A stretch of 64,000 nt of DNA, taken from Paenisporosarcina sp. FSL H8-0542. Its GTDB lineage: Bacteria; Bacillota; Bacilli; Bacillales_A; Planococcaceae. Position numbers and translations under genes: made by a program. The DNA lies in the NCBI RefSeq assembly GCF_038632915.1, contig NZ_CP152050.1, positions 2,263,001-2,327,000 of the forward strand, given 5' to 3'. Below the pieces are notes generated by a model, which saw only the letters and a program-made list of their open reading frames with translations, had not been told where the DNA came from and ran no database searches. Positions 1-64,000 of the stretch are shown here, one piece after another. Numbering within the stretch: the first letter of the stretch is position 1; every line of letters begins with the position of its first letter.

Positions 1-1301
1 ACATTAACCGCAGTACAGTTGTGTCTGCATACGACGAATTGGAATCCAATGGGCTTATCCAAAGAAAAAGAGGAAGCGGTACAACAATAAATAAAGACAT
101 ATGGGGGATTACGAAGAAACGGATTCCGAGTTGGAATCGATATATTGAGGCTGGCTCTATATTGCCTAATTTAGCCGTAACCCAAAAAATCCGAAAAGAA
201 GTGGCTGATCATAAATTGATCAATTTAGCGAGTGGAGAATTGTCGGAAGACCTCTTCCCACAGGCCACACTGAGAAGCATTGCATCAAACAGATCATTTT
301 TCGGAAGCTTGGGCTATGATCACCCTCAAGGGAATGTGATATTAAGAAATACAATTGCAAAACATGTGATTCATCAAAGGAAAATGGAGGGAACAGATCC
401 GTCCTCAATCCTTATTACCTCTGGTGCACAGCAAGCTTTGCATTTAGTCATCCAATGCCTGTTAAAGCCAGGTGATGCAGTAGCTATAGAGAATCCATCG
501 TATTCTTACAGTCTCCCTATATTCAAATCTGCAGGTATCAGGACCTATTATTTACCCATGGACACGGAAGGAATTAATCCGGATGACTTAGTATCCTTAT
601 ATAAAAAGCATAAAATCAGAATGATTTTCTTGAATCCCGCTTTCCAAAATCCAACTGGAACATTTCTATCCCAGAGTAGAAGAAAAGCTGTTTTGGACAT
701 ATCATCTAAGTACGGAATTCCTATTGTGGAAGATGATCCATACAGTTTATCTTCCTTTAGGGGTGATGAAGTCACCACCTTAAAGTCGATGGACACCCAA
801 GGGAATGTCCTGTATATAAGTTCATTATCAAAAATCGTGGCTTCCGGATTGAGGATTGGCTGGATCATAGGTCCAAAAGCGGTGATTGAACGATTAACAG
901 ATGCGAAGCAGCAGATTGATTTTGGACATTCGAGTTTCACTCAATGGATTGCAAATGATTTCCTGGAATCAGAAGACTTTCCTGCACATATAAAAAGGTT
1001 AAACATGCAGTTGAAAAAGCGAAGAGATCAAATAGCCAAAAGCCTTGAATTTTTTCTTGGGAAACAAGTCGATTTTCATGCTCCCGAAGGAGGCATTCAT
1101 ATCTGGTGCAAGCTGAATATAGAATTTAATGAAATGAAACTGCTGGAAGAATCCATAAAAAGAGGGATTATATTTGTTCCTGGAACAACAATGGGTTCAG
1201 AAAAAGGATATGTCCGTTTTACATTTGCTAGAGAAAATGAAGGAAATATACATGAAGGAATAAAACGATTTGCAGAAGCCTTGCAAGTGGTTCAAGAGTA
1301 A
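1..1301 (+). CDS. MocR-type GntR/aminotransferase transcriptional regulator, 5' truncated by window edge
   Basis: The reading frame is open from base 3 and enters the end of a GntR winged helix (N-R-S-T-V-V-S-A-Y-D-E-L-E, then G-L-I-Q-R-K-R-G-S-G-T). The GTG at 21 is therefore internal and the true start lies outside the window. A linker is followed by a fold-type I aminotransferase domain with the PLP-lysine motif S-L-S-K and downstream G-L-R-I-G-W. This architecture defines MocR/PdxR/GabR regulators, which bind PLP or its amino-acid adducts and usually control a divergent neighbouring operon. The target is not visible here. Unlike almost all other genes in the window it is on the plus strand, and it lies where B. 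subtilis has fapR-plsX next to recG, so this edge is probably a rearrangement or insertion point. Family assignment is firm; the ligand is unknown. Confidence 0.88.
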   Translation, partial: INRSTVVSAYDELESNGLIQRKRGSGTTINKDIWGITKKRIPSWNRYIEAGSILPNLAVTQKIRKEVADHKLINLASGELSEDLFPQATLRSIASNRSFFGSLGYDHPQGNVILRNTIAKHVIHQRKMEGTDPSSILITSGAQQALHLVIQCLLKPGDAVAIENPSYSYSLPIFKSAGIRTYYLPMDTEGINPDDLVSLYKKHKIRMIFLNPAFQNPTGTFLSQSRRKAVLDISSKYGIPIVEDDPYSLSSFRGDEVTTLKSMDTQGNVLYISSLSKIVASGLRIGWIIGPKAVIERLTDAKQQIDFGHSSFTQWIANDFLESEDFPAHIKRLNMQLKKRRDQIAKSLEFFLGKQVDFHAPEGGIHIWCKLNIEFNEMKLLEESIKRGIIFVPGTTMGSEKGYVRFTFARENEGNIHEGIKRFAEALQVVQE

Positions 1302-1512
1302 TTTATTTTTGAAAATAGCACAAAAGTGGATGGTATAATTAATACCGAAATGGATGGTCATAAATTTAGTAAATCCTTTATAATTATATGCGATAGGGCA
1401 GTAGGAAAAGTAGAAATACATTTTTTATCTCATATGTAATCATTTCAATGTTTGAATGTAAGGATATATTCTAAACAAGGTTTACGATAAAGATGACATT
1501 CAAGGAGGAAAT

Positions 1513-1698
1513 ATGAACATTCTCATTTTATTAATTATCGTTTCCATAATTTTGGTGATCGCTCTGGTAAGTACACTTTTAGTTACAAAAGAAAGAGACG
1601 CTGTTTATAGTAGTGAAAAAAGTATAACTAAACTTGGATTGATGTATAGCGCCTTACTTCCACTAATAATTATTGTAGCGTTGATTTTTTGGTTTTAA
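1513..1698 (+). CDS. small two-helix membrane protein, function unknown
   Basis: This 61-residue protein has a strongly hydrophobic N-terminal helix (about residues 3-25), a short charged loop (T-K-E-R-D-A-V-Y-S-S-E-K) and a second hydrophobic helix (about 42-61). A strong ribosome binding site (AAGGAGGAAAT) lies directly upstream and a good intrinsic terminator lies about 40 bases downstream. Together these support a real, expressed gene rather than a chance frame. I do not recognise a family. The gene follows the MocR regulator by about 210 bases with no obvious terminator between them, so co-transcription is possible. Confidence 0.6.
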   Translation: MNILILLIIVSIILVIALVSTLLVTKERDAVYSSEKSITKLGLMYSALLPLIIIVALIFWF

Positions 1699-1739
1699 AA
1701 TAAATACCATTTGAATGGTTCGACTATTCAACATGGAGA

Positions 1740-1773
1740 AATCGCACAGGAAAATGCTCCTGTGCGATTTTTT
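1740..1773 (+). terminator. intrinsic terminator after the small membrane protein gene
   Basis: An 11-bp perfect stem (AATCGCACAGG paired with CCTGTGCGATT) around a short AAAATGCT loop is followed by a T run on the plus strand. Confidence 0.85.
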
Positions 1774-1852
1774 GCGTACAATGAAGTTCGCCTCGAGTCA
1801 CCACGCTAATAATTAATGGCTTTTGCGCATAGCAAGCCGCAAGAATGAAAAT

Positions 1853-1871
1853 GGTCAAAGGTAGTTTGACC
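1853..1871 (-). terminator. weak hairpin, possible distal terminator for recG
   Basis: A 7-bp stem (GGTCAAA / TTTGACC) with a 5-base loop is followed on the minus strand by a T-rich stretch. It lies a few bases from the promoter-bearing end of repeat copy A, the same arrangement as at the two other copies. The stem is short, so termination is only plausible. Confidence 0.4.
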
Positions 1872-1874
1872 TGC

Positions 1875-2154
1875 AGCTTGTTGACAAAAGAATAATAATT
1901 AATCTAAAAGTATAAAAATTGAGTTCTTATTTTTTGCACTCTATCGAAATAGATTGTGGTCGGCTATATCTTTCGCTTTCCGCGGACGAAACGCTAGCCT
2001 CCTCGGTTCAACTGTCTATGACAGCTGAGCCTGTGGGGTCTAACTTGTTTCGTTTTTCCGCAGGAGTCTTCAGAAATAGCCAACCACCTTCCAACTTATA
2101 TATTTTACAGAGACACGATTACAGAAGCAATTTCTTTTGATTGGAGTGGAGGCG
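1875..2154. repeat. family-1 structured intergenic repeat, copy A (right part missing)
   Basis: The copy begins with AGCTTGTTGACAAAAG, an AT-rich segment shared almost base for base with the copies at 37440 and 62397. A long imperfect palindrome follows, with outer arms 1956-1971 and 2072-2087. Inside lie GC-rich arms around TTTCCGCGGACGAAACGC and its partner TTTCGTTTTTCCGCAGGAG, and an apical hairpin. The copy ends after the TTGATTGGAGTGGAGGCG segment, where copy B continues into a second module. It occupies most of the 528-base gap between the small membrane protein gene and recG. The remaining 2155-2226 holds a GCATGC-rich palindrome and TTTAACAGAGCTT, a 13-base string also found at the right end of copy D. 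A 73-codon frame here is a by-product of the repeat. Confidence 0.85.
1881..1908 (+). promoter_or_regulatory. putative sigma-A promoter inside repeat copy A (degraded -10)
   Basis: A TTGACA -35 hexamer, a 16-base spacer and TCTAAA at the -10 position point into the repeat palindrome. The -10 is weaker than TATAAA in copies B and C. Prediction is from hexamers only. Confidence 0.35.
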
Positions 2155-2226
2155 ACTTGTTGGCATGCGGTACGTGCGGCATGCGCAAATGGACGATAAA
2201 CAACCATACCATTTAACAGAGCTTAA

Positions 2227-4275
2227 TTAATCAATCCGTTCTCCATCCATGGCACCAGATTTTTCCAAGTAGTTCCGCAAACACTTTGTCTCATCACTTG
2301 TCCAAAATTCATCTGAGGAAATAAATCTTTCAGCGTCTTGTCTTGCAGTTTCTAGTGCACGGTAGTCATGGACGAGGTCTGCCATCTTGAACTCTGGCAT
2401 CCCGCTTTGTTTCCGACCGAAAAAATCACCTGCTCCACGAAGTTCCAGATCTTTTTCAGCAAGTTTGAATCCATCATTGGTTTCTGTCATTGACGTCATT
2501 CGTTCTTTACCTTCCTCGGATTTCGGATCAGCCAATAAAATACAATAGGACTGTTCAGAGCCACGCCCTACACGACCGCGAAGCTGATGAAGTTGGGCCA
2601 AACCAAAACGTTCTGCATCATAAATAACCATAAACGTGGCATTCGGAACATTCACCCCTACTTCTACTACTGTAGTGGATACGAGAACTTGAACTTCCCC
2701 ATCACTGAATGCCCTCATCACTTCATCTTTTTCACTCGAATGCAAACGGCCATGCATCAGACCTACCTTATATTTCTGATGGAAAATGGAAGACAATTGT
2801 TCGTAAACTTCCACTGCATTCTGCACATCCAGTTTATCCGATTCTTCAATGAGTGGACAAATGACGTAGGCTTGTCTACCAGCTTGAAGTTCTACCACCA
2901 TGCGTTTAATGATTTGATCAAAAAGCTCCTTTTTAACCCAATGCGTTTCAATCTCTTTTCGCCCAGCTGGCATTTCATCAATAATGGATACATCCATTTC
3001 ACCAAAAGCTGTAATCGCCAGTGTGCGGGGAATCGGTGTTGCCGTCATGAATAATACATCCGGGTTCATTCCTTTGTCCCGCAGCACCCTACGCTGTTCC
3101 ACACCGAATCTATGTTGTTCATCGGTAATGACGAGACCAAGTTTCTTAAATTCTACGTCCGGCTGAATAAGTGCGTGTGTTCCTATGAGCAAGTCAATCT
3201 CCCCATTTTGAAGTTGCTCCAGTAAAATTCTTCTTGCTTTTGTTTTGGTGGAACCGGTTAATAGTGCCATACGTATCCCCAGAGGTGACAACCAATCATG
3301 GAGTGACGCGGCATGTTGCTCTGCCAAAATTTCCGTTGGAGCCATCATGGCGCCCTGGTAGCCTGCGGTAATCACTGCATACAAACCAATCGCAGCAACA
3401 ACCGTTTTACCCGAACCAACATCACCTTGAAGCAAGCGGTTCATACGGTGTGGCTCTTTTAAATCTTTACATATTTCATTGACTACCCGCTTTTGAGCAT
3501 TCGTCAGTTCGTATGGAAGTGTAGCAATTAAGTCTTTTAATTTCTGGACATCATAGGCAATGGAGAGCCCTTTATTTTGTTCTTTACGCGCTTTTTTTAT
3601 CGCTTGCATTTTCAATTGGAACTGCAATAATTCTTCATAAACAAATCGTCTGCGTGCCTGTTTCACATGTTCGGCAGATTTCGGGAAGTGTATCCCTTCC
3701 AGCGCTTCATGCACTGGTAAAAGTTTATAAGTTTCTCTTAAGCTATGTGGCAGACATTCTTCTAAATCGTTTGCCACTTCCTGCAAAGCCTGATGCATAA
3801 ATTTACGGAAAGTTTTTTGATGAAGAGATCCTTTCAGGCTATACATGGGCTCAAAATCCACATTGTCCGTTTTGGGTCCTGGCGAAAAATTGGATACGCT
3901 GATCGCCTGACGACCTCGATCCCATTTACCTGTTACCGTTATGATTTGACCGCTGGTTATTTTATTCTTCAAGTATGCCTGATTAAAAAAGACCACTTTA
4001 ATTAAATGTGGTCCTACGAGAAGTCTAATTTGCATACGAGATTTGTTTTTCCCTAAAAAAAGAACGGAAGGTTCACTTTCGACCCTTCCCTCCACTGTTA
4101 TCCGTTCATTATGTGGTGTTTCTGAGATGTTTTTTAAACGAAAATCTTCATGACGATATGGAAATGTCATGACTAAATCCAGTAAAGTAACAATGCCCAT
4201 GTCATTCAGTGTTTTTTCTGTTTCGCCACCAATACCTTTTAAACTACTGACTGCCTGAAGTGCTTTATCAGACAC
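2227..4275 (-). CDS. recG: ATP-dependent DNA helicase RecG
   Basis: RecG is a monomeric superfamily 2 helicase that remodels stalled replication forks and Holliday junctions. At 682 residues it has normal family length. The order is an N-terminal wedge/OB domain, Walker A (G-D-V-G-S-G-K-T, about residue 287), the DEQH box (V-I-T-D-E-Q-H-R-F-G), motif III (M-T-A-T-P-I-P-R-T), and motif VI with Q-L-R-G-R-V-G-R-G. The start is a GTG that overlaps the 3' end of sdaAA by 8 bases, so the two are translationally coupled. This sdaAB-sdaAA-recG order matches B. subtilis. Transcription would run into repeat copy A downstream. Confidence 0.97.
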   Translation of the reverse strand: MSDKALQAVSSLKGIGGETEKTLNDMGIVTLLDLVMTFPYRHEDFRLKNISETPHNERITVEGRVESEPSVLFLGKNKSRMQIRLLVGPHLIKVVFFNQAYLKNKITSGQIITVTGKWDRGRQAISVSNFSPGPKTDNVDFEPMYSLKGSLHQKTFRKFMHQALQEVANDLEECLPHSLRETYKLLPVHEALEGIHFPKSAEHVKQARRRFVYEELLQFQLKMQAIKKARKEQNKGLSIAYDVQKLKDLIATLPYELTNAQKRVVNEICKDLKEPHRMNRLLQGDVGSGKTVVAAIGLYAVITAGYQGAMMAPTEILAEQHAASLHDWLSPLGIRMALLTGSTKTKARRILLEQLQNGEIDLLIGTHALIQPDVEFKKLGLVITDEQHRFGVEQRRVLRDKGMNPDVLFMTATPIPRTLAITAFGEMDVSIIDEMPAGRKEIETHWVKKELFDQIIKRMVVELQAGRQAYVICPLIEESDKLDVQNAVEVYEQLSSIFHQKYKVGLMHGRLHSSEKDEVMRAFSDGEVQVLVSTTVVEVGVNVPNATFMVIYDAERFGLAQLHQLRGRVGRGSEQSYCILLADPKSEEGKERMTSMTETNDGFKLAEKDLELRGAGDFFGRKQSGMPEFKMADLVHDYRALETARQDAERFISSDEFWTSDETKCLRNYLEKSGAMDGERID

Positions 4276-5164
4276 CTTTTACAAATTCAGCACCAAAGAT
4301 TCTTTCTGCTAGTGCTCTTCCTGTAGGTGTCGCAGCTAAACCGCCCTGCGCAGTTTCTTTTAATGCAGTTGGCATTGTTTGACCAATTTTAAACATGGCA
4401 TCAATAACTTCATCACAAGGTATACGGCTAGTCACGCCTGCTAGAGCCATATCTGCAGCAACCAATGCGTTTGCAGCTCCCATCGCATTGCGTTTAACAC
4501 ATGGAACTTCTACTAATCCCGCAACAGGATCACAGACTAGACCCAGCATATTCTTCATCGTTATCGCAAAAGCTTCCGAACATTGCTGTGGAGTACCGCC
4601 GGACATTTCAACAATCGCTGCCGCTGCCATCGCCGCTGCTGATCCTACTTCCGCCTGACATCCTCCAGCAGCTCCTGAAATGGATGCATTGTTAGCTACC
4701 ACGAATCCAAAAGCTCCTGAAGTGAACAAGTAACGTATCATTTCTTCACGTGTAGGATTCAATTGATTTTGCACAGCGAATAAAGTACCAGGCACTACGC
4801 CTGCTGAACCTGCAGTCGGTGTTGCACAAATCGTCCCCATAGCCGCATTTACTTCGTTAGTTGCTACAGCTTTACTAACTGCATCAATCAACAATGTGCC
4901 AGAAAGCGTTTTGCCTTTTTTCATGTAATTTTGAAGTAGCACTGCGTCTCCTCCAGTTAAACCTGAAGTGGATTGAACGCCTTTCAATCCTTTTTCAACT
5001 GCTTCTTCCATGACCGTCAAGTTGCGGTCCATTTGATTCATGATGTCTTCACGGCTTCTTCGTGTAACCAACATTTCCTGCTCAATCATCAACTCAGAAA
5101 TCAATTTATTTTCACTGTTAGCCAAAGCGACCAATTCTTTTACATTACGAAATAGAACATTCAT
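4268..5164 (-). CDS. sdaAA: L-serine dehydratase, iron-sulfur-dependent, alpha subunit
   Basis: The protein (298 aa) is the catalytic subunit that deaminates L-serine to pyruvate and ammonia with a [4Fe-4S] cluster. The SDH_alpha domain fills the protein. Conserved features include T-S-G-L-T-G-G-D-A near residue 68, C-A-T-P-T-A-G-S-A-G, E-V-G-S-A-A-A-M-A-A-A and C-D-P-V-A-G-L-V-E-V-P-C, which supply the expected cluster cysteines. AGGAGTTATATAA precedes the ATG. The beta subunit gene lies 13 bases upstream and recG overlaps the end. Confidence 0.96.
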   Translation of the reverse strand: MNVLFRNVKELVALANSENKLISELMIEQEMLVTRRSREDIMNQMDRNLTVMEEAVEKGLKGVQSTSGLTGGDAVLLQNYMKKGKTLSGTLLIDAVSKAVATNEVNAAMGTICATPTAGSAGVVPGTLFAVQNQLNPTREEMIRYLFTSGAFGFVVANNASISGAAGGCQAEVGSAAAMAAAAIVEMSGGTPQQCSEAFAITMKNMLGLVCDPVAGLVEVPCVKRNAMGAANALVAADMALAGVTSRIPCDEVIDAMFKIGQTMPTALKETAQGGLAATPTGRALAERIFGAEFVKGV

Positions 5165-5177
5165 TTATATAACTCCT

Positions 5178-5840
5178 TTAATCTGCAATTTTCGTTACTT
5201 GTGTGATATAAGGCAATTGTGAGATTTGCAATAACACATGATCTTCGATTGGCTCATCCACTTCAATAACCATTAACGCCCTCTGACCTTGCTCTTTTCT
5301 AGACACTTCCATATGTCCAATATTGATATTTTGTTCCGCCAGACAGCTTGCTACTTTTGCAATACTCCCTGGTTTATCATCATGTACAACTAAAATTGCA
5401 GAATGATTTCCTGATAAGCGAAGCGGGAAACCATTTAATTCACTGATTTCGATTTTTCCGCCACCAATGGAAATGCCGATTAGTTCCATTTCGCCTGAAT
5501 CGTCGCCAATGACAATACGTGCTGTATTGGGATGCTCAGTGTGACCGCTTTCTGGGATGAATTCAAATGTCATGCCAATATCTTTTGCCAGCTCAAACGA
5601 AGTTTTGATGCGTTCATCAAACGTGTCAAAACCAAGTAATCCCCCAACAATGGCAATGTCTGTCCCGTGCCCTTTGTATGTTTCGGCAAAAGAGCCATAT
5701 AAATAAATTTTTGCCCACTTTGGCTGTCTGCCAAATAATTCGCGGGTCACCAGACCAATTCTTGCTGCACCTGCTGTATGTGAAGATGAAGGGCCAATCA
5801 TGACTGGACCAATAATATCAAAGACTGATTTAAACTTCAT
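5178..5840 (-). CDS. sdaAB: L-serine dehydratase, iron-sulfur-dependent, beta subunit with ACT domain
   Basis: The 220-residue partner of SdaAA has the SDH_beta signature G-P-S-S-S-H-T-A-G-A-A-R near residue 14 and a C-terminal ACT domain (N-G-F-P-L-R-L-S-G-N-H onward). The ACT domain probably senses L-serine. I start at ATG 5840 because it begins the conserved M-K-F-K-S-V-F-D-I-I-G-P and has AAAGGGG upstream; the longer open frame to 5936 adds an unrelated hydrophobic stretch. The promoter should lie between 5841 and the edge of repeat copy D. Confidence 0.95.
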   Translation of the reverse strand: MKFKSVFDIIGPVMIGPSSSHTAGAARIGLVTRELFGRQPKWAKIYLYGSFAETYKGHGTDIAIVGGLLGFDTFDERIKTSFELAKDIGMTFEFIPESGHTEHPNTARIVIGDDSGEMELIGISIGGGKIEISELNGFPLRLSGNHSAILVVHDDKPGSIAKVASCLAEQNINIGHMEVSRKEQGQRALMVIEVDEPIEDHVLLQISQLPYITQVTKIAD

Positions 5841-5954
5841 TTTAATAACCCCTTTGTTTCGAATTTCTACTAACAGTTTACAATATAAGTGCACATTAAA
5901 CAAAAGTAATAGAATCCGCTTACATTTATGTGTCAAGCCATGTTAAATATTGCT

Positions 5955-6400
5955 GTTGAGATTCCGCAAAATAGCTACGCTTTCTTAGGGCGAGCGTCAA
6001 GACTCCTCAGGCCAACAGGATGTTGGTCACGAAGGCGTTGCCACACGAAGTGCGTACTTAGTCTTCGTTCTTATGTTCGCTTCTGCGGGGTCTCGACTGT
6101 TTCGCTATCCCTCAGGAGTCTTCGCTGTTTTGGATCCTGTAGTTACTCGTCGGAAAGATATTGGCCATTCGTCCAATATCTTTCCTGCGGGTTAAGCATG
6201 TCCAAGTGAGAATCCACAGAGAACGAATTGTGCAAAATTGCTTTTGTACAATTCGTTTGCGACGAAGATAGCGTACCTATGCAACGCACTTTCATGTTTC
6301 GAAGCTAGTAGAGCGATGTAGAAACAGGAGCACAGATTTTTTCGCGTGAGGAGGCTCACGAACTGCACGCAGAATGCGTCCGCTCGTAACGGAAATCAAT
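5955..6400. repeat. diverged full-length relative of the family-1 repeat, copy D
   Basis: The roughly 530-base gap between sdaAB and fakA is mostly this element. Its ends are an imperfect inverted pair (GTTGAGATTCCG at left, CGGAAATCAAT at right). Inside are the CTCAGGAGTCTTCG-type arms and a GTTACTCGTCG block at 6142-6152, identical to 37743-37753 in copy B. A perfect 12-bp hairpin (6153-6164 / 6173-6184) and a 15-bp hairpin with one G-U (6223-6237 / 6242-6256) follow. GCGTCCGC at 6376-6383 is shared with copy B. It also holds a 29-base block (6010-6038) matching the family-2 copy at 47112-47140 at 27 positions. It lacks the AT-rich promoter segment of copies A-C. Confidence 0.75.
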
Positions 6401-6424
6401 AGTCTAGTTTAACAGAGCTTTGTA

Positions 6425-6458
6425 TAAAAAAGCAGTGAACCGAATTGATTCACTGCTT
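6425..6458 (-). terminator. intrinsic terminator of the yloU-fakA operon
   Basis: A 10-bp stem (AAGCAGTGAA / TTCACTGCTT) is followed on the minus strand by a T run at 6425-6431. It sits just after the fakA stop and directly beside repeat copy D. Confidence 0.85.
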
Positions 6459-6465
6459 TTGTGTA

Positions 6466-8133
6466 TTATTCTACTGAGATGATGTATGGATATAACGGTT
6501 GTTTCCCATTATAAACTTCCACATCTGCATGAGAGAATTTCTCTTCTACAAATGCAGCCAACTCGTTGGCATCGACTTCCGTAACGTCTTCGCCGTAAAT
6601 GATGGTAATGATTTCTGCATCTTCATCAACCATATCCTTGAGAAGTGTTTGAGAAACTTCTTCGAGTGAAGGTGTGGCAAGAATAATCTTCCCTTCTGAA
6701 ATCGCCATGAAGTCATCCTTCTGGATTTCAACACCATCGATGGAAGTATCACGAACCGCAAACGTTACTTGGCCAGTTTTGACGTGTGCAAAAGCTTCAG
6801 TCATTGTTGCTTTGTTGTCTTCAACAGAAGCTTCCGGATTGAATGCTAACAATGCCGCCATTCCTTGAGGAACAGATTTTGTTGGTACTACTGCCGCTTC
6901 AATACCCATCACTTCTGCAGCTTGCTCAGCTGCCATGATTATATTTTTGTTGTTCGGCAAAATAAGAACTCTTTCAGCGCCAACCGCTTCAATCGCTTTG
7001 ACGATATCTTCCGTAGAAGGGTTCATTGTTTGACCGCCCTCAATGACTGCACTTGCACCTACACTTTTCAGAAGTTCGGAAATTCCTTCACCCATCGCAA
7101 CGGTAACCACTGCATACGGATGTTTTTTTGCAGGAGCGGCAGTCGGTTGATCTTTTTTGTAATCATCTCCAACAATTTCAGCATGCTGCTGACGCATGTT
7201 TTCAATCTTGATTTTGATAAGATCGCCATATTTCTGACCATAGCTTAAACAATTACCAGGTTGTTCAGAGTGGATATGTACCTTTGCAATCTCGTCATCC
7301 GAAATAACCAGCAATGAATCACCGAATTGACTCAAACCTTCGCGGAAGTCATTTTCATTGAAAGGATGTTCTGCTACTTTTTCTGGCATGAATTTCACCA
7401 TGAACTCCGTACAGTATCCAAATTCAATGTCCGATGTATCCATGAAGCCCTGAACATTTTTATGATGTTCCGCACTTACAAGATCATCCATTGAATAAGC
7501 AGAGGTCTTCTCAGGTAATTTCTCGCCTTTCATCGAAGCAATGAAACCTTCATAAACGAACACAAGACCTTGTCCACCAGAATCAACTACACCAACTTCC
7601 TTTAATACCGGAAGTAAATCAGGCGTACGTGCCAAAGACGCTTTTGCTTCTTTAAGCAACTCATCCATCACAACAATGACATCGTCTTCATGTTCTGCAA
7701 CTTCAACCGCTTTTTTAGCAGAATCTTTTGCTACGGTCAAAATAGTTCCTTCCACTGGTTTCATGACTGCTTTATAAGCCATATCCACACCATGTTGGAA
7801 TGCGTGGGCAAACTCTTTTGCCGTCAAAGATGATTTAGTTTCAACATCTTTTCCGAATCCACGGAAAAGTTGGGATAAAATAACGCCCGAGTTCCCACGG
7901 GCACCCATCAACAATCCTTTTGATAGTGCTTGTGCTGTTTTTCCAATATGAGCAACTGCATGTGCTTCTGTTTCTTTTGCTCCAGAAGACATGGATAAGT
8001 TCATGTTCGTTCCCGTGTCACCATCGGGAACAGGAAAGACGTTTAGCGCATCCACATAATCTGCATTCTGAAATAGATGATGGGCACCCATTTTCACCAT
8101 TTCTGCAAATTGAATTCCGTCTAAAGACTTCAT
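6466..8133 (-). CDS. fakA: fatty acid kinase subunit FakA (DAK2/DegV-linked, YloV)
   Basis: At 555 residues this is the ATP-binding kinase subunit that phosphorylates fatty acids bound to FakB/DegV-type partners, producing acyl-phosphate for phospholipid synthesis. The DAK2 ATP-binding loop is near residue 35 (V-P-D-G-D-T-G-T-N-M-N-L-S), with G-A-R-G-N-S-G-V-I-L-S-Q near 78. The C-terminal half has the DAK1-like/YloV domain (I-L-P-N-N-K-N-I-I). AGGAGGAAG precedes the ATG. It follows the Asp23-like gene by 16 bases, as in B. subtilis yloU-yloV. No FakB is in the window. Confidence 0.94.
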   Translation of the reverse strand: MKSLDGIQFAEMVKMGAHHLFQNADYVDALNVFPVPDGDTGTNMNLSMSSGAKETEAHAVAHIGKTAQALSKGLLMGARGNSGVILSQLFRGFGKDVETKSSLTAKEFAHAFQHGVDMAYKAVMKPVEGTILTVAKDSAKKAVEVAEHEDDVIVVMDELLKEAKASLARTPDLLPVLKEVGVVDSGGQGLVFVYEGFIASMKGEKLPEKTSAYSMDDLVSAEHHKNVQGFMDTSDIEFGYCTEFMVKFMPEKVAEHPFNENDFREGLSQFGDSLLVISDDEIAKVHIHSEQPGNCLSYGQKYGDLIKIKIENMRQQHAEIVGDDYKKDQPTAAPAKKHPYAVVTVAMGEGISELLKSVGASAVIEGGQTMNPSTEDIVKAIEAVGAERVLILPNNKNIIMAAEQAAEVMGIEAAVVPTKSVPQGMAALLAFNPEASVEDNKATMTEAFAHVKTGQVTFAVRDTSIDGVEIQKDDFMAISEGKIILATPSLEEVSQTLLKDMVDEDAEIITIIYGEDVTEVDANELAAFVEEKFSHADVEVYNGKQPLYPYIISVE

Positions 8134-8149
8134 ATCCTACTTCCTCCTC

Positions 8150-8512
8150 TTATGGGTTCGTAACACGAACTCCTTGAACGTAAATATTTACTGATTTCAC
8201 TGCTAGTCCTAATGTCTTATTTAATGTGTATTTAACTTTCGATTGAACTTGATAAGCTACTTCTGACACTTTAGTGCCGTAGCTGATGATGATGTACATA
8301 TCTATGTGAAGATCCTCGCCATTTTGGCGTACAAGTACACCCTTAGCAAAATTTTCTTTACGTAAAATATCCGTTAAACCATCTCGAATTTGGTGTTTAG
8401 TAGCCATTCCTACAATTCCATAACACTCAATAGCTGCTCCACCTGCAATTTGGGCAACGACGTCATTTGAAATATCAATTTGACCGAATTCGTTTTTTAA
8501 CTCAATTGACAT
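8150..8512 (-). CDS. yloU: Asp23/Gls24 family envelope-stress protein (YloU)
   Basis: This 120-residue protein is a single Asp23 (DUF322) domain, with V-A-Q-I-A-G-G-A-A-I-E-C-Y-G-I-V-G-M near residue 19 and Y-G-T-K-V-S-E-V-A near 78. Family members are small cytoplasmic proteins, some membrane-anchored through partners; the biochemical role of YloU is unknown. A strong AAGGAGG site precedes the ATG. It is the first gene of the leftward operon with fakA and is divergent from rpmB across a 229-base gap, which should hold both promoters. Confidence 0.93.
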   Translation of the reverse strand: MSIELKNEFGQIDISNDVVAQIAGGAAIECYGIVGMATKHQIRDGLTDILRKENFAKGVLVRQNGEDLHIDMYIIISYGTKVSEVAYQVQSKVKYTLNKTLGLAVKSVNIYVQGVRVTNP

Positions 8513-8646
8513 AGAGTATGCCTCCTTATAAGTCCTTTTTGACTACCCATTATTGTACTACACAAAGTCCTTTAATAAAAGAAAACGTTAACATCTCCTG
8601 CATTTGTCTGTAAAGGCTTTTTTCTTGAAAGAGGGGTTAAAACTTG

Positions 8647-8675
8647 TTGCAAAGAAATTTACTATATGTTAAATT
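8647..8675 (+). promoter_or_regulatory. probable sigma-A promoter for rpmB
   Basis: TTGCAA, a 17-base spacer and TAAATT lie about 70 bases before rpmB. Hexamer fit is moderate, but position and orientation suit a ribosomal protein gene with no other upstream gene on this strand. Confidence 0.45.
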
Positions 8676-8741
8676 ATTAAAGTATGTGAAATATCGAACT
8701 GAAAAAAATCTTTCAGCTTCTTTTTTGAGGAGGAAAATAGT

Positions 8742-8930
8742 ATGCCAAAAGTATGTGTAATTTCAGGGCGCAAAGCTCGTGCTGGTAACGCTCGTTCTCA
8801 CGCAATGAACTCAACAAAACGTACTTGGGGAGCTAACCTACAAAAAGTTCGTATTCTTGTAGACGGCAAACCAAAACGTGTATGGGTTTCTGCGAGAGCA
8901 TTGAAATCTGGAAAAGTTGAGCGCGTTTAA
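8742..8930 (+). CDS. rpmB: 50S ribosomal protein L28
   Basis: The protein has 62 residues, the usual length. It starts [16 protein letters not shown], contains the basic [14 protein letters not shown] core, and ends [11 protein letters not shown]. Only residual zinc-site cysteines remain (one Cys), as in zinc-independent L28 types. AGGAGGAAAATAGT precedes the start. It is a lone plus-strand gene among minus-strand genes, with its own promoter and terminator, as in B. subtilis. Confidence 0.98.
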
Positions 8931-8948
8931 TCTTCGCGCCCATAAGTA

Positions 8949-8983
8949 ATGCCAGACTGACATAAGTCAGTCTGGCATTTTTT
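8949..8983 (+). terminator. intrinsic terminator of rpmB
   Basis: A 12-bp stem (ATGCCAGACTGA / TCAGTCTGGCAT) with a 6-base loop is followed by TTTTTT on the plus strand. The right arm overlaps the last codons of spoVM on the opposite strand. Confidence 0.88.
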
Positions 8984-9083
8984 CGTTCCTCTTCTTCGGT
9001 TTATCCTCGGTATTCATCCAACCTAAACACATTCTTACAAACCCACTTACAAATTTCGGTAATCTAAACGTATAAACACGCAT
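8967..9083 (-). CDS. spoVM: stage V sporulation protein M, with an extended C-terminus
   Basis: This 38-codon gene starts M-R-V-Y-T-F-R-L-P-K-F and continues V-S-G-F-V-R-M-C-L-G, matching the 26-residue SpoVM of B. subtilis (Y-T-I-K-L-P-K-F, G-I-V-R-A-M-L-G) position by position. SpoVM is an amphipathic helix that recognises the convex forespore membrane and anchors the SpoIVA coat basement layer; the conserved proline is present at position 9. AGAAGGAGTG lies 5 bases before the ATG. The position between thiN and rpmB is the same as in B. subtilis. After the conserved helix it has about 14 extra polar residues (E-D-K-P-K-K-R-N-E-K-M-P-D) encoded partly in the rpmB terminator. Confidence 0.9.
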   Translation of the reverse strand: MRVYTFRLPKFVSGFVRMCLGWMNTEDKPKKRNEKMPD

Positions 9084-9097
9084 GCTTTCACTCCTTC

Positions 9098-9754
9098 TTA
9101 TTGATCTGAGCTACGTATTAATAAACATATGCCAGATGTAAAGGAGATAGACCCTTGTTCGTCCAATACTTCATTACTTGTAAACCGGGAAATGCCCATT
9201 TCAATCGTCTCATCGCTGACATTATATTTCATACCTGCTAATGTCACGTGTTCCACGCTTCCTTGAAAGGCAAAAAAAGATACAAATGGAAACTGTTGAT
9301 CCTTCGTTAACTTGGTTACACCAGGAGTCAGCAGCTTCATTTCATTCCATTTGTTGCGTATTGTAAATTGAATGGAGGCATTGTCCGTTTGAAAACGATA
9401 AACACTGTTAAGTACAGCCATAAAGTGATCTAATCGACCACCCGTCACACCTGTCAGTACAATATGATCAGGTTCGAAAGTCAATGACTCGTCGATTGCT
9501 AAATCGGTATCCGTTTCATTCTTTTCTGCAGGTGCAACTTTCACTGACGCTACTTGGTTTTTCAATTTCGAAAATTCTTCCGGTGACAATGAATCAAAAT
9601 CACCTATAGCCACGTCCGGAAGAATTCCACTTTCGATTAAATAAATAGCACCTTTGTCTGCACCGATAAAAATAATTTCATCGTTATTTTTTAGGGTCGC
9701 AAAATCAGCTAATTCATCAGCTGGTCCACCTGCGCAAATTACGGCCGTCTTCAT
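9098..9754 (-). CDS. thiN: thiamine pyrophosphokinase
   Basis: ThiN transfers pyrophosphate from ATP to thiamine, giving thiamine diphosphate. The 218-residue length is normal. It has the N-terminal catalytic fold with G-A-D-K-G-A-I-Y near residue 33 and I-G-D-F-D-S-L near 52. The E-T-D-T-D-L-A-I-D motif and L-T-G-V-T-G-G-R-L-D-H-F follow, all typical of the metal/ATP site. The start overlaps the rpe stop by 4 bases, so it is coupled to rpe in the prpC-prkC-rsgA-rpe-thiN operon. Confidence 0.95.
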   Translation of the reverse strand: MKTAVICAGGPADELADFATLKNNDEIIFIGADKGAIYLIESGILPDVAIGDFDSLSPEEFSKLKNQVASVKVAPAEKNETDTDLAIDESLTFEPDHIVLTGVTGGRLDHFMAVLNSVYRFQTDNASIQFTIRNKWNEMKLLTPGVTKLTKDQQFPFVSFFAFQGSVEHVTLAGMKYNVSDETIEMGISRFTSNEVLDEQGSISFTSGICLLIRSSDQ

Positions 9755-10419
9755 CCGCGGATTGCTCGTTCGCCTGCTTCTTTAATTTCCTGTAATGCAG
9801 CAGTACGATCCGTTTTACTGTAAATTGCTGAACCGGCTACAAAAATGGTCGCGCCTGCCTCTGCACAAGGAATAATGGTCTCAGCATTAATACCACCATC
9901 AATTTCAATTTCAATATTCAATCCTTTTTCTTTAATTATGTCAGAAAGTTGTTGAACTTTCGGAACGACCGAATGAATGAACTTCTGTCCACCGAAACCT
10001 GGATTGACCGTCATGAACAACACCATATCGATGTCGTCAAGAATATGTTGGATGCTTTCAACCGGCGTATGTGGATTTAATACCACACCTGGTTTCACTC
10101 CAAACGAACGGATTAATTGAATGGTACGGTGAAGGTGAGTACACGCTTCAACATGAACCGTAATGTAATCGGCACCAGCTTTTGCAAATGACTCAATATA
10201 CAAATCCGGATTTTCAATCATTAAATGAACGTCTAAAGGAAGATCCGTTACAGGTCTTAAAGCTTCCACCACAATTGGACCCATCGTAATGTTAGGCACG
10301 AAATGTCCGTCCATTACATCGATATGGATTAATTCCGCACCAGCTTTTTCGACTTCTATTACTTCTTCAGCCAATTTCGAAAAATTAGCAGCAAGGATAG
10401 ATGGAGCAATTTTTATCAT
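9751..10419 (-). CDS. rpe: ribulose-phosphate 3-epimerase
   Basis: Rpe interconverts D-ribulose 5-phosphate and D-xylulose 5-phosphate in the pentose phosphate pathway. The 222-residue TIM barrel shows I-A-P-S-I-L-A-A-N-F at the start, the catalytic/metal motif H-I-D-V-M-D-G-H-F-V-P-N near 33, M-T-V-N-P-G-F-G-G-Q near 137 and E-I-D-G-G-I-N near 173. It is one base from the rsgA stop, overlaps thiN, and is clearly operonic. Confidence 0.97.
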   Translation of the reverse strand: MIKIAPSILAANFSKLAEEVIEVEKAGAELIHIDVMDGHFVPNITMGPIVVEALRPVTDLPLDVHLMIENPDLYIESFAKAGADYITVHVEACTHLHRTIQLIRSFGVKPGVVLNPHTPVESIQHILDDIDMVLFMTVNPGFGGQKFIHSVVPKVQQLSDIIKEKGLNIEIEIDGGINAETIIPCAEAGATIFVAGSAIYSKTDRTAALQEIKEAGERAIRG

Positions 10420-10420
10420 A

Positions 10421-11302
10421 TTAATACCTCGGCTTTCGATCGTTTATTTCATCTAAAAACTTCATGTAATGTTTGTATCGATAATCTTTGATTTCTCCGG
10501 TTTCCAGTGCAGCAAGAACTGCACATTTCGGTTCACTTATGTGTAGGCACCCTCTGAATTTACATCGTTCTGACGCCTCGCGGAATTCAGGAAAACAATC
10601 GGATAACTGCTCTTTTTCAATCTCATCGAAATCAAAGGAACTGAATCCCGGAGTATCCGCTAGTAACCCCTCACATACTTCTAAAAGTTCTACATGGCGA
10701 GTCGTATGTTTCCCCCGTCCAAGGGCTTCCGAAATAATACCTGTCTTTAAATTCAACGATGGCAGCACTGTATTTAACAGTGTAGATTTTCCTACACCGG
10801 ATTGTCCTGCCAAAACGCTGATTTTTCCTTTCAGGATCGGAGCGATATTGGACACCAGATCATCATCATCCTTATAGGTTTCAAGCATTTCATATCCAAT
10901 CGCACGATAATCATCCAAATAAGGCTGGATTTTACTCATCTCTTCTTCAGAAAGTAAATCTGTTTTTGTCAGACAAATAATTGGCTCTACATTAAATGAC
11001 TCCACGACAACAAGAAAGCGATCCAGCAATAATGGATTGAAATCGGGTTCAGTCAGGGAAAACACCAGTAAGGCTTGGTCAATATTGGCAATAGGTGGGC
11101 GTACGAGTGCATTTTTACGTTCATGCACCACTGTTATCGTGCCGTCTGAACCGCTTTCCACTTCATAATCGACAAAGTCCCCAACTAGCGGGTTGACACC
11201 ACGATTTCTGAATACACCGCGTCCACGGCATTGTATAAATTGTTCTCCGTCCTGAACATAGTAAAATCCACTAAGTGCTTTTCGTATTTGTCCTGTTGGC
11301 AT
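10421..11302 (-). CDS. rsgA: ribosome small subunit-dependent GTPase RsgA (YloQ)
   Basis: RsgA is a circularly permuted GTPase acting late in 30S maturation. The order is an N-terminal OB fold, then G4 (T-K-T-D, residues 112-115) ahead of G1 (G-Q-S-G-V-G-K-S, 166-173) and G3 (D-T-P-G-F-S-S). A C-terminal zinc knuckle follows (C-K-F-R-G-C-L-H-I-S-E-P-K-C). The 293-residue length is standard. It lies 11 bases after prkC. In B. subtilis this protein is a PrkC substrate, in keeping with the linkage. Confidence 0.97.
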   Translation of the reverse strand: MPTGQIRKALSGFYYVQDGEQFIQCRGRGVFRNRGVNPLVGDFVDYEVESGSDGTITVVHERKNALVRPPIANIDQALLVFSLTEPDFNPLLLDRFLVVVESFNVEPIICLTKTDLLSEEEMSKIQPYLDDYRAIGYEMLETYKDDDDLVSNIAPILKGKISVLAGQSGVGKSTLLNTVLPSLNLKTGIISEALGRGKHTTRHVELLEVCEGLLADTPGFSSFDFDEIEKEQLSDCFPEFREASERCKFRGCLHISEPKCAVLAALETGEIKDYRYKHYMKFLDEINDRKPRY

Positions 11303-11313
11303 TGTATACCTCC

Positions 11314-13266
11314 CTATTCGAAGCTGTCATACTCGATTATTTCATCTACGATGACTTTCGAGTCGACCATTATTCGATATGCTCCTTTTTGTCCTTCTTC
11401 AATTTTCAATTGAATTTGTTGCTTTTTGTTTTCAGTGAGTACATATTCCTCTACTGGTTCTGTCAGTGAGTGTGTTTGATCTTGCAGATAAATTCGTACG
11501 ATCTGCTCAGTGCCCGGATCATCTGGTTCATATGGGATTTCTACTGTTGTCACAAACGTTTTAATTTGTTTGGCGGCAGGACCTTTTGATAAAACGATTT
11601 CAATCGAACTGCCTAGTTCAAGTTTTGTGCCCGCAACTGGATTTTGTGAAATGACAAATCCTTCCGGTACATCTTCAGAATACTCTTCTTTAATGATGCG
11701 AATATCAAACCCGGATGATCGAGCATAGTCATTCAACGTTTTCTCGTTGTATTGTCTTCTCAAATCAATCACACTTTGCAACTCCGGTCCTTTACTCACA
11801 GTGAAAACAAGATCGGTCTCATCCGGAATGACTTCGGAGAACTCAGATGGACTTTGAGAGATAATGCGCCCCTCAGGCTCATCCGAGAATACTTCGTCTG
11901 CTTTGATGGACTTGAATTTTTGCGAAGCCAGTAATTCTTTCACTACGTTGTATTCACGTCCGGCATAGTCTGCAAGCGTCACTGACTCTTTCCCACTTGA
12001 AATAATGAATTCAATTTCAGTTGCTTCTTCCCGGATTTTTCCTGCTTGTGGGATTGTCCGAATAACTTGGCCTTCCTCAACTTCTTCCGACGATTCCTGT
12101 TTTTCATTTCCTGCAATGAATCCAACTTCTTCCACCTTATCGATTGCTTCACTTAATGGCAAATTCGCTACGTCCGGAACTTCGATTTTTTTGGGACCAA
12201 ATATCCCTGGAAATGCCACAACAATCACTAAACCTGCAAGCAATAAAAATGCAAGAATGCCCACTATCCATGGCCATTTTTTCTTCTTCTTTTTTTCTTC
12301 CACAACGGGAGGTACTACCACCGGTTCTTTTTTAAGATGTTTTGTCTTTGCTAATGAATCGTAACTAGCATCTTTGATGACCGGCATTGTTTTTGTAGCC
12401 CCATCATCATCTAAAGGAATCTCAAAAGCTTTCTCATTTGCGCGCTCTTCCGATAAAACATTTTGCAAATCTCGCTGCATTTCTTCTACATTCTGATAAC
12501 GGTTACGTGGATCTTTCGCCGTCGCTTTCATGACAACATTTTCAAGGCTTTGTGGAATGCTTGGTACTGCTGCCCGAACCGATGGTGTATCGGTTTGTAA
12601 ATGTTTCAACGCAATGGATACCGCTGACTCTCCTGAAAAAGGAAGCTTGCCGATAAGTAATTCATACAACACAATTCCAAGCGCATAAATATCCGATTTT
12701 TTTGTTGCTGTACCACCACGAGCTTGTTCAGGTGATAAATAATGGACAGTGCCTAACACGGAATTGGTCTGGGTAAATGAAGTTGCACTCAAAGCCATCG
12801 CAATTCCAAAGTCCGTGATTTTAACATGATGGGTACCATCCATCAAAATATTTTGGGGCTTGATATCACGATGAATGATTTGATTTTGATGAGCATGTGC
12901 AATCGCAGACGTTAATTGCTTCATGATAGTTACAGCTTCATTCGGTGACAGAGGTGCTGCATCAGTAATATATTGTTTCAAGGTCTTCCCTTCAACAAAT
13001 TCCATGACCAAATAGTGAATGTCCCCATCTTCACCTACATCGAAAATATTGACGATGTTCGGATGAGTCAAACTGGTAGCTGAAAGTGCTTCACGCTGGA
13101 ATCTACGATGTAAATCATCTTCATTAGAGAAGTCGTATCGTAAGACTTTTATTGCGACATCCCGATCGAGAATCATGTCGTGTGCGAGGTAAACATTGGA
13201 CATGCCCCCTCCACCGATCATTTCGAGAACTTTATATCGACCGCTGATTCTTTTGCCTAAGAGCAC
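11314..13266 (-). CDS. prkC: membrane Ser/Thr protein kinase with PASTA repeats
   Basis: PrkC senses muropeptides/lipid II through external PASTA domains and drives germination and wall-stress responses. The cytoplasmic kinase (about 11-270) has a G-G-G-G-M-S-N-V glycine loop, catalytic lysine in V-A-I-K-V-L, H-R-D-I-K-P-Q-N-I-L and D-F-G-I-A. A juxtamembrane linker, one transmembrane helix near 335-355 preceded by a run of lysines, and three PASTA-type repeats (from about 362) follow, plus a short C-terminal domain. Total 650 residues. GTG start with GGAGGTG upstream; the prpC stop is adjacent. Confidence 0.97.
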   Translation of the reverse strand: MLLGKRISGRYKVLEMIGGGGMSNVYLAHDMILDRDVAIKVLRYDFSNEDDLHRRFQREALSATSLTHPNIVNIFDVGEDGDIHYLVMEFVEGKTLKQYITDAAPLSPNEAVTIMKQLTSAIAHAHQNQIIHRDIKPQNILMDGTHHVKITDFGIAMALSATSFTQTNSVLGTVHYLSPEQARGGTATKKSDIYALGIVLYELLIGKLPFSGESAVSIALKHLQTDTPSVRAAVPSIPQSLENVVMKATAKDPRNRYQNVEEMQRDLQNVLSEERANEKAFEIPLDDDGATKTMPVIKDASYDSLAKTKHLKKEPVVVPPVVEEKKKKKKWPWIVGILAFLLLAGLVIVVAFPGIFGPKKIEVPDVANLPLSEAIDKVEEVGFIAGNEKQESSEEVEEGQVIRTIPQAGKIREEATEIEFIISSGKESVTLADYAGREYNVVKELLASQKFKSIKADEVFSDEPEGRIISQSPSEFSEVIPDETDLVFTVSKGPELQSVIDLRRQYNEKTLNDYARSSGFDIRIIKEEYSEDVPEGFVISQNPVAGTKLELGSSIEIVLSKGPAAKQIKTFVTTVEIPYEPDDPGTEQIVRIYLQDQTHSLTEPVEEYVLTENKKQQIQLKIEEGQKGAYRIMVDSKVIVDEIIEYDSFE

Positions 13267-13268
13267 GA

Positions 13269-14018
13269 CTACACCTCCTCTTTCGTATTTGTGATTAAAA
13301 CGAGAGAGATGTTATCTTCTCCACCTTTTTCATTGGCAAGATTCACTAAACGGGATCCTTTTTCACCAACTGAAAGATTGGTCTTTAAAATATTCGTCAT
13401 GTCATCCATTGATAATTTGTTACTTAATCCATCAGAACATAATAATAAGTAAGAATATGTAGGAATCTGAATTGAAATAAAGTCCGGCTCGATGCTTTTT
13501 TGCGTTCCTAATGATTTCGTAATCAAATTTTTCTTCGGATGACTTTCTGCTTCTTCTTCGCTGATTTCTCCACTTTCCACTAAGACATTAACAAAAGAAT
13601 GGTCTCTTGTTAATTGCTTCATTTTCCCCTCATGCCATTCATAGGCCCGACTATCTCCGATATGACAAAGAATTTTTTCGGCATCTGTTAATATAACTGC
13701 CAGGAAAGTAGTACCCATCCCTTGGCAATCCTCGTGTCTTAGGGAATAATCAAAAATGCTACTATTGATTTTCTTTACGGCCTGTAAAAACCACTCTTTG
13801 ATGGATTCCTCAGTAGAAAATTGATTCAAGGCAGCGCTTTCAAAACTTTCTCCGATTTTTGTGATAGCCATCTCACTTGCGATATCACCAGCATTGTGTC
13901 CGCCCATGCCATCAGCAATGACGCCTAAACGGACAAAATCCGATCGCACGAAAACTGCCGCGCGATCTTCATTCACCGATCTTTTTTTACCAATATCACT
14001 TAATACCGTGTATTTCAT
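13269..14018 (-). CDS. prpC: PP2C-type serine/threonine phosphatase, partner of PrkC
   Basis: This is the metal-dependent PP2C phosphatase that reverses PrkC phosphorylation. Motifs: S-V-N-E-D-R near residue 14, G-V-I-A-D-G-M-G-G-H-N-A-G near 32, the L-L-C-S-D-G-L-S-N metal motif near 189 and G-G-E-D-N-I-S near the C-terminus. I use the ATG at 14018; its A is shared with the stop codon of the rlmN remnant, preserving the ancestral coupling. A TTG one codon earlier is also in frame. Confidence 0.96.
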   Translation of the reverse strand: MKYTVLSDIGKKRSVNEDRAAVFVRSDFVRLGVIADGMGGHNAGDIASEMAITKIGESFESAALNQFSTEESIKEWFLQAVKKINSSIFDYSLRHEDCQGMGTTFLAVILTDAEKILCHIGDSRAYEWHEGKMKQLTRDHSFVNVLVESGEISEEEAESHPKKNLITKSLGTQKSIEPDFISIQIPTYSYLLLCSDGLSNKLSMDDMTNILKTNLSVGEKGSRLVNLANEKGGEDNISLVLITNTKEEV

Positions 14019-14161
14019 CAATGGTCACTCCGTTTCTTGTTGATGCTTCTCGCAAGAAGTAGTCTGCAAGCTGCATCAATATCAGAGCCGTGTTCACGAC
14101 GGTTTGTAACTGAAAGCCGTTGGTGCATACGATTCATACTATAAAAATATGTTGGTATGCA
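14018..14161 (-). pseudogene. rlmN: 3' remnant of rlmN (23S rRNA/tRNA A2503/A37 methyltransferase)
   Basis: In B. subtilis rlmN lies between rsmB and prpC; here only about 150 bases separate them. The minus-strand frame ending at 14018 reads V-T-x-R-R-E-x-G-x-D-I-D-A-A-C-x-x-L-x-A-R over 14048-14110. This matches the C-terminal signature of RlmN (R-R-E-x-G-x-D-I-D-A-A-C-G-Q-L). The upstream part is not recognisable and is closed by an in-frame TGA at 14162-14164. The radical-SAM CxxxCxxC region and all other catalytic parts are absent, so no enzyme can be made. The tail still provides AACGGAGTGACC and the stop-start overlap for prpC, which may explain why it was kept. Confidence 0.82.
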
Positions 14162-14174
14162 TCACTTTACTTCT

Positions 14175-15548
14175 TTATTTCACTTCTTTTGAAGATAACT
14201 CTTTTTTCCGAAAAGCGGCAACAAAGAAACCATCGCTATTGAAATCCTGAGGGAAAATATGAATCATACCATTGCTTGTCAGGTGATGATAGGCTTCTGG
14301 TAATACATTCAGTTCATCCAGCATCATGTCTGTATGGTTTGCAAGAAATTCTTGAACAGTTCCATTATTTTCAACCTCATCAATGGTACATGTACTGTAG
14401 ACGATCAGTCCGTTTGGTTTGATTAACTTGTACGCTTCATCAAGTAATCGAATCTGGATATTATGCAATGAAGCAAAATCTTCCTGCTTCTTTGTATACT
14501 TAATATCGGGTTTTCGACGGATGACACCCAAGCCACTGCACGGAGCATCGACAAGTATTCGGTCAAACGATTGTTCTTCATATTCATTTGTCAGTTCACG
14601 GCTGTCCCATGTACGGGTTTCAACGTTTTCAAAACCTAGTCTTGTAGCTTGATCGGCTATAAGTTTTACTTTATGTGGATGCAAATCCACAGATACCAGA
14701 GATCCTTGACCGTTCAACTTTTCAGCGATATGCATTGATTTTCCACCAGGAGCCGCACACATATCCAAAACTCTTTGCCCTGGTTCAATCTGAAGTGCAT
14801 AAGTAGGGATCATGGAACTTTCATCTTGAATTGAAACAGCACCATATTGATAAGCTTTCGTTTTGGCAACTTGCCCTTTTTCAATGTGCAAGCATTCAGG
14901 TATCACTTCGCTTTGGTGTGCTACAATTCCTTCGTCAAGCAACATATCAATTGCCTCATCCACTGAAATGCGTGTGGTGTTGACGCGAACGGTAAGTGCA
15001 GGAGGAATATTGTTTTCAAAAGCCATTGTCTCAGCTTGTTCGAAACCAAATTGTTTCACCCATCGTTCAATGAGCCATAATGGATGACTTGCTTCAATTG
15101 ATAGTCGTTCAATTGGATCCGCAATATCCTCAGTCGAGCGAACTCCTTGTCGTAGAATGCCTCTTAAAATGCCATTAACCAATCCAGCTGTCCCTTTGTG
15201 ACTGCGTTTCTTGGCAATTTCAACAGCTTCATTGACAGCAGCATGATTCGGAATTCGGTCCAAATAATGAATTTGATAAAGTGAAAGTCTTAATAACTGG
15301 CGAACCCAATCATCCAGCTTTCCTTTGATGAACGGTTGTAGATAGTAATCAAGCGTCATCTTGTGTTGCAGCGTACCATAAGTAATTTCCGTTAATAACC
15401 CACGGTCTTTTGGTTCAATATCATATTTTTCTATGGTCTGATGAAGTAACAAATTACTGTACGCTTGATTTTTTTCAATTGCCATCAAGATTGATAATGC
15501 GGCATCGCGTACATTTCCGTTCCACATTCTATAACTTTTTGAGCTCAT
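14175..15548 (-). CDS. rsmB: 16S rRNA (cytosine-967-C5)-methyltransferase
   Basis: The 457-residue protein has an N-terminal NusB-like RNA-binding domain (about 10-135) and a SAM-dependent RsmB/NOP2 domain. Motifs include D-M-C-A-A-P-G-G-K-S-M-H near 263 and the catalytic cysteine pair in D-A-P-C-S-G-L-G and Y-S-T-C-T-I. The ATG overlaps the fmt stop (ATGA). The gene ends at TAA 14175, followed by the rlmN remnant. Confidence 0.97.
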   Translation of the reverse strand: MSSKSYRMWNGNVRDAALSILMAIEKNQAYSNLLLHQTIEKYDIEPKDRGLLTEITYGTLQHKMTLDYYLQPFIKGKLDDWVRQLLRLSLYQIHYLDRIPNHAAVNEAVEIAKKRSHKGTAGLVNGILRGILRQGVRSTEDIADPIERLSIEASHPLWLIERWVKQFGFEQAETMAFENNIPPALTVRVNTTRISVDEAIDMLLDEGIVAHQSEVIPECLHIEKGQVAKTKAYQYGAVSIQDESSMIPTYALQIEPGQRVLDMCAAPGGKSMHIAEKLNGQGSLVSVDLHPHKVKLIADQATRLGFENVETRTWDSRELTNEYEEQSFDRILVDAPCSGLGVIRRKPDIKYTKKQEDFASLHNIQIRLLDEAYKLIKPNGLIVYSTCTIDEVENNGTVQEFLANHTDMMLDELNVLPEAYHHLTSNGMIHIFPQDFNSDGFFVAAFRKKELSSKEVK

Positions 15549-16486
15549 TCAAACTGATCCCCAATCTGTAATTTAGAACCAGTGCCTCGTAGAAATTCTT
15601 CTGCAGACATTTTTTTCTTTCCTGCTGGTTGTAATTCGGTAATTTCAAAAGCTAGTTTATCGCCTGTTTGCACAATCACTCGATCAACTTTCAATTCAAC
15701 GACTGTACCTACAGGTTGCGAGTAAGTTTGTTGACTCGGTTGACCCCACCATATTTTCACGTTTTCCTGTTTCAACGTGGTATAGGCAACTGGCCAAGGA
15801 TTAAGACCACGTACCAAATTATAAATGTCCTGTGCCGACTGTTTCCAATCAATTCGTTCTTGTTCTCTTGAAATATTGCGGGCAAATGTCACAAGGCTTT
15901 CATCCTGAACCAATCTTGCATTTGAGCCATTAATAATGGTCGGTAATGTTTCTTTTAACAAGTCACGTCCAACGACACTCAATTTTTCAAAAAGAACTCC
16001 TGTTGTATCGGATTGTTCAATCGGTATCGATTTTTGTGAAATAATATCACCAGCGTCCAATTTTTGCGCCATATACATGATGGTCACACCTGTTTCTGTC
16101 TGACCATCAATCACAGCTTGATGTATCGGAGCACCCCCACGATATGCAGGAAGCAAAGAAGCATGTACATTCAGACAGCCATATTTAGGTGCTTCCAGAA
16201 TTTCTTTAGGAAGTAACTGACCAAACGCAGCCGTTACCACAATATCCGGTTGTAAAGAAAGAATTTCATCTAGTTGTGGTGAACCTTTTAGTTTTTCAGG
16301 CTGAATGACAGGTAATCCAAGACGTAACGCTTCTTTTTTAACAGGAGTTGGTGTCAATACTTTTTTACGCCCTACAGGACGGTCTGGCTGAGTTACAACA
16401 GCTAAAATGGAATAGCCTTCTTCATGTAGCATGGTTAGAATCGGTACTGAGAACTCTGGAGTCCCCATAAATACTAAAGAGGTCAA
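15545..16486 (-). CDS. fmt: methionyl-tRNA formyltransferase
   Basis: Fmt formylates initiator Met-tRNA using 10-formyl-THF. The 313-residue protein has V-F-M-G-T-P-E-F-S-V at the start, the catalytic region N-V-H-A-S-L-L-P-A-Y-R-G-G-A-P-I (about 107-122) and the C-terminal OB domain with R-G-L-N-P-W-P-V-A. It overlaps def upstream and rsmB downstream by 4 bases each. Confidence 0.97.
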   Translation of the reverse strand: MTSLVFMGTPEFSVPILTMLHEEGYSILAVVTQPDRPVGRKKVLTPTPVKKEALRLGLPVIQPEKLKGSPQLDEILSLQPDIVVTAAFGQLLPKEILEAPKYGCLNVHASLLPAYRGGAPIHQAVIDGQTETGVTIMYMAQKLDAGDIISQKSIPIEQSDTTGVLFEKLSVVGRDLLKETLPTIINGSNARLVQDESLVTFARNISREQERIDWKQSAQDIYNLVRGLNPWPVAYTTLKQENVKIWWGQPSQQTYSQPVGTVVELKVDRVIVQTGDKLAFEITELQPAGKKKMSAEEFLRGTGSKLQIGDQFE

Positions 16487-16974
16487 ATCAATTCCTCCTC
16501 CTCAGTTTCAAGCTCAGATGGATCGACGACGCGAATTATTTTCGAATCAAACAATACGCCATCCAAATGATCGATTTCATGTAGAATGGCTCTTGCTTCA
16601 TAATCTTCAGCCTCGAGTTCATACCACGTGCCGTCTCTTTCCTGTGCTTTTATCTGTACGAAATATGGACGTTCAACTTCGCCATAAAGTTCTGGGAAAC
16701 TGAGGCAACCTTCCACTTCTATGGCTTCCCCTTCCGTATCAACTACCAAAGGATTGATCATCTCAATGATGTCTTCCCCTTCTCCTAAGTCTACAATTGC
16801 AACGCGAAGCAACTCTCCCACTTGTGGGGCTGCTATTCCTATGCCATCTGACTCAAGCATGGTCTCATACATATCATCAAGTAACGTTGCAAGTTTCTGA
16901 TCGAACTCTGTCACTTCTTTTGTTGGAGTTGTTAATATTTCATTTGGATGTAATACGATTTTTCGAATCGTCAA
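16483..16974 (-). CDS. def: peptide deformylase
   Basis: Def removes the N-formyl group from nascent proteins, the step complementary to Fmt. All three motifs are present in 163 residues: G-I-G-I-A-A-P-Q-V-G (about 44-53), E-G-C-L-S (cysteine metal ligand) and H-E-I-D-H-L (two histidine ligands and the catalytic glutamate). It has the compact spacing of type 1 enzymes. It overlaps fmt and lies about 25 bases after priA. Confidence 0.96.
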   Translation of the reverse strand: MTIRKIVLHPNEILTTPTKEVTEFDQKLATLLDDMYETMLESDGIGIAAPQVGELLRVAIVDLGEGEDIIEMINPLVVDTEGEAIEVEGCLSFPELYGEVERPYFVQIKAQERDGTWYELEAEDYEARAILHEIDHLDGVLFDSKIIRVVDPSELETEEEELI

Positions 16975-16999
16975 AGATTATTCCTCATTTCATTTCCGC

Positions 17000-19414
17000 T
17001 CACATGATGGATGAAGGGTTTAAGTCAATGGACATTAAAATCCCTTTTTTTATCCAGTCCGTCCGGTAAATACGCGTTAATTGCTGCAATACTTCCGGGA
17101 GCGTCGGTTCTTTTTTGTATTTTATCAAACATTGATAGCGATATCTATTTTGCAAACGACTAATAGACGATGCCGTCGGGCCAATAATTTCAGATTGCGG
17201 AGATAAATTATCACGGAGCCAGTTTGCTGTTTTATGTGCATATTCCGCAGTCATCAAAACATCTTCATGCGTGATTTGAATCAGCACGACATATGTGAAT
17301 GGAGGATATAAAAATTGTTTCCGGTTCATCATTTCCTGATTGTAAAATGGGACAAAGTCGTGCTGTTGTGCGAATTGAATAGCATAGTGTTCGGGGGTGT
17401 AGGTTTGCACGATGACTTCCCCTGCTTTATCATGCCTTCCAGCTCTTCCACTGACTTGGGTTAATAATTGGAACGTTTTTTCGGCAGCTCTGAAATCCGC
17501 TAAATGAAGCGTTGTATCAGCTGACAAGACCCCTACTAATGTGATATTTGGGAAATCAAGACCTTTGGCAATCATTTGCGTGCCAAGCAGAATATCGGCT
17601 TTTCCTTCTCCGAACAGATTCAGAATGTGTTCATGTGATCCTTTTTTTCGAGTGGTATCCACGTCCATACGCAGTACCCTTGCAGTTGGAAACAATCGGG
17701 CAATTTCTTCTTCTACTTTTTGAGTACCTGTTCCAAAGAATCGGATATGCTCACTGCTGCATTCTGGACAAGTAGTAGGCACTTGGGACTCTTCACCACA
17801 ATAGTGACATTTAATCTTTTCCTGATGGCGATGATAGGTCATGGAAATATCACAGTTTGGACATTCTACCACGGTACCACAATCCCGACAGAGAACAAAT
17901 GACGAGTGACCACGACGATTCAGGAACAACACCATCTGTTCCTGCTTGTCCAGTCTCACATTGATCGCTTCTGCCAGTTCCAGAGAAAACATGGAGCGGT
18001 TGCCGTTTTTCAATTGCTCTCGCATATCGACGACAGACACTTCAGGTAATGCCTGTTCTTTTGGTCTGTTGGCCAACGTCAACAAAGCATAATTCCCTTT
18101 TTTGGCACGTGCAAATGACTCAAGTGACGGCGTGGCACTTCCTAAAATAACTGGACATTTGTGATATTCACTTCGCCAGATTGCAACATCTCGTGCATGA
18201 TAACGAGGTGAATCGTCCTGCTTATAAGTTCCTTCATGTTCCTCGTCCAAAATGATGATGCCAACATTTTGAAATGGAGCAAATATGGCTGAACGGGCAC
18301 CCACGACCACTTTTACTTCGCCGCGTTTGATTTTTCGCCATTCATCGTATTTTTCCCCAGTCGATAATCCACTATGCAATACAGCCACAAGTGAACCAAA
18401 ACGTTCTTTAAAGCGATTGGTCATTTGTGGCGTAAGTGAAATCTCAGGTACCAGAACGATGGCTTCTTTATCGTCCATCAATGAACGCTCAATCGCCTGT
18501 AAATAGACTTCTGTCTTGCCACTGCCCGTAATGCCATGAAGAAGAAAAGTTCTAGCATCCTGTTCGTCATATGAATGGATGATTTCACTCAGTGCGAGGT
18601 GTTGTTCATTTGTTAAAGCAAGTTTTGTTGTTACATTTATCGTTCTGTCCGCATACGGATCCCGGTAGATTTCTTCCATTTGCATTGATGCTGCGCCTTT
18701 TTCTAAAACCGCTTGTAAGACCGCATTTGTCGTACTGAGACGTTTCAATAAATCTGCTGAGACAATTCGTTCTCCTGCATGATCCATCATCCATTTGACA
18801 ACATCTTTTTGCTTCTTGGCTTGGTTGGAAATGCTGTCATAAATCAGGTTCAAACGTTCCATATCAGATTCGATGTGAATCATTCTTACTTTTTTTACGG
18901 CAGTTTTTTGTTTGACCGATGTTTCCAGTGCCAAAATGTCTTCCTTCACCAATTTTTTGATGAGTGCAAGCAATTCTTTCGGTTCATCTACTTTTAACTC
19001 TACTTGGTCTTTTTGCTGAAACAAGGCTTGTACACTTTGCGGAAGCTCCGCATGATGATCAACAATTCGCACTATCTTTTCATACTTCGCACGTAACGCC
19101 GAAGGCAACATGACTTGAAGGGCATCAATTTCGTAACATAAAGTATGTCGTTTCAACCATTTTGTCATTTCGAGCATTTCCTGCGTCAATATCGGTTCAA
19201 TATCGAGCAGTTCACCAATCGGTTTTTGTTTTTCAGCAGGGACATCCGTGTCACTTTTTAGTGCCGTAACAAATCCAAGAACTTGCCGATTGCCAAAAGG
19301 AACTTTAACCCGACTGCCACTTTCAATCAGGTCTTGAAACTTTTCAGGGACCACGTAATCAAATGGTCGATCAATGGGATAAGCCGCTACGTCAACAATG
19401 ACTTCAGCGTACAT
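17000..19414 (-). CDS. priA: primosomal replication-restart helicase PriA
   Basis: PriA reloads the replisome at abandoned forks. The 804-residue protein has a 3'-DNA binding domain, Walker A (G-I-T-G-S-G-K-T-E-V), D-E-E-H (I-I-L-D-E-E-H-E-G-T-Y), and the zinc region C-R-D-C...C-P-N-C...C-H-Y-C-G...C-P-E-C with eight paired cysteines. Helicase motifs G-T-Q-M-I-A-K-G-L-D-F and Q-V-S-G-R-A-G-R follow. I take ATG 19414, which begins the conserved M-Y-A-E-V-I-V-D-V and overlaps the coaBC stop; a GTG at 19432 is the alternative. Confidence 0.96.
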   Translation of the reverse strand: MYAEVIVDVAAYPIDRPFDYVVPEKFQDLIESGSRVKVPFGNRQVLGFVTALKSDTDVPAEKQKPIGELLDIEPILTQEMLEMTKWLKRHTLCYEIDALQVMLPSALRAKYEKIVRIVDHHAELPQSVQALFQQKDQVELKVDEPKELLALIKKLVKEDILALETSVKQKTAVKKVRMIHIESDMERLNLIYDSISNQAKKQKDVVKWMMDHAGERIVSADLLKRLSTTNAVLQAVLEKGAASMQMEEIYRDPYADRTINVTTKLALTNEQHLALSEIIHSYDEQDARTFLLHGITGSGKTEVYLQAIERSLMDDKEAIVLVPEISLTPQMTNRFKERFGSLVAVLHSGLSTGEKYDEWRKIKRGEVKVVVGARSAIFAPFQNVGIIILDEEHEGTYKQDDSPRYHARDVAIWRSEYHKCPVILGSATPSLESFARAKKGNYALLTLANRPKEQALPEVSVVDMREQLKNGNRSMFSLELAEAINVRLDKQEQMVLFLNRRGHSSFVLCRDCGTVVECPNCDISMTYHRHQEKIKCHYCGEESQVPTTCPECSSEHIRFFGTGTQKVEEEIARLFPTARVLRMDVDTTRKKGSHEHILNLFGEGKADILLGTQMIAKGLDFPNITLVGVLSADTTLHLADFRAAEKTFQLLTQVSGRAGRHDKAGEVIVQTYTPEHYAIQFAQQHDFVPFYNQEMMNRKQFLYPPFTYVVLIQITHEDVLMTAEYAHKTANWLRDNLSPQSEIIGPTASSISRLQNRYRYQCLIKYKKEPTLPEVLQQLTRIYRTDWIKKGILMSIDLNPSSIM

Positions 19415-20618
19415 AATGTAAATCTTTCTCACGGGCCAAAACGGTCTCGAACAATTTATTAGCCAATTGTTTTTTCGTCATATTGTCAAAATGCTGGACA
19501 TAATTTTCTTTGCCAATCAGCACAACAGTATTGGTGTCTGTCCCAAAACCGCTATCCTCTTTTGTAACATCATTAGCTACAATATAATCCGCATTTTTCT
19601 TTGAAAGTTTTCCTTGTGCATACATCTCGACATCGTTTGTTTCAGCAGCGAAACCGATCAACAGTTGATGCGTTTTCTTTTGCCCAAGTGTCATGAGGAT
19701 ATCGGTAGTGCGTTCAAGTTCTAAGGTAGAGTCACCAGCTTGTTTCTTCATTTTTTGCCCAAATACGAACTTTGGACGATAATCTGCGACAGCTGCCGTT
19801 TTCACGACAATATCAGCATCATCAAAATGCTGTAACACGGCTTGCAGCATTTCTTCTGCACTTTCCACATTCTCAACAGTTACCCCTGAAGGAATTGGCA
19901 ATGAAACGGGACCAGAGACAAGAACCGTTTCCGCTCCAAGTTTTGTCGCCGCTTCAGCCAGCGCATAGCCCATTTTCCCTGAGGAAAAGTTAGTCAAAAA
20001 TCGTACTGGATCTATTCGCTCACGTGTTGGACCTGCAGTAATCACAACTTTTTTGCCTATCAACGGCAATTCTTTCGGCTGAAAAAATGCGTCGACCAAT
20101 GCCACGATTTTTTCTGGTTCTTCCAATCTTCCTTTTCCTACATACCCACAAGCCAAAAAACCTTCTGACGGTTCAATGAATTCATAACCATCTGCTGCTA
20201 GAGTGGAAATATTTCGTTTCACTGCGGGGTGATCGTACATATGTACATTCATAGCTGGTGCAATCCAAACCTTGGCGGTGGTAGCTAACAGGGTCGTCGT
20301 CAGCATATCGTCACCAAGTCCATTGGCAAGTTTGCCGATGACGTTCGCTGTTGCAGGTGCCACGATAACTAAATCTGCCCAATCTGCCAGGTTGATATGT
20401 GCGATGACATTTGAATCTTTTTCATCAAATGTATCTGTATAAACATCATTACGAGACATTACTTGAAAGCTCAGTGGCTGCACAAACTTTGTGGCAGATT
20501 CGGTCATGATGACTTTGACATCCGCTCCTGCTTGCGACAATTTACTAACAAGGGCAACAGCTTTATAAACTGCAATACCACCAGCTACGCACAATAAGAT
20601 TTTTTTGTTTGCTAGCAT
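19404..20618 (-). CDS. coaBC: bifunctional phosphopantothenoylcysteine decarboxylase / phosphopantothenate-cysteine ligase
   Basis: CoaBC carries out two successive coenzyme A steps: ligation of cysteine to 4'-phosphopantothenate and decarboxylation to 4'-phosphopantetheine. The N-terminal flavoprotein domain shows G-G-I-A-V-Y-K-A, P-A-M-N-V-H-M near 135 and the G-C-G-type C-G-Y-V-G-K-G. The C-terminal ligase domain shows I-T-A-G-P-T-R-E-R-I-D-P-V-R and A-A-V-A-D-Y-R-P. ATG 20618 is chosen for its AAGGAAGAT site and because it begins the conserved core. Confidence 0.96.
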   Translation of the reverse strand: MLANKKILLCVAGGIAVYKAVALVSKLSQAGADVKVIMTESATKFVQPLSFQVMSRNDVYTDTFDEKDSNVIAHINLADWADLVIVAPATANVIGKLANGLGDDMLTTTLLATTAKVWIAPAMNVHMYDHPAVKRNISTLAADGYEFIEPSEGFLACGYVGKGRLEEPEKIVALVDAFFQPKELPLIGKKVVITAGPTRERIDPVRFLTNFSSGKMGYALAEAATKLGAETVLVSGPVSLPIPSGVTVENVESAEEMLQAVLQHFDDADIVVKTAAVADYRPKFVFGQKMKKQAGDSTLELERTTDILMTLGQKKTHQLLIGFAAETNDVEMYAQGKLSKKNADYIVANDVTKEDSGFGTDTNTVVLIGKENYVQHFDNMTKKQLANKLFETVLAREKDLHYVR

Positions 20619-20640
20619 GAACAATCTTCCTTTCTCAAAC

Positions 20641-20685
20641 AACAAACTCCCAAAGCATCTGACTGTCTTAGGGAGTTTTTTGGGT
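20641..20685. terminator. weak hairpin between rpoZ and coaBC
   Basis: AACTCCC and GGGAGTT pair across a longer loop. A T run follows on the plus strand and a looser T-rich stretch on the minus strand. It could attenuate read-through from rpoZ into coaBC. Low certainty. Confidence 0.3.
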
Positions 20686-20697
20686 AAATACTATTTT

Positions 20698-20921
20698 TTA
20701 AATTTCGTCTTCGTAAATAGTTGCTTCGTCTTGAACTTCTTTTGTTAAAGCGCCTGATGCCACTTCTTCCAATGCTCTGCCTACATACTTCAAGGACACA
20801 TACGACTCAAGACGCTCTCCGCCTTCTTCTTGTAATTGGCGAGCACGTTTTGAAGCCAAACTCACTAGTGAGTATTTTGAATCGATTTTGCTTTTTAATG
20901 AATCAACTGATGGATATAACA

Positions 20922-20922
<1 letters not shown>
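20698..20922 (-). CDS. rpoZ: RNA polymerase omega subunit
   Basis: This 74-residue protein has the omega pattern: M-L-Y-P-S-V-D-S-L, S-K-Y-S-L-V-S-L-A-S-K-R-A-R-Q-L and a C-terminal acidic tail. Omega binds the beta' C-terminus and helps polymerase assembly. The ATG overlaps the gmk stop (TAATG). The gmk-rpoZ-coaBC-priA order is standard in Firmicutes. Confidence 0.96.
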
Positions 20923-21542
<620 letters not shown>

Positions 21543-21559
21543 TCAATCCCTCTTTTTAT

Positions 21560-21811
21560 CTATTCGGCTTGATCTATCACACGTGTCACCATGGTTTCAG
21601 CATGGACTGCAGATAAAACCACATGTTCACTATCCATAACAAATATCGCGCGGGTTTTTTTACCATAAGTTGCGTCAATCAAAAACCCTTTGTCCCTTGC
21701 CTCTTGAACGAGACGCTTAATCGGCGCAGATTCAGGCTGCAAGATGGAGATGATTCGTTCAACTGCGACCACACTACCGTTTCCGATATTAATAAACTTA
21801 AGAGTTGGCAC
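21560..21811 (-). CDS. remA: RemA-family DNA-binding regulator (DUF370, YlzA)
   Basis: The 83-residue protein matches the RemA/YlzA family: [28 protein letters not shown] and H-V-V-L-S-A-V-H. In B. subtilis RemA is a multimeric DNA-binding activator of matrix operons; whether it regulates a matrix here is unknown. It is divergent from rqcH and first in the run to gmk. The yicC-like gene yloC, which precedes remA in B. subtilis, is absent. Confidence 0.93.
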
Positions 21812-21924
21812 AGTCGTTCCTCCTAAAGAGCTTCAACTTTCTTTGTTACACACTTAGGCAATTATATCACATTTCCCTTGTAAAATGATAAGATAGAGCA
21901 AAACGTTTTGAAAGAGGAATACTT

Positions 21925-23616
21925 ATGGCATTTGATGGCTTATTTACAAAAGCAATGACGCACGAACTTCAACAATTGGTATCCGGAAGAATTTCGAAAA
22001 TACACCAACCTAACTCACAAGAAATTGTGTTGCATATCCGTGCGGCCGGAAAAAACAGCCGCTTACTTATTTCCATCCACCCTTCCTACTCACGCATTCA
22101 TGTTACGAATGAAGCGATTGATAACCCTTCAGAACCACCAATGTTTTGCATGTTATTACGAAAACATCTGGAAGGTGGATTCATTTCATCCATTTCCCAA
22201 CTTGAAATGGATCGCGTGATTATTTTGCGTGTAGAAAGTAAAAATGAAATTGGGGACGACATGGTACGGGAACTCCATATCGAAATCATGGGCCGACACA
22301 GCAATGTCATTTTGGTGGATCCTGAACGAAATCTAATTTTGGACAGTTTAAAACATCTATCGCCTTCTGTGAACAGCTATAGAACGATTTTGCCAGGTCA
22401 ACCACATATCGCACCACCGAAACAAGATAAAGTGAACCCATATGAAGTGGACGAATCATTGTTGAACGAATTGCTGGATACAGACGATGTTTCCAAAGCC
22501 GTTCTGTCTCAGCTTGCTGGCTTTTCTCCACTGCAGGCAAAAGAACTTGCTTATCGTCTAGCTGACAGCAACGAATCCAAATATGAAGTGTATCGCAAAT
22601 TCCTCGATGAATTTGATAATGCTCAACCTAAAGGTACGTATGTGGAAAGTGGCAATAAAGCCATTTTCTCAAGTGTTGATCTTTCACACATCGAAGGCAA
22701 CCAAGTACACTATGATTCGCTTGGTTTATTGCTAGATAAAGTGTACTTTGCACGCGCAGAACGTGATCGAGTAAAACAGCAAGCAGGCGATTTGGAACGC
22801 TGGTTGCAAAATGAACTCGACAAGTTGAAATTAAAAATGAAGAAACTCGCGAAAGAAAAATCAAACGCAGAAAAACTGGAAACGTTCCAACTCCATGGCG
22901 AACTTTTGATGGCCAACCTCTATACGTTCGAAAAAGGAATGACCGAAGCTCAAGTGATAAATTATTACGATGAAGAGAATGCCGTCATCACCATCCCATT
23001 GAGCCTTAGAAAAACGCCGGTTGAAAATGCACAAAGTTTTTTCACAAAATACAACAAAGCCAAAACCGCTTTATTGAAAACGCAACAACAAATGGATAAA
23101 ACCAAAGACGATATCGATTATTTGGAAATGCTGCAACAACAAGTCATGCAAGCATCTCCACAGGATATTGAAGAGATTCGCGAAGAACTTGCCGAACAAG
23201 GCTGGATGAAAGCCCGCATTTCGAAAAAGAAAAAGAAAGTCGTGAAACCAACACCTGAAAATTTCGTATCCTCTACAGGATTGCCAATTTCGGTAGGAAA
23301 AAATAACAAGCAAAATGATTATTTAACATTTAAAATCGCTAATAAATCACAAACTTGGTTCCATACAAAAGATATTCCTGGATCCCATGTCGTCATTCAT
23401 GACAATGAACCGGATGAAACGTCGATTTTGGAAGCAGCGAGACTGGCAGCTTATTTCAGTAAAGCACGTGACTCTTCTTCCGTGCCGGTGGATTATACAG
23501 AAGTACGCCATGTAAAAAAACCGAATGGCTCAAAACCCGGATTCGTTATTTATTTTGAACAAAAGACGGTTTTTGTGACACCAAGTGAAGATTTAGTGAG
23601 GAACCTTCGAAAATAA
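21925..23616 (+). CDS. rqcH: ribosome quality control protein RqcH (NFACT/FbpA family)
   Basis: RqcH binds the obstructed 50S subunit and adds C-terminal alanine tails to stalled chains, marking them for degradation. The 563-residue protein has an N-terminal NFACT-N domain (M-A-F-D-G-L-F-T), a helix-hairpin-helix region, a long charged coiled coil (about 290-440) and a C-terminal NFACT-R domain with T-W-F-H-T-K-D-I-P-G-S-H-V-V-I. It was once annotated as a fibronectin-binding protein. It is monocistronic, with its own terminator. Confidence 0.95.
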   Translation: MAFDGLFTKAMTHELQQLVSGRISKIHQPNSQEIVLHIRAAGKNSRLLISIHPSYSRIHVTNEAIDNPSEPPMFCMLLRKHLEGGFISSISQLEMDRVIILRVESKNEIGDDMVRELHIEIMGRHSNVILVDPERNLILDSLKHLSPSVNSYRTILPGQPHIAPPKQDKVNPYEVDESLLNELLDTDDVSKAVLSQLAGFSPLQAKELAYRLADSNESKYEVYRKFLDEFDNAQPKGTYVESGNKAIFSSVDLSHIEGNQVHYDSLGLLLDKVYFARAERDRVKQQAGDLERWLQNELDKLKLKMKKLAKEKSNAEKLETFQLHGELLMANLYTFEKGMTEAQVINYYDEENAVITIPLSLRKTPVENAQSFFTKYNKAKTALLKTQQQMDKTKDDIDYLEMLQQQVMQASPQDIEEIREELAEQGWMKARISKKKKKVVKPTPENFVSSTGLPISVGKNNKQNDYLTFKIANKSQTWFHTKDIPGSHVVIHDNEPDETSILEAARLAAYFSKARDSSSVPVDYTEVRHVKKPNGSKPGFVIYFEQKTVFVTPSEDLVRNLRK

Positions 23617-23624
23617 GCTACACG

Positions 23625-23656
23625 AAAGCCATCCAACAAATTGTTGGATGGCTTTT
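23625..23656 (+). terminator. intrinsic terminator of rqcH
   Basis: A long perfect stem (AAAGCCATCCAACAA / TTGTTGGATGGCTTT) is followed by a T run. It starts 9 bases after the rqcH stop. Confidence 0.92.
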
Positions 23657-23742
23657 TCTGATAACTTTTAAAAGCAAAAAACACCATTCTATAGTGTATG
23701 ATAAGAACGGTAAATTGGAACCAGTGAAAGTGGGAAGTACTC

Positions 23743-24075
23743 ATGTTTCTAACAATATTTTTTTATACAATGGCCCCCTTGCTTGCTATTAACTTTGCAA
23801 GAACAGGGATTCATATGATAAATGGTAAATTTGTTGAGGAACTAGAACAAACTTTAGAGAAGAATAGTAAACTTCGTTTTCTCAATACAATTTTCATTTT
23901 CGGGTTTTTTGTCATTCTTCTCAAAATGATTTTCCCTCTGAAAGTGGCCAATGTTTTAATAAAAATTGTTTATTTTACTTTGGGGATCTTATTCGTCATA
24001 TTAGCGTTATTAATGATGTATATAATCATTACTGATGGGAATTCAATTATTTCAGAAGTCAGAAAAGATATGTAA
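23743..24075 (+). CDS. small multi-pass membrane protein, function unknown
   Basis: This 110-residue protein has hydrophobic helices at about 1-18, 48-68 and 78-100, separated by a charged segment (E-E-L-E-Q-T-L-E-K-N-S-K). A weak site (AAGTGGGAAG) lies a few bases before the ATG and a strong terminator follows the stop. It sits alone between rqcH and the 3' end of the pyr operon, where B. subtilis has the calcium ATPase gene yloB. I recognise no family, and base composition is more AT-rich than the neighbours. Confidence 0.55.
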   Translation: MFLTIFFYTMAPLLAINFARTGIHMINGKFVEELEQTLEKNSKLRFLNTIFIFGFFVILLKMIFPLKVANVLIKIVYFTLGILFVILALLMMYIIITDGNSIISEVRKDM

Positions 24076-24080
24076 GATTA

Positions 24081-24127
24081 AAAATAGGATGCCTGTGTGC
24101 AACAAGTGCACTGGCATCCTATTTTTT
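24081..24127. terminator. bidirectional terminator between the small membrane gene and pyrE
   Basis: A 13-bp stem (AAAATAGGATGCC / GGCATCCTATTTT) with A and T runs on both sides can stop both the plus-strand gene and the leftward pyr operon that ends at 24168. Confidence 0.85.
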
Positions 24128-24167
24128 GGATGGATTTATTTATATGTAACTGAAATTCAGTCCGTCT

Positions 24168-24796
24168 TTATAGCTTCCCATATTTCAGTTTTTCGTGCCA
24201 CTCCATCAGCTTAGGTTTGTCATCGTCAGCGATTTGCTTCGCAAGTGTTGCCTCTTCGATTAATGCATCAAAGTTTGTTAAGCTGACATATGGAATTCCT
24301 GCTTCATCAAATAATTCGTCCGCTCGTTTTAAATGATAAGTAAAAATACACACCACACCCAGAACTTCGCAACCTTGCTGTTCCAGCGCACGAACGGCCT
24401 CGATGCTGCTACCACCTGTCGAAATCAAATCTTCAACGACAATCACTTTTTGGCCAGGTACAATTTTTCCTTCAATTTGATTGCCACGTCCATGCTCTTT
24501 TGCTTTTGAACGAACATAGACCATAGGCAAATTAAGGGCATCACTTACCCACGCAGCGTGTGGAATGCCCGCTGTCGCCGTCCCAGCTACTACTTCTGTT
24601 TGTGGGAAAAACTCACGGATATTTGCCGCTAAAGCTTCGGCAATTTGTTTACGTACAGTTGGACTCGACATGGTCAAACGGTTGTCACAATAAATCGGTG
24701 AAGATATTCCAGAAGTCCATGTAAATGGATCTTGAGGTCGTAATTCCACAGCACCTATCGACAATAATGCTCCTGCTATTTCATGTTGCTGACTTT

Positions 24797-24800
<4 letters not shown>
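24168..24800 (-). CDS. pyrE: orotate phosphoribosyltransferase
   Basis: PyrE joins orotate and PRPP to give OMP. The PRPP-binding loop [12 protein letters not shown] lies near residue 117, with the flexible [10 protein letters not shown] loop near 93. The start is ATG 24800, overlapping the pyrF stop (ATGA); the longer frame begins inside pyrF. It is last in the pyr operon. Confidence 0.97.
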
Positions 24801-27187
<2,387 letters not shown>

Positions 27188-27191
<4 letters not shown>

Positions 27192-30100
27192 CCAAAAACC
27201 CCCTGTGTCGGCATCTCCTCGGCTTGGAATGTCATCGATTCAATGACTCGTAACATCGCTTCTGCTGTGTCCAGCGACGTTAAGCAAGGAATTCCATTTT
27301 CTACAGACTCACGTCGGATTCGGAACCCATCACTCTCTGGCAATTTACCTTTTGTTAACGTGTTAATGACGAACTGGGCATCTCCTTTTTGGATGTAGTC
27401 CAGTAAAGTTGGACCTTCACTGCCAATTTTATTAACTGTTGTAACCGGTATTCCCGCTTCTTTTAAGGCATTTGCCGTTCCTTCAGTAGCAAGAATTCTG
27501 TAACCGATCGACGTGAAGCGATTCGCAATCGATACTGCTTCTTCTTTATCCTTGTCGGCGATTGTCATCAATACTGAACCGTGATCTTTGATTTCCATTC
27601 CTGCAGCCACTAAGCCTTTATAAAGTGCTTTTTCAAGCGTGATATCTTTCCCCATGACTTCCCCGGTCGATTTCATTTCAGGTCCCAATGTAATATCCAC
27701 TCGGCGCAGTTTCGCAAAGCTGAATACTGGCACTTTCACGAAAACACCTCTAGGTGAAGGCGCAAGTCCATTTGCAATTCCTTGAGAAGGGAGCGATTGT
27801 CCCAAAATTGCTTTTGTCGCAATCTTCGCCATTGGAATATTCGTAATCTTACTTAGGAAAGGAACCGTTCGGCTTGAACGTGGATTCACTTCAATCACAT
27901 AAACTTCGCCTTTAGAGATAACATATTGGATATTCAGTAAACCAATGATGTTCAGGCCTTTTGCAAGTCGAGTCGTGTAATCCACGAGCGTATTCACTTG
28001 TTCGCACGTTAAATTCTGTGGTGGATAGACTGCAATCGAGTCACCCGAGTGAACACCCGCTCGTTCGATATGTTCCATAATTCCTGGAATGCATACATTT
28101 TCTCCGTCTGAGATGGCATCGACTTCAATTTCGGTACCAGTTAAATAACGGTCGACCAATACTGGATGTTCCGGACTTGCCTGAACTGCATGCTCCATGT
28201 AATGAGCAAGTTCTTCTTGATTGTAAACAATTTGCATAGCACGTCCGCCTAAGACGTATGAAGGACGAACTAGTACCGGATAGCCGATTTCATTGCCGAT
28301 TGCCACTGCTTGTTCTGATGAAACAGCTGTCTTGCCCATTGGTTGTGGGATACCGATTTCATGCAGTGCACGTTCAAATTTATCGCGATTTTCTGCACGG
28401 TCCAGATCTTCCAAAGAAGTTCCCAGGATTTGAACACCACGTTCCTGCAGTTTATCCGCTAAGTTGATGGCTGTTTGTCCTCCGAACTGAACGACAACGC
28501 CTTTTGGTTGTTCCAGATCCACTATGTGCATGACATCTTCAATTGTTAAAGGTTCAAAATAAAGCTTGTCCGAGATGGAGAAATCCGTTGATACTGTTTC
28601 TGGGTTGCTATTGATAATGATGGCTTCATAACCTGCTTCTTTGATTGCCCATACAGAATGTACGGTTGCATAGTCAAACTCGACACCTTGACCGATTCGG
28701 ATTGGTCCTGAACCAAGCACGATGACACTTTCTTTATCTGTCTTGATTGATTCATTTTCATCTTCGTATGTTCCGTAGAAATAAGGTGTTTCCGATTCAA
28801 ATTCTGCCGCACATGTATCCACCATTTTAAAGACTGGAATCAAGTTCAGTTCTTTTCTCCAGTTGTAGATAGTCAATTCATCGCTATTCCATAATGCTGC
28901 TAGCGTCGCATCTGCAAACCCCATGCGCTTCGCCTTTTTCGCCACTTCGAAATCAAACGGATGGCTAGAAACCACTTCTTCGTACTTCACGATATTTTGA
29001 AATTTATTGAGGAAGAATAAATCGATTTGACTCCACTCATGTATGGTGTCAATCGTGACTCCTCGTCTTAAAGCTTCCCCGATGAAGAACAGTCGTTCAT
29101 CACCTGCACGTCGGATACGTTTTTCAATCCATTCATCTGACATGGCATCCGCGTTTTTCAGATCTAAATGGAATTGACCTGTCTCAAGTGAACGCACGGC
29201 TTTCAGAATAGATTCCTCGAACGTTCTTCCCATCGCCATTACTTCTCCTGTTGCTTTCATTTGTGTACCTAAATTTCGTTTAGCCGATTCGAATTTATCA
29301 AATGGCCAGCGCGGAATTTTAGTAACGACATAATCGAGCGCAGGCTCAAAGCATGCATAAGTTTTGCCGGTAACCGGATTCATCATTTCATCCAGTGTCA
29401 AACCGACAGCAATTTTAGCAGCCAGTTTGGCGATTGGGTAACCTGTCGCTTTTGAAGCCAGTGCAGACGAACGGCTTACCCTTGGATTCACTTCAATGAT
29501 GTAGTAGTTGAAGCTGTATGGATCCAGTGCTAATTGAACATTACAGCCACCTTCGATTTTTAATGCGCGGATAATTTTAAGGGAGACATTGCGCAACATT
29601 TGATACTCACGGTCTGATAAAGTCTGACTTGGCGCAACGACGATGGAATCTCCTGTATGAATACCTACCGGGTCAACGTTTTCCATGTTACAGACTACGA
29701 TGGCATTGTCATTGGAGTCTCTCATAACCTCGTATTCTACTTCTTTGAAGCCAGCGATTGATTTTTCAAGTAGACACTGAGTAACAGGACTGTATTTCAG
29801 ACCACTCGTCACTGTTTCAAGAAGCTCTTCGTCGTTGTGGCATATTCCTCCACCAGTTCCCCCAAGCGTAAATGCAGGACGGACGATGACAGGGTAACCG
29901 ATTCGTTTAACGAATGCCTCGGCTTCCTGCATGTTATGAATGATGTCACTTTCTGGAACGGGTTCGTTCAAGTCGTTCATCAGTGTACGGAATAAATCAC
30001 GATCTTCCGCTTTATGAATAGCTTCCAATTTCGTGCCTAGTATTTCAATGTTCAACTCTTGCAGAATTCCTGATTCGTCCAATTCAATCGCCATGTTCAA

Positions 30101-30385
30101 GCCAGTTTGTCCACCTAAAGTAGGCAGAAGGGCATCTGGACGTTCTTTGCGTAAAATTCGACTTACGAAATCCAATGTAATCGGTTCGATATAGACTTTG
30201 TCCGCAATTTCAGTATCGGTCATGATAGTTGCCGGATTTGAGTTGATGAGAATGACCCGATAGCCTTCTTCTTTTAAAGCTAGACAAGCTTGTGTTCCAG
30301 CATAGTCAAATTCAGCTGCTTGACCGATTACAATCGGACCGGATCCGATGACGAGAATGGTTTCTATATCTTTACGTTTAGGCAT
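27188..30385 (-). CDS. carB: carbamoyl-phosphate synthase large subunit
   Basis: The 1065-residue protein has the duplicated ATP-grasp structure typical of CarB. Each half begins with [11 protein letters not shown] or [11 protein letters not shown] and has an E-V-N-P-R-x-S-R-(S/T) motif. A C-terminal MGS-like allosteric domain follows (about 930-1065). It makes carbamoyl phosphate from bicarbonate, ATP and ammonia supplied by CarA. It is part of the pyr operon, so this is the pyrimidine-controlled enzyme (PyrAB), overlapping both neighbours. Confidence 0.98.
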
Positions 30386-31478
30386 GTTTTTTTTCCCCTT
30401 TCACATTGGCGTTCATTAATTCGATGAATCGATCAAATAAGTGATTGGAATCTTCTGGTCCAGGTGATGCTTCCGGATGGTATTGCACTGTAAAAGCGGC
30501 AGCATCCAAATGTTTTAAGCCTTCCACTGTGCCGTCATTCAAGGCAGTGTGCGTAACTTTCAAACGCGTTTCTTTCAGTGATTCAGGATCCACTGCATAG
30601 CCATGGTTTTGGGAAGTCATTTCCGTTTTGCCAGACTCCAAATCTTTTACTGGATGATTTGCTCCACGGTGTCCAAATTTCAGTTTGAATGTATCTCCGC
30701 CACTTGCAAGGGCAAAGAGTTGATGACCGAGGCAAATTCCGAATATCGGAATCTTCCCGATTAAATTCTGTATCATCGTGATTGCTTCTGGAACGTCTTT
30801 TGGATCTCCAGGGCCGTTTGAAAGCATAATGCCATCGGGATAAATCGCCATGATTTCTTCAGCAGTTGTGTTATACGGTACAACGATCACATCACAGTCA
30901 CGCTTGTTAAGCTCACGCAAAATCCCATGTTTCATTCCGAAATCGACGAGTACTACACGCTTACCTCGTCCTGGGCTTGGATAAGGACGTTTCGTTGACA
31001 CTTGTTTCACTTGATCCGTCGGGAATGATATATTATTTAATCGTGCGACTACTTCTTCTACATGTACATCAGCACCCGCTTTACTGATATGGCCTTTTAC
31101 CGAACCAAACTCACGAATTATTCGTGTCAGTTTACGTGTATCCACTCCTTCAATGCCGGGAATGTTTTTCACTACGAACAAGTCATTGAGTGTCGCATCG
31201 CTTCTGAAGTTGGATGGTGTGTTTGCCAGTTCACGGACAACCATTCCTTTGATTGCCGGTTCGATTGATTCAAAATCATCTCGATTTATTCCGTAATTGC
31301 CGATCAATGGATAAGTCATCGTAACAATTTGACCGCAGTAAGATGGGTCCGATAGAGTCTCCTGGTAGCCTGTCATACCCGTCGTGAAAACGACTTCTCC
31401 TTCACTGGCATTCAAACTTCCGAATGCAGTTCCATTAAACACATCTCCAGTTTCTAAAATGAGGCTTCTTTTCATCAT
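30378..31478 (-). CDS. carA: carbamoyl-phosphate synthase small (glutaminase) subunit
   Basis: CarA hydrolyses glutamine and channels ammonia to CarB. The class I amidotransferase triad is visible: cysteine in G-I-C-L-G-H-Q near residue 240, and histidine and glutamate in [10 protein letters not shown]. The N-terminal half is the CPSase small-chain domain. ATG 31478 is used because its A is also the last base of the pyrC stop and GGAGGAG precedes it. Confidence 0.97.
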
Positions 31479-32758
31479 TATTTCTCCTCCTGCCAAATTA
31501 CATTACCTTCAAACATCGTCATAACCGGCCAACCGGTACATGTCCAATTTTGGAACGGTGTATTTTTTCCTTTTGACACAAACGTTGCAGTTTCAATATC
31601 TTGTTCTCTCGACAAGTCAATGAATACTAAGTCCGCTGATTCGCCCATATGCAGACGACCATAAGGCAGTCCAAAAACATCGGCCGGTTTTCTCGTCATC
31701 CATTCAACCAATTGAGCTAACGTCCATTTTCCACTTTTCACAAAATGGGTATACAGCAGTGGGAAAGCTGTTTCCAATCCGACGATTCCAAATGGTGCTT
31801 GTTCCATGCCATTGCCTTTTTCCTGTTCTGTATGAGGGGCATGATCTGTGGCGATAAAATCAAGTGTCCCATCTTCCAATCCTTCGATTAAAGCTTGCAA
31901 ATCTTCTTTAGCTCGCAGTGGTGGATTCATTTTCCAGTTCCCATCGTTTCCTGGAATGTCGTCTTCACATAATAGTAGGTGGTGTGGACTGACTTCAGCA
32001 GTTACTCGAACCCCAGCCTTTTTGGCATCTCTGATTACTCGGACAGATTCTTTCGTACTTACGTGGCAAACATGATAGTGTGCCCCTGCTGCTTCAGCTA
32101 GTAAAATATCTCTCGCAATATGCACAGATTCCGCGATGGATGGAATCCCTTTAAGACCCAATTCTTTATTTTTCGTCCCTTCGTGCATGACGCCTGCGTA
32201 AATGAGTGTATTGTCTTCGCAATGGGCAACAATCGGCATATTCAGCTTCGCTGCGTCCTTCATTGCTTCAAACATCATGCCAGCCTGTTGTACACCTACT
32301 CCATCATCCGTAAAAGCAAATGCACCATGTTCTTTCAAGGCAGCCAAATCTGTTCGTTCTTTCCCGGCTTCTCGAATCGTAATCGAGGCATAAGGCAGTA
32401 CGCGAATCACTGCATTCTCTTCAATCAGACGGTTGACATGACTCAGATTTTCTACCGTATCCGGTACTGGTCTAGTATTTGGCATTGCGCAAATGGTAGT
32501 GAAACCGCCTTTTGCCGCGGCATGTGTACCCGTTTGAATCGTTTCTTTTTGCTCGCCACCCGGCTCGCGTAAGTGGACATGGACATCGATGAATCCTGCA
32601 GAAACGAAATGTCCTTTGCCGTCTATGATTTCATCGGCTTCTGGTGTTGCTTTCGGATTCACTTCTATAATGCGTCCATTGTCGATCAGGATGGATCCCT
32701 CCATCAATTCGTTATTGTCATTGAGCAATTTAATGTTTTGTATGAATTTTTTCATCAT
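31478..32758 (-). CDS. pyrC: dihydroorotase
   Basis: The protein (426 aa) cyclises carbamoyl-aspartate to dihydroorotate. It is a class I dihydroorotase with zinc ligands in [10 protein letters not shown] near residue 59, later histidines in V-A-H-C-E-D and C-H-V-S-T-K-E, and D-H-A-P-H-T near 305. It overlaps pyrB and carA. Confidence 0.97.
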
Positions 32759-33633
32759 GATCTCCCCTTCAAAACGGATTCCAGTATCGCCATGCGTATG
32801 AACACACCGTTATGCATTTGTTTAAATATGCGTGATTTTTCACTTTCCACTAGCTCGTCTGCTATTTCCACATCCCGGTTAATTGGCGCAGGATGCATGA
32901 TGATGGCAGTCGGCTTCAATTTTTCATAACGTGATTGAGTCAAACCATAAGTTTGATGATATCTTTCTTTTGAAAAATCAGACTGGGTATCGTGCCGCTC
33001 ATGTTGCACCCGTAAAAGCATCACCACATCTGCACTCGGTAGTATGTTGTCCCAAGTGTTTGCTGCATCGAAGTTGCCTTGCCATTCAGGGGGACAAAGG
33101 AACGTGACATGAGCACCTAATCTTGTCAGCGCTTCTGCATTCGATTTGGCTACCCGACTATGTCCAATATCCCCAACGATTGCTACTTGCAACCCTTCAA
33201 ACTTTCCAAACTCTTGTTGGATGGTAAAAAGATCAAGCAAACATTGAGTAGGGTGCTGACCCGAGCCATCTCCACCATTGATGATCGCTACGTTTACTCC
33301 CGCTAGTAGTCCTTCATAGAAACCATCTTGTTCATGCCTTATGACCACAGCATCCACACCTATTGCTTCTAATGTTTTTACTGTGTCGTATAAAGTTTCA
33401 CCTTTTAGCGTGCTCGATGTTCCTGCTTCGAATGGAAGTACGTTCAGTCCAAGTTTCCGCTCTGCCATCTCAAAACTCATTTTTGTTCGTGTACTCGGTT
33501 CAAAAAATAAATTCGCTACTGTGTATTGTTTAGTCCAATCAGCGGAAACTTGCTGTTGAAATTGTGATGCACGACTTAATATCGTTTGTATGTCTGTATT
33601 GTTTAGGTCTTTCATGCTTAATAGATGCTTCAC
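32755..33633 (-). CDS. pyrB: aspartate carbamoyltransferase catalytic subunit
   Basis: PyrB condenses carbamoyl phosphate and aspartate. The carbamoyl phosphate site [11 protein letters not shown] is near residue 48, and H-P-A-P-I-N-R-D near 262. I start at GTG 33633, which has GGGAGGC 8 bases upstream; the longer frame runs into the attenuator hairpin. No regulatory pyrI is present, as in other Firmicutes. Confidence 0.96.
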
Positions 33634-33655
33634 TTTTATAGCCTCCCGTATTTCT

Positions 33656-33772
33656 AAAAGAAAACCTCTCAACAAGTGTTGAGAGGCTGTAGGGGTACCT
33701 TCAAGCAAAGATCCATGTTGTCACGGAGCTCTACCAGTTGGTTTCCCTTTTCCTGCCTCTCTGGACTAGGTA
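33656..33772 (-). promoter_or_regulatory. PyrR-responsive attenuator between pyrP and pyrB
   Basis: On the minus strand the leader contains the PyrR-binding loop AGTCCAGAGAGGC (33755-33767). A terminator follows: stem CCTCTCAAC / GTTGAGAGG (33665-33686) and then a T-rich tract. PyrR with UMP should stabilise the anti-antiterminator and favour termination before pyrB. Confidence 0.9.
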
Positions 33773-35092
33773 TTAAAAGGATGTTGTATTTGATTTATCT
33801 TCCAATGAATCGATGGCTTCTTGCGGTTTACCTGGTAGCACTAAATTTAGTAGAACACCCACCAAGGCAGCCAATGCCATTCCACCGACTTCAAACGTTT
33901 CGGTGAAGTGTAATTTCGCTCCTCCAATCCCGATTACCAGGATGATGGATGAAATGACCAAGTTACGCTTGTCTCCAAAATCAATCTTGTTATCAACCAA
34001 CATACGCAGGCCTGAGGACGCAATAATCCCGAAGAGCAAAATCGAAATTCCGCCAAGCACTGGAGTTGGAATCGTTGCAATGAGTGCCATGACTTTGCCG
34101 AAGAATGAAAAGACGATAGCAAGAATAGCCGCTCCCCCAATGACATACACGCTGTATACTCGGGTAATCGCTAGCACTCCGATGTTTTCACCGTAGGTTG
34201 TTTTCGGAGGTCCTCCCAACAGACCGCTGATGAAAGTACCAAGACCGTCACCGAGCAATGAACGATGAAGTCCTGGCTCTTTTATGTAATTGCGGTTTAC
34301 GATTTTCCCTAAAACCAATTGATGACCGATATGTTCTGAAATGGTCACAATCGCGATTGGTACCATCAACCAAAGCAATGTCGGTGTGATGATAAATTCA
34401 TAGTGTACTCCGGGAATCAGGAATTCAGGAGCTGACAACCAGTTTGCTTTTGTTACTGGTTCGAAGTTGACAATACCGATAATCAAGGAGTACACGTATC
34501 CAACGATGATTCCGATTAGAACCGGCATTAAGCTGATGATTCCTCTGAAGAACAATGTCGCGACAACGGCTGCAGCCAATGTCACCAAAGCAGCAGAGAA
34601 GTGCAACATGCTGTATTCTTTTATTCCGTCCAAATCCGGATCTATGTTCATCGCCATATCGATGGCAACAGGAGATAATGCCAAGCCGATAACTATGATC
34701 ACGGGCGCAACCACGATTGGCGGTAAAATTTTCATAATCCATTTATAGCCTGTTTTCCAAATTATCAAAGACACGATAAAGTAGACGATTGCGACGAATA
34801 GACTGCCAACCATGGCACTTCCGATTCCACCTTCCTTTGTAGCCATTTGAATCGGTAAGATGAAGGCAAATGAAGAACCTAGATAAGCTGGAACTTGAAA
34901 TTTCGTTACAAACATAAAGATCAGTGTCGCAATACCGCTAGTCAATAACGCAATCGCTGGACTTAGACCAACCAATTGTGGAACCAGTATTGTCGCCCCA
35001 AACATGGCGAACATATGTTGGATACTTAGTGTTGTCAACTTACCTGCTGAAGGCCTATCATGTATGTCCAAAACTGTTTGTGTGTTTGCCAT
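33773..35092 (-). CDS. pyrP: uracil permease
   Basis: PyrP is an inner-membrane NCS2 uracil:proton symporter of about 439 residues with roughly 12-14 hydrophobic helices. Family features include F-A-M-F-G-A-T-I-L-V-P in the first helix and T-I-S-E-H-I-G-H-Q near residue 244. A conserved loop G-L-L-G-G-P-P-K-T-T-Y-G-E-N-I follows. ATG 35092 has GGAGGAGAATGGG upstream. It lies 20 bases after pyrR with no attenuator between. Confidence 0.96.
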   Translation of the reverse strand: MANTQTVLDIHDRPSAGKLTTLSIQHMFAMFGATILVPQLVGLSPAIALLTSGIATLIFMFVTKFQVPAYLGSSFAFILPIQMATKEGGIGSAMVGSLFVAIVYFIVSLIIWKTGYKWIMKILPPIVVAPVIIVIGLALSPVAIDMAMNIDPDLDGIKEYSMLHFSAALVTLAAAVVATLFFRGIISLMPVLIGIIVGYVYSLIIGIVNFEPVTKANWLSAPEFLIPGVHYEFIITPTLLWLMVPIAIVTISEHIGHQLVLGKIVNRNYIKEPGLHRSLLGDGLGTFISGLLGGPPKTTYGENIGVLAITRVYSVYVIGGAAILAIVFSFFGKVMALIATIPTPVLGGISILLFGIIASSGLRMLVDNKIDFGDKRNLVISSIILVIGIGGAKLHFTETFEVGGMALAALVGVLLNLVLPGKPQEAIDSLEDKSNTTSF

Positions 35093-35111
35093 CCCATTCT
35101 CCTCCAATCAT

Positions 35112-35714
<603 letters not shown>

Positions 35715-35732
35715 TCATTATTTTTCGCAAAA

Positions 35733-35860
35733 TAAAAACCCTCTCGTCCGAAAATGGATGAGAGGGTGTGAATGCAGAAAATTAGGCGTATAATAACACA
35801 CAGCATGTGTTTTTATACGTTCACTGTTACCTTCTCAGCCTCTCTGGACTGTTTTTAAAG
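35733..35860 (-). promoter_or_regulatory. PyrR-responsive attenuator upstream of pyrR
   Basis: The minus-strand leader has the PyrR-binding motif AGTCCAGAGAGGC (35838-35850). Further on is a terminator stem ACCCTCTC / GAGAGGGT (35738-35767) followed by a U-rich tail. The long AT-rich stretch before it (to about 35935) should contain the operon promoter, but I could not place hexamers with confidence. Confidence 0.9.
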
Positions 35861-35939
35861 GTGTTCTATTAAATTTTGTATTGTTTAGGAATTTCGAGTA
35901 TGAGCTTTGAATTGCGCTCTATCTTTTATAAGTATAGAT

Positions 35940-36866
35940 TTACTTTTCTTTGCTGTCAACATCTGATTTCATTTCTTCTAGCAAAGCCTGGAACTCTGCA
36001 GGCAACGGCGCTTCAAATTCCAAGTACTCTTCCGTACGAGGATGAATGAAACCTAGAACCCCGGCATGCAACGCTTGACCGTCAAAATCAATCGTTTTTT
36101 TCGGTCCATACTTAGGGTCACCTGCAAGCGGGAAACCAATGTATTTCATATGCACACGAATCTGATGTGTACGGCCTGTTTCCAGACGACACTCAACCAA
36201 TGTGAAGTTGCCAAAGCGTTCCAAAACACGGAAATGCGTTACGGCATGTTTACCTTTATCAATGACAGCCATGCTTTGACGATCACGTGCATCACGTCCG
36301 ATTGGTGCATCAACAGTTCCTTTGTCATGTGGAATATGCCCATGGACTAAAGCTGTGTATTTTCGAGTAACTGTCTTTTTCACCAATTGATCTACTAATG
36401 ATTCATGCGCTTTATCATTTTTTGCAACCATTAATAAGCCTGAAGTATCTTTGTCGATACGGTGTACAATACCTGGACGCATAACACCATTAATACCCGA
36501 CAAATCCTTCACTTGATACATCAAACCATTTACAAGTGTCCCCGAAGTATGGCCAGGAGCAGGATGTACGACCATGCCGCGTGGTTTATTCACCACTAAA
36601 ACATCTTCATCTTCATAAACGATTTCAAGGTTTAAGTCTTCTGCTTCGATATCCAGAATTTCTGCATCCGGTACAGTAACATTAATAACATCATTTGGTT
36701 TTACTTTGTAATTCGATTTTGCTGATTCGCCGTTGACCAAAACCGCTCCATCTTTCAGCCAAATTTGAATTTGACTGCGAGACCAATCCGCTTCAAGTGT
36801 TGCCAATGCTTTATCGATTCGTTCACCTTTTTGTTGTTCTGAAATCTTATACGTAAAATCTTCCAT
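35940..36866 (-). CDS. rluD: RluD-type 23S rRNA pseudouridine synthase (YlyB)
   Basis: This 308-residue protein has an N-terminal S4 domain (about 13-75) and the RluA-family catalytic motif H-R-I-D-K-D-T-S-G-L-L near residue 138, which holds the catalytic aspartate. R-T-H-Q-I-R-V-H-M lies near 234. It is adjacent to lspA (1 base), as in B. subtilis lspA-ylyB. The exact uridine targets are inferred from the family. Confidence 0.93.
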   Translation of the reverse strand: MEDFTYKISEQQKGERIDKALATLEADWSRSQIQIWLKDGAVLVNGESAKSNYKVKPNDVINVTVPDAEILDIEAEDLNLEIVYEDEDVLVVNKPRGMVVHPAPGHTSGTLVNGLMYQVKDLSGINGVMRPGIVHRIDKDTSGLLMVAKNDKAHESLVDQLVKKTVTRKYTALVHGHIPHDKGTVDAPIGRDARDRQSMAVIDKGKHAVTHFRVLERFGNFTLVECRLETGRTHQIRVHMKYIGFPLAGDPKYGPKKTIDFDGQALHAGVLGFIHPRTEEYLEFEAPLPAEFQALLEEMKSDVDSKEK

Positions 36867-37352
36867 CTATTCACCTTTTCTCTTTGCAGCTTTTTCTGCT
36901 TTTTCTTCAAAATACATTACGATGATGAGCATAATCACGCCGATGGTTAATGCTGCATCAGCAACGTTAAAAATCGGGAATTCATAATTTATGACCGGGA
37001 TAAGAACGTCTGCAAAATCCACTACTTCACCACGGAACACACGATCAATAAAATTCCCAAGAGTACCACCAAGTAAAACCATCAAACTTAATTGAAAGTA
37101 TGGCTTTCCTTTTGCTTCTTTATGAAAGTAATACAAAATACCAATGACCACGACGATGGTGACGATTGTAAATAGCCACATCTGCCCTTCCAACATTCCC
37201 CACGCCGCTCCACGATTGCGATGGGAAAGTAAAGCAAATGTAGGGTCCACTAAGACAATTCGTTCACCTAGCTCCATATTTTTTACAACTAACCATTTTG
37301 TCCATTGATCAATCGCCACAACGGCAATTGCTACTAAATAAAAAATGTACAC
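36867..37352 (-). CDS. lspA: lipoprotein signal peptidase (SPase II)
   Basis: LspA cleaves prolipoprotein signal peptides in the membrane. Four helices and the aspartyl dyad are visible: G-N-F-I-D-R-V-F-R-G-E-V-V-D-F and F-N-V-A-D-A-A-L-T. The start is GTG 37352, since CGGAGGAAC lies just before it and overlaps the alternative upstream ATG. About 161 residues. It is separated from ileS by repeat copy B and its flanking terminators; ylyA is absent. Confidence 0.94.
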   Translation of the reverse strand: MYIFYLVAIAVVAIDQWTKWLVVKNMELGERIVLVDPTFALLSHRNRGAAWGMLEGQMWLFTIVTIVVVIGILYYFHKEAKGKPYFQLSLMVLLGGTLGNFIDRVFRGEVVDFADVLIPVINYEFPIFNVADAALTIGVIMLIIVMYFEEKAEKAAKRKGE

Positions 37353-37413
37353 GTATGTTCCTCCGTTACGCAAGTATCTTAGCTAGTTTAACACATAACA
37401 TGAACAGACAGAA

Positions 37414-37439
37414 AGAGCTGCCCGAAAAGGGCAGCTCTT
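37414..37439 (-). terminator. terminator stem-loop, left copy of a 26-bp duplication
   Basis: An 11-bp GC-rich stem (AGAGCTGCCC with GGGCAGCTCT) around a CGAAAA-type loop. On the minus strand it is followed by TTTCTGTCTG. It is identical in all 26 bases to 37935-37960, the two copies bracketing repeat copy B. It should end the ileS transcript. Confidence 0.8.
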
Positions 37440-37934
37440 AGCTTGTTGACAAAAGAATAATAATTAATATAAAAGTATAAAAATTGAGTTCTTATTTTTT
37501 GCACTCTATCGAAATAGATTGTGGTCGGCTATTTCTTTCGCTTTCCGCGGACGAAACGCTAGCCTCCTCGGCTCAGCTGTCTATGACAGCTGAGCCTGTG
37601 GGGTCTAACTTGTTTCGTTTTTCCGCAGGAGTCTTCAGAAATAGCCAACCACTTTCCAAACTTATATATTTTGCAGAGACACGCTTACAGAAGCAATTTC
37701 TTTTGATTGGAGTGGAGGCGGCGGAAAACAACTGCTCCTGCGGTTACTCGTCGCAAAGATTAGGACCAAATCCCAATCTTTTCAGCGGGAACAGCACGAG
37801 CTGAAGACCCCGCAGGAACGTAGTGACGAGGAGACTGAAGCCGTGCCCGCGAAACGCGTCCGCCGCAATGGAAATCAACATTTTCTTGCATAGGCTCTAT
37901 TTCAATAGTATACAGTTTTATTCACTACAGTCTG
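37440..37934. repeat. family-1 structured intergenic repeat, copy B (full length, two modules)
   Basis: This 495-base element is the most complete copy. It has the AT-rich promoter-bearing start, then module 1: a nested palindrome with outer arms 37521-37536 / 37637-37652 and a perfect 12-bp apical hairpin with a TAT loop (37570-37596). Module 2 (about 37700-37880) runs from TTGATTGGAGTGGAGGCGGCGG to a matching TCCGCCGCAATGGAAATCAA. It encloses GTTACTCGTCG (37743-37753), a hairpin (37755-37765 / 37771-37781) and CCCCGCAGGAACG...GACGAGGAG arms. From memory, similar GC-rich palindromes are common between genes in Bacillaceae and Planococcaceae; I could not search. It fills most of the 640-base gap between ileS and lspA. 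The frame at 37484-37804 is a by-product. Confidence 0.9.
37446..37473 (+). promoter_or_regulatory. putative sigma-A promoter at the start of repeat copy B
   Basis: TTGACA, a 16-base spacer and TATAAA lie 48 bases before the palindrome and point into it. The same pair at the same spacing is in copy C. If active it would give a structured RNA antisense to the ileS 3' untranslated region. Confidence 0.5.
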
Positions 37935-37960
37935 AGAGCTGCCCGAAAAGGGCAGCTCTT
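37935..37960 (-). terminator. terminator stem-loop, right copy of the 26-bp duplication
   Basis: This is identical to 37414-37439 over 26 bases and lies 55 bases after the ileS stop. On the minus strand it lacks a T tract, because the repeat begins at once (CAGACTG). On the plus strand it is followed by TTTCAAATGG. Joined with the left copy it rebuilds a perfect 13-bp terminator stem. Confidence 0.75.
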
Positions 37961-38015
37961 TCAAATGGAGGATTACTTTGTCCGGCTATGTTCGAAAGCC
38001 AGCTCCTCCTATATT

Positions 38016-40778
38016 TTATACGTAATATTTTTCTACTACACCTGCACATCGTGGACATAATGTTGGATGTTTTTCGTTTTCTCCCACATTGGAAGAAATC
38101 GTCCAGCATCGTTCACATTTTTCACCTTGTGCTTTAGTAACGACAACAGAAGAAACTTCAAGGTTTAAAGCATCCGCTGGTGCATCTTCTTTTGAACCTG
38201 CAAGTGTAAAGTCCGACACGATAAAGAATTGTGCAAAGTCCACTTTGCTTGCATCAAATGCTTCCACTAATTCTTTTTTCACATAAAGCGTAACTTTTGC
38301 TTCAAGTGACTTACCGATAACTTTAGCATTACGCGCTTCTTCCAAAGCTTTCAATACATCGTCACGAACCAGCATCAATTGTTGATACTTCGTACGTAAA
38401 CCTGCAAATGAATCATGAGTTGTCGCTTCAGGGAAGTCAGTCAGTTGTACACTTTCTTCTGTTTCTTGTGTCATGAAGACCCATAGCTCATCCGTCGTAT
38501 GCGGTAAAATTGGTGTTGTCACTTTCAACAATGCGATCAAAGTATCGTACATGACAGTTTGCATCGCACGTCGATGTGAATTGTCTTCACCTTCGATATA
38601 AACAACATCTTTTGCAATATCCAAGTAGAATGAGCTCAAATCAGACGATACAAAATTGTTTACAGCATGGTAAACGCTTGGGAAGTCATACTTGTCATAA
38701 GCTTTGCGAACTGTTTCGATCAAATCTTGCAGTTTCATGAACATGTATTGATCTACTTCACGTAAATCTTCATAAGCAACGCGATCGGTCTGTGGATTGA
38801 AGTCCGATACATTCCCATGAAGGAAACGGAAGGTATTACGGATTTTACGGTAAACTTCAGCAACTTGCTTGAAATTCGAGTCCGTTACGCGAACGTCTGC
38901 AGTGTAATCGACAGATGCTACCCATAGACGAAGAATGTCAGCACCAAGTTGATTCATGACTTTAGCAGGGTCGATTACGTTTCCGATCGACTTACTCATC
39001 TTGCGTCCTTCTCCATCAAGTGTGAAACCATGACTCAATAATCCTTTGTACGGGGCGTGGCCGTTGATGGCAACACTTGTCGTTAACGAGGAATTAAACC
39101 ATCCACGATATTGATCCGATCCCTCCAAATATAAGTCAGCTGGATATGAAAGATCTTCACGCTCATCAAGTACAGCTTGGTGAGAAGATCCTGAATCAAA
39201 CCAAACATCCATAATATCCGTTTCTTTTGTGAAGCGACCGTTTGGACTATTTGGGTGTGTGAATCCTTCTGGTAGCAAGTCTTTCGCTTCACGTTCGAAC
39301 CACACCGTTGAACCGTGTTCACGGAACAATTTTGAAACATGGGCAATCGTTTCTTCCGTTAAAATTGGTTCTCCATCTTCCGCATAAAAGACAGGGATTG
39401 GAACACCCCATACACGTTGTCGTGAGATACACCAGTCTCCACGGTCACGGACCATGTTGAAGAGACGAGTCTCACCCCATGCTGGTGTGAATGATGTATC
39501 CTTAATTGCTTTTAATAATTGGTCGCGGAATGCTTCAACTGAAGCAAACCATTGAGCTGTTGCCCGGAAAATAACCGGCTTTTTAGTGCGCCAGTCATGA
39601 GGTGCAGAGTGTGTAAAGAATGTTAGTTTTTCTAATGCACCAACAGCATCTAAAGCTTCTGTGATAACTTTATTGGCTTTATCATAGAATAACCCTTCGA
39701 AGCCAGGTGCTTCAGCAGTCAATACGCCACGGTCATCGATCGGTGAAAGTACTTCAAGTCCATACGCTTTACCAACTTGGAAGTCTTCTTCTCCGTGTCC
39801 AGGAGCTGTATGAACACATCCAGTACCGCCCTCGTCCGTTACATGGTCCCCGAGCATTACAAGCGAATCACGATCATATAAAGGGTGTTTGGCTACCATG
39901 CGATCCATTTGTTCACCTTTTAATGTCTGAACAATCTCATAAGAATCCCATTCAAGAGCAGTTACCACCGTCTCCAGTAATGCTTTTGCTACAAGGTAGC
40001 GCGTTGATTCAACTTCCACAATTACATAGTCGAATTCCGGATTGACTGAAATTCCAAGATTAGCTGGAATTGTCCAAGGTGTAGTCGTCCAAATAATAAT
40101 TTTAGTACCTTCAGCAACTACGCCTTTACCATCTGTCACTTCAAAACTTACGTAGATAGAAGGAGATTTTTTGTCCTGGTATTCGATTTCAGCTTCTGCT
40201 AAAGCAGATTCACTTGATGGAGACCAATAAACTGGTTTTAAACCTTTATAGATATAGCCTTTACGTGCCATTTCACCGAACACTTCAATTTGACGGGATT
40301 CATACGCTGGTTTCAATGTCACATATGGATTTTCCCAATCACCTTGCACACCAAGACGTTTAAATTGTTCACGTTGACGGTCAATTTGTTCATAAGCATA
40401 TGTTTCACACAAGTTCCGGAATTCTGCTACAGTCATTTCTTTGCGATTGACACCTTTATTCGTTAAAGCTTGCTCAATCGGAAGACCGTGCGTATCCCAA
40501 CCAGGAACATACGGTGCATAATAACCAGTCATAGATTTGTGTCGTACAATCATGTCTTTAAGCACTTTGTTCATAGCATGACCCATGTGAATATCGCCGT
40601 TCGCATATGGAGGACCGTCATGTAAAATGAAACTCGGGCGGTCTTTGGTACGCTCCAGTACTTTTTCATAAAGTTTCATTTCATTCCATTTTTCTTGCAT
40701 CGCCGGTTCACGTGTAGGTAAACCACCGCGCATTGGGAACTCAGTTTTTGGCATCAATAACGTATTTTTATATTCCAA
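38016..40778 (-). CDS. ileS: isoleucyl-tRNA synthetase
   Basis: IleS (920 aa) charges tRNA-Ile. The class I signatures are [12 protein letters not shown] near residue 57 and K-M-S-K-S-I-G-N near 595. The editing domain lies between (W-T-T-T-P-W-T-I-P). A C-terminal zinc motif C-E-R-C-W...C-P-R-C is complete. Length and zinc tail match the bacterial form found in B. subtilis. The transcript starts with an Ile T-box leader. Confidence 0.98.
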
Positions 40779-40842
40779 TTAAAAAACCTCCTTTTAATAT
40801 GACAAGCGCAATGCTTGCAGGGACAATCAACTTAAACTAAAC

Positions 40843-41090
40843 AAAAAAACTCCTCATCCCAATGAAGGGACGAGAAGTTATAACTCGCGGTACCACCCTA
40901 ATTGCAACATGAAGAAGTTGCCAGCTTAGATCACGTTAACGGTGTGAATCCGAAATCACTTACAAAATCAAGTTCAGCGATTTTACTCAAGAGTGATTTT
41001 CATTTGATTGCCGCCTGTCCGGGCTTCCACCATCCCCGGATCGCTTTTCTGTGCTTTCAAACTACTGTCTCTTTCAGCGTATTAATATAA
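40843..41090 (-). promoter_or_regulatory. T-box leader of ileS (specifier ATC, Ile)
   Basis: The invariant T-box AGGGTGGTACCGCG is at 40886-40899 on the minus strand. A terminator follows, with stem CTCGTCCC / GGGATGAG (40853-40874) and a seven-T run (40843-40849). Upstream, a GAAAATCACTC segment places an Ile codon ATC at 40997-40995 in the expected specifier-loop position, before a TTGAGTA-like stretch. Uncharged tRNA-Ile should pair with both sites and prevent termination. With the family-2 fragment just beyond, this accounts for the 430-base gap before divIVA. Confidence 0.92.
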
Positions 41091-41113
41091 AATAATGTGT
41101 ATAGTTTCACTAT

Positions 41114-41160
41114 GTCTAGCTACAAACGCCTGCTATATAGACGTTCTTCGCTTTTCTTAT
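41114..41160. repeat. family-2 repeat fragment (ends only) upstream of the ileS leader
   Basis: GTCTAGCTACAAACGCC at the left and TTCGCTTTTCTTAT at the right are the two ends of the family-2 repeat, brought together with the hairpin-bearing middle missing. It sits at the likely promoter region of ileS. Confidence 0.6.
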
Positions 41161-41207
41161 AATATGTAGATATTATAGGGAATGATTCCATAATCGTCAA
41201 GCTGTGC

Positions 41208-41717
41208 TTAGTCTTCTTTTGAATCCATTCTTTCCAGCTGAGTTGTGTCCACTTCATATTGCATCAAGTGATCCCAATCATCAGTGTTAATTAAATCAAG
41301 TTGTGCTTCCACCAACATTTTGAAACGGTTACGGAAAACTTTTGATTGCTTTTTCAAATCTTCGATCTCGAGGGCAATGCGGCGAGCTTTCGTCAACGCT
41401 TCATTTACGATACGGTCCGCATTTTTCTCAGCTTCTTTAACAATTAACTTTGCTTCTTTTTGAGAGTTTCGACGTACTTCTTCTGCAGCTTCTTGTGCAA
41501 CCACGATTGACTTCTGAAGTGTCATTTCAATAGTTGTGAAATGGCCAACTCGCTCACTTGACGACTTCAATTTCTCTTCCAATTCTTTTTTATCTTTGAT
41601 TAGAAGTTCGAAATCTTTAATCACTTGGTCCAAAAATTCGTTGACTTCATCTTCATTATAGCCTCGGAACCCCCGACCAAACTCTTTGTTATGAATATCT
41701 AGTGGTGATAGCGGCAT
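41208..41717 (-). CDS. divIVA: cell-division pole/septum protein DivIVA
   Basis: DivIVA binds strongly curved membrane at poles and septa and recruits MinJ/MinCD and chromosome anchors. The conserved N-terminus M-P-L-S-P-L-D-I-H-N-K-E-F is followed by R-G-F-R-G-Y-N-E-D-E-V-N-E-F-L-D-Q, then a long coiled coil. ATG 41717 is chosen since it begins this motif and has AAGGGGAG upstream; the frame to 41789 is not conserved. About 169 residues. Confidence 0.95.
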   Translation of the reverse strand: MPLSPLDIHNKEFGRGFRGYNEDEVNEFLDQVIKDFELLIKDKKELEEKLKSSSERVGHFTTIEMTLQKSIVVAQEAAEEVRRNSQKEAKLIVKEAEKNADRIVNEALTKARRIALEIEDLKKQSKVFRNRFKMLVEAQLDLINTDDWDHLMQYEVDTTQLERMDSKED

Positions 41718-41814
41718 TTCAAAAATCTCCCCTTTACTTACTGCATCATTTCCCACTATTATACCGTTCATTGTGGTTGATGACATCAATAATTCGAATT
41801 TTCTTGAATATATT

Positions 41815-42603
41815 TCACGAATTTTGTTCGATTCGCCCTATTTGTAGTCGTATTTTGTCTTTCTTTGTACGTCCTTCAATCATGCCAATCCGAATTCTCC
41901 CATAGCCCCTAATAGATAGCAAATCGGATTCATGCAGTTCAAATGATGGTTGTTCGCGAACAGTCCAGTTCACTTTCACTTTTCCGCCATGAACCAACAG
42001 CGATGCTTTCTGTCTGGAAACATTAAATAGAGAAGCGATTATGGTATCAATTCGCATTGAGCTTACCGTATGCGTTTCCTCCACCCAAACATCCTGGTTT
42101 TCTAAATAGGAATGATCAGGTTGTAGTTCTTCAACATGAACTTTGGCTTTGCCAATGGAGGTAAGATGCATCCGCACAAAATCTGCAACTTCCGAAGCTA
42201 CCGCAAATTCAATTCGATTGTCGTCAACGCGAATATCTCCGAATTTTGATCGATCCAATCCTAATGACATAAGGGAGCCTAAAACATCGGGGTGCTCAAT
42301 GTTGATGAATTTCGAAGGGTATTTAATCGAAAACATTGTGATGTCATAGTCATCATCAGTCGCAGCGAAATATGAAGGGGAAATAAGCATACGTTTTCTT
42401 TCAGCTTCCGGAAATTCACCAAAAGCCGTCGTTAACACATCTCCATTCTGACCGATAAGGGCATGTACGATAAATTGCTGTCTTGGATCTAAAAAATCAG
42501 TCAACTTTGGCGCATAGCGATCCTGTGTCTCCCTAAGCCATCCGCTGACTTGTTCGATAAATGATTGTTCGTCTTTACGGAAATGTTGCAAAACTTGTTC
42601 CAT
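41815..42603 (-). CDS. ylmH: S4-domain RNA-binding protein YlmH
   Basis: This protein of about 262 residues has a C-terminal S4 domain (S-S-M-R-I-D-T-I-I-A-S-L-F-N-V-S-R-Q-K-A) and an N-terminal domain typical of YlmH. In B. subtilis YlmH has been linked to rescue of obstructed 50S complexes, a pathway shared with RqcH, encoded in this window. ATG 42603 follows GGAAGAG. A terminator separates it from ylmG, so ylmH may be expressed with divIVA or alone. Confidence 0.9.
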   Translation of the reverse strand: MEQVLQHFRKDEQSFIEQVSGWLRETQDRYAPKLTDFLDPRQQFIVHALIGQNGDVLTTAFGEFPEAERKRMLISPSYFAATDDDYDITMFSIKYPSKFINIEHPDVLGSLMSLGLDRSKFGDIRVDDNRIEFAVASEVADFVRMHLTSIGKAKVHVEELQPDHSYLENQDVWVEETHTVSSMRIDTIIASLFNVSRQKASLLVHGGKVKVNWTVREQPSFELHESDLLSIRGYGRIRIGMIEGRTKKDKIRLQIGRIEQNS

Positions 42604-42625
42604 CTTTGCTCTTCCTTTCAATGGT

Positions 42626-42651
42626 CAAAAAAAGCCCCACGAAAGTGAGGC
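42626..42651 (-). terminator. intrinsic terminator between ylmG and ylmH
   Basis: A 7-bp GC-rich stem (GCCTCAC / GTGGGGC) with a TTTC loop and a run of seven T on the minus strand lie directly after the ylmG stop. Confidence 0.8.
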
Positions 42652-42657
42652 AATCTG

Positions 42658-42918
42658 TTAGACAAGTCCACTTAAAGTTGCCAATCCTCCACGTGCGAGG
42701 TTTAAAACAAGTATAGCCACAATTGGCGATACATCAATCATTCCAAAAGGCGGGATAAAGCGTCTGAACACTTCTAAGTACGGTTCGCATATTTTTTCAA
42801 ACATCCGACCGATACTCGATTCTTTCACACTTGGTACCCAAGACATGAAAATATAGATGATCAGTAAAATTGAATACACATAAATTGCTTCATTAAGTAT
42901 ATAAATTACAAAATCCAT
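42658..42918 (-). CDS. ylmG: YggT-family membrane protein YlmG
   Basis: This 86-residue protein has two hydrophobic helices (about 4-25 and 62-82) around a loop with M-S-W-V-P-S-V and [22 protein letters not shown], the YggT signature. The family is linked by neighbourhood to SepF and division; the role is poorly known. Confidence 0.92.
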
Positions 42919-42938
42919 AAGAACTAATTACACCTCAA

Positions 42939-43400
42939 TTATTGTATGTCATCATAAAAGTAGTCGGAAATGGCTCCAGCCACTTCAACGGTATCGGGTG
43001 CACACAAGAAAATATCGGTGCCAATTCGCTGAATATCTCCGCCTAAAGCATACACGGTTCCACTTAAAAAATCCACAATCCGAATTCCCTGATCTTTATC
43101 GATACGTTGTAAATTGACCACAACTGCACGTTTGTTTTTCAAATGCTCCGAAATATCTTGTGCTTCAGCATACACCCGTGGTTCCACCAAGATTACTTTT
43201 GAAGATTTTTGTAAGTTTTGGAGGCTCACAATGTTTGGCGTTGTATTTGACTCTGCTTGCACAACTCTTCTTTCCTTTGTCGTTTTGCGAACAGTCGGTT
43301 GAGGCATTGGCTGAGACTCTTTTCTGCGTTCATTCGTTGTTGGAATTTCTTCTTCTTCATCTAAGTAAAAAAAGTTTTTGAATTTATTTTTCATACTCAT
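42939..43400 (-). CDS. sepF: cell division protein SepF
   Basis: SepF is a membrane-binding, ring-forming partner of FtsZ. The N-terminal amphipathic helix ([11 protein letters not shown]) is followed by a variable linker. The DUF552 domain (about 66-153) contains V-I-L-V-E-P-R and [15 protein letters not shown]. It overlaps the ylmE stop by 4 bases. Confidence 0.95.
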
Positions 43401-44086
43401 GTAAGATCCTCACTTTCATCTCCGACTAGTGCTGTACCGATTCGGACGTATGTGGCGCCTTCTTCTATTGCGATTTCAAAATCATTCGACATGCCCATAG
43501 ATAATTCTGTACAAGGTGCATGTACATAGCCTTTGCTGGCTATATTCATTTGCATGTCCTTGAGAGATTTAAAGACATTGCGAATCACTTGTTCATCAGA
43601 CGTATTTGGTGCCATAGTCATTAATCCAATGATGCGTATTTGATGATGGTCACTTAAAGATTCAATGAATGAATGAACATCCTTCAATTCAATTCCATGC
43701 TTAGCTTGTTCACCGGAAACATTGACCTGAACAAAGCAATCAATCTTTTGGGTTACCCTTTTTTGAATTTCGTCAGCTAGGCTCATTCGATCCAATGAGT
43801 GCAAAACCTGAACATTGTTTATGACTTGCTTAACTTTGCGTGTTTGTAATGAGCCGATATAATGCCAGATTGCGGGCGTGTCAATTCCAGCTTGTTTTGC
43901 CAGCAAACCCTCCGGACGATTTTCTCCAAGATGAGTAAGTCCTGCATATAGGGCTTCCTGCGTTCTCTCTACAGTAACAGATTTAGTGACTGCTATAATA
44001 TGAACATCGTTGATAGAACGATTGGCACGAGCACATGCCTGACTGATTTGCTGTTGTATTTGTTGAAGTTTACGCTGTATTGGCAT
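43397..44086 (-). CDS. ylmE: PLP homeostasis protein, YggS/YlmE family
   Basis: This 229-residue alanine-racemase-fold protein binds PLP but is not a racemase; it is involved in B6 and amino-acid homeostasis. The PLP lysine is in I-A-V-T-K-S-V near residue 35. Other features are H-Y-I-G-S-L-Q near 80 and [12 protein letters not shown] near 200. ylmD, normally beside it, is absent. Confidence 0.94.
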
Positions 44087-44160
44087 TTTTAGAAGTTCCT
44101 AACTTTTTGATATGGGTATTGTCTATATATTGTACCAATCAAGCGTTGAATATTCAATGC

Positions 44161-44409
44161 TTATCCCTGTTCAGAACCTCTGGACTGAACGATGACAACA
44201 TCTTTACCAATGACTTTAATATCTGATAATCTGATAACAATTGTTGGACGATTGCCTGAAAACAATTCTAGCATCTTTTTCGGTTCTGCCAGGAAAAAAG
44301 ATTCAATCGTTCCATTTTCTTTTGAAATTCTGGCGTCATTAACGAAGCCGAGCATGCGGCCATCACTTGCCTCAATAAATTCCTTCTGTTGGATATCAGT
44401 AAATTTCAA
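44161..44409 (-). CDS. ylmC: PRC-barrel protein of the YlmC/YmxH sporulation family
   Basis: This 82-residue PRC-barrel protein has M-K-F-T-D-I-Q-Q-K-E-F, G-R-M-L-G-F-V-N-D and I-K-V-I-G-K-D-V-V-I-V. It occupies the position of ylmC after sigG. The YlmC/YmxH family is found in spore formers; its function is unclear. Confidence 0.85.
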   Translation of the reverse strand: MKFTDIQQKEFIEASDGRMLGFVNDARISKENGTIESFFLAEPKKMLELFSGNRPTIVIRLSDIKVIGKDVVIVQSRGSEQG

Positions 44410-44446
44410 CGGTCATTCCCCCTTTCTACAGTTTATGTTCATAAAC

Positions 44447-44490
44447 AAAAAATAAAGCTTTTATTCCAGAAAAGGAATAAAAGCTTTATT
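44447..44490 (-). terminator. intrinsic terminator of the sigma-factor operon after sigG
   Basis: A 17-bp perfect stem (44451-44467 / 44474-44490, with an AGCTTTTATTCC core) is followed on the minus strand by TTTTTTG. It begins 4 bases after the sigG stop. Confidence 0.92.
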
Positions 44491-44493
44491 GAT

Positions 44494-45282
44494 TCATCTG
44501 TAATCAATGTTGTACTCTTCTTTTATGACACGGATGGCGTGTTTCTCCAACCTTGAAATCTGAGCCTGGGAAATTCCCAATTCTTTAGCGATTTCAGTTT
44601 GGGTTTCACCATAATAATAACGTTTAGCTAATATTTTTTGCTCCCGAATGTCTAGCTTGCTTATGCTTTCTTTCATAAAAACATAAGTGGACCAGGATTC
44701 TTCTGACACTTGCTCATCTTTTAACTGATCGAGCATGAATACCGGGTCTCCCCCGTCGTGATAAATTGGCTCCTGCAACGAAATGGGTTCTTGAATGGCA
44801 TCCAAAGCAAATAGAATATCTTCATGAGGAATATCAATCATCTCTGACAACTGCTGTAAAGTGGGTTCATGTAAATGTTCTGCGATATACTGCTCTTTGG
44901 CTTTCATTGACTTATATGCAATATCTCGCAAAGACCTTGATACACGTACCGGATGATGATCACGCAAATGTCTTCTGATTTCTCCAATTATCATAGGCAC
45001 TGCATACGTTGAAAAACGCACATTGTGTTTTAAATCAAAGTTTTCAATTGATTTGATCAGGCCAATACAGCCCACTTGAAACAAGTCATCAGCTTGTTCT
45101 CCTCTGTAGGCAAAACGCTGGACTAAACTGAGGACCAATCGTAAGTTACCCATCACAAGCTCTTCTCTTGCTAATTCATCTCCACTTTGAAACCTTATAA
45201 AAGTTTGTGTCATCACTTCGTTTGATAAAACAGGTAGCTTTGACGTATCTACACCACATAATTCGACTTTTGTACGTACCAT
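44494..45282 (-). CDS. sigG: late forespore RNA polymerase sigma factor SigG
   Basis: SigG drives late forespore genes. The 262-residue protein starts M-V-R-T-K-V-E-L-C-G-V-D-T-S-K-L-P-V-L, typical of SigG. Region 2 is D-L-F-Q-V-G-C-I-G-L-I-K-S-I-E-N-F-D and region 4 is E-T-Q-T-E-I-A-K-E-L-G-I-S-Q-A-Q-I-S-R-L-E-K. ATG 45282 has TCGGAGGAAA upstream; the open frame extends back to the sigE stop without a start signal. The 95-base gap to sigE probably holds a forespore promoter, which I could not fix by motif. Confidence 0.97.
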   Translation of the reverse strand: MVRTKVELCGVDTSKLPVLSNEVMTQTFIRFQSGDELAREELVMGNLRLVLSLVQRFAYRGEQADDLFQVGCIGLIKSIENFDLKHNVRFSTYAVPMIIGEIRRHLRDHHPVRVSRSLRDIAYKSMKAKEQYIAEHLHEPTLQQLSEMIDIPHEDILFALDAIQEPISLQEPIYHDGGDPVFMLDQLKDEQVSEESWSTYVFMKESISKLDIREQKILAKRYYYGETQTEIAKELGISQAQISRLEKHAIRVIKEEYNIDYR

Positions 45283-45377
45283 CGCTTTTTCCTCCGAACT
45301 GTTTAACACTGTGATACATATCAGTGTGTCCGCCTCGAAAGAAACTATGCGTTTTGCAATACGTCCAATTTCATCCA

Positions 45378-46085
45378 TTAAGCTGTTGGTTGATTTAATT
45401 CTTCTCTCAAATCATGAATAATTTTCTTTTCCAATCGGGAAATATAAGACTGAGATATCCCAAGCATATCTGCAACTTCTTTTTGAGTCATTTCTTCTTG
45501 ACCATTTAATCCGAAACGACATTCCATAATATATTTTTCCCTCTTTTCTAATAAATCAATTGCAGAAAACATAAATTGACGTTCAATCTTTTTCTCAACG
45601 TCTTCTGCAATAATATGTTCGTCAGTGCCTAAAATATCCGAAAGTAACAATTCGTTGCCATCAGCATCCGAGTTTAATGGTTCGTCAAAAGAAACTTCAG
45701 ATTTTAATCTGCTCGTTTTTCGAAGATGCATCAGAATTTCATTTTCAATACAACGTGAAGCATATGTGGCAAGTTTAATTTTCTTTTCTGTATTGAATGT
45801 TTCAATCGCTTTAATAAGTCCAATCGAACCAATGCTGATTAAATCTTCAATATGTGTACCAGTATTTTCGAAACGTCGTGCAATATAGACAACAAGCCTC
45901 AAATTACGCTCAATCAACGTGTCACGAGCAGAAAGACTGCCATTCATAAACGCATCAATCGTTTTTGCTTCTTCTTCACGATTCATTGGATGTGGCAATG
46001 ACTCACTACCGCCAATATAGTATGTTCCTTTACTACGCCATCGACTCCATAGCTCGATCAGTCTGTTCCAAATTTTCATTAACAT
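45378..46085 (-). CDS. sigE: mother-cell RNA polymerase sigma factor SigE (pro-form)
   Basis: SigE is made as inactive pro-SigE and cleaved by SpoIIGA in the mother cell. The N-terminal amphipathic pro-sequence (about 25 residues, [13 protein letters not shown]) precedes the conserved [10 protein letters not shown] at the processing site. Region 2 has [16 protein letters not shown] and region 4 [25 protein letters not shown] 46085 lies 8 bases after GGGAGGG; ATG 46079 is the alternative. It lies 19 bases after spoIIGA. Confidence 0.96.
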
Positions 46086-46104
46086 AGCATTCGCCCTCCC
46101 ATGA

Positions 46105-46935
46105 TTAGCTGAATAATGTTGAAGCATGCAAAATAACATCTGTTTGACGTGGAAAATGTTTGCTGTTTTTAGTCAGAACGATATAACACGGCGCCAATGA
46201 TTGCTCAGTTTTTGCTTTCAAACGGATATGATCAACTTTAATGCCAATTGCCCATGTCGATTCATTTTGAACAGTCTGGAGACGAATCAATCGCAATTGA
46301 GAGCGAAATGATAAGGGAACATTTTTAAAATTTTCAGATGAACTTCCTTCAAAATCGTAAAGATACTGCCACAAATCCATTGGGAGGTATGATTTCATTT
46401 TTTCTGCAGAAATAAAATGAACAGGATTGCCTGACAACGGTTCTATGCATTGGTTGCCAGTGTCTGAATATGAGGTGAGTTGAAATTCTTGTTGAAACAA
46501 GCGAATGGTCACTTGACCGACATACGAATCTTTCAAGGCCGTCAGATTGACACGGAACCAATTTTTTCTGACACCCATTAAACTAAACACCAACACACTA
46601 CCTGCAACCATCAAGACTACATACCAGCTGGCATTGGCTAAAAGTGGCTGTATGAATGTCAGTAGACCACCGGCAAACAAAGCCCCAATTAAAGTATTTG
46701 TTGCTGCCAGTATCCAATTGGTGCGATTCATTCCAAAAGCAATTGTCGTCATAACTACAAAGGTTGCAACGATTGAAAGGAAACTACCACCAAACAGAAC
46801 AACACTTACACCACCAATAAATGCACTGAGCCATAATCGCCAAGACTTTTGATGAAACGAACCCATTTTGTTTGAAAAGGAAAGTAATGAAAAATTAATG
46901 AGTGTATTAATCGAGATCAAGACTTCAGCATACAT
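46105..46935 (-). CDS. spoIIGA: sporulation sigma-E factor-processing peptidase SpoIIGA
   Basis: SpoIIGA is a membrane aspartyl protease that activates pro-SigE. Five hydrophobic helices fill about residues 1-125. The C-terminal cytoplasmic domain has the catalytic S-D-T-G-N (D158). ATG 46935 has TAGGAGGTGAG upstream. At 276 residues it is shorter than the roughly 309-residue B. subtilis protein. It forms an operon with sigE. Confidence 0.95.
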
Positions 46936-47017
46936 TTTCTCACCTCCTACAAATAAGGTATCACTTGTCCGTCGCAAAACATGTCAGTTCTTGTATCTCT
47001 ATTAAAAAAATCTACGA

Positions 47018-47065
47018 CAAAAAAAGCCCAACTTAAGTAGCAATTTAAGCTACTTAAGTTGGGCT
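47018..47065 (-). terminator. intrinsic terminator of the ftsA-ftsZ transcript
   Basis: A long stem (AGCCCAACTTAAGTAGC paired with GCTACTTAAGTTGGGCT; 47025-47065) is followed on the minus strand by a run of seven T. It separates ftsZ from spoIIGA. A family-2 repeat lies between it and the ftsZ stop. Confidence 0.9.
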
Positions 47066-47076
47066 TCTTTTGTTAT

Positions 47077-47245
47077 GTCTAGTTACAAGCGCCAGCTCGC
47101 ACTTCCGCTTGGGCCAACAGGATGTGGGTCAGGAAGGCGTCCCGACACGATGTCGGGCCATTAGCCTTCCTACCTAAAATCATGCGAAAACAGGTTTTCG
47201 ATTCGGACTTTCCACCGTCAGCGTCGAGCTAGATTAGCGCTTTTC
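47077..47245. repeat. family-2 structured repeat, long copy after ftsZ
   Basis: Ends are GTCTAGTTACAAGCGCC and AGATTAGCGCTTTTC. The middle holds a compound hairpin (AGGAAGGC / GCCTTCCT enclosing a perfect CCCGACA-CGA-TGTCGGG). It also holds the family hairpin CGAAAACAGGTTTTCG near 47186 and the 29-base block at 47112-47140 shared with copy D. It lies between the ftsZ stop and its terminator, filling most of the 280-base gap to spoIIGA. Confidence 0.8.
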
Positions 47246-47256
47246 ACTTTTCTAAC

Positions 47257-48435
47257 TTAGTTTCTCTTTTGACGGTTGCGCAAGAACGTAGGAATATCTA
47301 ACGTATCTTCTTGATGTGAAGTTTGTTGCTCTCTTCTTGGTGCTTCTTGTTGGTAAGAAGGTGCTTCCTCACGTCTAGATTCACGAGTTGGAACATGTTG
47401 TGGTTGTTGAGGAGCTTGAGCTTGTTGAGCACGCCCTGCACCAAATCCACCGCTTCTTGTTGTACGATGAGTAATTTGTTCTTCGTTAAATCCAGTAGCA
47501 ATTACTGTTACGATAATTTCATCTTTCAAATTATCATTGATTACAGAACCGAAAATCATATTAACATCTTCATCAGACGCAGATGCAACGATATCAGCCG
47601 CTTCTTGAACTTCAAATAAGCTTAAGTTTGAACCGCCAGTGATGTTCATTAAAACACCCTTAGCTCCGTCAATTGATGTTTCAAGAAGAGGACTTGAAAT
47701 GGCCTTCTTCGCAGCTTCAGCAGCACGGTTTTCACCAGAAGAAATACCGATACCCATAAGCGCAGAACCTTTGTTTGACATTATAGTTTTAACGTCAGCA
47801 AAGTCCAAGTTAATTAAACCAGGTACGGCAATCAAATCCGAAATACCTTGTACACCTTGACGAAGAACGTTATCCGCTTCACGGAATGCTTCCAACATCG
47901 GTGTGTTTTTATCAACAATTTCAAGTAATCGGTCATTAGGAATTACGATTAATGTATCAACCGCTTCCTTCATCGATCCGATACCGCCAATTGCCTGAGT
48001 AGAACGCTTACGACCTTCAAATGTGAATGGACGAGTTACAACACCTACCGTCAAAGCACCAATTTCACGTGCAATTTGTGCAATTACAGGTGCAGCACCT
48101 GTTCCAGTTCCGCCACCCATACCAGCAGTAACGAAAACCATATCAGCACCACGTAAAGCTTCTTCGATTTGTTCTTTGCTTTCTTCAGCAGCTTTTTTAC
48201 CTACTTCAGGGTTCGCTCCTGCACCAAGTCCACGCGTCAATTTCGCGCCGATTTGTAACTTCACTTCTGCTTTTGATAAATTCAATGCTTGTGCATCTGT
48301 ATTGACTGCAATAAATTCTACACCTTTAACTCCGTGTTCAATCATACGGTTTACAGCGTTATTTCCGCCACCACCGACACCAATGACTTTGATGACGGCA
48401 AGTTGGTCTACACTTGTATCAAACTCCAACATCAC
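47257..48435 (-). CDS. ftsZ: cell division GTPase FtsZ
   Basis: FtsZ (392 aa) polymerises into the division ring. The tubulin signature [10 protein letters not shown] is near residue 108 and the T7 loop N-L-D-F-A-D-V near 208. A glutamine-rich linker and the C-terminal D-I-P-T-F-L-R-N-R peptide, which binds FtsA/SepF, close the protein. GGAGGAAATGTG precedes the start. ftsA lies 36 bases upstream. Confidence 0.98.
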
Positions 48436-48471
48436 ATTTCCTCCTTCAATTACAAATAGTCTCTAAGTTTA

Positions 48472-49764
48472 TTATTCGAAAAATTTATCGAGGAATTTGC
48501 GAGCTTTCCCCATCACGCCTTCTTTGTCTTCTTCTTTTGTCTGTGTTTGCTGTTTTTGTTTTTTGGGAGCTGGTGAATGTTGTTCAGGTTTTTTTGGTTG
48601 CCCTAACGCACTGTTTCCACCGAATCGGTTAAAGAATTGATCTTCCATATAAGCGTAGCGTATTAACCCGACTGCTGTAGCGTAACCCGGTTCACGTACT
48701 CCGATATACTCAGGTGTATAAAGTCTGACGCGAGTTTGCAAAATATGGCGAGCCAATTGGGAAAGCCCTTCTAATTTTGCAACCCCACCCGTAATGACCA
48801 CTCCACCAGGTAAATCTTGAAGACCCATACGATAGAATTCTTCTAAGACTAATTCAAATAACTCTTCTAAACGAACGCCAATAATCTCAGATATGTATCT
48901 TTGACTATATTGTTCTTTCATTTCTGCACCAATCACAGGAACTTCAAACAATTCATCGTCAGATGCATCATCATAAAAGGCATGTCCATATTGATGTTTA
49001 ATTTTTTCCGCTTGTTCAGTTGGTGTTTTCAAGACAATAGATAAATCTTTAGTTAAATGATCCCCACCGACCGGCAATACGGATGTGTGTGTTAAATGAC
49101 CATCTTGGAAGACAGCAATCGTAGTTGAACCGCCACCAATATCAATGAATGCGGTTCCATGATTTTTTTCATCTTCTGATAATGCAAAATAGCCAGAAGC
49201 GAGTGGTTGCAAATATATTTCACGGATTTGAAGACCCGCACGCTCCACACAACGTAAAACATTATGTAAAATCGTTTTTGATGTCGTCATCATTGTTCCA
49301 TCCATTTCTAGACGAATACCAATCATGCCGCGAGGATCTTTAATTTCATCCAGATGATCCACAATAAATTGTTTGGGTACTAAATTGACTAATTCTCTTT
49401 CAGGCGGAATCGACATAACTTGGGCCGAGTCTATCACGCGATCTAAATCATCATCGGTAATTTCACGATTCTCACTATTAACTGCCACCACGCCTTTAAC
49501 TTGATGCAACATGGCTTGATTTGCAGGAATTCCTAACACGACTTCGTTTATAGACATTCCGATCATTCGTTCAGCTTGGTCGATTGCTTTTTTAATGGAC
49601 TGCACGGTCGCATCAATATCGACAATTGCACCTTTTCTAATTCCGTTTGATTTTACATTCCCAACGCCAATAACGTTTAGGGAACCGTTCGTCATCTCTC
49701 CGATAAGGACCTTAATTGATGAAGAACCAATATCGAGAGAAACATATAATTCTGTCTGATTCAA
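48472..49764 (-). CDS. ftsA: cell division protein FtsA
   Basis: FtsA is the actin-like tether of FtsZ to the membrane. Motifs: S-L-D-I-G-S-S-S-I-K near residue 9, I-D-I-G-G-G-S-T-T near 207 and I-T-G-G-V-A-K-L near 335. A proline/glutamine-rich linker leads to a C-terminal amphipathic helix (K-A-R-K-F-L-D-K-F-F). 430 residues. Confidence 0.97.
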   Translation of the reverse strand: MNQTELYVSLDIGSSSIKVLIGEMTNGSLNVIGVGNVKSNGIRKGAIVDIDATVQSIKKAIDQAERMIGMSINEVVLGIPANQAMLHQVKGVVAVNSENREITDDDLDRVIDSAQVMSIPPERELVNLVPKQFIVDHLDEIKDPRGMIGIRLEMDGTMMTTSKTILHNVLRCVERAGLQIREIYLQPLASGYFALSEDEKNHGTAFIDIGGGSTTIAVFQDGHLTHTSVLPVGGDHLTKDLSIVLKTPTEQAEKIKHQYGHAFYDDASDDELFEVPVIGAEMKEQYSQRYISEIIGVRLEELFELVLEEFYRMGLQDLPGGVVITGGVAKLEGLSQLARHILQTRVRLYTPEYIGVREPGYATAVGLIRYAYMEDQFFNRFGGNSALGQPKKPEQHSPAPKKQKQQTQTKEEDKEGVMGKARKFLDKFFE

Positions 49765-49875
49765 TCCGTGGCACCTCCTTCAACAACTCTTTACTCATCA
49801 TTCTATTGCATTCTATCAAGCTTGTCTAAGTAAAATCGTCAAAAGTTGTAAATTTTCCTTCTATTCGACTGTTTT

Positions 49876-50232
49876 TTAGTCAATAGTCCCTTTTCTTTCC
49901 GTCCATCTTGTCAATAATATCCGTCGAATCACTGCTATATTTTGGAATAGTCTTACTCCAAAAGCGAAAATAGCTGCCAAATACAAGTCAACGCCTAAAT
50001 GTACGCCAAGAAAAGCTAGTCCCGCAGCTAGCGCAATATTGAAGAAAAATCCAGATACGAACACTTTGTCATCATATACATGTTGAAGTTGTGCTCGAAT
50101 ACCTCCAAACAATGTATCAAGCGCTGCTAAAACTGCTATTGATAAATAGTTTTCATACACCGAAGGGATTTGAATATCAGTTAGTAATCCGAGAGATATA
50201 CCCAAGATTAATCCTAGTAATGGTAGCCACAT
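49876..50232 (-). CDS. sbp: small basic membrane protein Sbp (DUF1290)
   Basis: This 118-residue protein has three or four hydrophobic helices and the family motifs S-V-Y-E-N-Y-L-S-I-A-V-L-A-A-L-D-T-L-F-G-G-I and F-G-V-R-L-F-Q-N-I-A-V-I-R-R. It is conserved beside ftsA in Bacillales; function is unknown. Confidence 0.93.
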   Translation of the reverse strand: MWLPLLGLILGISLGLLTDIQIPSVYENYLSIAVLAALDTLFGGIRAQLQHVYDDKVFVSGFFFNIALAAGLAFLGVHLGVDLYLAAIFAFGVRLFQNIAVIRRILLTRWTERKGTID

Positions 50233-50235
50233 ATG

Positions 50236-50955
50236 TTAGTCCCCTTTCGATGTATTTTTCAAGTAGTCATTTTCAATGGGCTGGTCATAAGCTGGAATAC
50301 TTATTTGCTCTTTTGGTTCGCCTATCTTTAAAGTCAGATTATCGATAAAGAAGTCGTCCGCAATCATAGAAGATTGTAGATGGTTGTATAGCTTTTCAGC
50401 ATCTTCCATGGTCTCCGTTCCAATTCTAATTTTAAATGGCGGAGTTCTGACATTTAAACTATTAACTGTCGTCTGCCCATTAATATCCCTGATTGGTGAG
50501 GAATGAATAATGCGTTTCCCATCGATTGAAACAGCATGCCCGTTAAAACGGTTAATTTCATTTAGCAAGCGAGCGAGTAAATCTGGTGAGATACCCGTTA
50601 CATTGTCACCAAGTGCAATTCCTTCCAAAGAAGGTTCAATCACCAGTTCCAATCCAGGTCCTGTCACTACAGTCAAACCAGCTTTTGCTCTTAACGTTTC
50701 AAGCGTTTCGTTCAATGCTTGCGCAGGGCTCTCGGACTGCAAATTTTCATACTTTGTGATGGTTTCATTAACATCTCTAATTTCTGACAAAAGCTCTGAA
50801 TGCAGTTGTTTTTCTGCCGACAGCTCTTGCCTGATTTCCCAAATATCACGTGTATCCCGTGATTCTGGTTTTTGTACCGTATTGTATTGTACCGCAACCA
50901 TAAAACCTACAATTAATAAGATAAACGTGAAGCGGACATAAACACCTTGTTTCAT
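50236..50955 (-). CDS. ylxX: DUF881 family protein (YlxX-like)
   Basis: An N-terminal membrane helix (about 5-24) is followed by a coiled coil and the DUF881 domain, with G-P-G-L-E-L-V-I-E-P-S, L-A-R-L-L-N-E-I-N-R-F-N-G-H-A-V and I-N-G-Q-T-T-V-N. ATG 50955 follows GGAAGGAGCGG. It is a paralogue of the next upstream gene, the pair being typical of Bacillales dcw clusters. Role unknown. Confidence 0.9.
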   Translation of the reverse strand: MKQGVYVRFTFILLIVGFMVAVQYNTVQKPESRDTRDIWEIRQELSAEKQLHSELLSEIRDVNETITKYENLQSESPAQALNETLETLRAKAGLTVVTGPGLELVIEPSLEGIALGDNVTGISPDLLARLLNEINRFNGHAVSIDGKRIIHSSPIRDINGQTTVNSLNVRTPPFKIRIGTETMEDAEKLYNHLQSSMIADDFFIDNLTLKIGEPKEQISIPAYDQPIENDYLKNTSKGD

Positions 50956-51033
50956 TGAACCGCTCCTTCCTTTCATGTAAAGAGGTTGTCCATACTTGCT
51001 TGTCCATGCCATTCTAAAAGTAGCGGTGGTGTA

Positions 51034-51175
51034 CTAGAGTGGCGCTTTCCGCTTTTCTAGGTCTAGCTCCAAACGCCAGCCTGCTCCTAAGCTTCAGACC
51101 CTCATGCGAAAGCAAGCTTTCGAATCGGGTCTTCCAGCGCCGGAGTCAGGCTAGAGTGGCGCTTTCCGCTTTTCT
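51034..51175. repeat. family-2 repeat between the two DUF881 genes, with 25-bp direct end repeats
   Basis: A 25-base unit (CTAGAGTGGCGCTTTCCGCT plus five more bases) occurs exactly at 51034-51058 and 51151-51175. Between them are GTCTAGCTCCAAACGCCAGC, the hairpin ATGCGAAAGC-AA-GCTTTCGAAT and CGCCGGAGTCAGGCTAG. The right unit runs to the first base complementary to the ylxW stop codon. Confidence 0.8.
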
Positions 51176-51891
51176 TATAACGCTGGCATTTGTATTTTTG
51201 ATTTTTCTTCGATTGTTACCACAATATTATCATTAAGCAATTGATCCAGCACACCACCAGTGAGTTTCAATGATGGCATTAATACAGTTGGATCACCTAT
51301 TGCCTCAATAACGAATGGAGCAGGGAACTGTTTTCCATCAATCGTTATGACCGGACCGTTGCATTTTATGTACGAATTGGCTTGCAATCTTTGTCCATTG
51401 ATAGCTATTGCTTGTGCTCCAGATATTTTCAGTTCATTCAGCACCTGGAATACATGACTTTCGTGAACAATATAGTCATTTGGATTGACTGAAGCTGGAT
51501 CGTACTCGGCATCTTCAAGTTGAACTATTACTCCTTCACCTGTGGAAGGAAGAATTCCTAGAAGTAATCGTAAATCTTCCGCTTCATTTATCAGACTCTC
51601 GTACTGCTCTTCACTTCCTGACAGTGATTTTTCAATCTCGCGAACTTGTTGTTGTCTAGCCACTAATTCTGTTTCCAACTCTTTATTTCGTTCTTTTTGC
51701 TGAATAAGGTCTTCCCTGTAGCGTTCCTCATGTTCAAAATACTTGCTACTGGTAGGATCTCCGCTCATCTTTTTACTGCTCGATAGACTATAGGAATAGG
51801 ATAAAATAAAGCCTAGCACTAGACACACTAAAGAAAAAATAATGCGTTTGTTCACAACCGAACGATTAGGCTTATTCTGGAGTTTTTTCAA
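51175..51891 (-). CDS. ylxW: DUF881 family protein (YlxW-like)
   Basis: This 238-residue protein has one N-terminal transmembrane helix (about 15-35), a coiled coil (E-E-R-Y-R-E-D-L-I-Q-Q-K-E-R-N) and a DUF881 domain with G-E-G-V-I-V-Q-L-E-D-A, V-L-N-E-L-K-I-S-G-A-Q-A-I-A-I-N-G-Q-R and G-P-V-I-T-I-D-G. It overlaps divIB by 20 bases. The stop codon abuts a repeat. Confidence 0.9.
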   Translation of the reverse strand: MKKLQNKPNRSVVNKRIIFSLVCLVLGFILSYSYSLSSSKKMSGDPTSSKYFEHEERYREDLIQQKERNKELETELVARQQQVREIEKSLSGSEEQYESLINEAEDLRLLLGILPSTGEGVIVQLEDAEYDPASVNPNDYIVHESHVFQVLNELKISGAQAIAINGQRLQANSYIKCNGPVITIDGKQFPAPFVIEAIGDPTVLMPSLKLTGGVLDQLLNDNIVVTIEEKSKIQMPAL

Positions 51892-52672
51892 CTTCCTCCT
51901 CCTCCTTTGGCTGTGGATTATACATATCTACATATGTCTGGAAGAAGGATCCCACTTCTATGTCAATGACACCTTTTTCAGATTCACCGATTTGTGCAAT
52001 GATTGATGGATAATAATTCATTTTTTCGGCAAATGACGGAATTACGGCCCTAACTTCAAATCCGTCATTCATAAATAATCGAATGCGGTAAGGGTCTGCC
52101 TTAGATGGAACAGATTCTATCTGTGAAATCATAGACAAAACTTCACCGTTTAATTTGGCAAGTTCCTTCACCATACGAGTCAATGCTTTTGGATTATCAA
52201 ACGCACTTAATACAGGTGCATCGACCGGCGCCATGTTTTCAGAGGTATGATACACAGTTCCATTTTCAAGTACCAAATCAAAGCCATCTTCAGTTTGTAA
52301 ATAGGCTGCTTTTTTCCACTCTTTTAATTCAATTGTTACCGCCGTTAAACCGCTTCGCTTAACTGTGACATCTTGAATCCATTCATTTTTTTGTAAAATT
52401 TCTTCGGCATTACTTGTCCGGATTTCCCACATAGATTGTCCTTTTTGAATACCACTTCGATCAATATATTCGTCACTTGTCGCTAAATTAGACCCTTTCA
52501 CGACAATGGTTTGAACGTGACTATACGGAGATTGAAAATAGAGGAGACCAAGTAAAGTTAATAGGAAAAAGACGAGCAATAACGTGAACTTGCGATTTGT
52601 TCTCTTTTTTCTGCGCTCTCTCAGCGTCGGTATACGGTCTTCAATGTCGATAATTTTATCCACGTTATTCAC
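51872..52672 (-). CDS. divIB: cell division protein DivIB (FtsQ family)
   Basis: DivIB is a bitopic septal protein that complexes with FtsL and DivIC. It has a basic cytoplasmic tail (R-E-R-R-K-K-R-T-N-R-K), one membrane helix (about 27-46), a POTRA domain (V-Q-T-I-V-V-K-G-S-N onward) and the FtsQ/DivIB beta domain. The acidic tail K-E-E-E-E-V-E is encoded in the overlap with ylxW. murG and murB, expected just upstream, are absent. Confidence 0.92.
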   Translation of the reverse strand: MNNVDKIIDIEDRIPTLRERRKKRTNRKFTLLLVFFLLTLLGLLYFQSPYSHVQTIVVKGSNLATSDEYIDRSGIQKGQSMWEIRTSNAEEILQKNEWIQDVTVKRSGLTAVTIELKEWKKAAYLQTEDGFDLVLENGTVYHTSENMAPVDAPVLSAFDNPKALTRMVKELAKLNGEVLSMISQIESVPSKADPYRIRLFMNDGFEVRAVIPSFAEKMNYYPSIIAQIGESEKGVIDIEVGSFFQTYVDMYNPQPKEEEEVEKTPE

Positions 52673-52685
52673 TCCTTCCTATCTA

Positions 52686-53768
52686 TCAGTCTTTTGAAAA
52701 TCGTAGAATTAGCCCGACAATGAGCCAGGTTGAAAGTAAAGATGAGCCACCGTAACTAATAAATGGTAATGTTACACCTGTTACTGGGAATAAGCCAATG
52801 ACCACCCCAATATTTAAAAATATTTGGAAACCAATCATCGATTGAATTCCTGCAATCGCATAAAAACCTACTTTGGTTGGCGCCAATACGGCTAGTCTAT
52901 ATCCTGTGTACAAGAACAGGCAGAACAACCCAATTAACAAGAAAGCACCGATAAAGCCCATTTCCTCCACAATGATCGAGAAAATGAAATCATTTTGTGG
53001 TTCGGGCAAATAAAGGAACTTCTGTCGACTTTGGCCGAAGCCGTGACCAAACAATCCCGATGGTCCGATCGCCATTAAAGATTGGGTACCTTGAAAACCG
53101 CTATTCAATGCATCTTCCCATGGATCGAGGAAGGCATATATACGCTTTAATCTGTAAGGTGCAGAAATGATCAAGCCAACGAGAGCCAATACGCCAATGG
53201 ACCCAATACCAACGAAGAAGCGCACCGGAAACCCCGCGATGAACAACAGGGAAAATCCACCCACAATTAACAGAAAAGCTGAACCAAAATCCGGCTGGAC
53301 CAATATGATTCCAGCGGGAACCAAACAAATCAGTATGGGCTGAACATAGCGTCTTTTGAGTCCAGTAGACTTTTGTGCCAGCATGCAAGCTAGAAATCCA
53401 ATGACTGAAATCTTGACGAATTCAGCAGGTTGCAAGCTGAAACCGGCGATTTGAATCCAGCTTTGGGATCCATTCCTTACAATCCCTAGACCGGGGATGT
53501 ACACCGAAAAAAGCAGAAGAATGGATAAAATATAAGCAATCTTCCAGAATTTCCGATTGCTCAGGAACGTCATTTTCGACATAACAAGTGCACATAACAT
53601 CCCCAAGGTGCCGAACATTGCCTGTTTCCAGAAGAATGGCAAACTGTCTTGGTAATGCACTTTCCCCCAGTAAGAGCCGGCAGAGTAAACAAAAAAATAG
53701 CCAATGACAGTTAATAGTAAACTAGTAAACAGAAAAACATTTGTCGGTCTTTTCTGCAGTTTTGGCAT
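52686..53768 (-). CDS. spoVE: SEDS-family peptidoglycan polymerase, SpoVE/FtsW
   Basis: This 360-residue polytopic protein has about ten helices and SEDS motifs: G-S-Q-S-W-I-Q-I-A-G-F-S-L-Q-P-A-E-F-V-K, P-D-F-G-S-A, and the C-terminal P-F-I-S-Y-G-G-S-S-L. SEDS proteins polymerise glycan strands with a partner class B PBP. Its position after murD and near spoVD matches spoVE of B. subtilis (366 aa), the cortex enzyme. A vegetative FtsW role cannot be excluded from sequence alone. Confidence 0.85.
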   Translation of the reverse strand: MPKLQKRPTNVFLFTSLLLTVIGYFFVYSAGSYWGKVHYQDSLPFFWKQAMFGTLGMLCALVMSKMTFLSNRKFWKIAYILSILLLFSVYIPGLGIVRNGSQSWIQIAGFSLQPAEFVKISVIGFLACMLAQKSTGLKRRYVQPILICLVPAGIILVQPDFGSAFLLIVGGFSLLFIAGFPVRFFVGIGSIGVLALVGLIISAPYRLKRIYAFLDPWEDALNSGFQGTQSLMAIGPSGLFGHGFGQSRQKFLYLPEPQNDFIFSIIVEEMGFIGAFLLIGLFCLFLYTGYRLAVLAPTKVGFYAIAGIQSMIGFQIFLNIGVVIGLFPVTGVTLPFISYGGSSLLSTWLIVGLILRFSKD

Positions 53769-53788
53769 CCCTTCGTCTGTTATTCTTA

Positions 53789-55141
53789 TTAGTTGATTTG
53801 AAAGACTGCTTGGATGAAATCGTCTCCACGCAACTCAAAGTTTGCATATTGATCCCAACTCGCACAAGCTGGTGAAAGCAGAATGACATCATGTGGTTTT
53901 GATAACTCAGTTGCGACATGAACGGCTTGTTGAATATTCTCGACTTTTTCCAAACCTTTAACTCCACATGATTCGGCAAATTCAATAAGACGCTCAGCAG
54001 TTTCTCCAAATGTCACGATAACTTTCACGTTCCCCATATACTCACGCATTTCCTCAAATGAATGGCCGCGATCTAATCCACCAGCAATTAATATGATAGG
54101 TTCCTTGAAGGCTGCGAGCGCACTCTTGGTTGCTAAAGTATTCGTTGCTTTCGAATCATTGAAGAACCTACGTTGCTTCCATTCGCGTACGAATTGTGTG
54201 CGATGTTTTACTCCAGTAAAGGACGTTAAGACATGCTCAATTGTTTCTTTTGGACAAGACATTAAAATGGATGTAGCAACTGCAGCTAAAATGTTTTCTA
54301 GATTGTGTTCTCCAGGCAAAGCAATTGATTTTCTTTCAAGGAATGGTTCGCCGAGCCAATAGATACGTTCAGCATCCGCACTGATTCCATCTTGACGACG
54401 TCCTTTAGTTGAAAACGGCAAAAGTTTTGCTTTAGTTTTGCTTGCATAATTAACCACTGCTGATTGATCTGCATTGTAAATGAAAATATCTTCAGACGTT
54501 TGATTTTTGGTGACTGCAAATTTTGCTTCGCCATATTCTTCGAAAGATCCGTGATAATCCAAATGGGCTTCATATAAATTAGTCAAAATCGAGATTTTCG
54601 GTTTGAATTGATCAATACCCATCAATTGGAATGATGATAATTCTGTTACGATGATTTGGTCCGTCTGTGCCTCTTGCGCAACTGAACAAGCTACCGTACC
54701 GATATTGCCGGCGATTAATGGCTTTTGACCACCTTGATTCAATATATGGAAAAGTAAGGTAGTAGTGGTTGTTTTACCATTCGAACCTGTAATGCCGATA
54801 AACGGAGCCTCGCTTATTAAATAGGCAAGTTCTATTTCTGTCCAAACCGGTATTCCCCGGGAAATAGCGTCACTGACAATCGGGTTGTGATAAGGAATAC
54901 CAGGATTTTTAATTACATATTCGAATCCTTCGTCCAGCAAATCCTCAGGATGTCTTCCGCAAATGACGGTAATTCCTTTACTCAATAAATTCTGTGCATC
55001 TTGACTTTCCTCAAATGGTTTCGCGTCATTGACGGTAACAAAAGCACCTAATTTGTGGAGCAGCTCCGCAGCTGCGACGCCGCTTTTTGCAAGTCCCAGT
55101 ACCAGTACTTTTTTAGATGTAAATTGTGTAATGCTTTTCAT
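53789..55141 (-). CDS. murD: UDP-N-acetylmuramoylalanine-D-glutamate ligase
   Basis: MurD adds D-glutamate to UDP-MurNAc-L-Ala. The 450-residue protein has an N-terminal Rossmann domain (V-L-G-L-A-K-S-G), the ATP loop G-I-T-G-S-N-G-K-T-T-T-T near 116 and a C-terminal ligase domain (N-D-S-K-A-T-N near 320, L-S-P-A-C-A-S-W-D). It directly follows mraY. Confidence 0.97.
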   Translation of the reverse strand: MKSITQFTSKKVLVLGLAKSGVAAAELLHKLGAFVTVNDAKPFEESQDAQNLLSKGITVICGRHPEDLLDEGFEYVIKNPGIPYHNPIVSDAISRGIPVWTEIELAYLISEAPFIGITGSNGKTTTTTLLFHILNQGGQKPLIAGNIGTVACSVAQEAQTDQIIVTELSSFQLMGIDQFKPKISILTNLYEAHLDYHGSFEEYGEAKFAVTKNQTSEDIFIYNADQSAVVNYASKTKAKLLPFSTKGRRQDGISADAERIYWLGEPFLERKSIALPGEHNLENILAAVATSILMSCPKETIEHVLTSFTGVKHRTQFVREWKQRRFFNDSKATNTLATKSALAAFKEPIILIAGGLDRGHSFEEMREYMGNVKVIVTFGETAERLIEFAESCGVKGLEKVENIQQAVHVATELSKPHDVILLSPACASWDQYANFELRGDDFIQAVFQIN

Positions 55142-56113
55142 TTATAATACCTCCATCATAACGACAATAAAGGCTGCAAGGAATGCCGTTGACCAAAAGA
55201 CGACGACAACTTTCCATTCAGACCATCCGGATAATTCAAAATGGTGATGAAGAGGACTCATTTTAAATATTCGTTTTCCAGTCGTTTTAAAACTGATGAC
55301 TTGTAAAATTACGGACAGCGTTTCTGCAACGAATATGATCCCAACAAGCAGCAACAAAAGCTCTTGCTTAACTAAAATCGAAACCATCGCCAGAGCTCCA
55401 CCCAGTGCGAGCGAACCAGTATCCCCCATAAATAATTTAGCAGGATTTGCATTGAAAATTAAGAAACCAAGAAGTGCGCCTGTTACGGCAAACGCGAAAA
55501 TCGCTATATCTTGTTGATTGTAATACATGGCCAATACGCCAAATGTCGTAAAAGCAATGGAGGCTGTTCCTGAAACTAAGCCGTCCAGTCCATCTGTCAA
55601 ATTGACTGCATTCGAGAATCCTACCAGCCAAAACACCATGAATAATACATAGGCAAAGCCAAGATCAACTGACCAGTCCGTGAACGGTATACCTACTGTA
55701 GTTTCAAATGGACCTTGCTTTAACAAGAAGAAAGAGGCTACGGCAATAACGATTTGCCCTATCAATTTTTGTAAGGATGTTAATCCTAAATTTCTTTTTA
55801 ATACAACTTTAATAAAGTCATCCAAAAAGCCAATGACGCCAAAACCGACAAACACGATGACTAAAACAATCGTTTGTGTGGTTAACATTTCCAAATAAAA
55901 AGCAACGCCTAGAGTCGTGAGGACAATGGAAACAATAAAAACAAGCCCTCCCATCGTAGGGGTGCCGGCTTTTTTCATATGGGATTGAGGACCTTCCTCA
56001 CGGATACTTTGACCAAACTTCATTCGCTTTAATGCCGGAATGAAAAGTGGAGTTAACAGTATCGTAAGGAAAAAGCCAATCCCTACAATCATAAGTGTTG
56101 TTGCGAGTGTCAT
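55142..56113 (-). CDS. mraY: phospho-N-acetylmuramoyl-pentapeptide transferase
   Basis: MraY makes lipid I from UDP-MurNAc-pentapeptide and undecaprenyl phosphate. The 323-residue protein has about ten helices and the signatures G-T-P-T-M-G-G near residue 49, F-L-D-D-F-I-K near 96, N-L-T-D-G-L-D-G-L near 170 and M-S-P-L-H-H-H-F-E near 285. murE, normally between spoVD and mraY, is missing. Confidence 0.98.
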
Positions 56114-56155
56114 ATGTATTCTCCTTCAAATAAACGATGGTTGTCGTTATTACTA

Positions 56156-58078
56156 TTATTCACCTAAGTATAAATGAACCGTACCGTCTACAGACATTAA
56201 ACTGTCTGCTTTTGGAAGCTGGGAGATGATTTTATTTCCCGTCCCGTGCCATTCAATTCTGAAAGGCTCTTCCATTTTAATCACTTTATTTTTCTCGAGA
56301 CCTACTAGTTCAGGTACTCGCAATTGCATTGCATCTCCCCAACGATACTCTTTTTCAAGTTGATCTTTGGCAGAATTCTTGAATCCAATAAAAGGAGCAC
56401 TATCTTCAATGATTTGTCCTACAATCGGTGCAGCAATAACTCCACCGAACTGCAACACGTGTTTTGGATTATCTATGGCGATATATACCACGATTTCAGG
56501 GTCGTTAGCCGGTGCAAAGCCAATAAACGAAACAATGTATTGCCCTTCTACATAGCGACCGTTAACAGCCTTTTGAGCAGTCCCTGTTTTCCCTCCAATG
56601 CGCATCGTATCGCGGAATGCATTTCGGCCTGAGCCGTTCGCCACAACTGATTCCAATGCTTCACGAACTTGTTTGGATGTTTCTTCAGAAATAACCTGTC
56701 TTACTTTCGTTGGTTTGTTTTCCTTTATCACTTCGTTCGTTTGTTCATTGTAAATTCGATTTACAACATAGGGTTGAAACAAAGTACCGCCATTGACAGC
56801 AGCTGATACTGCCTGAACTTGTTGAATGGGTGTTGTTGATATTCCTTGGCCGAACGATGTAGTCGCATGTTCGACTGGTCCATAACTTCCTTTAGAAAAC
56901 AGAATTCCTGAGGATTCACCAGCAATGGATGATCCTGTTTTTTGCCCAAAACCAAAATCACGTATGTATTGCGACAGCTTGTCACGTCCAACACGTTGAC
57001 CTAGTTCAATAAAGCCTGGGTTACAAGAGTTTTCAACCACTTCCAAAAAAGTCTGATGCTTATGACCTTCCCTTTTCCAGCATCGCAACCTTGCGCCTTC
57101 GACAATCGCATACCCCGGATCATAAAAAGCTTCTTTTTTTAAATCCACTTTTCCTTCTTCAAGAGCAGCTGCAAGCGTGATTATTTTGAAAGTTGAACCA
57201 GGTTCAAATGTCATCGACACCGGCAAGTTCTGATTATAAACGCTAGGACTCACTTTGTCATATTGTAAAGGATGGAAAGTCGGGAACGAAGCTAATCCCA
57301 GAATCGCTCCTGTTTTTGGATTCATGGCAATTCCCATCGCCTGATCAGCATCATATTTCTTCATTGCCTGGGATAATTCTCTTTCTATCACTTCTTGGAC
57401 ATCTAAATCAATCGTCAAATCGATCGTCGAACCATCCTTTCCTTTCCCCCATTCGTCATTTACATGGGGCAAGGAAGTGCCTTTTGCATCTGTAAATAAT
57501 CTGAGCGTTGATTCTGTCGATGTCAAAAATTCGTTGTATTGATATTCAATACCGGCTAGACCTTCATGATCGTATCCAGTGAACCCCAATAACCGAGACA
57601 ATATTTCATCATGGGGATAATCTCGAACATAGTCAACCCCTGTATATAAACCAGGAATTTTTAAGGATTGGATTTCAATCGCTTTACCGAGCTCTATATT
57701 CTTTCCTGCAGGCGCCAATTTTATTAGGAAAGTTTTTTTACTCATCTGCTCAACCAGTTTATTTTCGTCAATATTAAGAGCTTTGCTTAGTTTTGCAGCA
57801 GCACTCTCAACATCTTCATTTTGAGCAGGCATAAAATACAGCGTCGGTGAGAGCTTGCTTCCTACAATTAATTCACCGTCACGATCGCGAATGTTGCCTC
57901 TTGTCTGTGAAAATGGAATTTCACGATCCCAATTCTCTTCTGCTTTCTCAGTAAGCCATTCATATTGAAAAAATTGCATGTAAATCAATTTCCCCAATGA
58001 TGCAATACTTAAGCAAAAAAAGAGGAGAACCATTGTCCGAACTCTGATTTTCAATTGCTGAGGCACTCCTGCCTTCAT
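56156..58078 (-). CDS. spoVD: class B penicillin-binding protein SpoVD
   Basis: This cortex-specific transpeptidase (about 640 aa, as in B. subtilis) has an N-terminal membrane helix and dimerisation domain. The transpeptidase motifs are S-T-F-K (E-P-G-S-T-F-K), S-C-N and K-T-G-T-A. A single C-terminal PASTA domain (V-P-E-L-V-G-L to L-Y-L-G-E) separates it from PbpB. ATG 58078 has AAGGTG at normal spacing; a GTG three codons earlier is possible. SEDS partner: the spoVE product. Confidence 0.93.
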   Translation of the reverse strand: MKAGVPQQLKIRVRTMVLLFFCLSIASLGKLIYMQFFQYEWLTEKAEENWDREIPFSQTRGNIRDRDGELIVGSKLSPTLYFMPAQNEDVESAAAKLSKALNIDENKLVEQMSKKTFLIKLAPAGKNIELGKAIEIQSLKIPGLYTGVDYVRDYPHDEILSRLLGFTGYDHEGLAGIEYQYNEFLTSTESTLRLFTDAKGTSLPHVNDEWGKGKDGSTIDLTIDLDVQEVIERELSQAMKKYDADQAMGIAMNPKTGAILGLASFPTFHPLQYDKVSPSVYNQNLPVSMTFEPGSTFKIITLAAALEEGKVDLKKEAFYDPGYAIVEGARLRCWKREGHKHQTFLEVVENSCNPGFIELGQRVGRDKLSQYIRDFGFGQKTGSSIAGESSGILFSKGSYGPVEHATTSFGQGISTTPIQQVQAVSAAVNGGTLFQPYVVNRIYNEQTNEVIKENKPTKVRQVISEETSKQVREALESVVANGSGRNAFRDTMRIGGKTGTAQKAVNGRYVEGQYIVSFIGFAPANDPEIVVYIAIDNPKHVLQFGGVIAAPIVGQIIEDSAPFIGFKNSAKDQLEKEYRWGDAMQLRVPELVGLEKNKVIKMEEPFRIEWHGTGNKIISQLPKADSLMSVDGTVHLYLGE

Positions 58079-58136
58079 TTTAACCACACCTTGTTTTTTA
58101 ACAACGTATGATAGGAATGGAGTGCCTATTCAATAT

Positions 58137-60338
58137 TTAATCTTGCGGAAGTGTTTCTTCTCCATCTTTAACCGGCGGTGGTTCTATTTTTTTATTGGTT
58201 TCTTCCGGTGTTTCCAATTTAATAACGATCGGGGTCTGTTCGTTTGCGACCGACCCTTTGGAAACACTTTGACTTACGACATATCCTTCTCCGACGACTT
58301 CAATGTTTAATCCGGAAAGCTTTTGGTATACCCAAATATGACGTTTAGACCAATTCGTAAAGTCCGGTATCGTGATAGGACCTTGTGTTTTCAACAGGAC
58401 CAGACTCCCTGGAAGAATTTCAGTACCAGCAGCTGGAAACTGCTCTTGAACTTTGCCACTCTCTCCGATAGTCACTGCATTCATTTTATGTTCAAGCATG
58501 GTACTTTGAGCCATCGCCAAATCTTTATCTTTCACATCCGGCAGTGTCACTGATGGAATGGATTTTACTTGCTGTGGTTTGATGTTCATGTATTTCAAAC
58601 TATTTTCAGTCACGGATTTGAATATTTCCGAAACAGGAATGGACCCCACTTCACCATCTTTTAATTTCGGTTTGGAAACCGCTACATATACCACCAACTG
58701 TGGATCTTCTGCGGGAGCCATGCCAAGGAATGAATACAAATAGTTTTCATACCCTTTCTGATAGCGTCCAAACTCATCCGGAATTTCCGCAGTTCCCGTT
58801 TTTCCGGCCACCGTATAATCCGTCAGTTCAAATCTTTTAGCCGTCCCGTGTTCAGCCGTAACCGTAGAGGCCAATAACTCCCGCATTTTTTTTGCAGTTT
58901 CCGCAGAAATAGGTTTACCTGCTTGTTCCGGTTTTGAGTCATGCATGACCTCATTGGTAGAGGGGTTTACTATTTTTTCGATAACATACGGTTTCATCAT
59001 GACTCCATCATTAGCAATGGCTGTTTCGGCTTGAATCAGTTGCATAGGGGTCACAGTGGATCCTTGACCAAACGTAGAAACCAGACGGTCGATCGGCCAC
59101 TTACTGATAATTTCCCCGCTTGCTTCATTTGGCAGGTCAATGCCTGTTTTCTTGCCGAAGCCAAATTTGTCCAAGTATTCAAGGAAGACGGTGTCACCCA
59201 GTCTCTCTAGTAAATAAGCCATGGCAACGTTTGAGGATCGTTGGAATCCTTCTTCAAACGTAATCGTACCCCATCCGGTACGATTGTGGTCACGGATTGT
59301 TCGGTCGAGTAATGTATATTGTCCCGATTGGTACCAAGCGTTCGGATCCCATTTGCCTTCTTCCATGGCAGCAGCAACCGTAAACGTCTTCATCGTGGAA
59401 CCTGGTTCTATCGTATTTTCAATAGTTTCATTCAACCAGTTTGTTGTCAGTCCTTCACGTGTTTCCGGATCGAAAGAGGGACGCTGGCTCATGGCCAGAA
59501 TTTTACCCGTCTTCGGGTCTGCGACCATCGCTACTATTTTCTCAGGATTATACTGTTCCTCAACACGACTCATGGCATCTTCAAGGAAATTCTGGACTGT
59601 TTTATCCAGCGTCAGATGAATGTTATGCCCATCCTGTGCAGGCGTCACCATTTCTTCAGAATTCGGTAGTAGATACCCCCATAAATCACTTTCGTATTGC
59701 ACTTTCCCATTTTTCCCAGTTAATTGCTTGTTATAAATCGATTCAAGACCCATTTTACCTACTGTCTGGAAAGTGCCATCTTCCTGTTCTTCTTTCACGG
59801 CAAAACCAATTAAATGAGACGCAAATGTCCCATTTGGGTAAAAACGTTTTAAATCTTTGACAAAAACGAGACCAGGCAATTTATGCTCCGAAATTTTCGT
59901 CATGACTTCATGACTGATATCTCTGCCAGCAGAACCAAATTCAACTTGATAAACGCCTTCTTTCGATAAACGTTCCATTATTTTCTCTTTTGATAATGGA
60001 ATGTATTCAGCAAGTACAGTTGCCGTTTTCTCCACATCATTTACATGTTGTGGATTTTTAGCATCTGCCGTTGCTTCTGGACTGAGCACCGCTACTAATC
60101 GGTAGCTCAATGTATCTTCCGCAATAATTTCACCGTTTTTATCGAGAATTTTACCTCGACTCGAAGTAATCACTTGTTCTCTTTCATATTTAGCGGCTGC
60201 TTTTGCTGCAAGCGCTTGCCCATCCGCTTCTCCCGTGACCTGAATAAATATCATCCTTGACAACAATAGAAAAAAGAGCCCTCCGTAGAACAATAACATC
60301 AGAAAGGCTCCCCATTGAAATCGAAATTTCTTCTTCAT
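58137..60338 (-). CDS. pbpB: class B penicillin-binding protein 2B, septal transpeptidase
   Basis: PBP2B (733 aa) is the vegetative septal transpeptidase. It has an N-terminal helix (about 9-31), a dimerisation domain (about 60-225) and the motifs S-T-M-K (E-P-G-S-T-M-K), S-S-N and K-T-G-T-A. Two C-terminal PASTA domains follow (V-T-L-P-D-V-K onward and I-T-I-P-D-F onward). It overlaps ftsL by 4 bases. Confidence 0.95.
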   Translation of the reverse strand: MKKKFRFQWGAFLMLLFYGGLFFLLLSRMIFIQVTGEADGQALAAKAAAKYEREQVITSSRGKILDKNGEIIAEDTLSYRLVAVLSPEATADAKNPQHVNDVEKTATVLAEYIPLSKEKIMERLSKEGVYQVEFGSAGRDISHEVMTKISEHKLPGLVFVKDLKRFYPNGTFASHLIGFAVKEEQEDGTFQTVGKMGLESIYNKQLTGKNGKVQYESDLWGYLLPNSEEMVTPAQDGHNIHLTLDKTVQNFLEDAMSRVEEQYNPEKIVAMVADPKTGKILAMSQRPSFDPETREGLTTNWLNETIENTIEPGSTMKTFTVAAAMEEGKWDPNAWYQSGQYTLLDRTIRDHNRTGWGTITFEEGFQRSSNVAMAYLLERLGDTVFLEYLDKFGFGKKTGIDLPNEASGEIISKWPIDRLVSTFGQGSTVTPMQLIQAETAIANDGVMMKPYVIEKIVNPSTNEVMHDSKPEQAGKPISAETAKKMRELLASTVTAEHGTAKRFELTDYTVAGKTGTAEIPDEFGRYQKGYENYLYSFLGMAPAEDPQLVVYVAVSKPKLKDGEVGSIPVSEIFKSVTENSLKYMNIKPQQVKSIPSVTLPDVKDKDLAMAQSTMLEHKMNAVTIGESGKVQEQFPAAGTEILPGSLVLLKTQGPITIPDFTNWSKRHIWVYQKLSGLNIEVVGEGYVVSQSVSKGSVANEQTPIVIKLETPEETNKKIEPPPVKDGEETLPQD

Positions 60339-60703
60339 TGTCCCGGTACGACCTTCACATTTTGCTCGTTCAGTTTCAAGCCAAGTGCTTTAGCTTTTTC
60401 CCAAACTCGCTCATACTTTGAGAGCTCACTAACTTGAATGGACAAATCTGTATTCTGTTTTTTTGTTTCATCGATTTGCTGTTCAATTGATCGAATGTCT
60501 TGAGCAGATGTGTGAATGCTTGCTTGTGTCTGTAAAATCATCACACAAAACAATGCAACGATGGATACGAAGACTGCAAATAATATTTTCTCACCTTTAG
60601 TAAAAATTTTCCGTTCCGGCTTAGTGGACGGATGGATGGCAGGCTGTGGATTAACGACAGGCTGCTTTATGTAAGTTGTTTGTGTTTTTGCGTGCATTGC
60701 CAT
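60335..60703 (-). CDS. ftsL: cell division protein FtsL
   Basis: The 122-residue bitopic protein has a cytoplasmic tail, one membrane helix (about 39-60, L-F-A-V-F-V-S-I-V-A-L-F) and an external coiled coil (S-I-E-Q-Q-I-D-E-T-K-K-Q-N). Sequence conservation in this family is low; the call rests on topology, size and position between rsmH and pbpB. Confidence 0.9.
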   Translation of the reverse strand: MAMHAKTQTTYIKQPVVNPQPAIHPSTKPERKIFTKGEKILFAVFVSIVALFCVMILQTQASIHTSAQDIRSIEQQIDETKKQNTDLSIQVSELSKYERVWEKAKALGLKLNEQNVKVVPGQ

Positions 60704-61654
60704 TTAGACACGTCCTTCATCCTTTATTTTTTCTGCGATTCGTAGCTTCGCTGATCGAGAGCGATTATTGTGAAGTAATTCTTCTTCACTTGGTAATATC
60801 GGTTTTCTTGTTACTAATTTCAACATAGGTTCCATGCCTTCTGGGATGACCGGTAAATTTGGTGGTAGATCCGGGTATGAGGCTGCTTCTTTGAAAATGG
60901 TTTTCGTAATGCGGTCCTCCAGTGAGTGGAAAGTGATAACGCTGATACGTCCATTTAATGCAAGCAAATCGAGTGCATCTTGGAGTGATTGTTCAGCAGC
61001 TCCTAGTTCATCATTCACTGCAATCCGAATTGCTTGGAATACGCGTTTCGCAGGATGTCCGCCTTTTCTTCTGGCAGGTGCAGGGATCCCATCTTTAATT
61101 AATTCTACAAGTTGTCCTGTTGTTTCGATTGGTGCATGTTTTCTGGCTTCTTCAATCTTGCGAGCGATCTGTTTTGAGAATTTCTCTTCACCATAGCGAT
61201 AGAAAATGCGAACCAAATCATTGAATTCCCATTCGTTGACCACGTGATAGGCCGAAAGTGGCGCAGAAGTATCCATACGCATGTCCAAAGGTGCATCATG
61301 GTTGTAACTAAATCCACGTTCCGGCGTATCGAGTTGTGGTGATGAAACACCTAGGTCATACAGGATCCCATCCACTTTTTCGATGCCAAGTTCGTGAAGC
61401 TTTTCTTTTATGAAGCGGAAATTCGCATGTACAAAGATTACTTTGTGCAAATGATCCGACAGACGAATTTTCGCATTTTCGATTGCGATTGTGTCTTGAT
61501 CAAAGCAAATCAATCTTCCTTGATCGTTTAACTGTTGTACTAAATATTCACTATGTCCCGCTCCACCAAGGGTGCAGTCAACATATGTACCGTCTGGACG
61601 AATGTTCAATCCGTCAACGGTTTCTTGAAGCAATACGGTTGTATGGTTGAACAA
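60704..61654 (-). CDS. rsmH: 16S rRNA (cytosine-1402-N4)-methyltransferase
   Basis: RsmH (MraW, 316 aa) methylates C1402 in the ribosomal P site. Motifs: T-L-G-G-A-G-H-S near residue 28, D-Q-D-T-I-A near 54, [12 protein letters not shown] near 100 and [12 protein letters not shown] near 238. The start is a TTG after AGGAGGACGAACAG; no better start aligns. A family-2 repeat separates it from mraZ. Confidence 0.97.
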
Positions 61655-61680
61655 CTGTTCGTCCTCCTAAATTTTGTTTT

Positions 61681-61790
61681 GTCTAACTTCGAATCTCAAC
61701 TCACTCCTAAGCTTCAGTCTCTCATGCGAAAGCAGGCTTTCGCATCGAGCTTTCGATCGCTGGAGTTGAGCTTACATGGGCATATCTGTT
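61681..61790. repeat. family-2 repeat between mraZ and rsmH
   Basis: GTCTAACTTCGAATCTCAAC starts the copy. A perfect hairpin (ATGCGAAAGC-AG-GCTTTCGCAT) sits near its centre and inverted outer arms (CTCAACTCACTCC and GGAGTTGAG) enclose it. It lies inside the mraZ-rsmH operon and ends within 5 bases of the mraZ stop. Confidence 0.75.
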
Positions 61791-61794
61791 TTCC

Positions 61795-62226
61795 TTAGAT
61801 ATCAAAGCCAATCATATTTTCAGCTAAATCGTTAAATGAGTCCTCGGATTCATCAAAATAGGATGTCCAAGAATCTTTTGCCCAAATCTCAATTCGATTT
61901 GAAACGCCAAGAACGATACATTCTTTTTCCACATTTGCATGGGATAGTAATGTACTTGGGATATTGATGCGACCTTGCTTATCGATTTCAACTTCTGTTG
62001 CTCCTGAAAAGAAGAATCGCGTAAATGCACGGGCATCTTTTTTAGTTACAGGCAAAGCCTTTAATTTTTCTTCAAGTTTTCGCCATTCATTCATAGGATA
62101 GCCGAATAAGCAGTTATCAAGACCTCTTGTAATTACAAACGTCTCTTCAAGGTGCTCACGAAATTTTGCCGGTATAATAAGACGGCCCTTCGCATCAACA
62201 CTATGTTGATATTCTCCCATGAACAT
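61795..62226 (-). CDS. mraZ: transcriptional regulator MraZ
   Basis: MraZ (143 aa) has two SpoVT/AbrB-like domains ([16 protein letters not shown] and [13 protein letters not shown]). It forms rings that bind repeated boxes upstream of its own operon. ATG 62226 begins the conserved M-F-M-G-E-Y and follows GTGGGGTGAG; the frame to 62271 is not conserved. Confidence 0.95.
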
Positions 62227-62254
62227 CCTACTCACCCCACTTATTGTCATTAAT

Positions 62255-62285
62255 GTACCACATCCCCCCACTTTCCTCCACCATT
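62255..62285 (-). promoter_or_regulatory. candidate MraZ operator: three GTGG boxes at exact 10-bp spacing
   Basis: On the minus strand GTGG occurs at 62281-62278, 62271-62268 and 62261-62258, so the period is 10 bp. Contexts are GTGGAGGAAA, GTGGGGGGAT and GTGGTACATT. Known MraZ sites are short G-rich direct repeats with helical-turn spacing. The array lies 30-60 bases before the mraZ start. Confidence 0.65.
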
Positions 62286-62364
62286 TTTATATTTTTTTTT
62301 CATTACACGATGAAATGTGTAAATAGTACTTGCTGAAACAACCTAAAAGCCTTTTACCCCATAG

Positions 62365-62395
62365 AAAAAAGCCGTCTCTTTAACCGAGACGGCTT
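62365..62395 (-). terminator. intrinsic terminator of bshC, beyond repeat copy C
   Basis: A perfect 10-bp stem (AAGCCGTCTC / GAGACGGCTT) is followed by a T run on the minus strand. It lies about 325 bases after the bshC stop, with repeat copy C in between. Confidence 0.85.
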
Positions 62396-62396
62396 C

Positions 62397-62670
62397 AGCT
62401 TGTTGACAAAAGAATATTAATCAATATAAAAGTATAAAAATCCGCATTCTTATCTTTTACACTCTATCAAAAAATATTATGGTCGGCTATTTCTTTCGCT
62501 TTCCGCGGACGAAACGCTAGCCTCCTCGGCTCAGCTGTCTATGACAGCTGAACCTGCGGGGTCTAGCTTATTTCGTTTTTCCGCAGGAGTCTTCAGAAAT
62601 AGCCGACCATCTTAGTAATGAAATAATATGAAGAGATACGCAAACAGAAGCGAAATCCGTTGATTGGAGT
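62397..62670. repeat. family-1 structured intergenic repeat, copy C
   Basis: It has the same AGCTTGTTGACAAAAG start and module 1 palindrome as copies A and B. Outer arms 62479-62494 / 62595-62610 are perfectly complementary over 16 bp. It ends at the TTGATTGGAGT segment (62660-62670) without module 2. With the bshC terminator and the mraZ operator it accounts for the 450-base gap. The remainder, 62671-62719, is AT-rich with no visible feature. Confidence 0.88.
62403..62430 (+). promoter_or_regulatory. putative sigma-A promoter at the start of repeat copy C
   Basis: TTGACA, a 16-base spacer and TATAAA are identical in hexamers and spacing to copy B, although the spacer itself differs at several bases. 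It points into the palindrome and towards the bshC 3' end. Confidence 0.5.
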
Positions 62671-62719
62671 AACAATAATTCTTATACATATCAACATTAA
62701 TAGTTAACAGACTTAAGAA

Positions 62720-64000
62720 TTAATACGAAATAACTTTATGCTTTCCGTTAAATTCAAACGGTTGAGATAAAAGATCATCAATTAACGTAGGGCCCACTTC
62801 ATTTAAGAACAATAATGGACTAAACCAACGTTCCTGTAACTTATATTCCGGGAAAAGAAACCCTTCAATATGATTGTACTTACGAAGCTTCACTTCATGA
62901 CGCAACAAATTGGCATCTTCTATTTTACGGCTCAAGTAACTAAATTGGTTGTTATGAATCGCCAAATTTTTCTCCGTCAGAACGGAAAGCGAAGTAGATG
63001 CTTGTGTTGTGGCTAAATGATTTGTTAGTTTTTCGTAATGCTCAACCAGTGTCTGCTGGATTTCCCGAATTATTTCTTCCGCCACATCATCTTTAACATC
63101 ATCCATAAAGTCCTGTTTATGCATTTGCATTTGTCCGTTGAAAACACTTTCCAGTGGTAAATCAAGCTCATTCAAATACTGTTTGGACTTTCTGTCAATA
63201 ATGGTCATAGATAAGCGAGGCACGATGACAGGTAATTCCATATCAAAATGTTCGAACATGGTTTTGAAAGTTGCCCAATACGCCAGTTCACCCGGGCCAC
63301 CAATGAATGCTAAGACAGGGAATACCATTTCCTGCATTAACGGACGTGTCACTACATTGTTGCTCAAGCGTTCTGGATAATTTTTTGCAATGTCCAATAA
63401 TTCATGTTTAGTGAAAGAGAGACCCGCAGCTTCATTTTTAAACGTCCCATCGAAGTGCTTTAATAAAAATCGTTCTCCATTTTCTACGATGAATAAGTTA
63501 CCACTGTCTTCGGAAGCTTGAATAGGTTGACCGTATCCCGCTTGCTGAAAACGATTTTCCTGTTCGACAACAAGTGATGCAATTTCTTGCGCTTGGTCTA
63601 TCATCTTCTCAAAATAAGGAGATTCATAGCGTCGAAGGGGTTCGAATGCTGCATCAATCAGCAACAAGCCTTCATTGGCAAAAAAGTCATGCATCATTAC
63701 GGTGAAAAATTGACTATAGGTTGAAGTTTGTTCGGCAACTTTCAAATACTTTTGAAGCAATACTTTCGTATAAGCCGTTTCCGTGAATTGTTTAAAGACG
63801 TCACGAATAAAAGACTGTAATTTCCCGGTCTCAAGCATACTCTCAGACGCCATTTGTTTACGATTAGGTCGAACATTATAGGTTTGTTTTTGTAAAGTCC
63901 CCCGTAATGGCGTGAAAGTAGAGTTTATTTCGTCTAAGTCATGGTCTTCTCCCGCAATCCAAAAAATAGGTACGACTGGAACACCTAAAGCTTCCCGTTG
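62720..64000 (-). CDS. bshC: bacillithiol biosynthesis protein BshC, N-terminus beyond the window
   Basis: BshC is assigned the final step of bacillithiol synthesis, adding cysteine to GlcN-malate. The frame is open to the window edge and reads P-I-F-W-I-A-G-E-D-H-D-L-D-E-I-N upstream of the first internal ATG (63853), a conserved BshC segment, so the gene starts outside. Later motifs include F-P-V-L-A-F-I-G-G-P-G-E-L-A-Y-W and a C-terminal coiled coil. Its position before mraZ matches yllA of B. subtilis. Repeat copy C follows its stop. Confidence 0.93.
   Translation of the reverse strand, partial: QREALGVPVVPIFWIAGEDHDLDEINSTFTPLRGTLQKQTYNVRPNRKQMASESMLETGKLQSFIRDVFKQFTETAYTKVLLQKYLKVAEQTSTYSQFFTVMMHDFFANEGLLLIDAAFEPLRRYESPYFEKMIDQAQEIASLVVEQENRFQQAGYGQPIQASEDSGNLFIVENGERFLLKHFDGTFKNEAAGLSFTKHELLDIAKNYPERLSNNVVTRPLMQEMVFPVLAFIGGPGELAYWATFKTMFEHFDMELPVIVPRLSMTIIDRKSKQYLNELDLPLESVFNGQMQMHKQDFMDDVKDDVAEEIIREIQQTLVEHYEKLTNHLATTQASTSLSVLTEKNLAIHNNQFSYLSRKIEDANLLRHEVKLRKYNHIEGFLFPEYKLQERWFSPLLFLNEVGPTLIDDLLSQPFEFNGKHKVISY

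What the first reader, a model, noticed from the sequence alone, without database searches (positions are those of the whole stretch)
37440..37934. Full-length repeat sits inside a perfectly duplicated terminator stem-loop (26-bp direct repeats)
The 26 bases at 37414-37439 recur exactly at 37935-37960, and together they bracket repeat copy B. Each copy is one half-extended version of the same hairpin. The left copy has the extra GA-A bases on its left arm, and the right copy has the extra T-TC on its right arm. Removing the element and one copy restores a perfect 13-bp stem with T tracts. This is what insertion into the ileS terminator with a 26-bp target duplication would leave. A duplication that long, at a terminator, by an element with no transposase or clear terminal inverted repeats, is unusual.
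Basis: seen in the sequence. Interest (0 to 1): 0.72.

Follow-up and report, generated by a model that had tools for sequence, protein, structure and literature searches.

The report
Transposon relic that duplicates terminator hairpins
A short mobile DNA element jumped into the stop signal between two bacterial genes and copied the whole hairpin on both sides; its relatives appear to find and cut their target by its hairpin shape, so the length of the copied piece follows the target instead of being fixed.

Summary
The 26 bp at 37414-37439 recur at 37935-37960 around a 495-bp repeat. A same-species genome has the empty site: the flanks overlap by exactly 26 bp and the hairpin has an intact 13-bp stem. 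Four of six congeners also have one hairpin and no element; a fifth has its own insertion, in opposite orientation, between two hairpin copies.

The element is a transposase-less derivative of an IS1182-family insertion sequence. Its terminal inverted repeats are imperfect, and this copy lost 17 bp near the right end.

The long duplication is the rule for this lineage: in 64 duplications of 20-35 nt, nearly all terminator-like hairpins, the cut points lie symmetrically about the dyad in 57.

Two other IS1182 clades in the same bacterial family leave fixed 8-9 bp duplications, or at most 4 bp with often complementary flanks, as published for IS1272; behaviour follows transposase clade.

Best mechanism: both transposon ends attack the 5' feet of the hairpin arms, drawn as hypothetical "pathway b" by Wan et al. 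2017. Duplication of whole hairpins is shown; attack at the feet is inferred.

The parts
37440..37934 (+).
   Evidence: Absent from G072 of the same species at 99% flank identity; about 16 copies in the genome by hand grouping
37414..37439 (.). Left copy of the duplicated terminator hairpin (target-site duplication, 25-26 bp)
   Evidence: single-strand DNA fold with an 11-bp stem; both terminator-like matches of the scan lie here, on the - strand
37935..37960 (.). Right copy of the duplicated terminator hairpin
37440..37453 (+). Left terminal inverted repeat AGCTTGTTGACAAA (first C missing or mutated in this copy)
   Evidence: Shared with other copies and with ends of clade A insertion sequences
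37925..37934 (+). Right terminal inverted repeat remnant CTACAGTCTG; 17 bp just inside it are missing compared with L002 and other copies
   Evidence: Comparison by eye
37521..37652 (.). Long imperfect inverted repeat inside the element (self match at 71%)
   Evidence: query 82-213 on the minus strand; folded strand z-score -10.2 for 37375-38015, from 20 shuffles
37785..37901 (.). Stretch similar to the 5' non-coding region of clade A autonomous insertion sequences (78% to L245, E 7e-21)
37724..37780 (.). Extra piece (element positions 285-341), absent from several copies (L005, L009-L012); part of it matches another short repeat family dispersed in the genome
1875..2154 (+). Copy A of the same element, right end lost; hairpin-like repeat at 1853-1871 just before its left end
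62397..62670 (+). Copy C of the same element, right end lost; terminator hairpin at 62369-62395 just before its left end

Best explanation
The repeat is a miniature, transposase-less derivative of an IS1182-family insertion sequence (here called clade A; ends CAGACTGTAGACAAA). It was mobilised in trans into the terminator between ileS and lspA. SHOWN: the pre-insertion site held one hairpin; the insertion left one hairpin copy on each side; autonomous clade A elements do the same at many sites, with duplications of 20-35 nt that are whole hairpins placed symmetrically about the dyad. INFERRED: the transposase recognises an extruded hairpin or cruciform by shape. [quoted passage not shown] The duplication length is therefore set by the target's stem and not by a fixed ruler in the enzyme. 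Afterwards the upstream hairpin copy lacks its T-rich tail, so the element should become part of the 3' untranslated region of the ileS transcript and termination should move to the far copy (inferred).
For: Empty site with exact 26-bp overlap in G072, same species, and five more clean filled/empty pairs, overlaps 21-33 bp, out of 8 comparisons. One hairpin and no element at the ortholog in 4 of 6 congeners; an independent, opposite insertion between two hairpin copies in G005. Autonomous clade A loci: 36 of 40 with a duplication, 35 of the 36 without mismatch; 2 of the other 4 have a complete but different hairpin on each side. Dyad at the exact centre in 52 of 58; equal left and right offsets in 57 of 64. 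First base A in 59 of 64, last base T in 53 of 64; G-C pairs rise from 0.02 at the terminal pair to 0.36-0.61 at the next four pairs. T or A tract next to the hairpin in 58 of 64 against 16% background. Transposase NF033551 at 468 bits, cut-off 270. Part of the element matches the IS 5' non-coding region. Other clades: 8-9 bp in 17 of 17 with ends found, or at most 4 bp in 30 of 30 with ends found; behaviour matches tree clades. Wan et al. 2017 (PMC5678879) drew this outcome as pathway b.
Against: No biochemistry: the cut at the hairpin feet and the cruciform are inferred from products. A G-C-rich core with flanking A and T tracts is also a sequence pattern, so shape and sequence recognition are not fully separated. 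The regression of duplication length on an independently measured G-C stem span is only moderate (Pearson 0.42, Spearman 0.56), probably in part because the stem finder runs past a mismatch at some sites. No intact IS1182 transposase was found in this genome or in G072, although strains differ in insertions, so the mobilising enzyme is not identified. Strict end-and-duplication criteria were met by only 17 of 40 relative loci and 5 of 15 own-genome loci.
Confidence: 0.82

Rival explanations
1. The transposase reads sequence, not shape: it recognises an A-tract, G-C core, T-tract pattern typical of terminators and makes a long, loosely set stagger.
For: Duplications begin with A in 59 of 64 and end with T in 53 of 64, and 58 of 64 lie next to a T or A tract.
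Against: The 58 duplications are all different in sequence; length varies from 20 to 35 nt while the cut points stay symmetric about the dyad (57 of 64). A sequence reader with a loose stagger should not track the dyad.
Confidence: 0.15
2. The hairpin is recognised in single-stranded DNA at the replication fork or in a transcription bubble, not as a double-strand cruciform.
For: Targets look like terminators, where polymerase pauses (established knowledge); hairpin targeting on single strands is known for other elements (recalled).
Against: Duplication of the hairpin needs joining on both strands; a one-strand insertion would not directly give it. Nothing here tests replication or transcription dependence.
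Confidence: 0.2
3. Two tandem terminators existed first and the repeat lies between them by other means.
For: Two identical hairpins are what is seen in the window, and G005 also has two hairpins, but with an element between them.
Against: The same-species empty site and four congeners carry one hairpin.
Confidence: 0.01
4. The element replaces hairpins as published for IS1272, and the duplication is secondary.
For: Clade A transposases match the same IS1182 family model, the family to which PMC4923244 assigns IS1272, and both target hairpins.
Against: Clade B, which behaves like IS1272, shows no duplication over 4 bp in 30 of 30 loci with ends found; clade A shows duplications at 36 of 40 autonomous loci.
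Confidence: 0.01

Closest known systems
IS1272 (IS1182 family), inverted-repeat-replacing transposition (PMC5678879, PMC4923244)
   Same: Targets stem-loops, often terminators, with little primary sequence specificity; assigned to the same IS family (as written in PMC4923244)
   Different: IS1272 removes all or part of the hairpin and leaves no duplication; clade A keeps the hairpin and duplicates it whole
IS1182-family insertion sequences of clade A, e.g. in Sutcliffiella horikoshii pBH-BAT-167, Peribacillus sp. R9-11 pB and Cytobacillus firmus CK19 plasmids
   Same: Same kind of ends, same target type, whole-hairpin duplications of 30, 24 and 35 nt
   Different: They carry a transposase gene or a match to one; the window element is a deletion derivative without one
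[quoted passage not shown]
   Same: Short, no gene, terminal inverted repeats, target duplication, multicopy, mobilised in trans (inferred)
   Different: Duplication length is variable and equal to a hairpin
Group IIC introns (recalled)
   Same: Insert at terminator hairpins
   Different: They insert after the hairpin without duplicating it; no Rfam match at the element

Membership tests
IS1182 family (autonomous partner) | Transposase matching the family model above cut-off | tested here: met
   L152 protein P0001: NF033551, 468 bits against cut-off 270
IS1182 family (window element) | Encodes its own transposase | tested here: not met
   The only listed ORF within 37440-37934 is a 106-aa frame at 37484-37804, against about 450 aa for the transposases; that frame was not itself searched against families. 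Filed only as a non-autonomous derivative
IS1182 family (window element) | Ends shared with the autonomous element | tested here: met
   CAGCTTGTTGACAAA and TTTGTCTACAGTCTG in copies, and ends of the same pattern in clade A elements
MITE | Terminal inverted repeats | tested here: met
   Imperfect, 12 of 15 by eye in intact copies; truncated on the right in the window copy
MITE | Target-site duplication with an empty site in relatives | tested here: met
   26-bp overlap with the empty site in G072
MITE | Mobilised by a transposase in trans | not testable with these tools
   No intact partner found in this genome or in G072; polymorphic insertions only imply it
IS1272-type hairpin replacement | Target hairpin removed, no duplication | tested here: not met
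Group IIC intron | Intron RNA structure | tested here: not met
   No Rfam match at the element at gathering threshold; no dedicated intron search was run

The most novel reading that the evidence does not exclude
One IS1182 clade realises a DDE transposition mode in which the target is read by shape and the target duplication has no fixed length: both cuts fall at the feet of whatever hairpin is present, so the duplicated piece is the hairpin itself. Related clades in the same family use related enzymes for hairpin replacement or for fixed 8-9 bp duplications, making the family a natural series for how stagger length is set.
Probability: 0.7. Interest if true: 0.8.

Novelty: new variant of a known kind. 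Interest (0 to 1): 0.7.

Why it matters
DDE transposases normally leave a target duplication of fixed length, set by enzyme geometry (established knowledge). Here the length varies from 20 to 35 nt with the target while the cuts stay symmetric about its dyad. This supplies natural examples of an outcome that Wan et al. drew only as a possible pathway, and places it next to two related clades with other outcomes, so that the cause of stagger length can be tested by swapping enzymes and targets. It also suggests a gentle way to live in a genome: by landing in terminators and keeping a hairpin on both sides, the element should spare genes. The strain differences make it a natural insertion series, and one terminator (ileS) has been hit twice independently, in opposite orientations.

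Tried and rejected
Rejected readings. Pre-existing tandem terminators: refuted by the empty sites. Hairpin replacement as for IS1272: not the case here. Group IIC intron or a known RNA family: no Rfam match at the element. A resident autonomous partner: PF13751 gave 0 matches in the own genome and NF033551 gave four partial matches there, all below the cut-off, three of them with stops inside, and none in G072.

Mended on re-checking. I first took five congeners as empty at the ileS site. Searches show that G005 is filled by a related element, so the count is four of six.

Things that led nowhere or weakly. A two-sided end pattern found a duplication in only 17 of 40 relative loci and 5 of 15 own-genome loci, probably because old copies have diverged ends; free alignment gave 25 of 41 right ends with a score of 17.5 or more. 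The regression of duplication length on stem span was only moderate. In one search the script picked, among possible end pairs, the one with the largest sum of duplication and flank complementarity, which leans towards finding both; no shuffled control was run there. In the genome-contig scan most of the 26 loci are short N-terminal pieces that end within a few bases of the end of their stretch. For L003 and L369 no host flank matched in the stretches fetched, L370 gave no clean pair, and L002 is filled in both strains. The 20-kb stretch that splits one own copy was only listed for open frames.

Literature. Nine searches, seven with results and several with capped lists (for example 40 of 91, 20 of 3,127), listed no paper whose title or shown abstract start describes whole-hairpin duplication by an IS1182 member. 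Three papers were opened, none in full. The library lacks most subscription papers and ISfinder; a review tried by DOI is not held. From memory, ISfinder-type tables give IS1182 duplications of 0-60 bp and palindromic targets, so variable length as such may be on record.

Full report
WHAT IS THERE. The 26-bp sequence at 37414-37439 recurs exactly at 37935-37960 and brackets a 495-bp repeat. The window holds two more copies, at 1875 and 62397, both truncated on the right. The genome (3.63 Mb, one contig) gave 83 BLAST matches to the element; many are short matches to another repeat or of the internal inverted repeat. By hand I group those that belong to this family into about 16 elements. Ten of the 16 have a recognisable hairpin copy on both sides. 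One of these ten is split by about 20 kb. Three have a partial copy on one side, and three keep only one end, each with a hairpin or hairpin-like repeat at that end. This grouping is manual; the strict script found 5 of 15 loci.

ENDS. Intact copies run from CAGCTTGTTGACAAA to TTTGTCTACAGTCTG, imperfect terminal inverted repeats (12 of 15 by eye).

EMPTY SITES. In G072, listed as the same species, the two window flanks align at about 99% and their blocks overlap by exactly 26 bp; the site holds one hairpin with a 13-bp stem. Of eight filled-versus-empty comparisons, six are clean, with block overlaps of 26, 33, 24, 33, 26 and 21 bp. Three are filled in this genome and three in G072; one element is filled in both genomes and one comparison was not clean. 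At the ileS-lspA site, four of the six other same-genus genomes with the locus (G003, G004, G006, G007) have one terminator hairpin and no element match. In G001 no such hairpin was found and lspA directly follows ileS. In G002 the locus was not found. Insertion, not loss, is therefore the direction at this site. G005 is different: a related element of its own lies there in the opposite orientation relative to ileS, between two identical copies of the 23-nt hairpin core, with further sequence between its ends and the hairpins. The same terminator has thus been hit twice.

THE PARTNER. The exact 15-base right end occurs 89 times in 18 of 61 genomes, while the reversed control pattern occurs twice. 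I fetched 40 regions holding 41 of the 79 ends outside this genome; the other 38 were left out, many of them close to contig ends. Some ends belong to complete insertion sequences. The transposase of one, L152, matches the IS1182 model NF033551 at 468 bits (cut-off 270) and Pfam DDE_Tnp_1_6. Element positions 346-462 match the 5' non-coding region of a complete element, L245, at 78% (E 7e-21), so the window element looks like a deletion derivative. This genome has only partial transposase matches below the cut-off, three of four with stops, and G072 none.

THE RULE. From 150 genomes of the order, 109 had an IS1182 match, 56 of them over the cut-off. I fetched 100 of the listed loci, chosen for several copies per genome: 40 of clade A, 40 of clade B and 20 of clade C. 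Clade A: 36 of 40 have a duplication flush with the ends, 35 of them without mismatch. Of the other four, two carry a complete but different hairpin on each side, as recombination between copies would leave, and for two no matching right end was found. The duplication finder did not look for palindromes. With 17 relative loci and 5 own copies this gives 58 duplications, all different, of 20-35 nt. The dyad is at the exact centre in 52 of 58. Six more loci (five of eight named ones, plus L152) bring the total to 64; of the three named ones without a duplication, two have a different complete hairpin on each side and one had no left end found. Of the 64, 59 begin with A, 53 end with T, and 58 lie next to a T or A tract against 16% at random places. 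G-C pairs rise from 0.02 at the terminal pair to 0.36-0.61 over the next four pairs. Left and right distances from the cut to the outermost G-C pair are equal in 57 of 64. The plain correlation of duplication length with G-C stem span is moderate (Pearson 0.42, Spearman 0.56), and in 49 of 64 the duplication is the span plus 2, 4 or 6 nt.

THE CONTRAST. Clade C (ends GAGG..CACTGAAAAA) leaves 8-bp duplications in 14 and 9-bp in 3 of the 17 loci with ends found, of 20. Clade B (ends like GAGGCTGGGACA) leaves none in 26 and 2-4 bp in 4 of the 30 loci with ends found, of 40. Its flanks are complementary over 3 bp or more in 22 of 30, like leftover stem, against 2 of 17 in clade C (end pairs were picked to favour either sign, and no shuffled control was run). 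In a tree of 26 transposases B and C are each one side of a branch with support 100/100. The clade A rows form a group with two unlabelled members (94/96), and these also show whole-hairpin duplications. The tree has no outside root, so it does not say which two clades are closest, and the program warns of long branches meeting that involve five clade B rows.

MECHANISM. Wan et al. 2017 (PMC5678879; read: abstract, section 22, part 1 of the discussion, passages) saw IS1272 replace hairpins. They drew as a possibility that ends joined at the 5' feet of a stem-loop would duplicate it whole. PMC4923244 (passages only) reports hairpin and terminator targeting by IS1272 with partial deletion of the hairpin and no duplication. 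Clade A does what that possible route predicts. That the enzyme reads shape and joins at the feet is inference.

CONSEQUENCE. After insertion only the distal copy keeps the downstream tail. The scan of 37300-38100 finds two terminator-like matches, both at the left copy on the minus strand, the strand of ileS and lspA; shuffles give 0.9 on average, so the scan alone is weak. The element should therefore lie in the 3' untranslated part of the ileS transcript (inferred).

OTHER ANATOMY. Of the eight complete clade A elements printed, seven begin with an end that is itself one arm of a near-perfect hairpin followed by a T tract (the eighth, L223, less perfectly), which could block transcription from outside; six of the eight have a long leader with a hairpin-like repeat before the gene (by eye).

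LIMITS. Everything is comparative sequence. Whether databases already list such duplications could not be checked.

Noticed in passing
window 6012-6077 and 47114-47180; L094 2185-2250: Rfam Bacillaceae-1 RNA (RF01690) matches; at 6012 and in L094 the motif sits inside a long hairpin-like repeat of the same style as the one inside the element, as if it were nested in a mobile repeat.
   Followed up: partly
L094 1857-2707 (G005): Independent insertion of a related element into the orthologous ileS terminator, opposite orientation relative to ileS, between two identical hairpin cores and with further sequence nested beside it.
   Followed up: partly
G000:C1:1595886-1616793 (L361, L362): One copy of the element is split by about 20 kb in this genome, and the matching pieces lie about 7.3 kb apart in the same-species genome G072, so this element seems to host variable DNA.
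   Followed up: partly
L222, L257, L351, L352: Clade A elements with a complete but different hairpin on each side, as expected after recombination between copies.
   Followed up: partly
L224, L228, L233 and other complete clade A elements: The terminal inverted repeat is one arm of a terminator-like hairpin at the upstream end, and six of eight have a long hairpin-like repeat in the leader before the transposase gene.
   Followed up: no
window 47139, 51061, 61681: Another direct-repeat family of 117 nt, 62-71% alike, not examined beyond reading the first copy.
   Followed up: no
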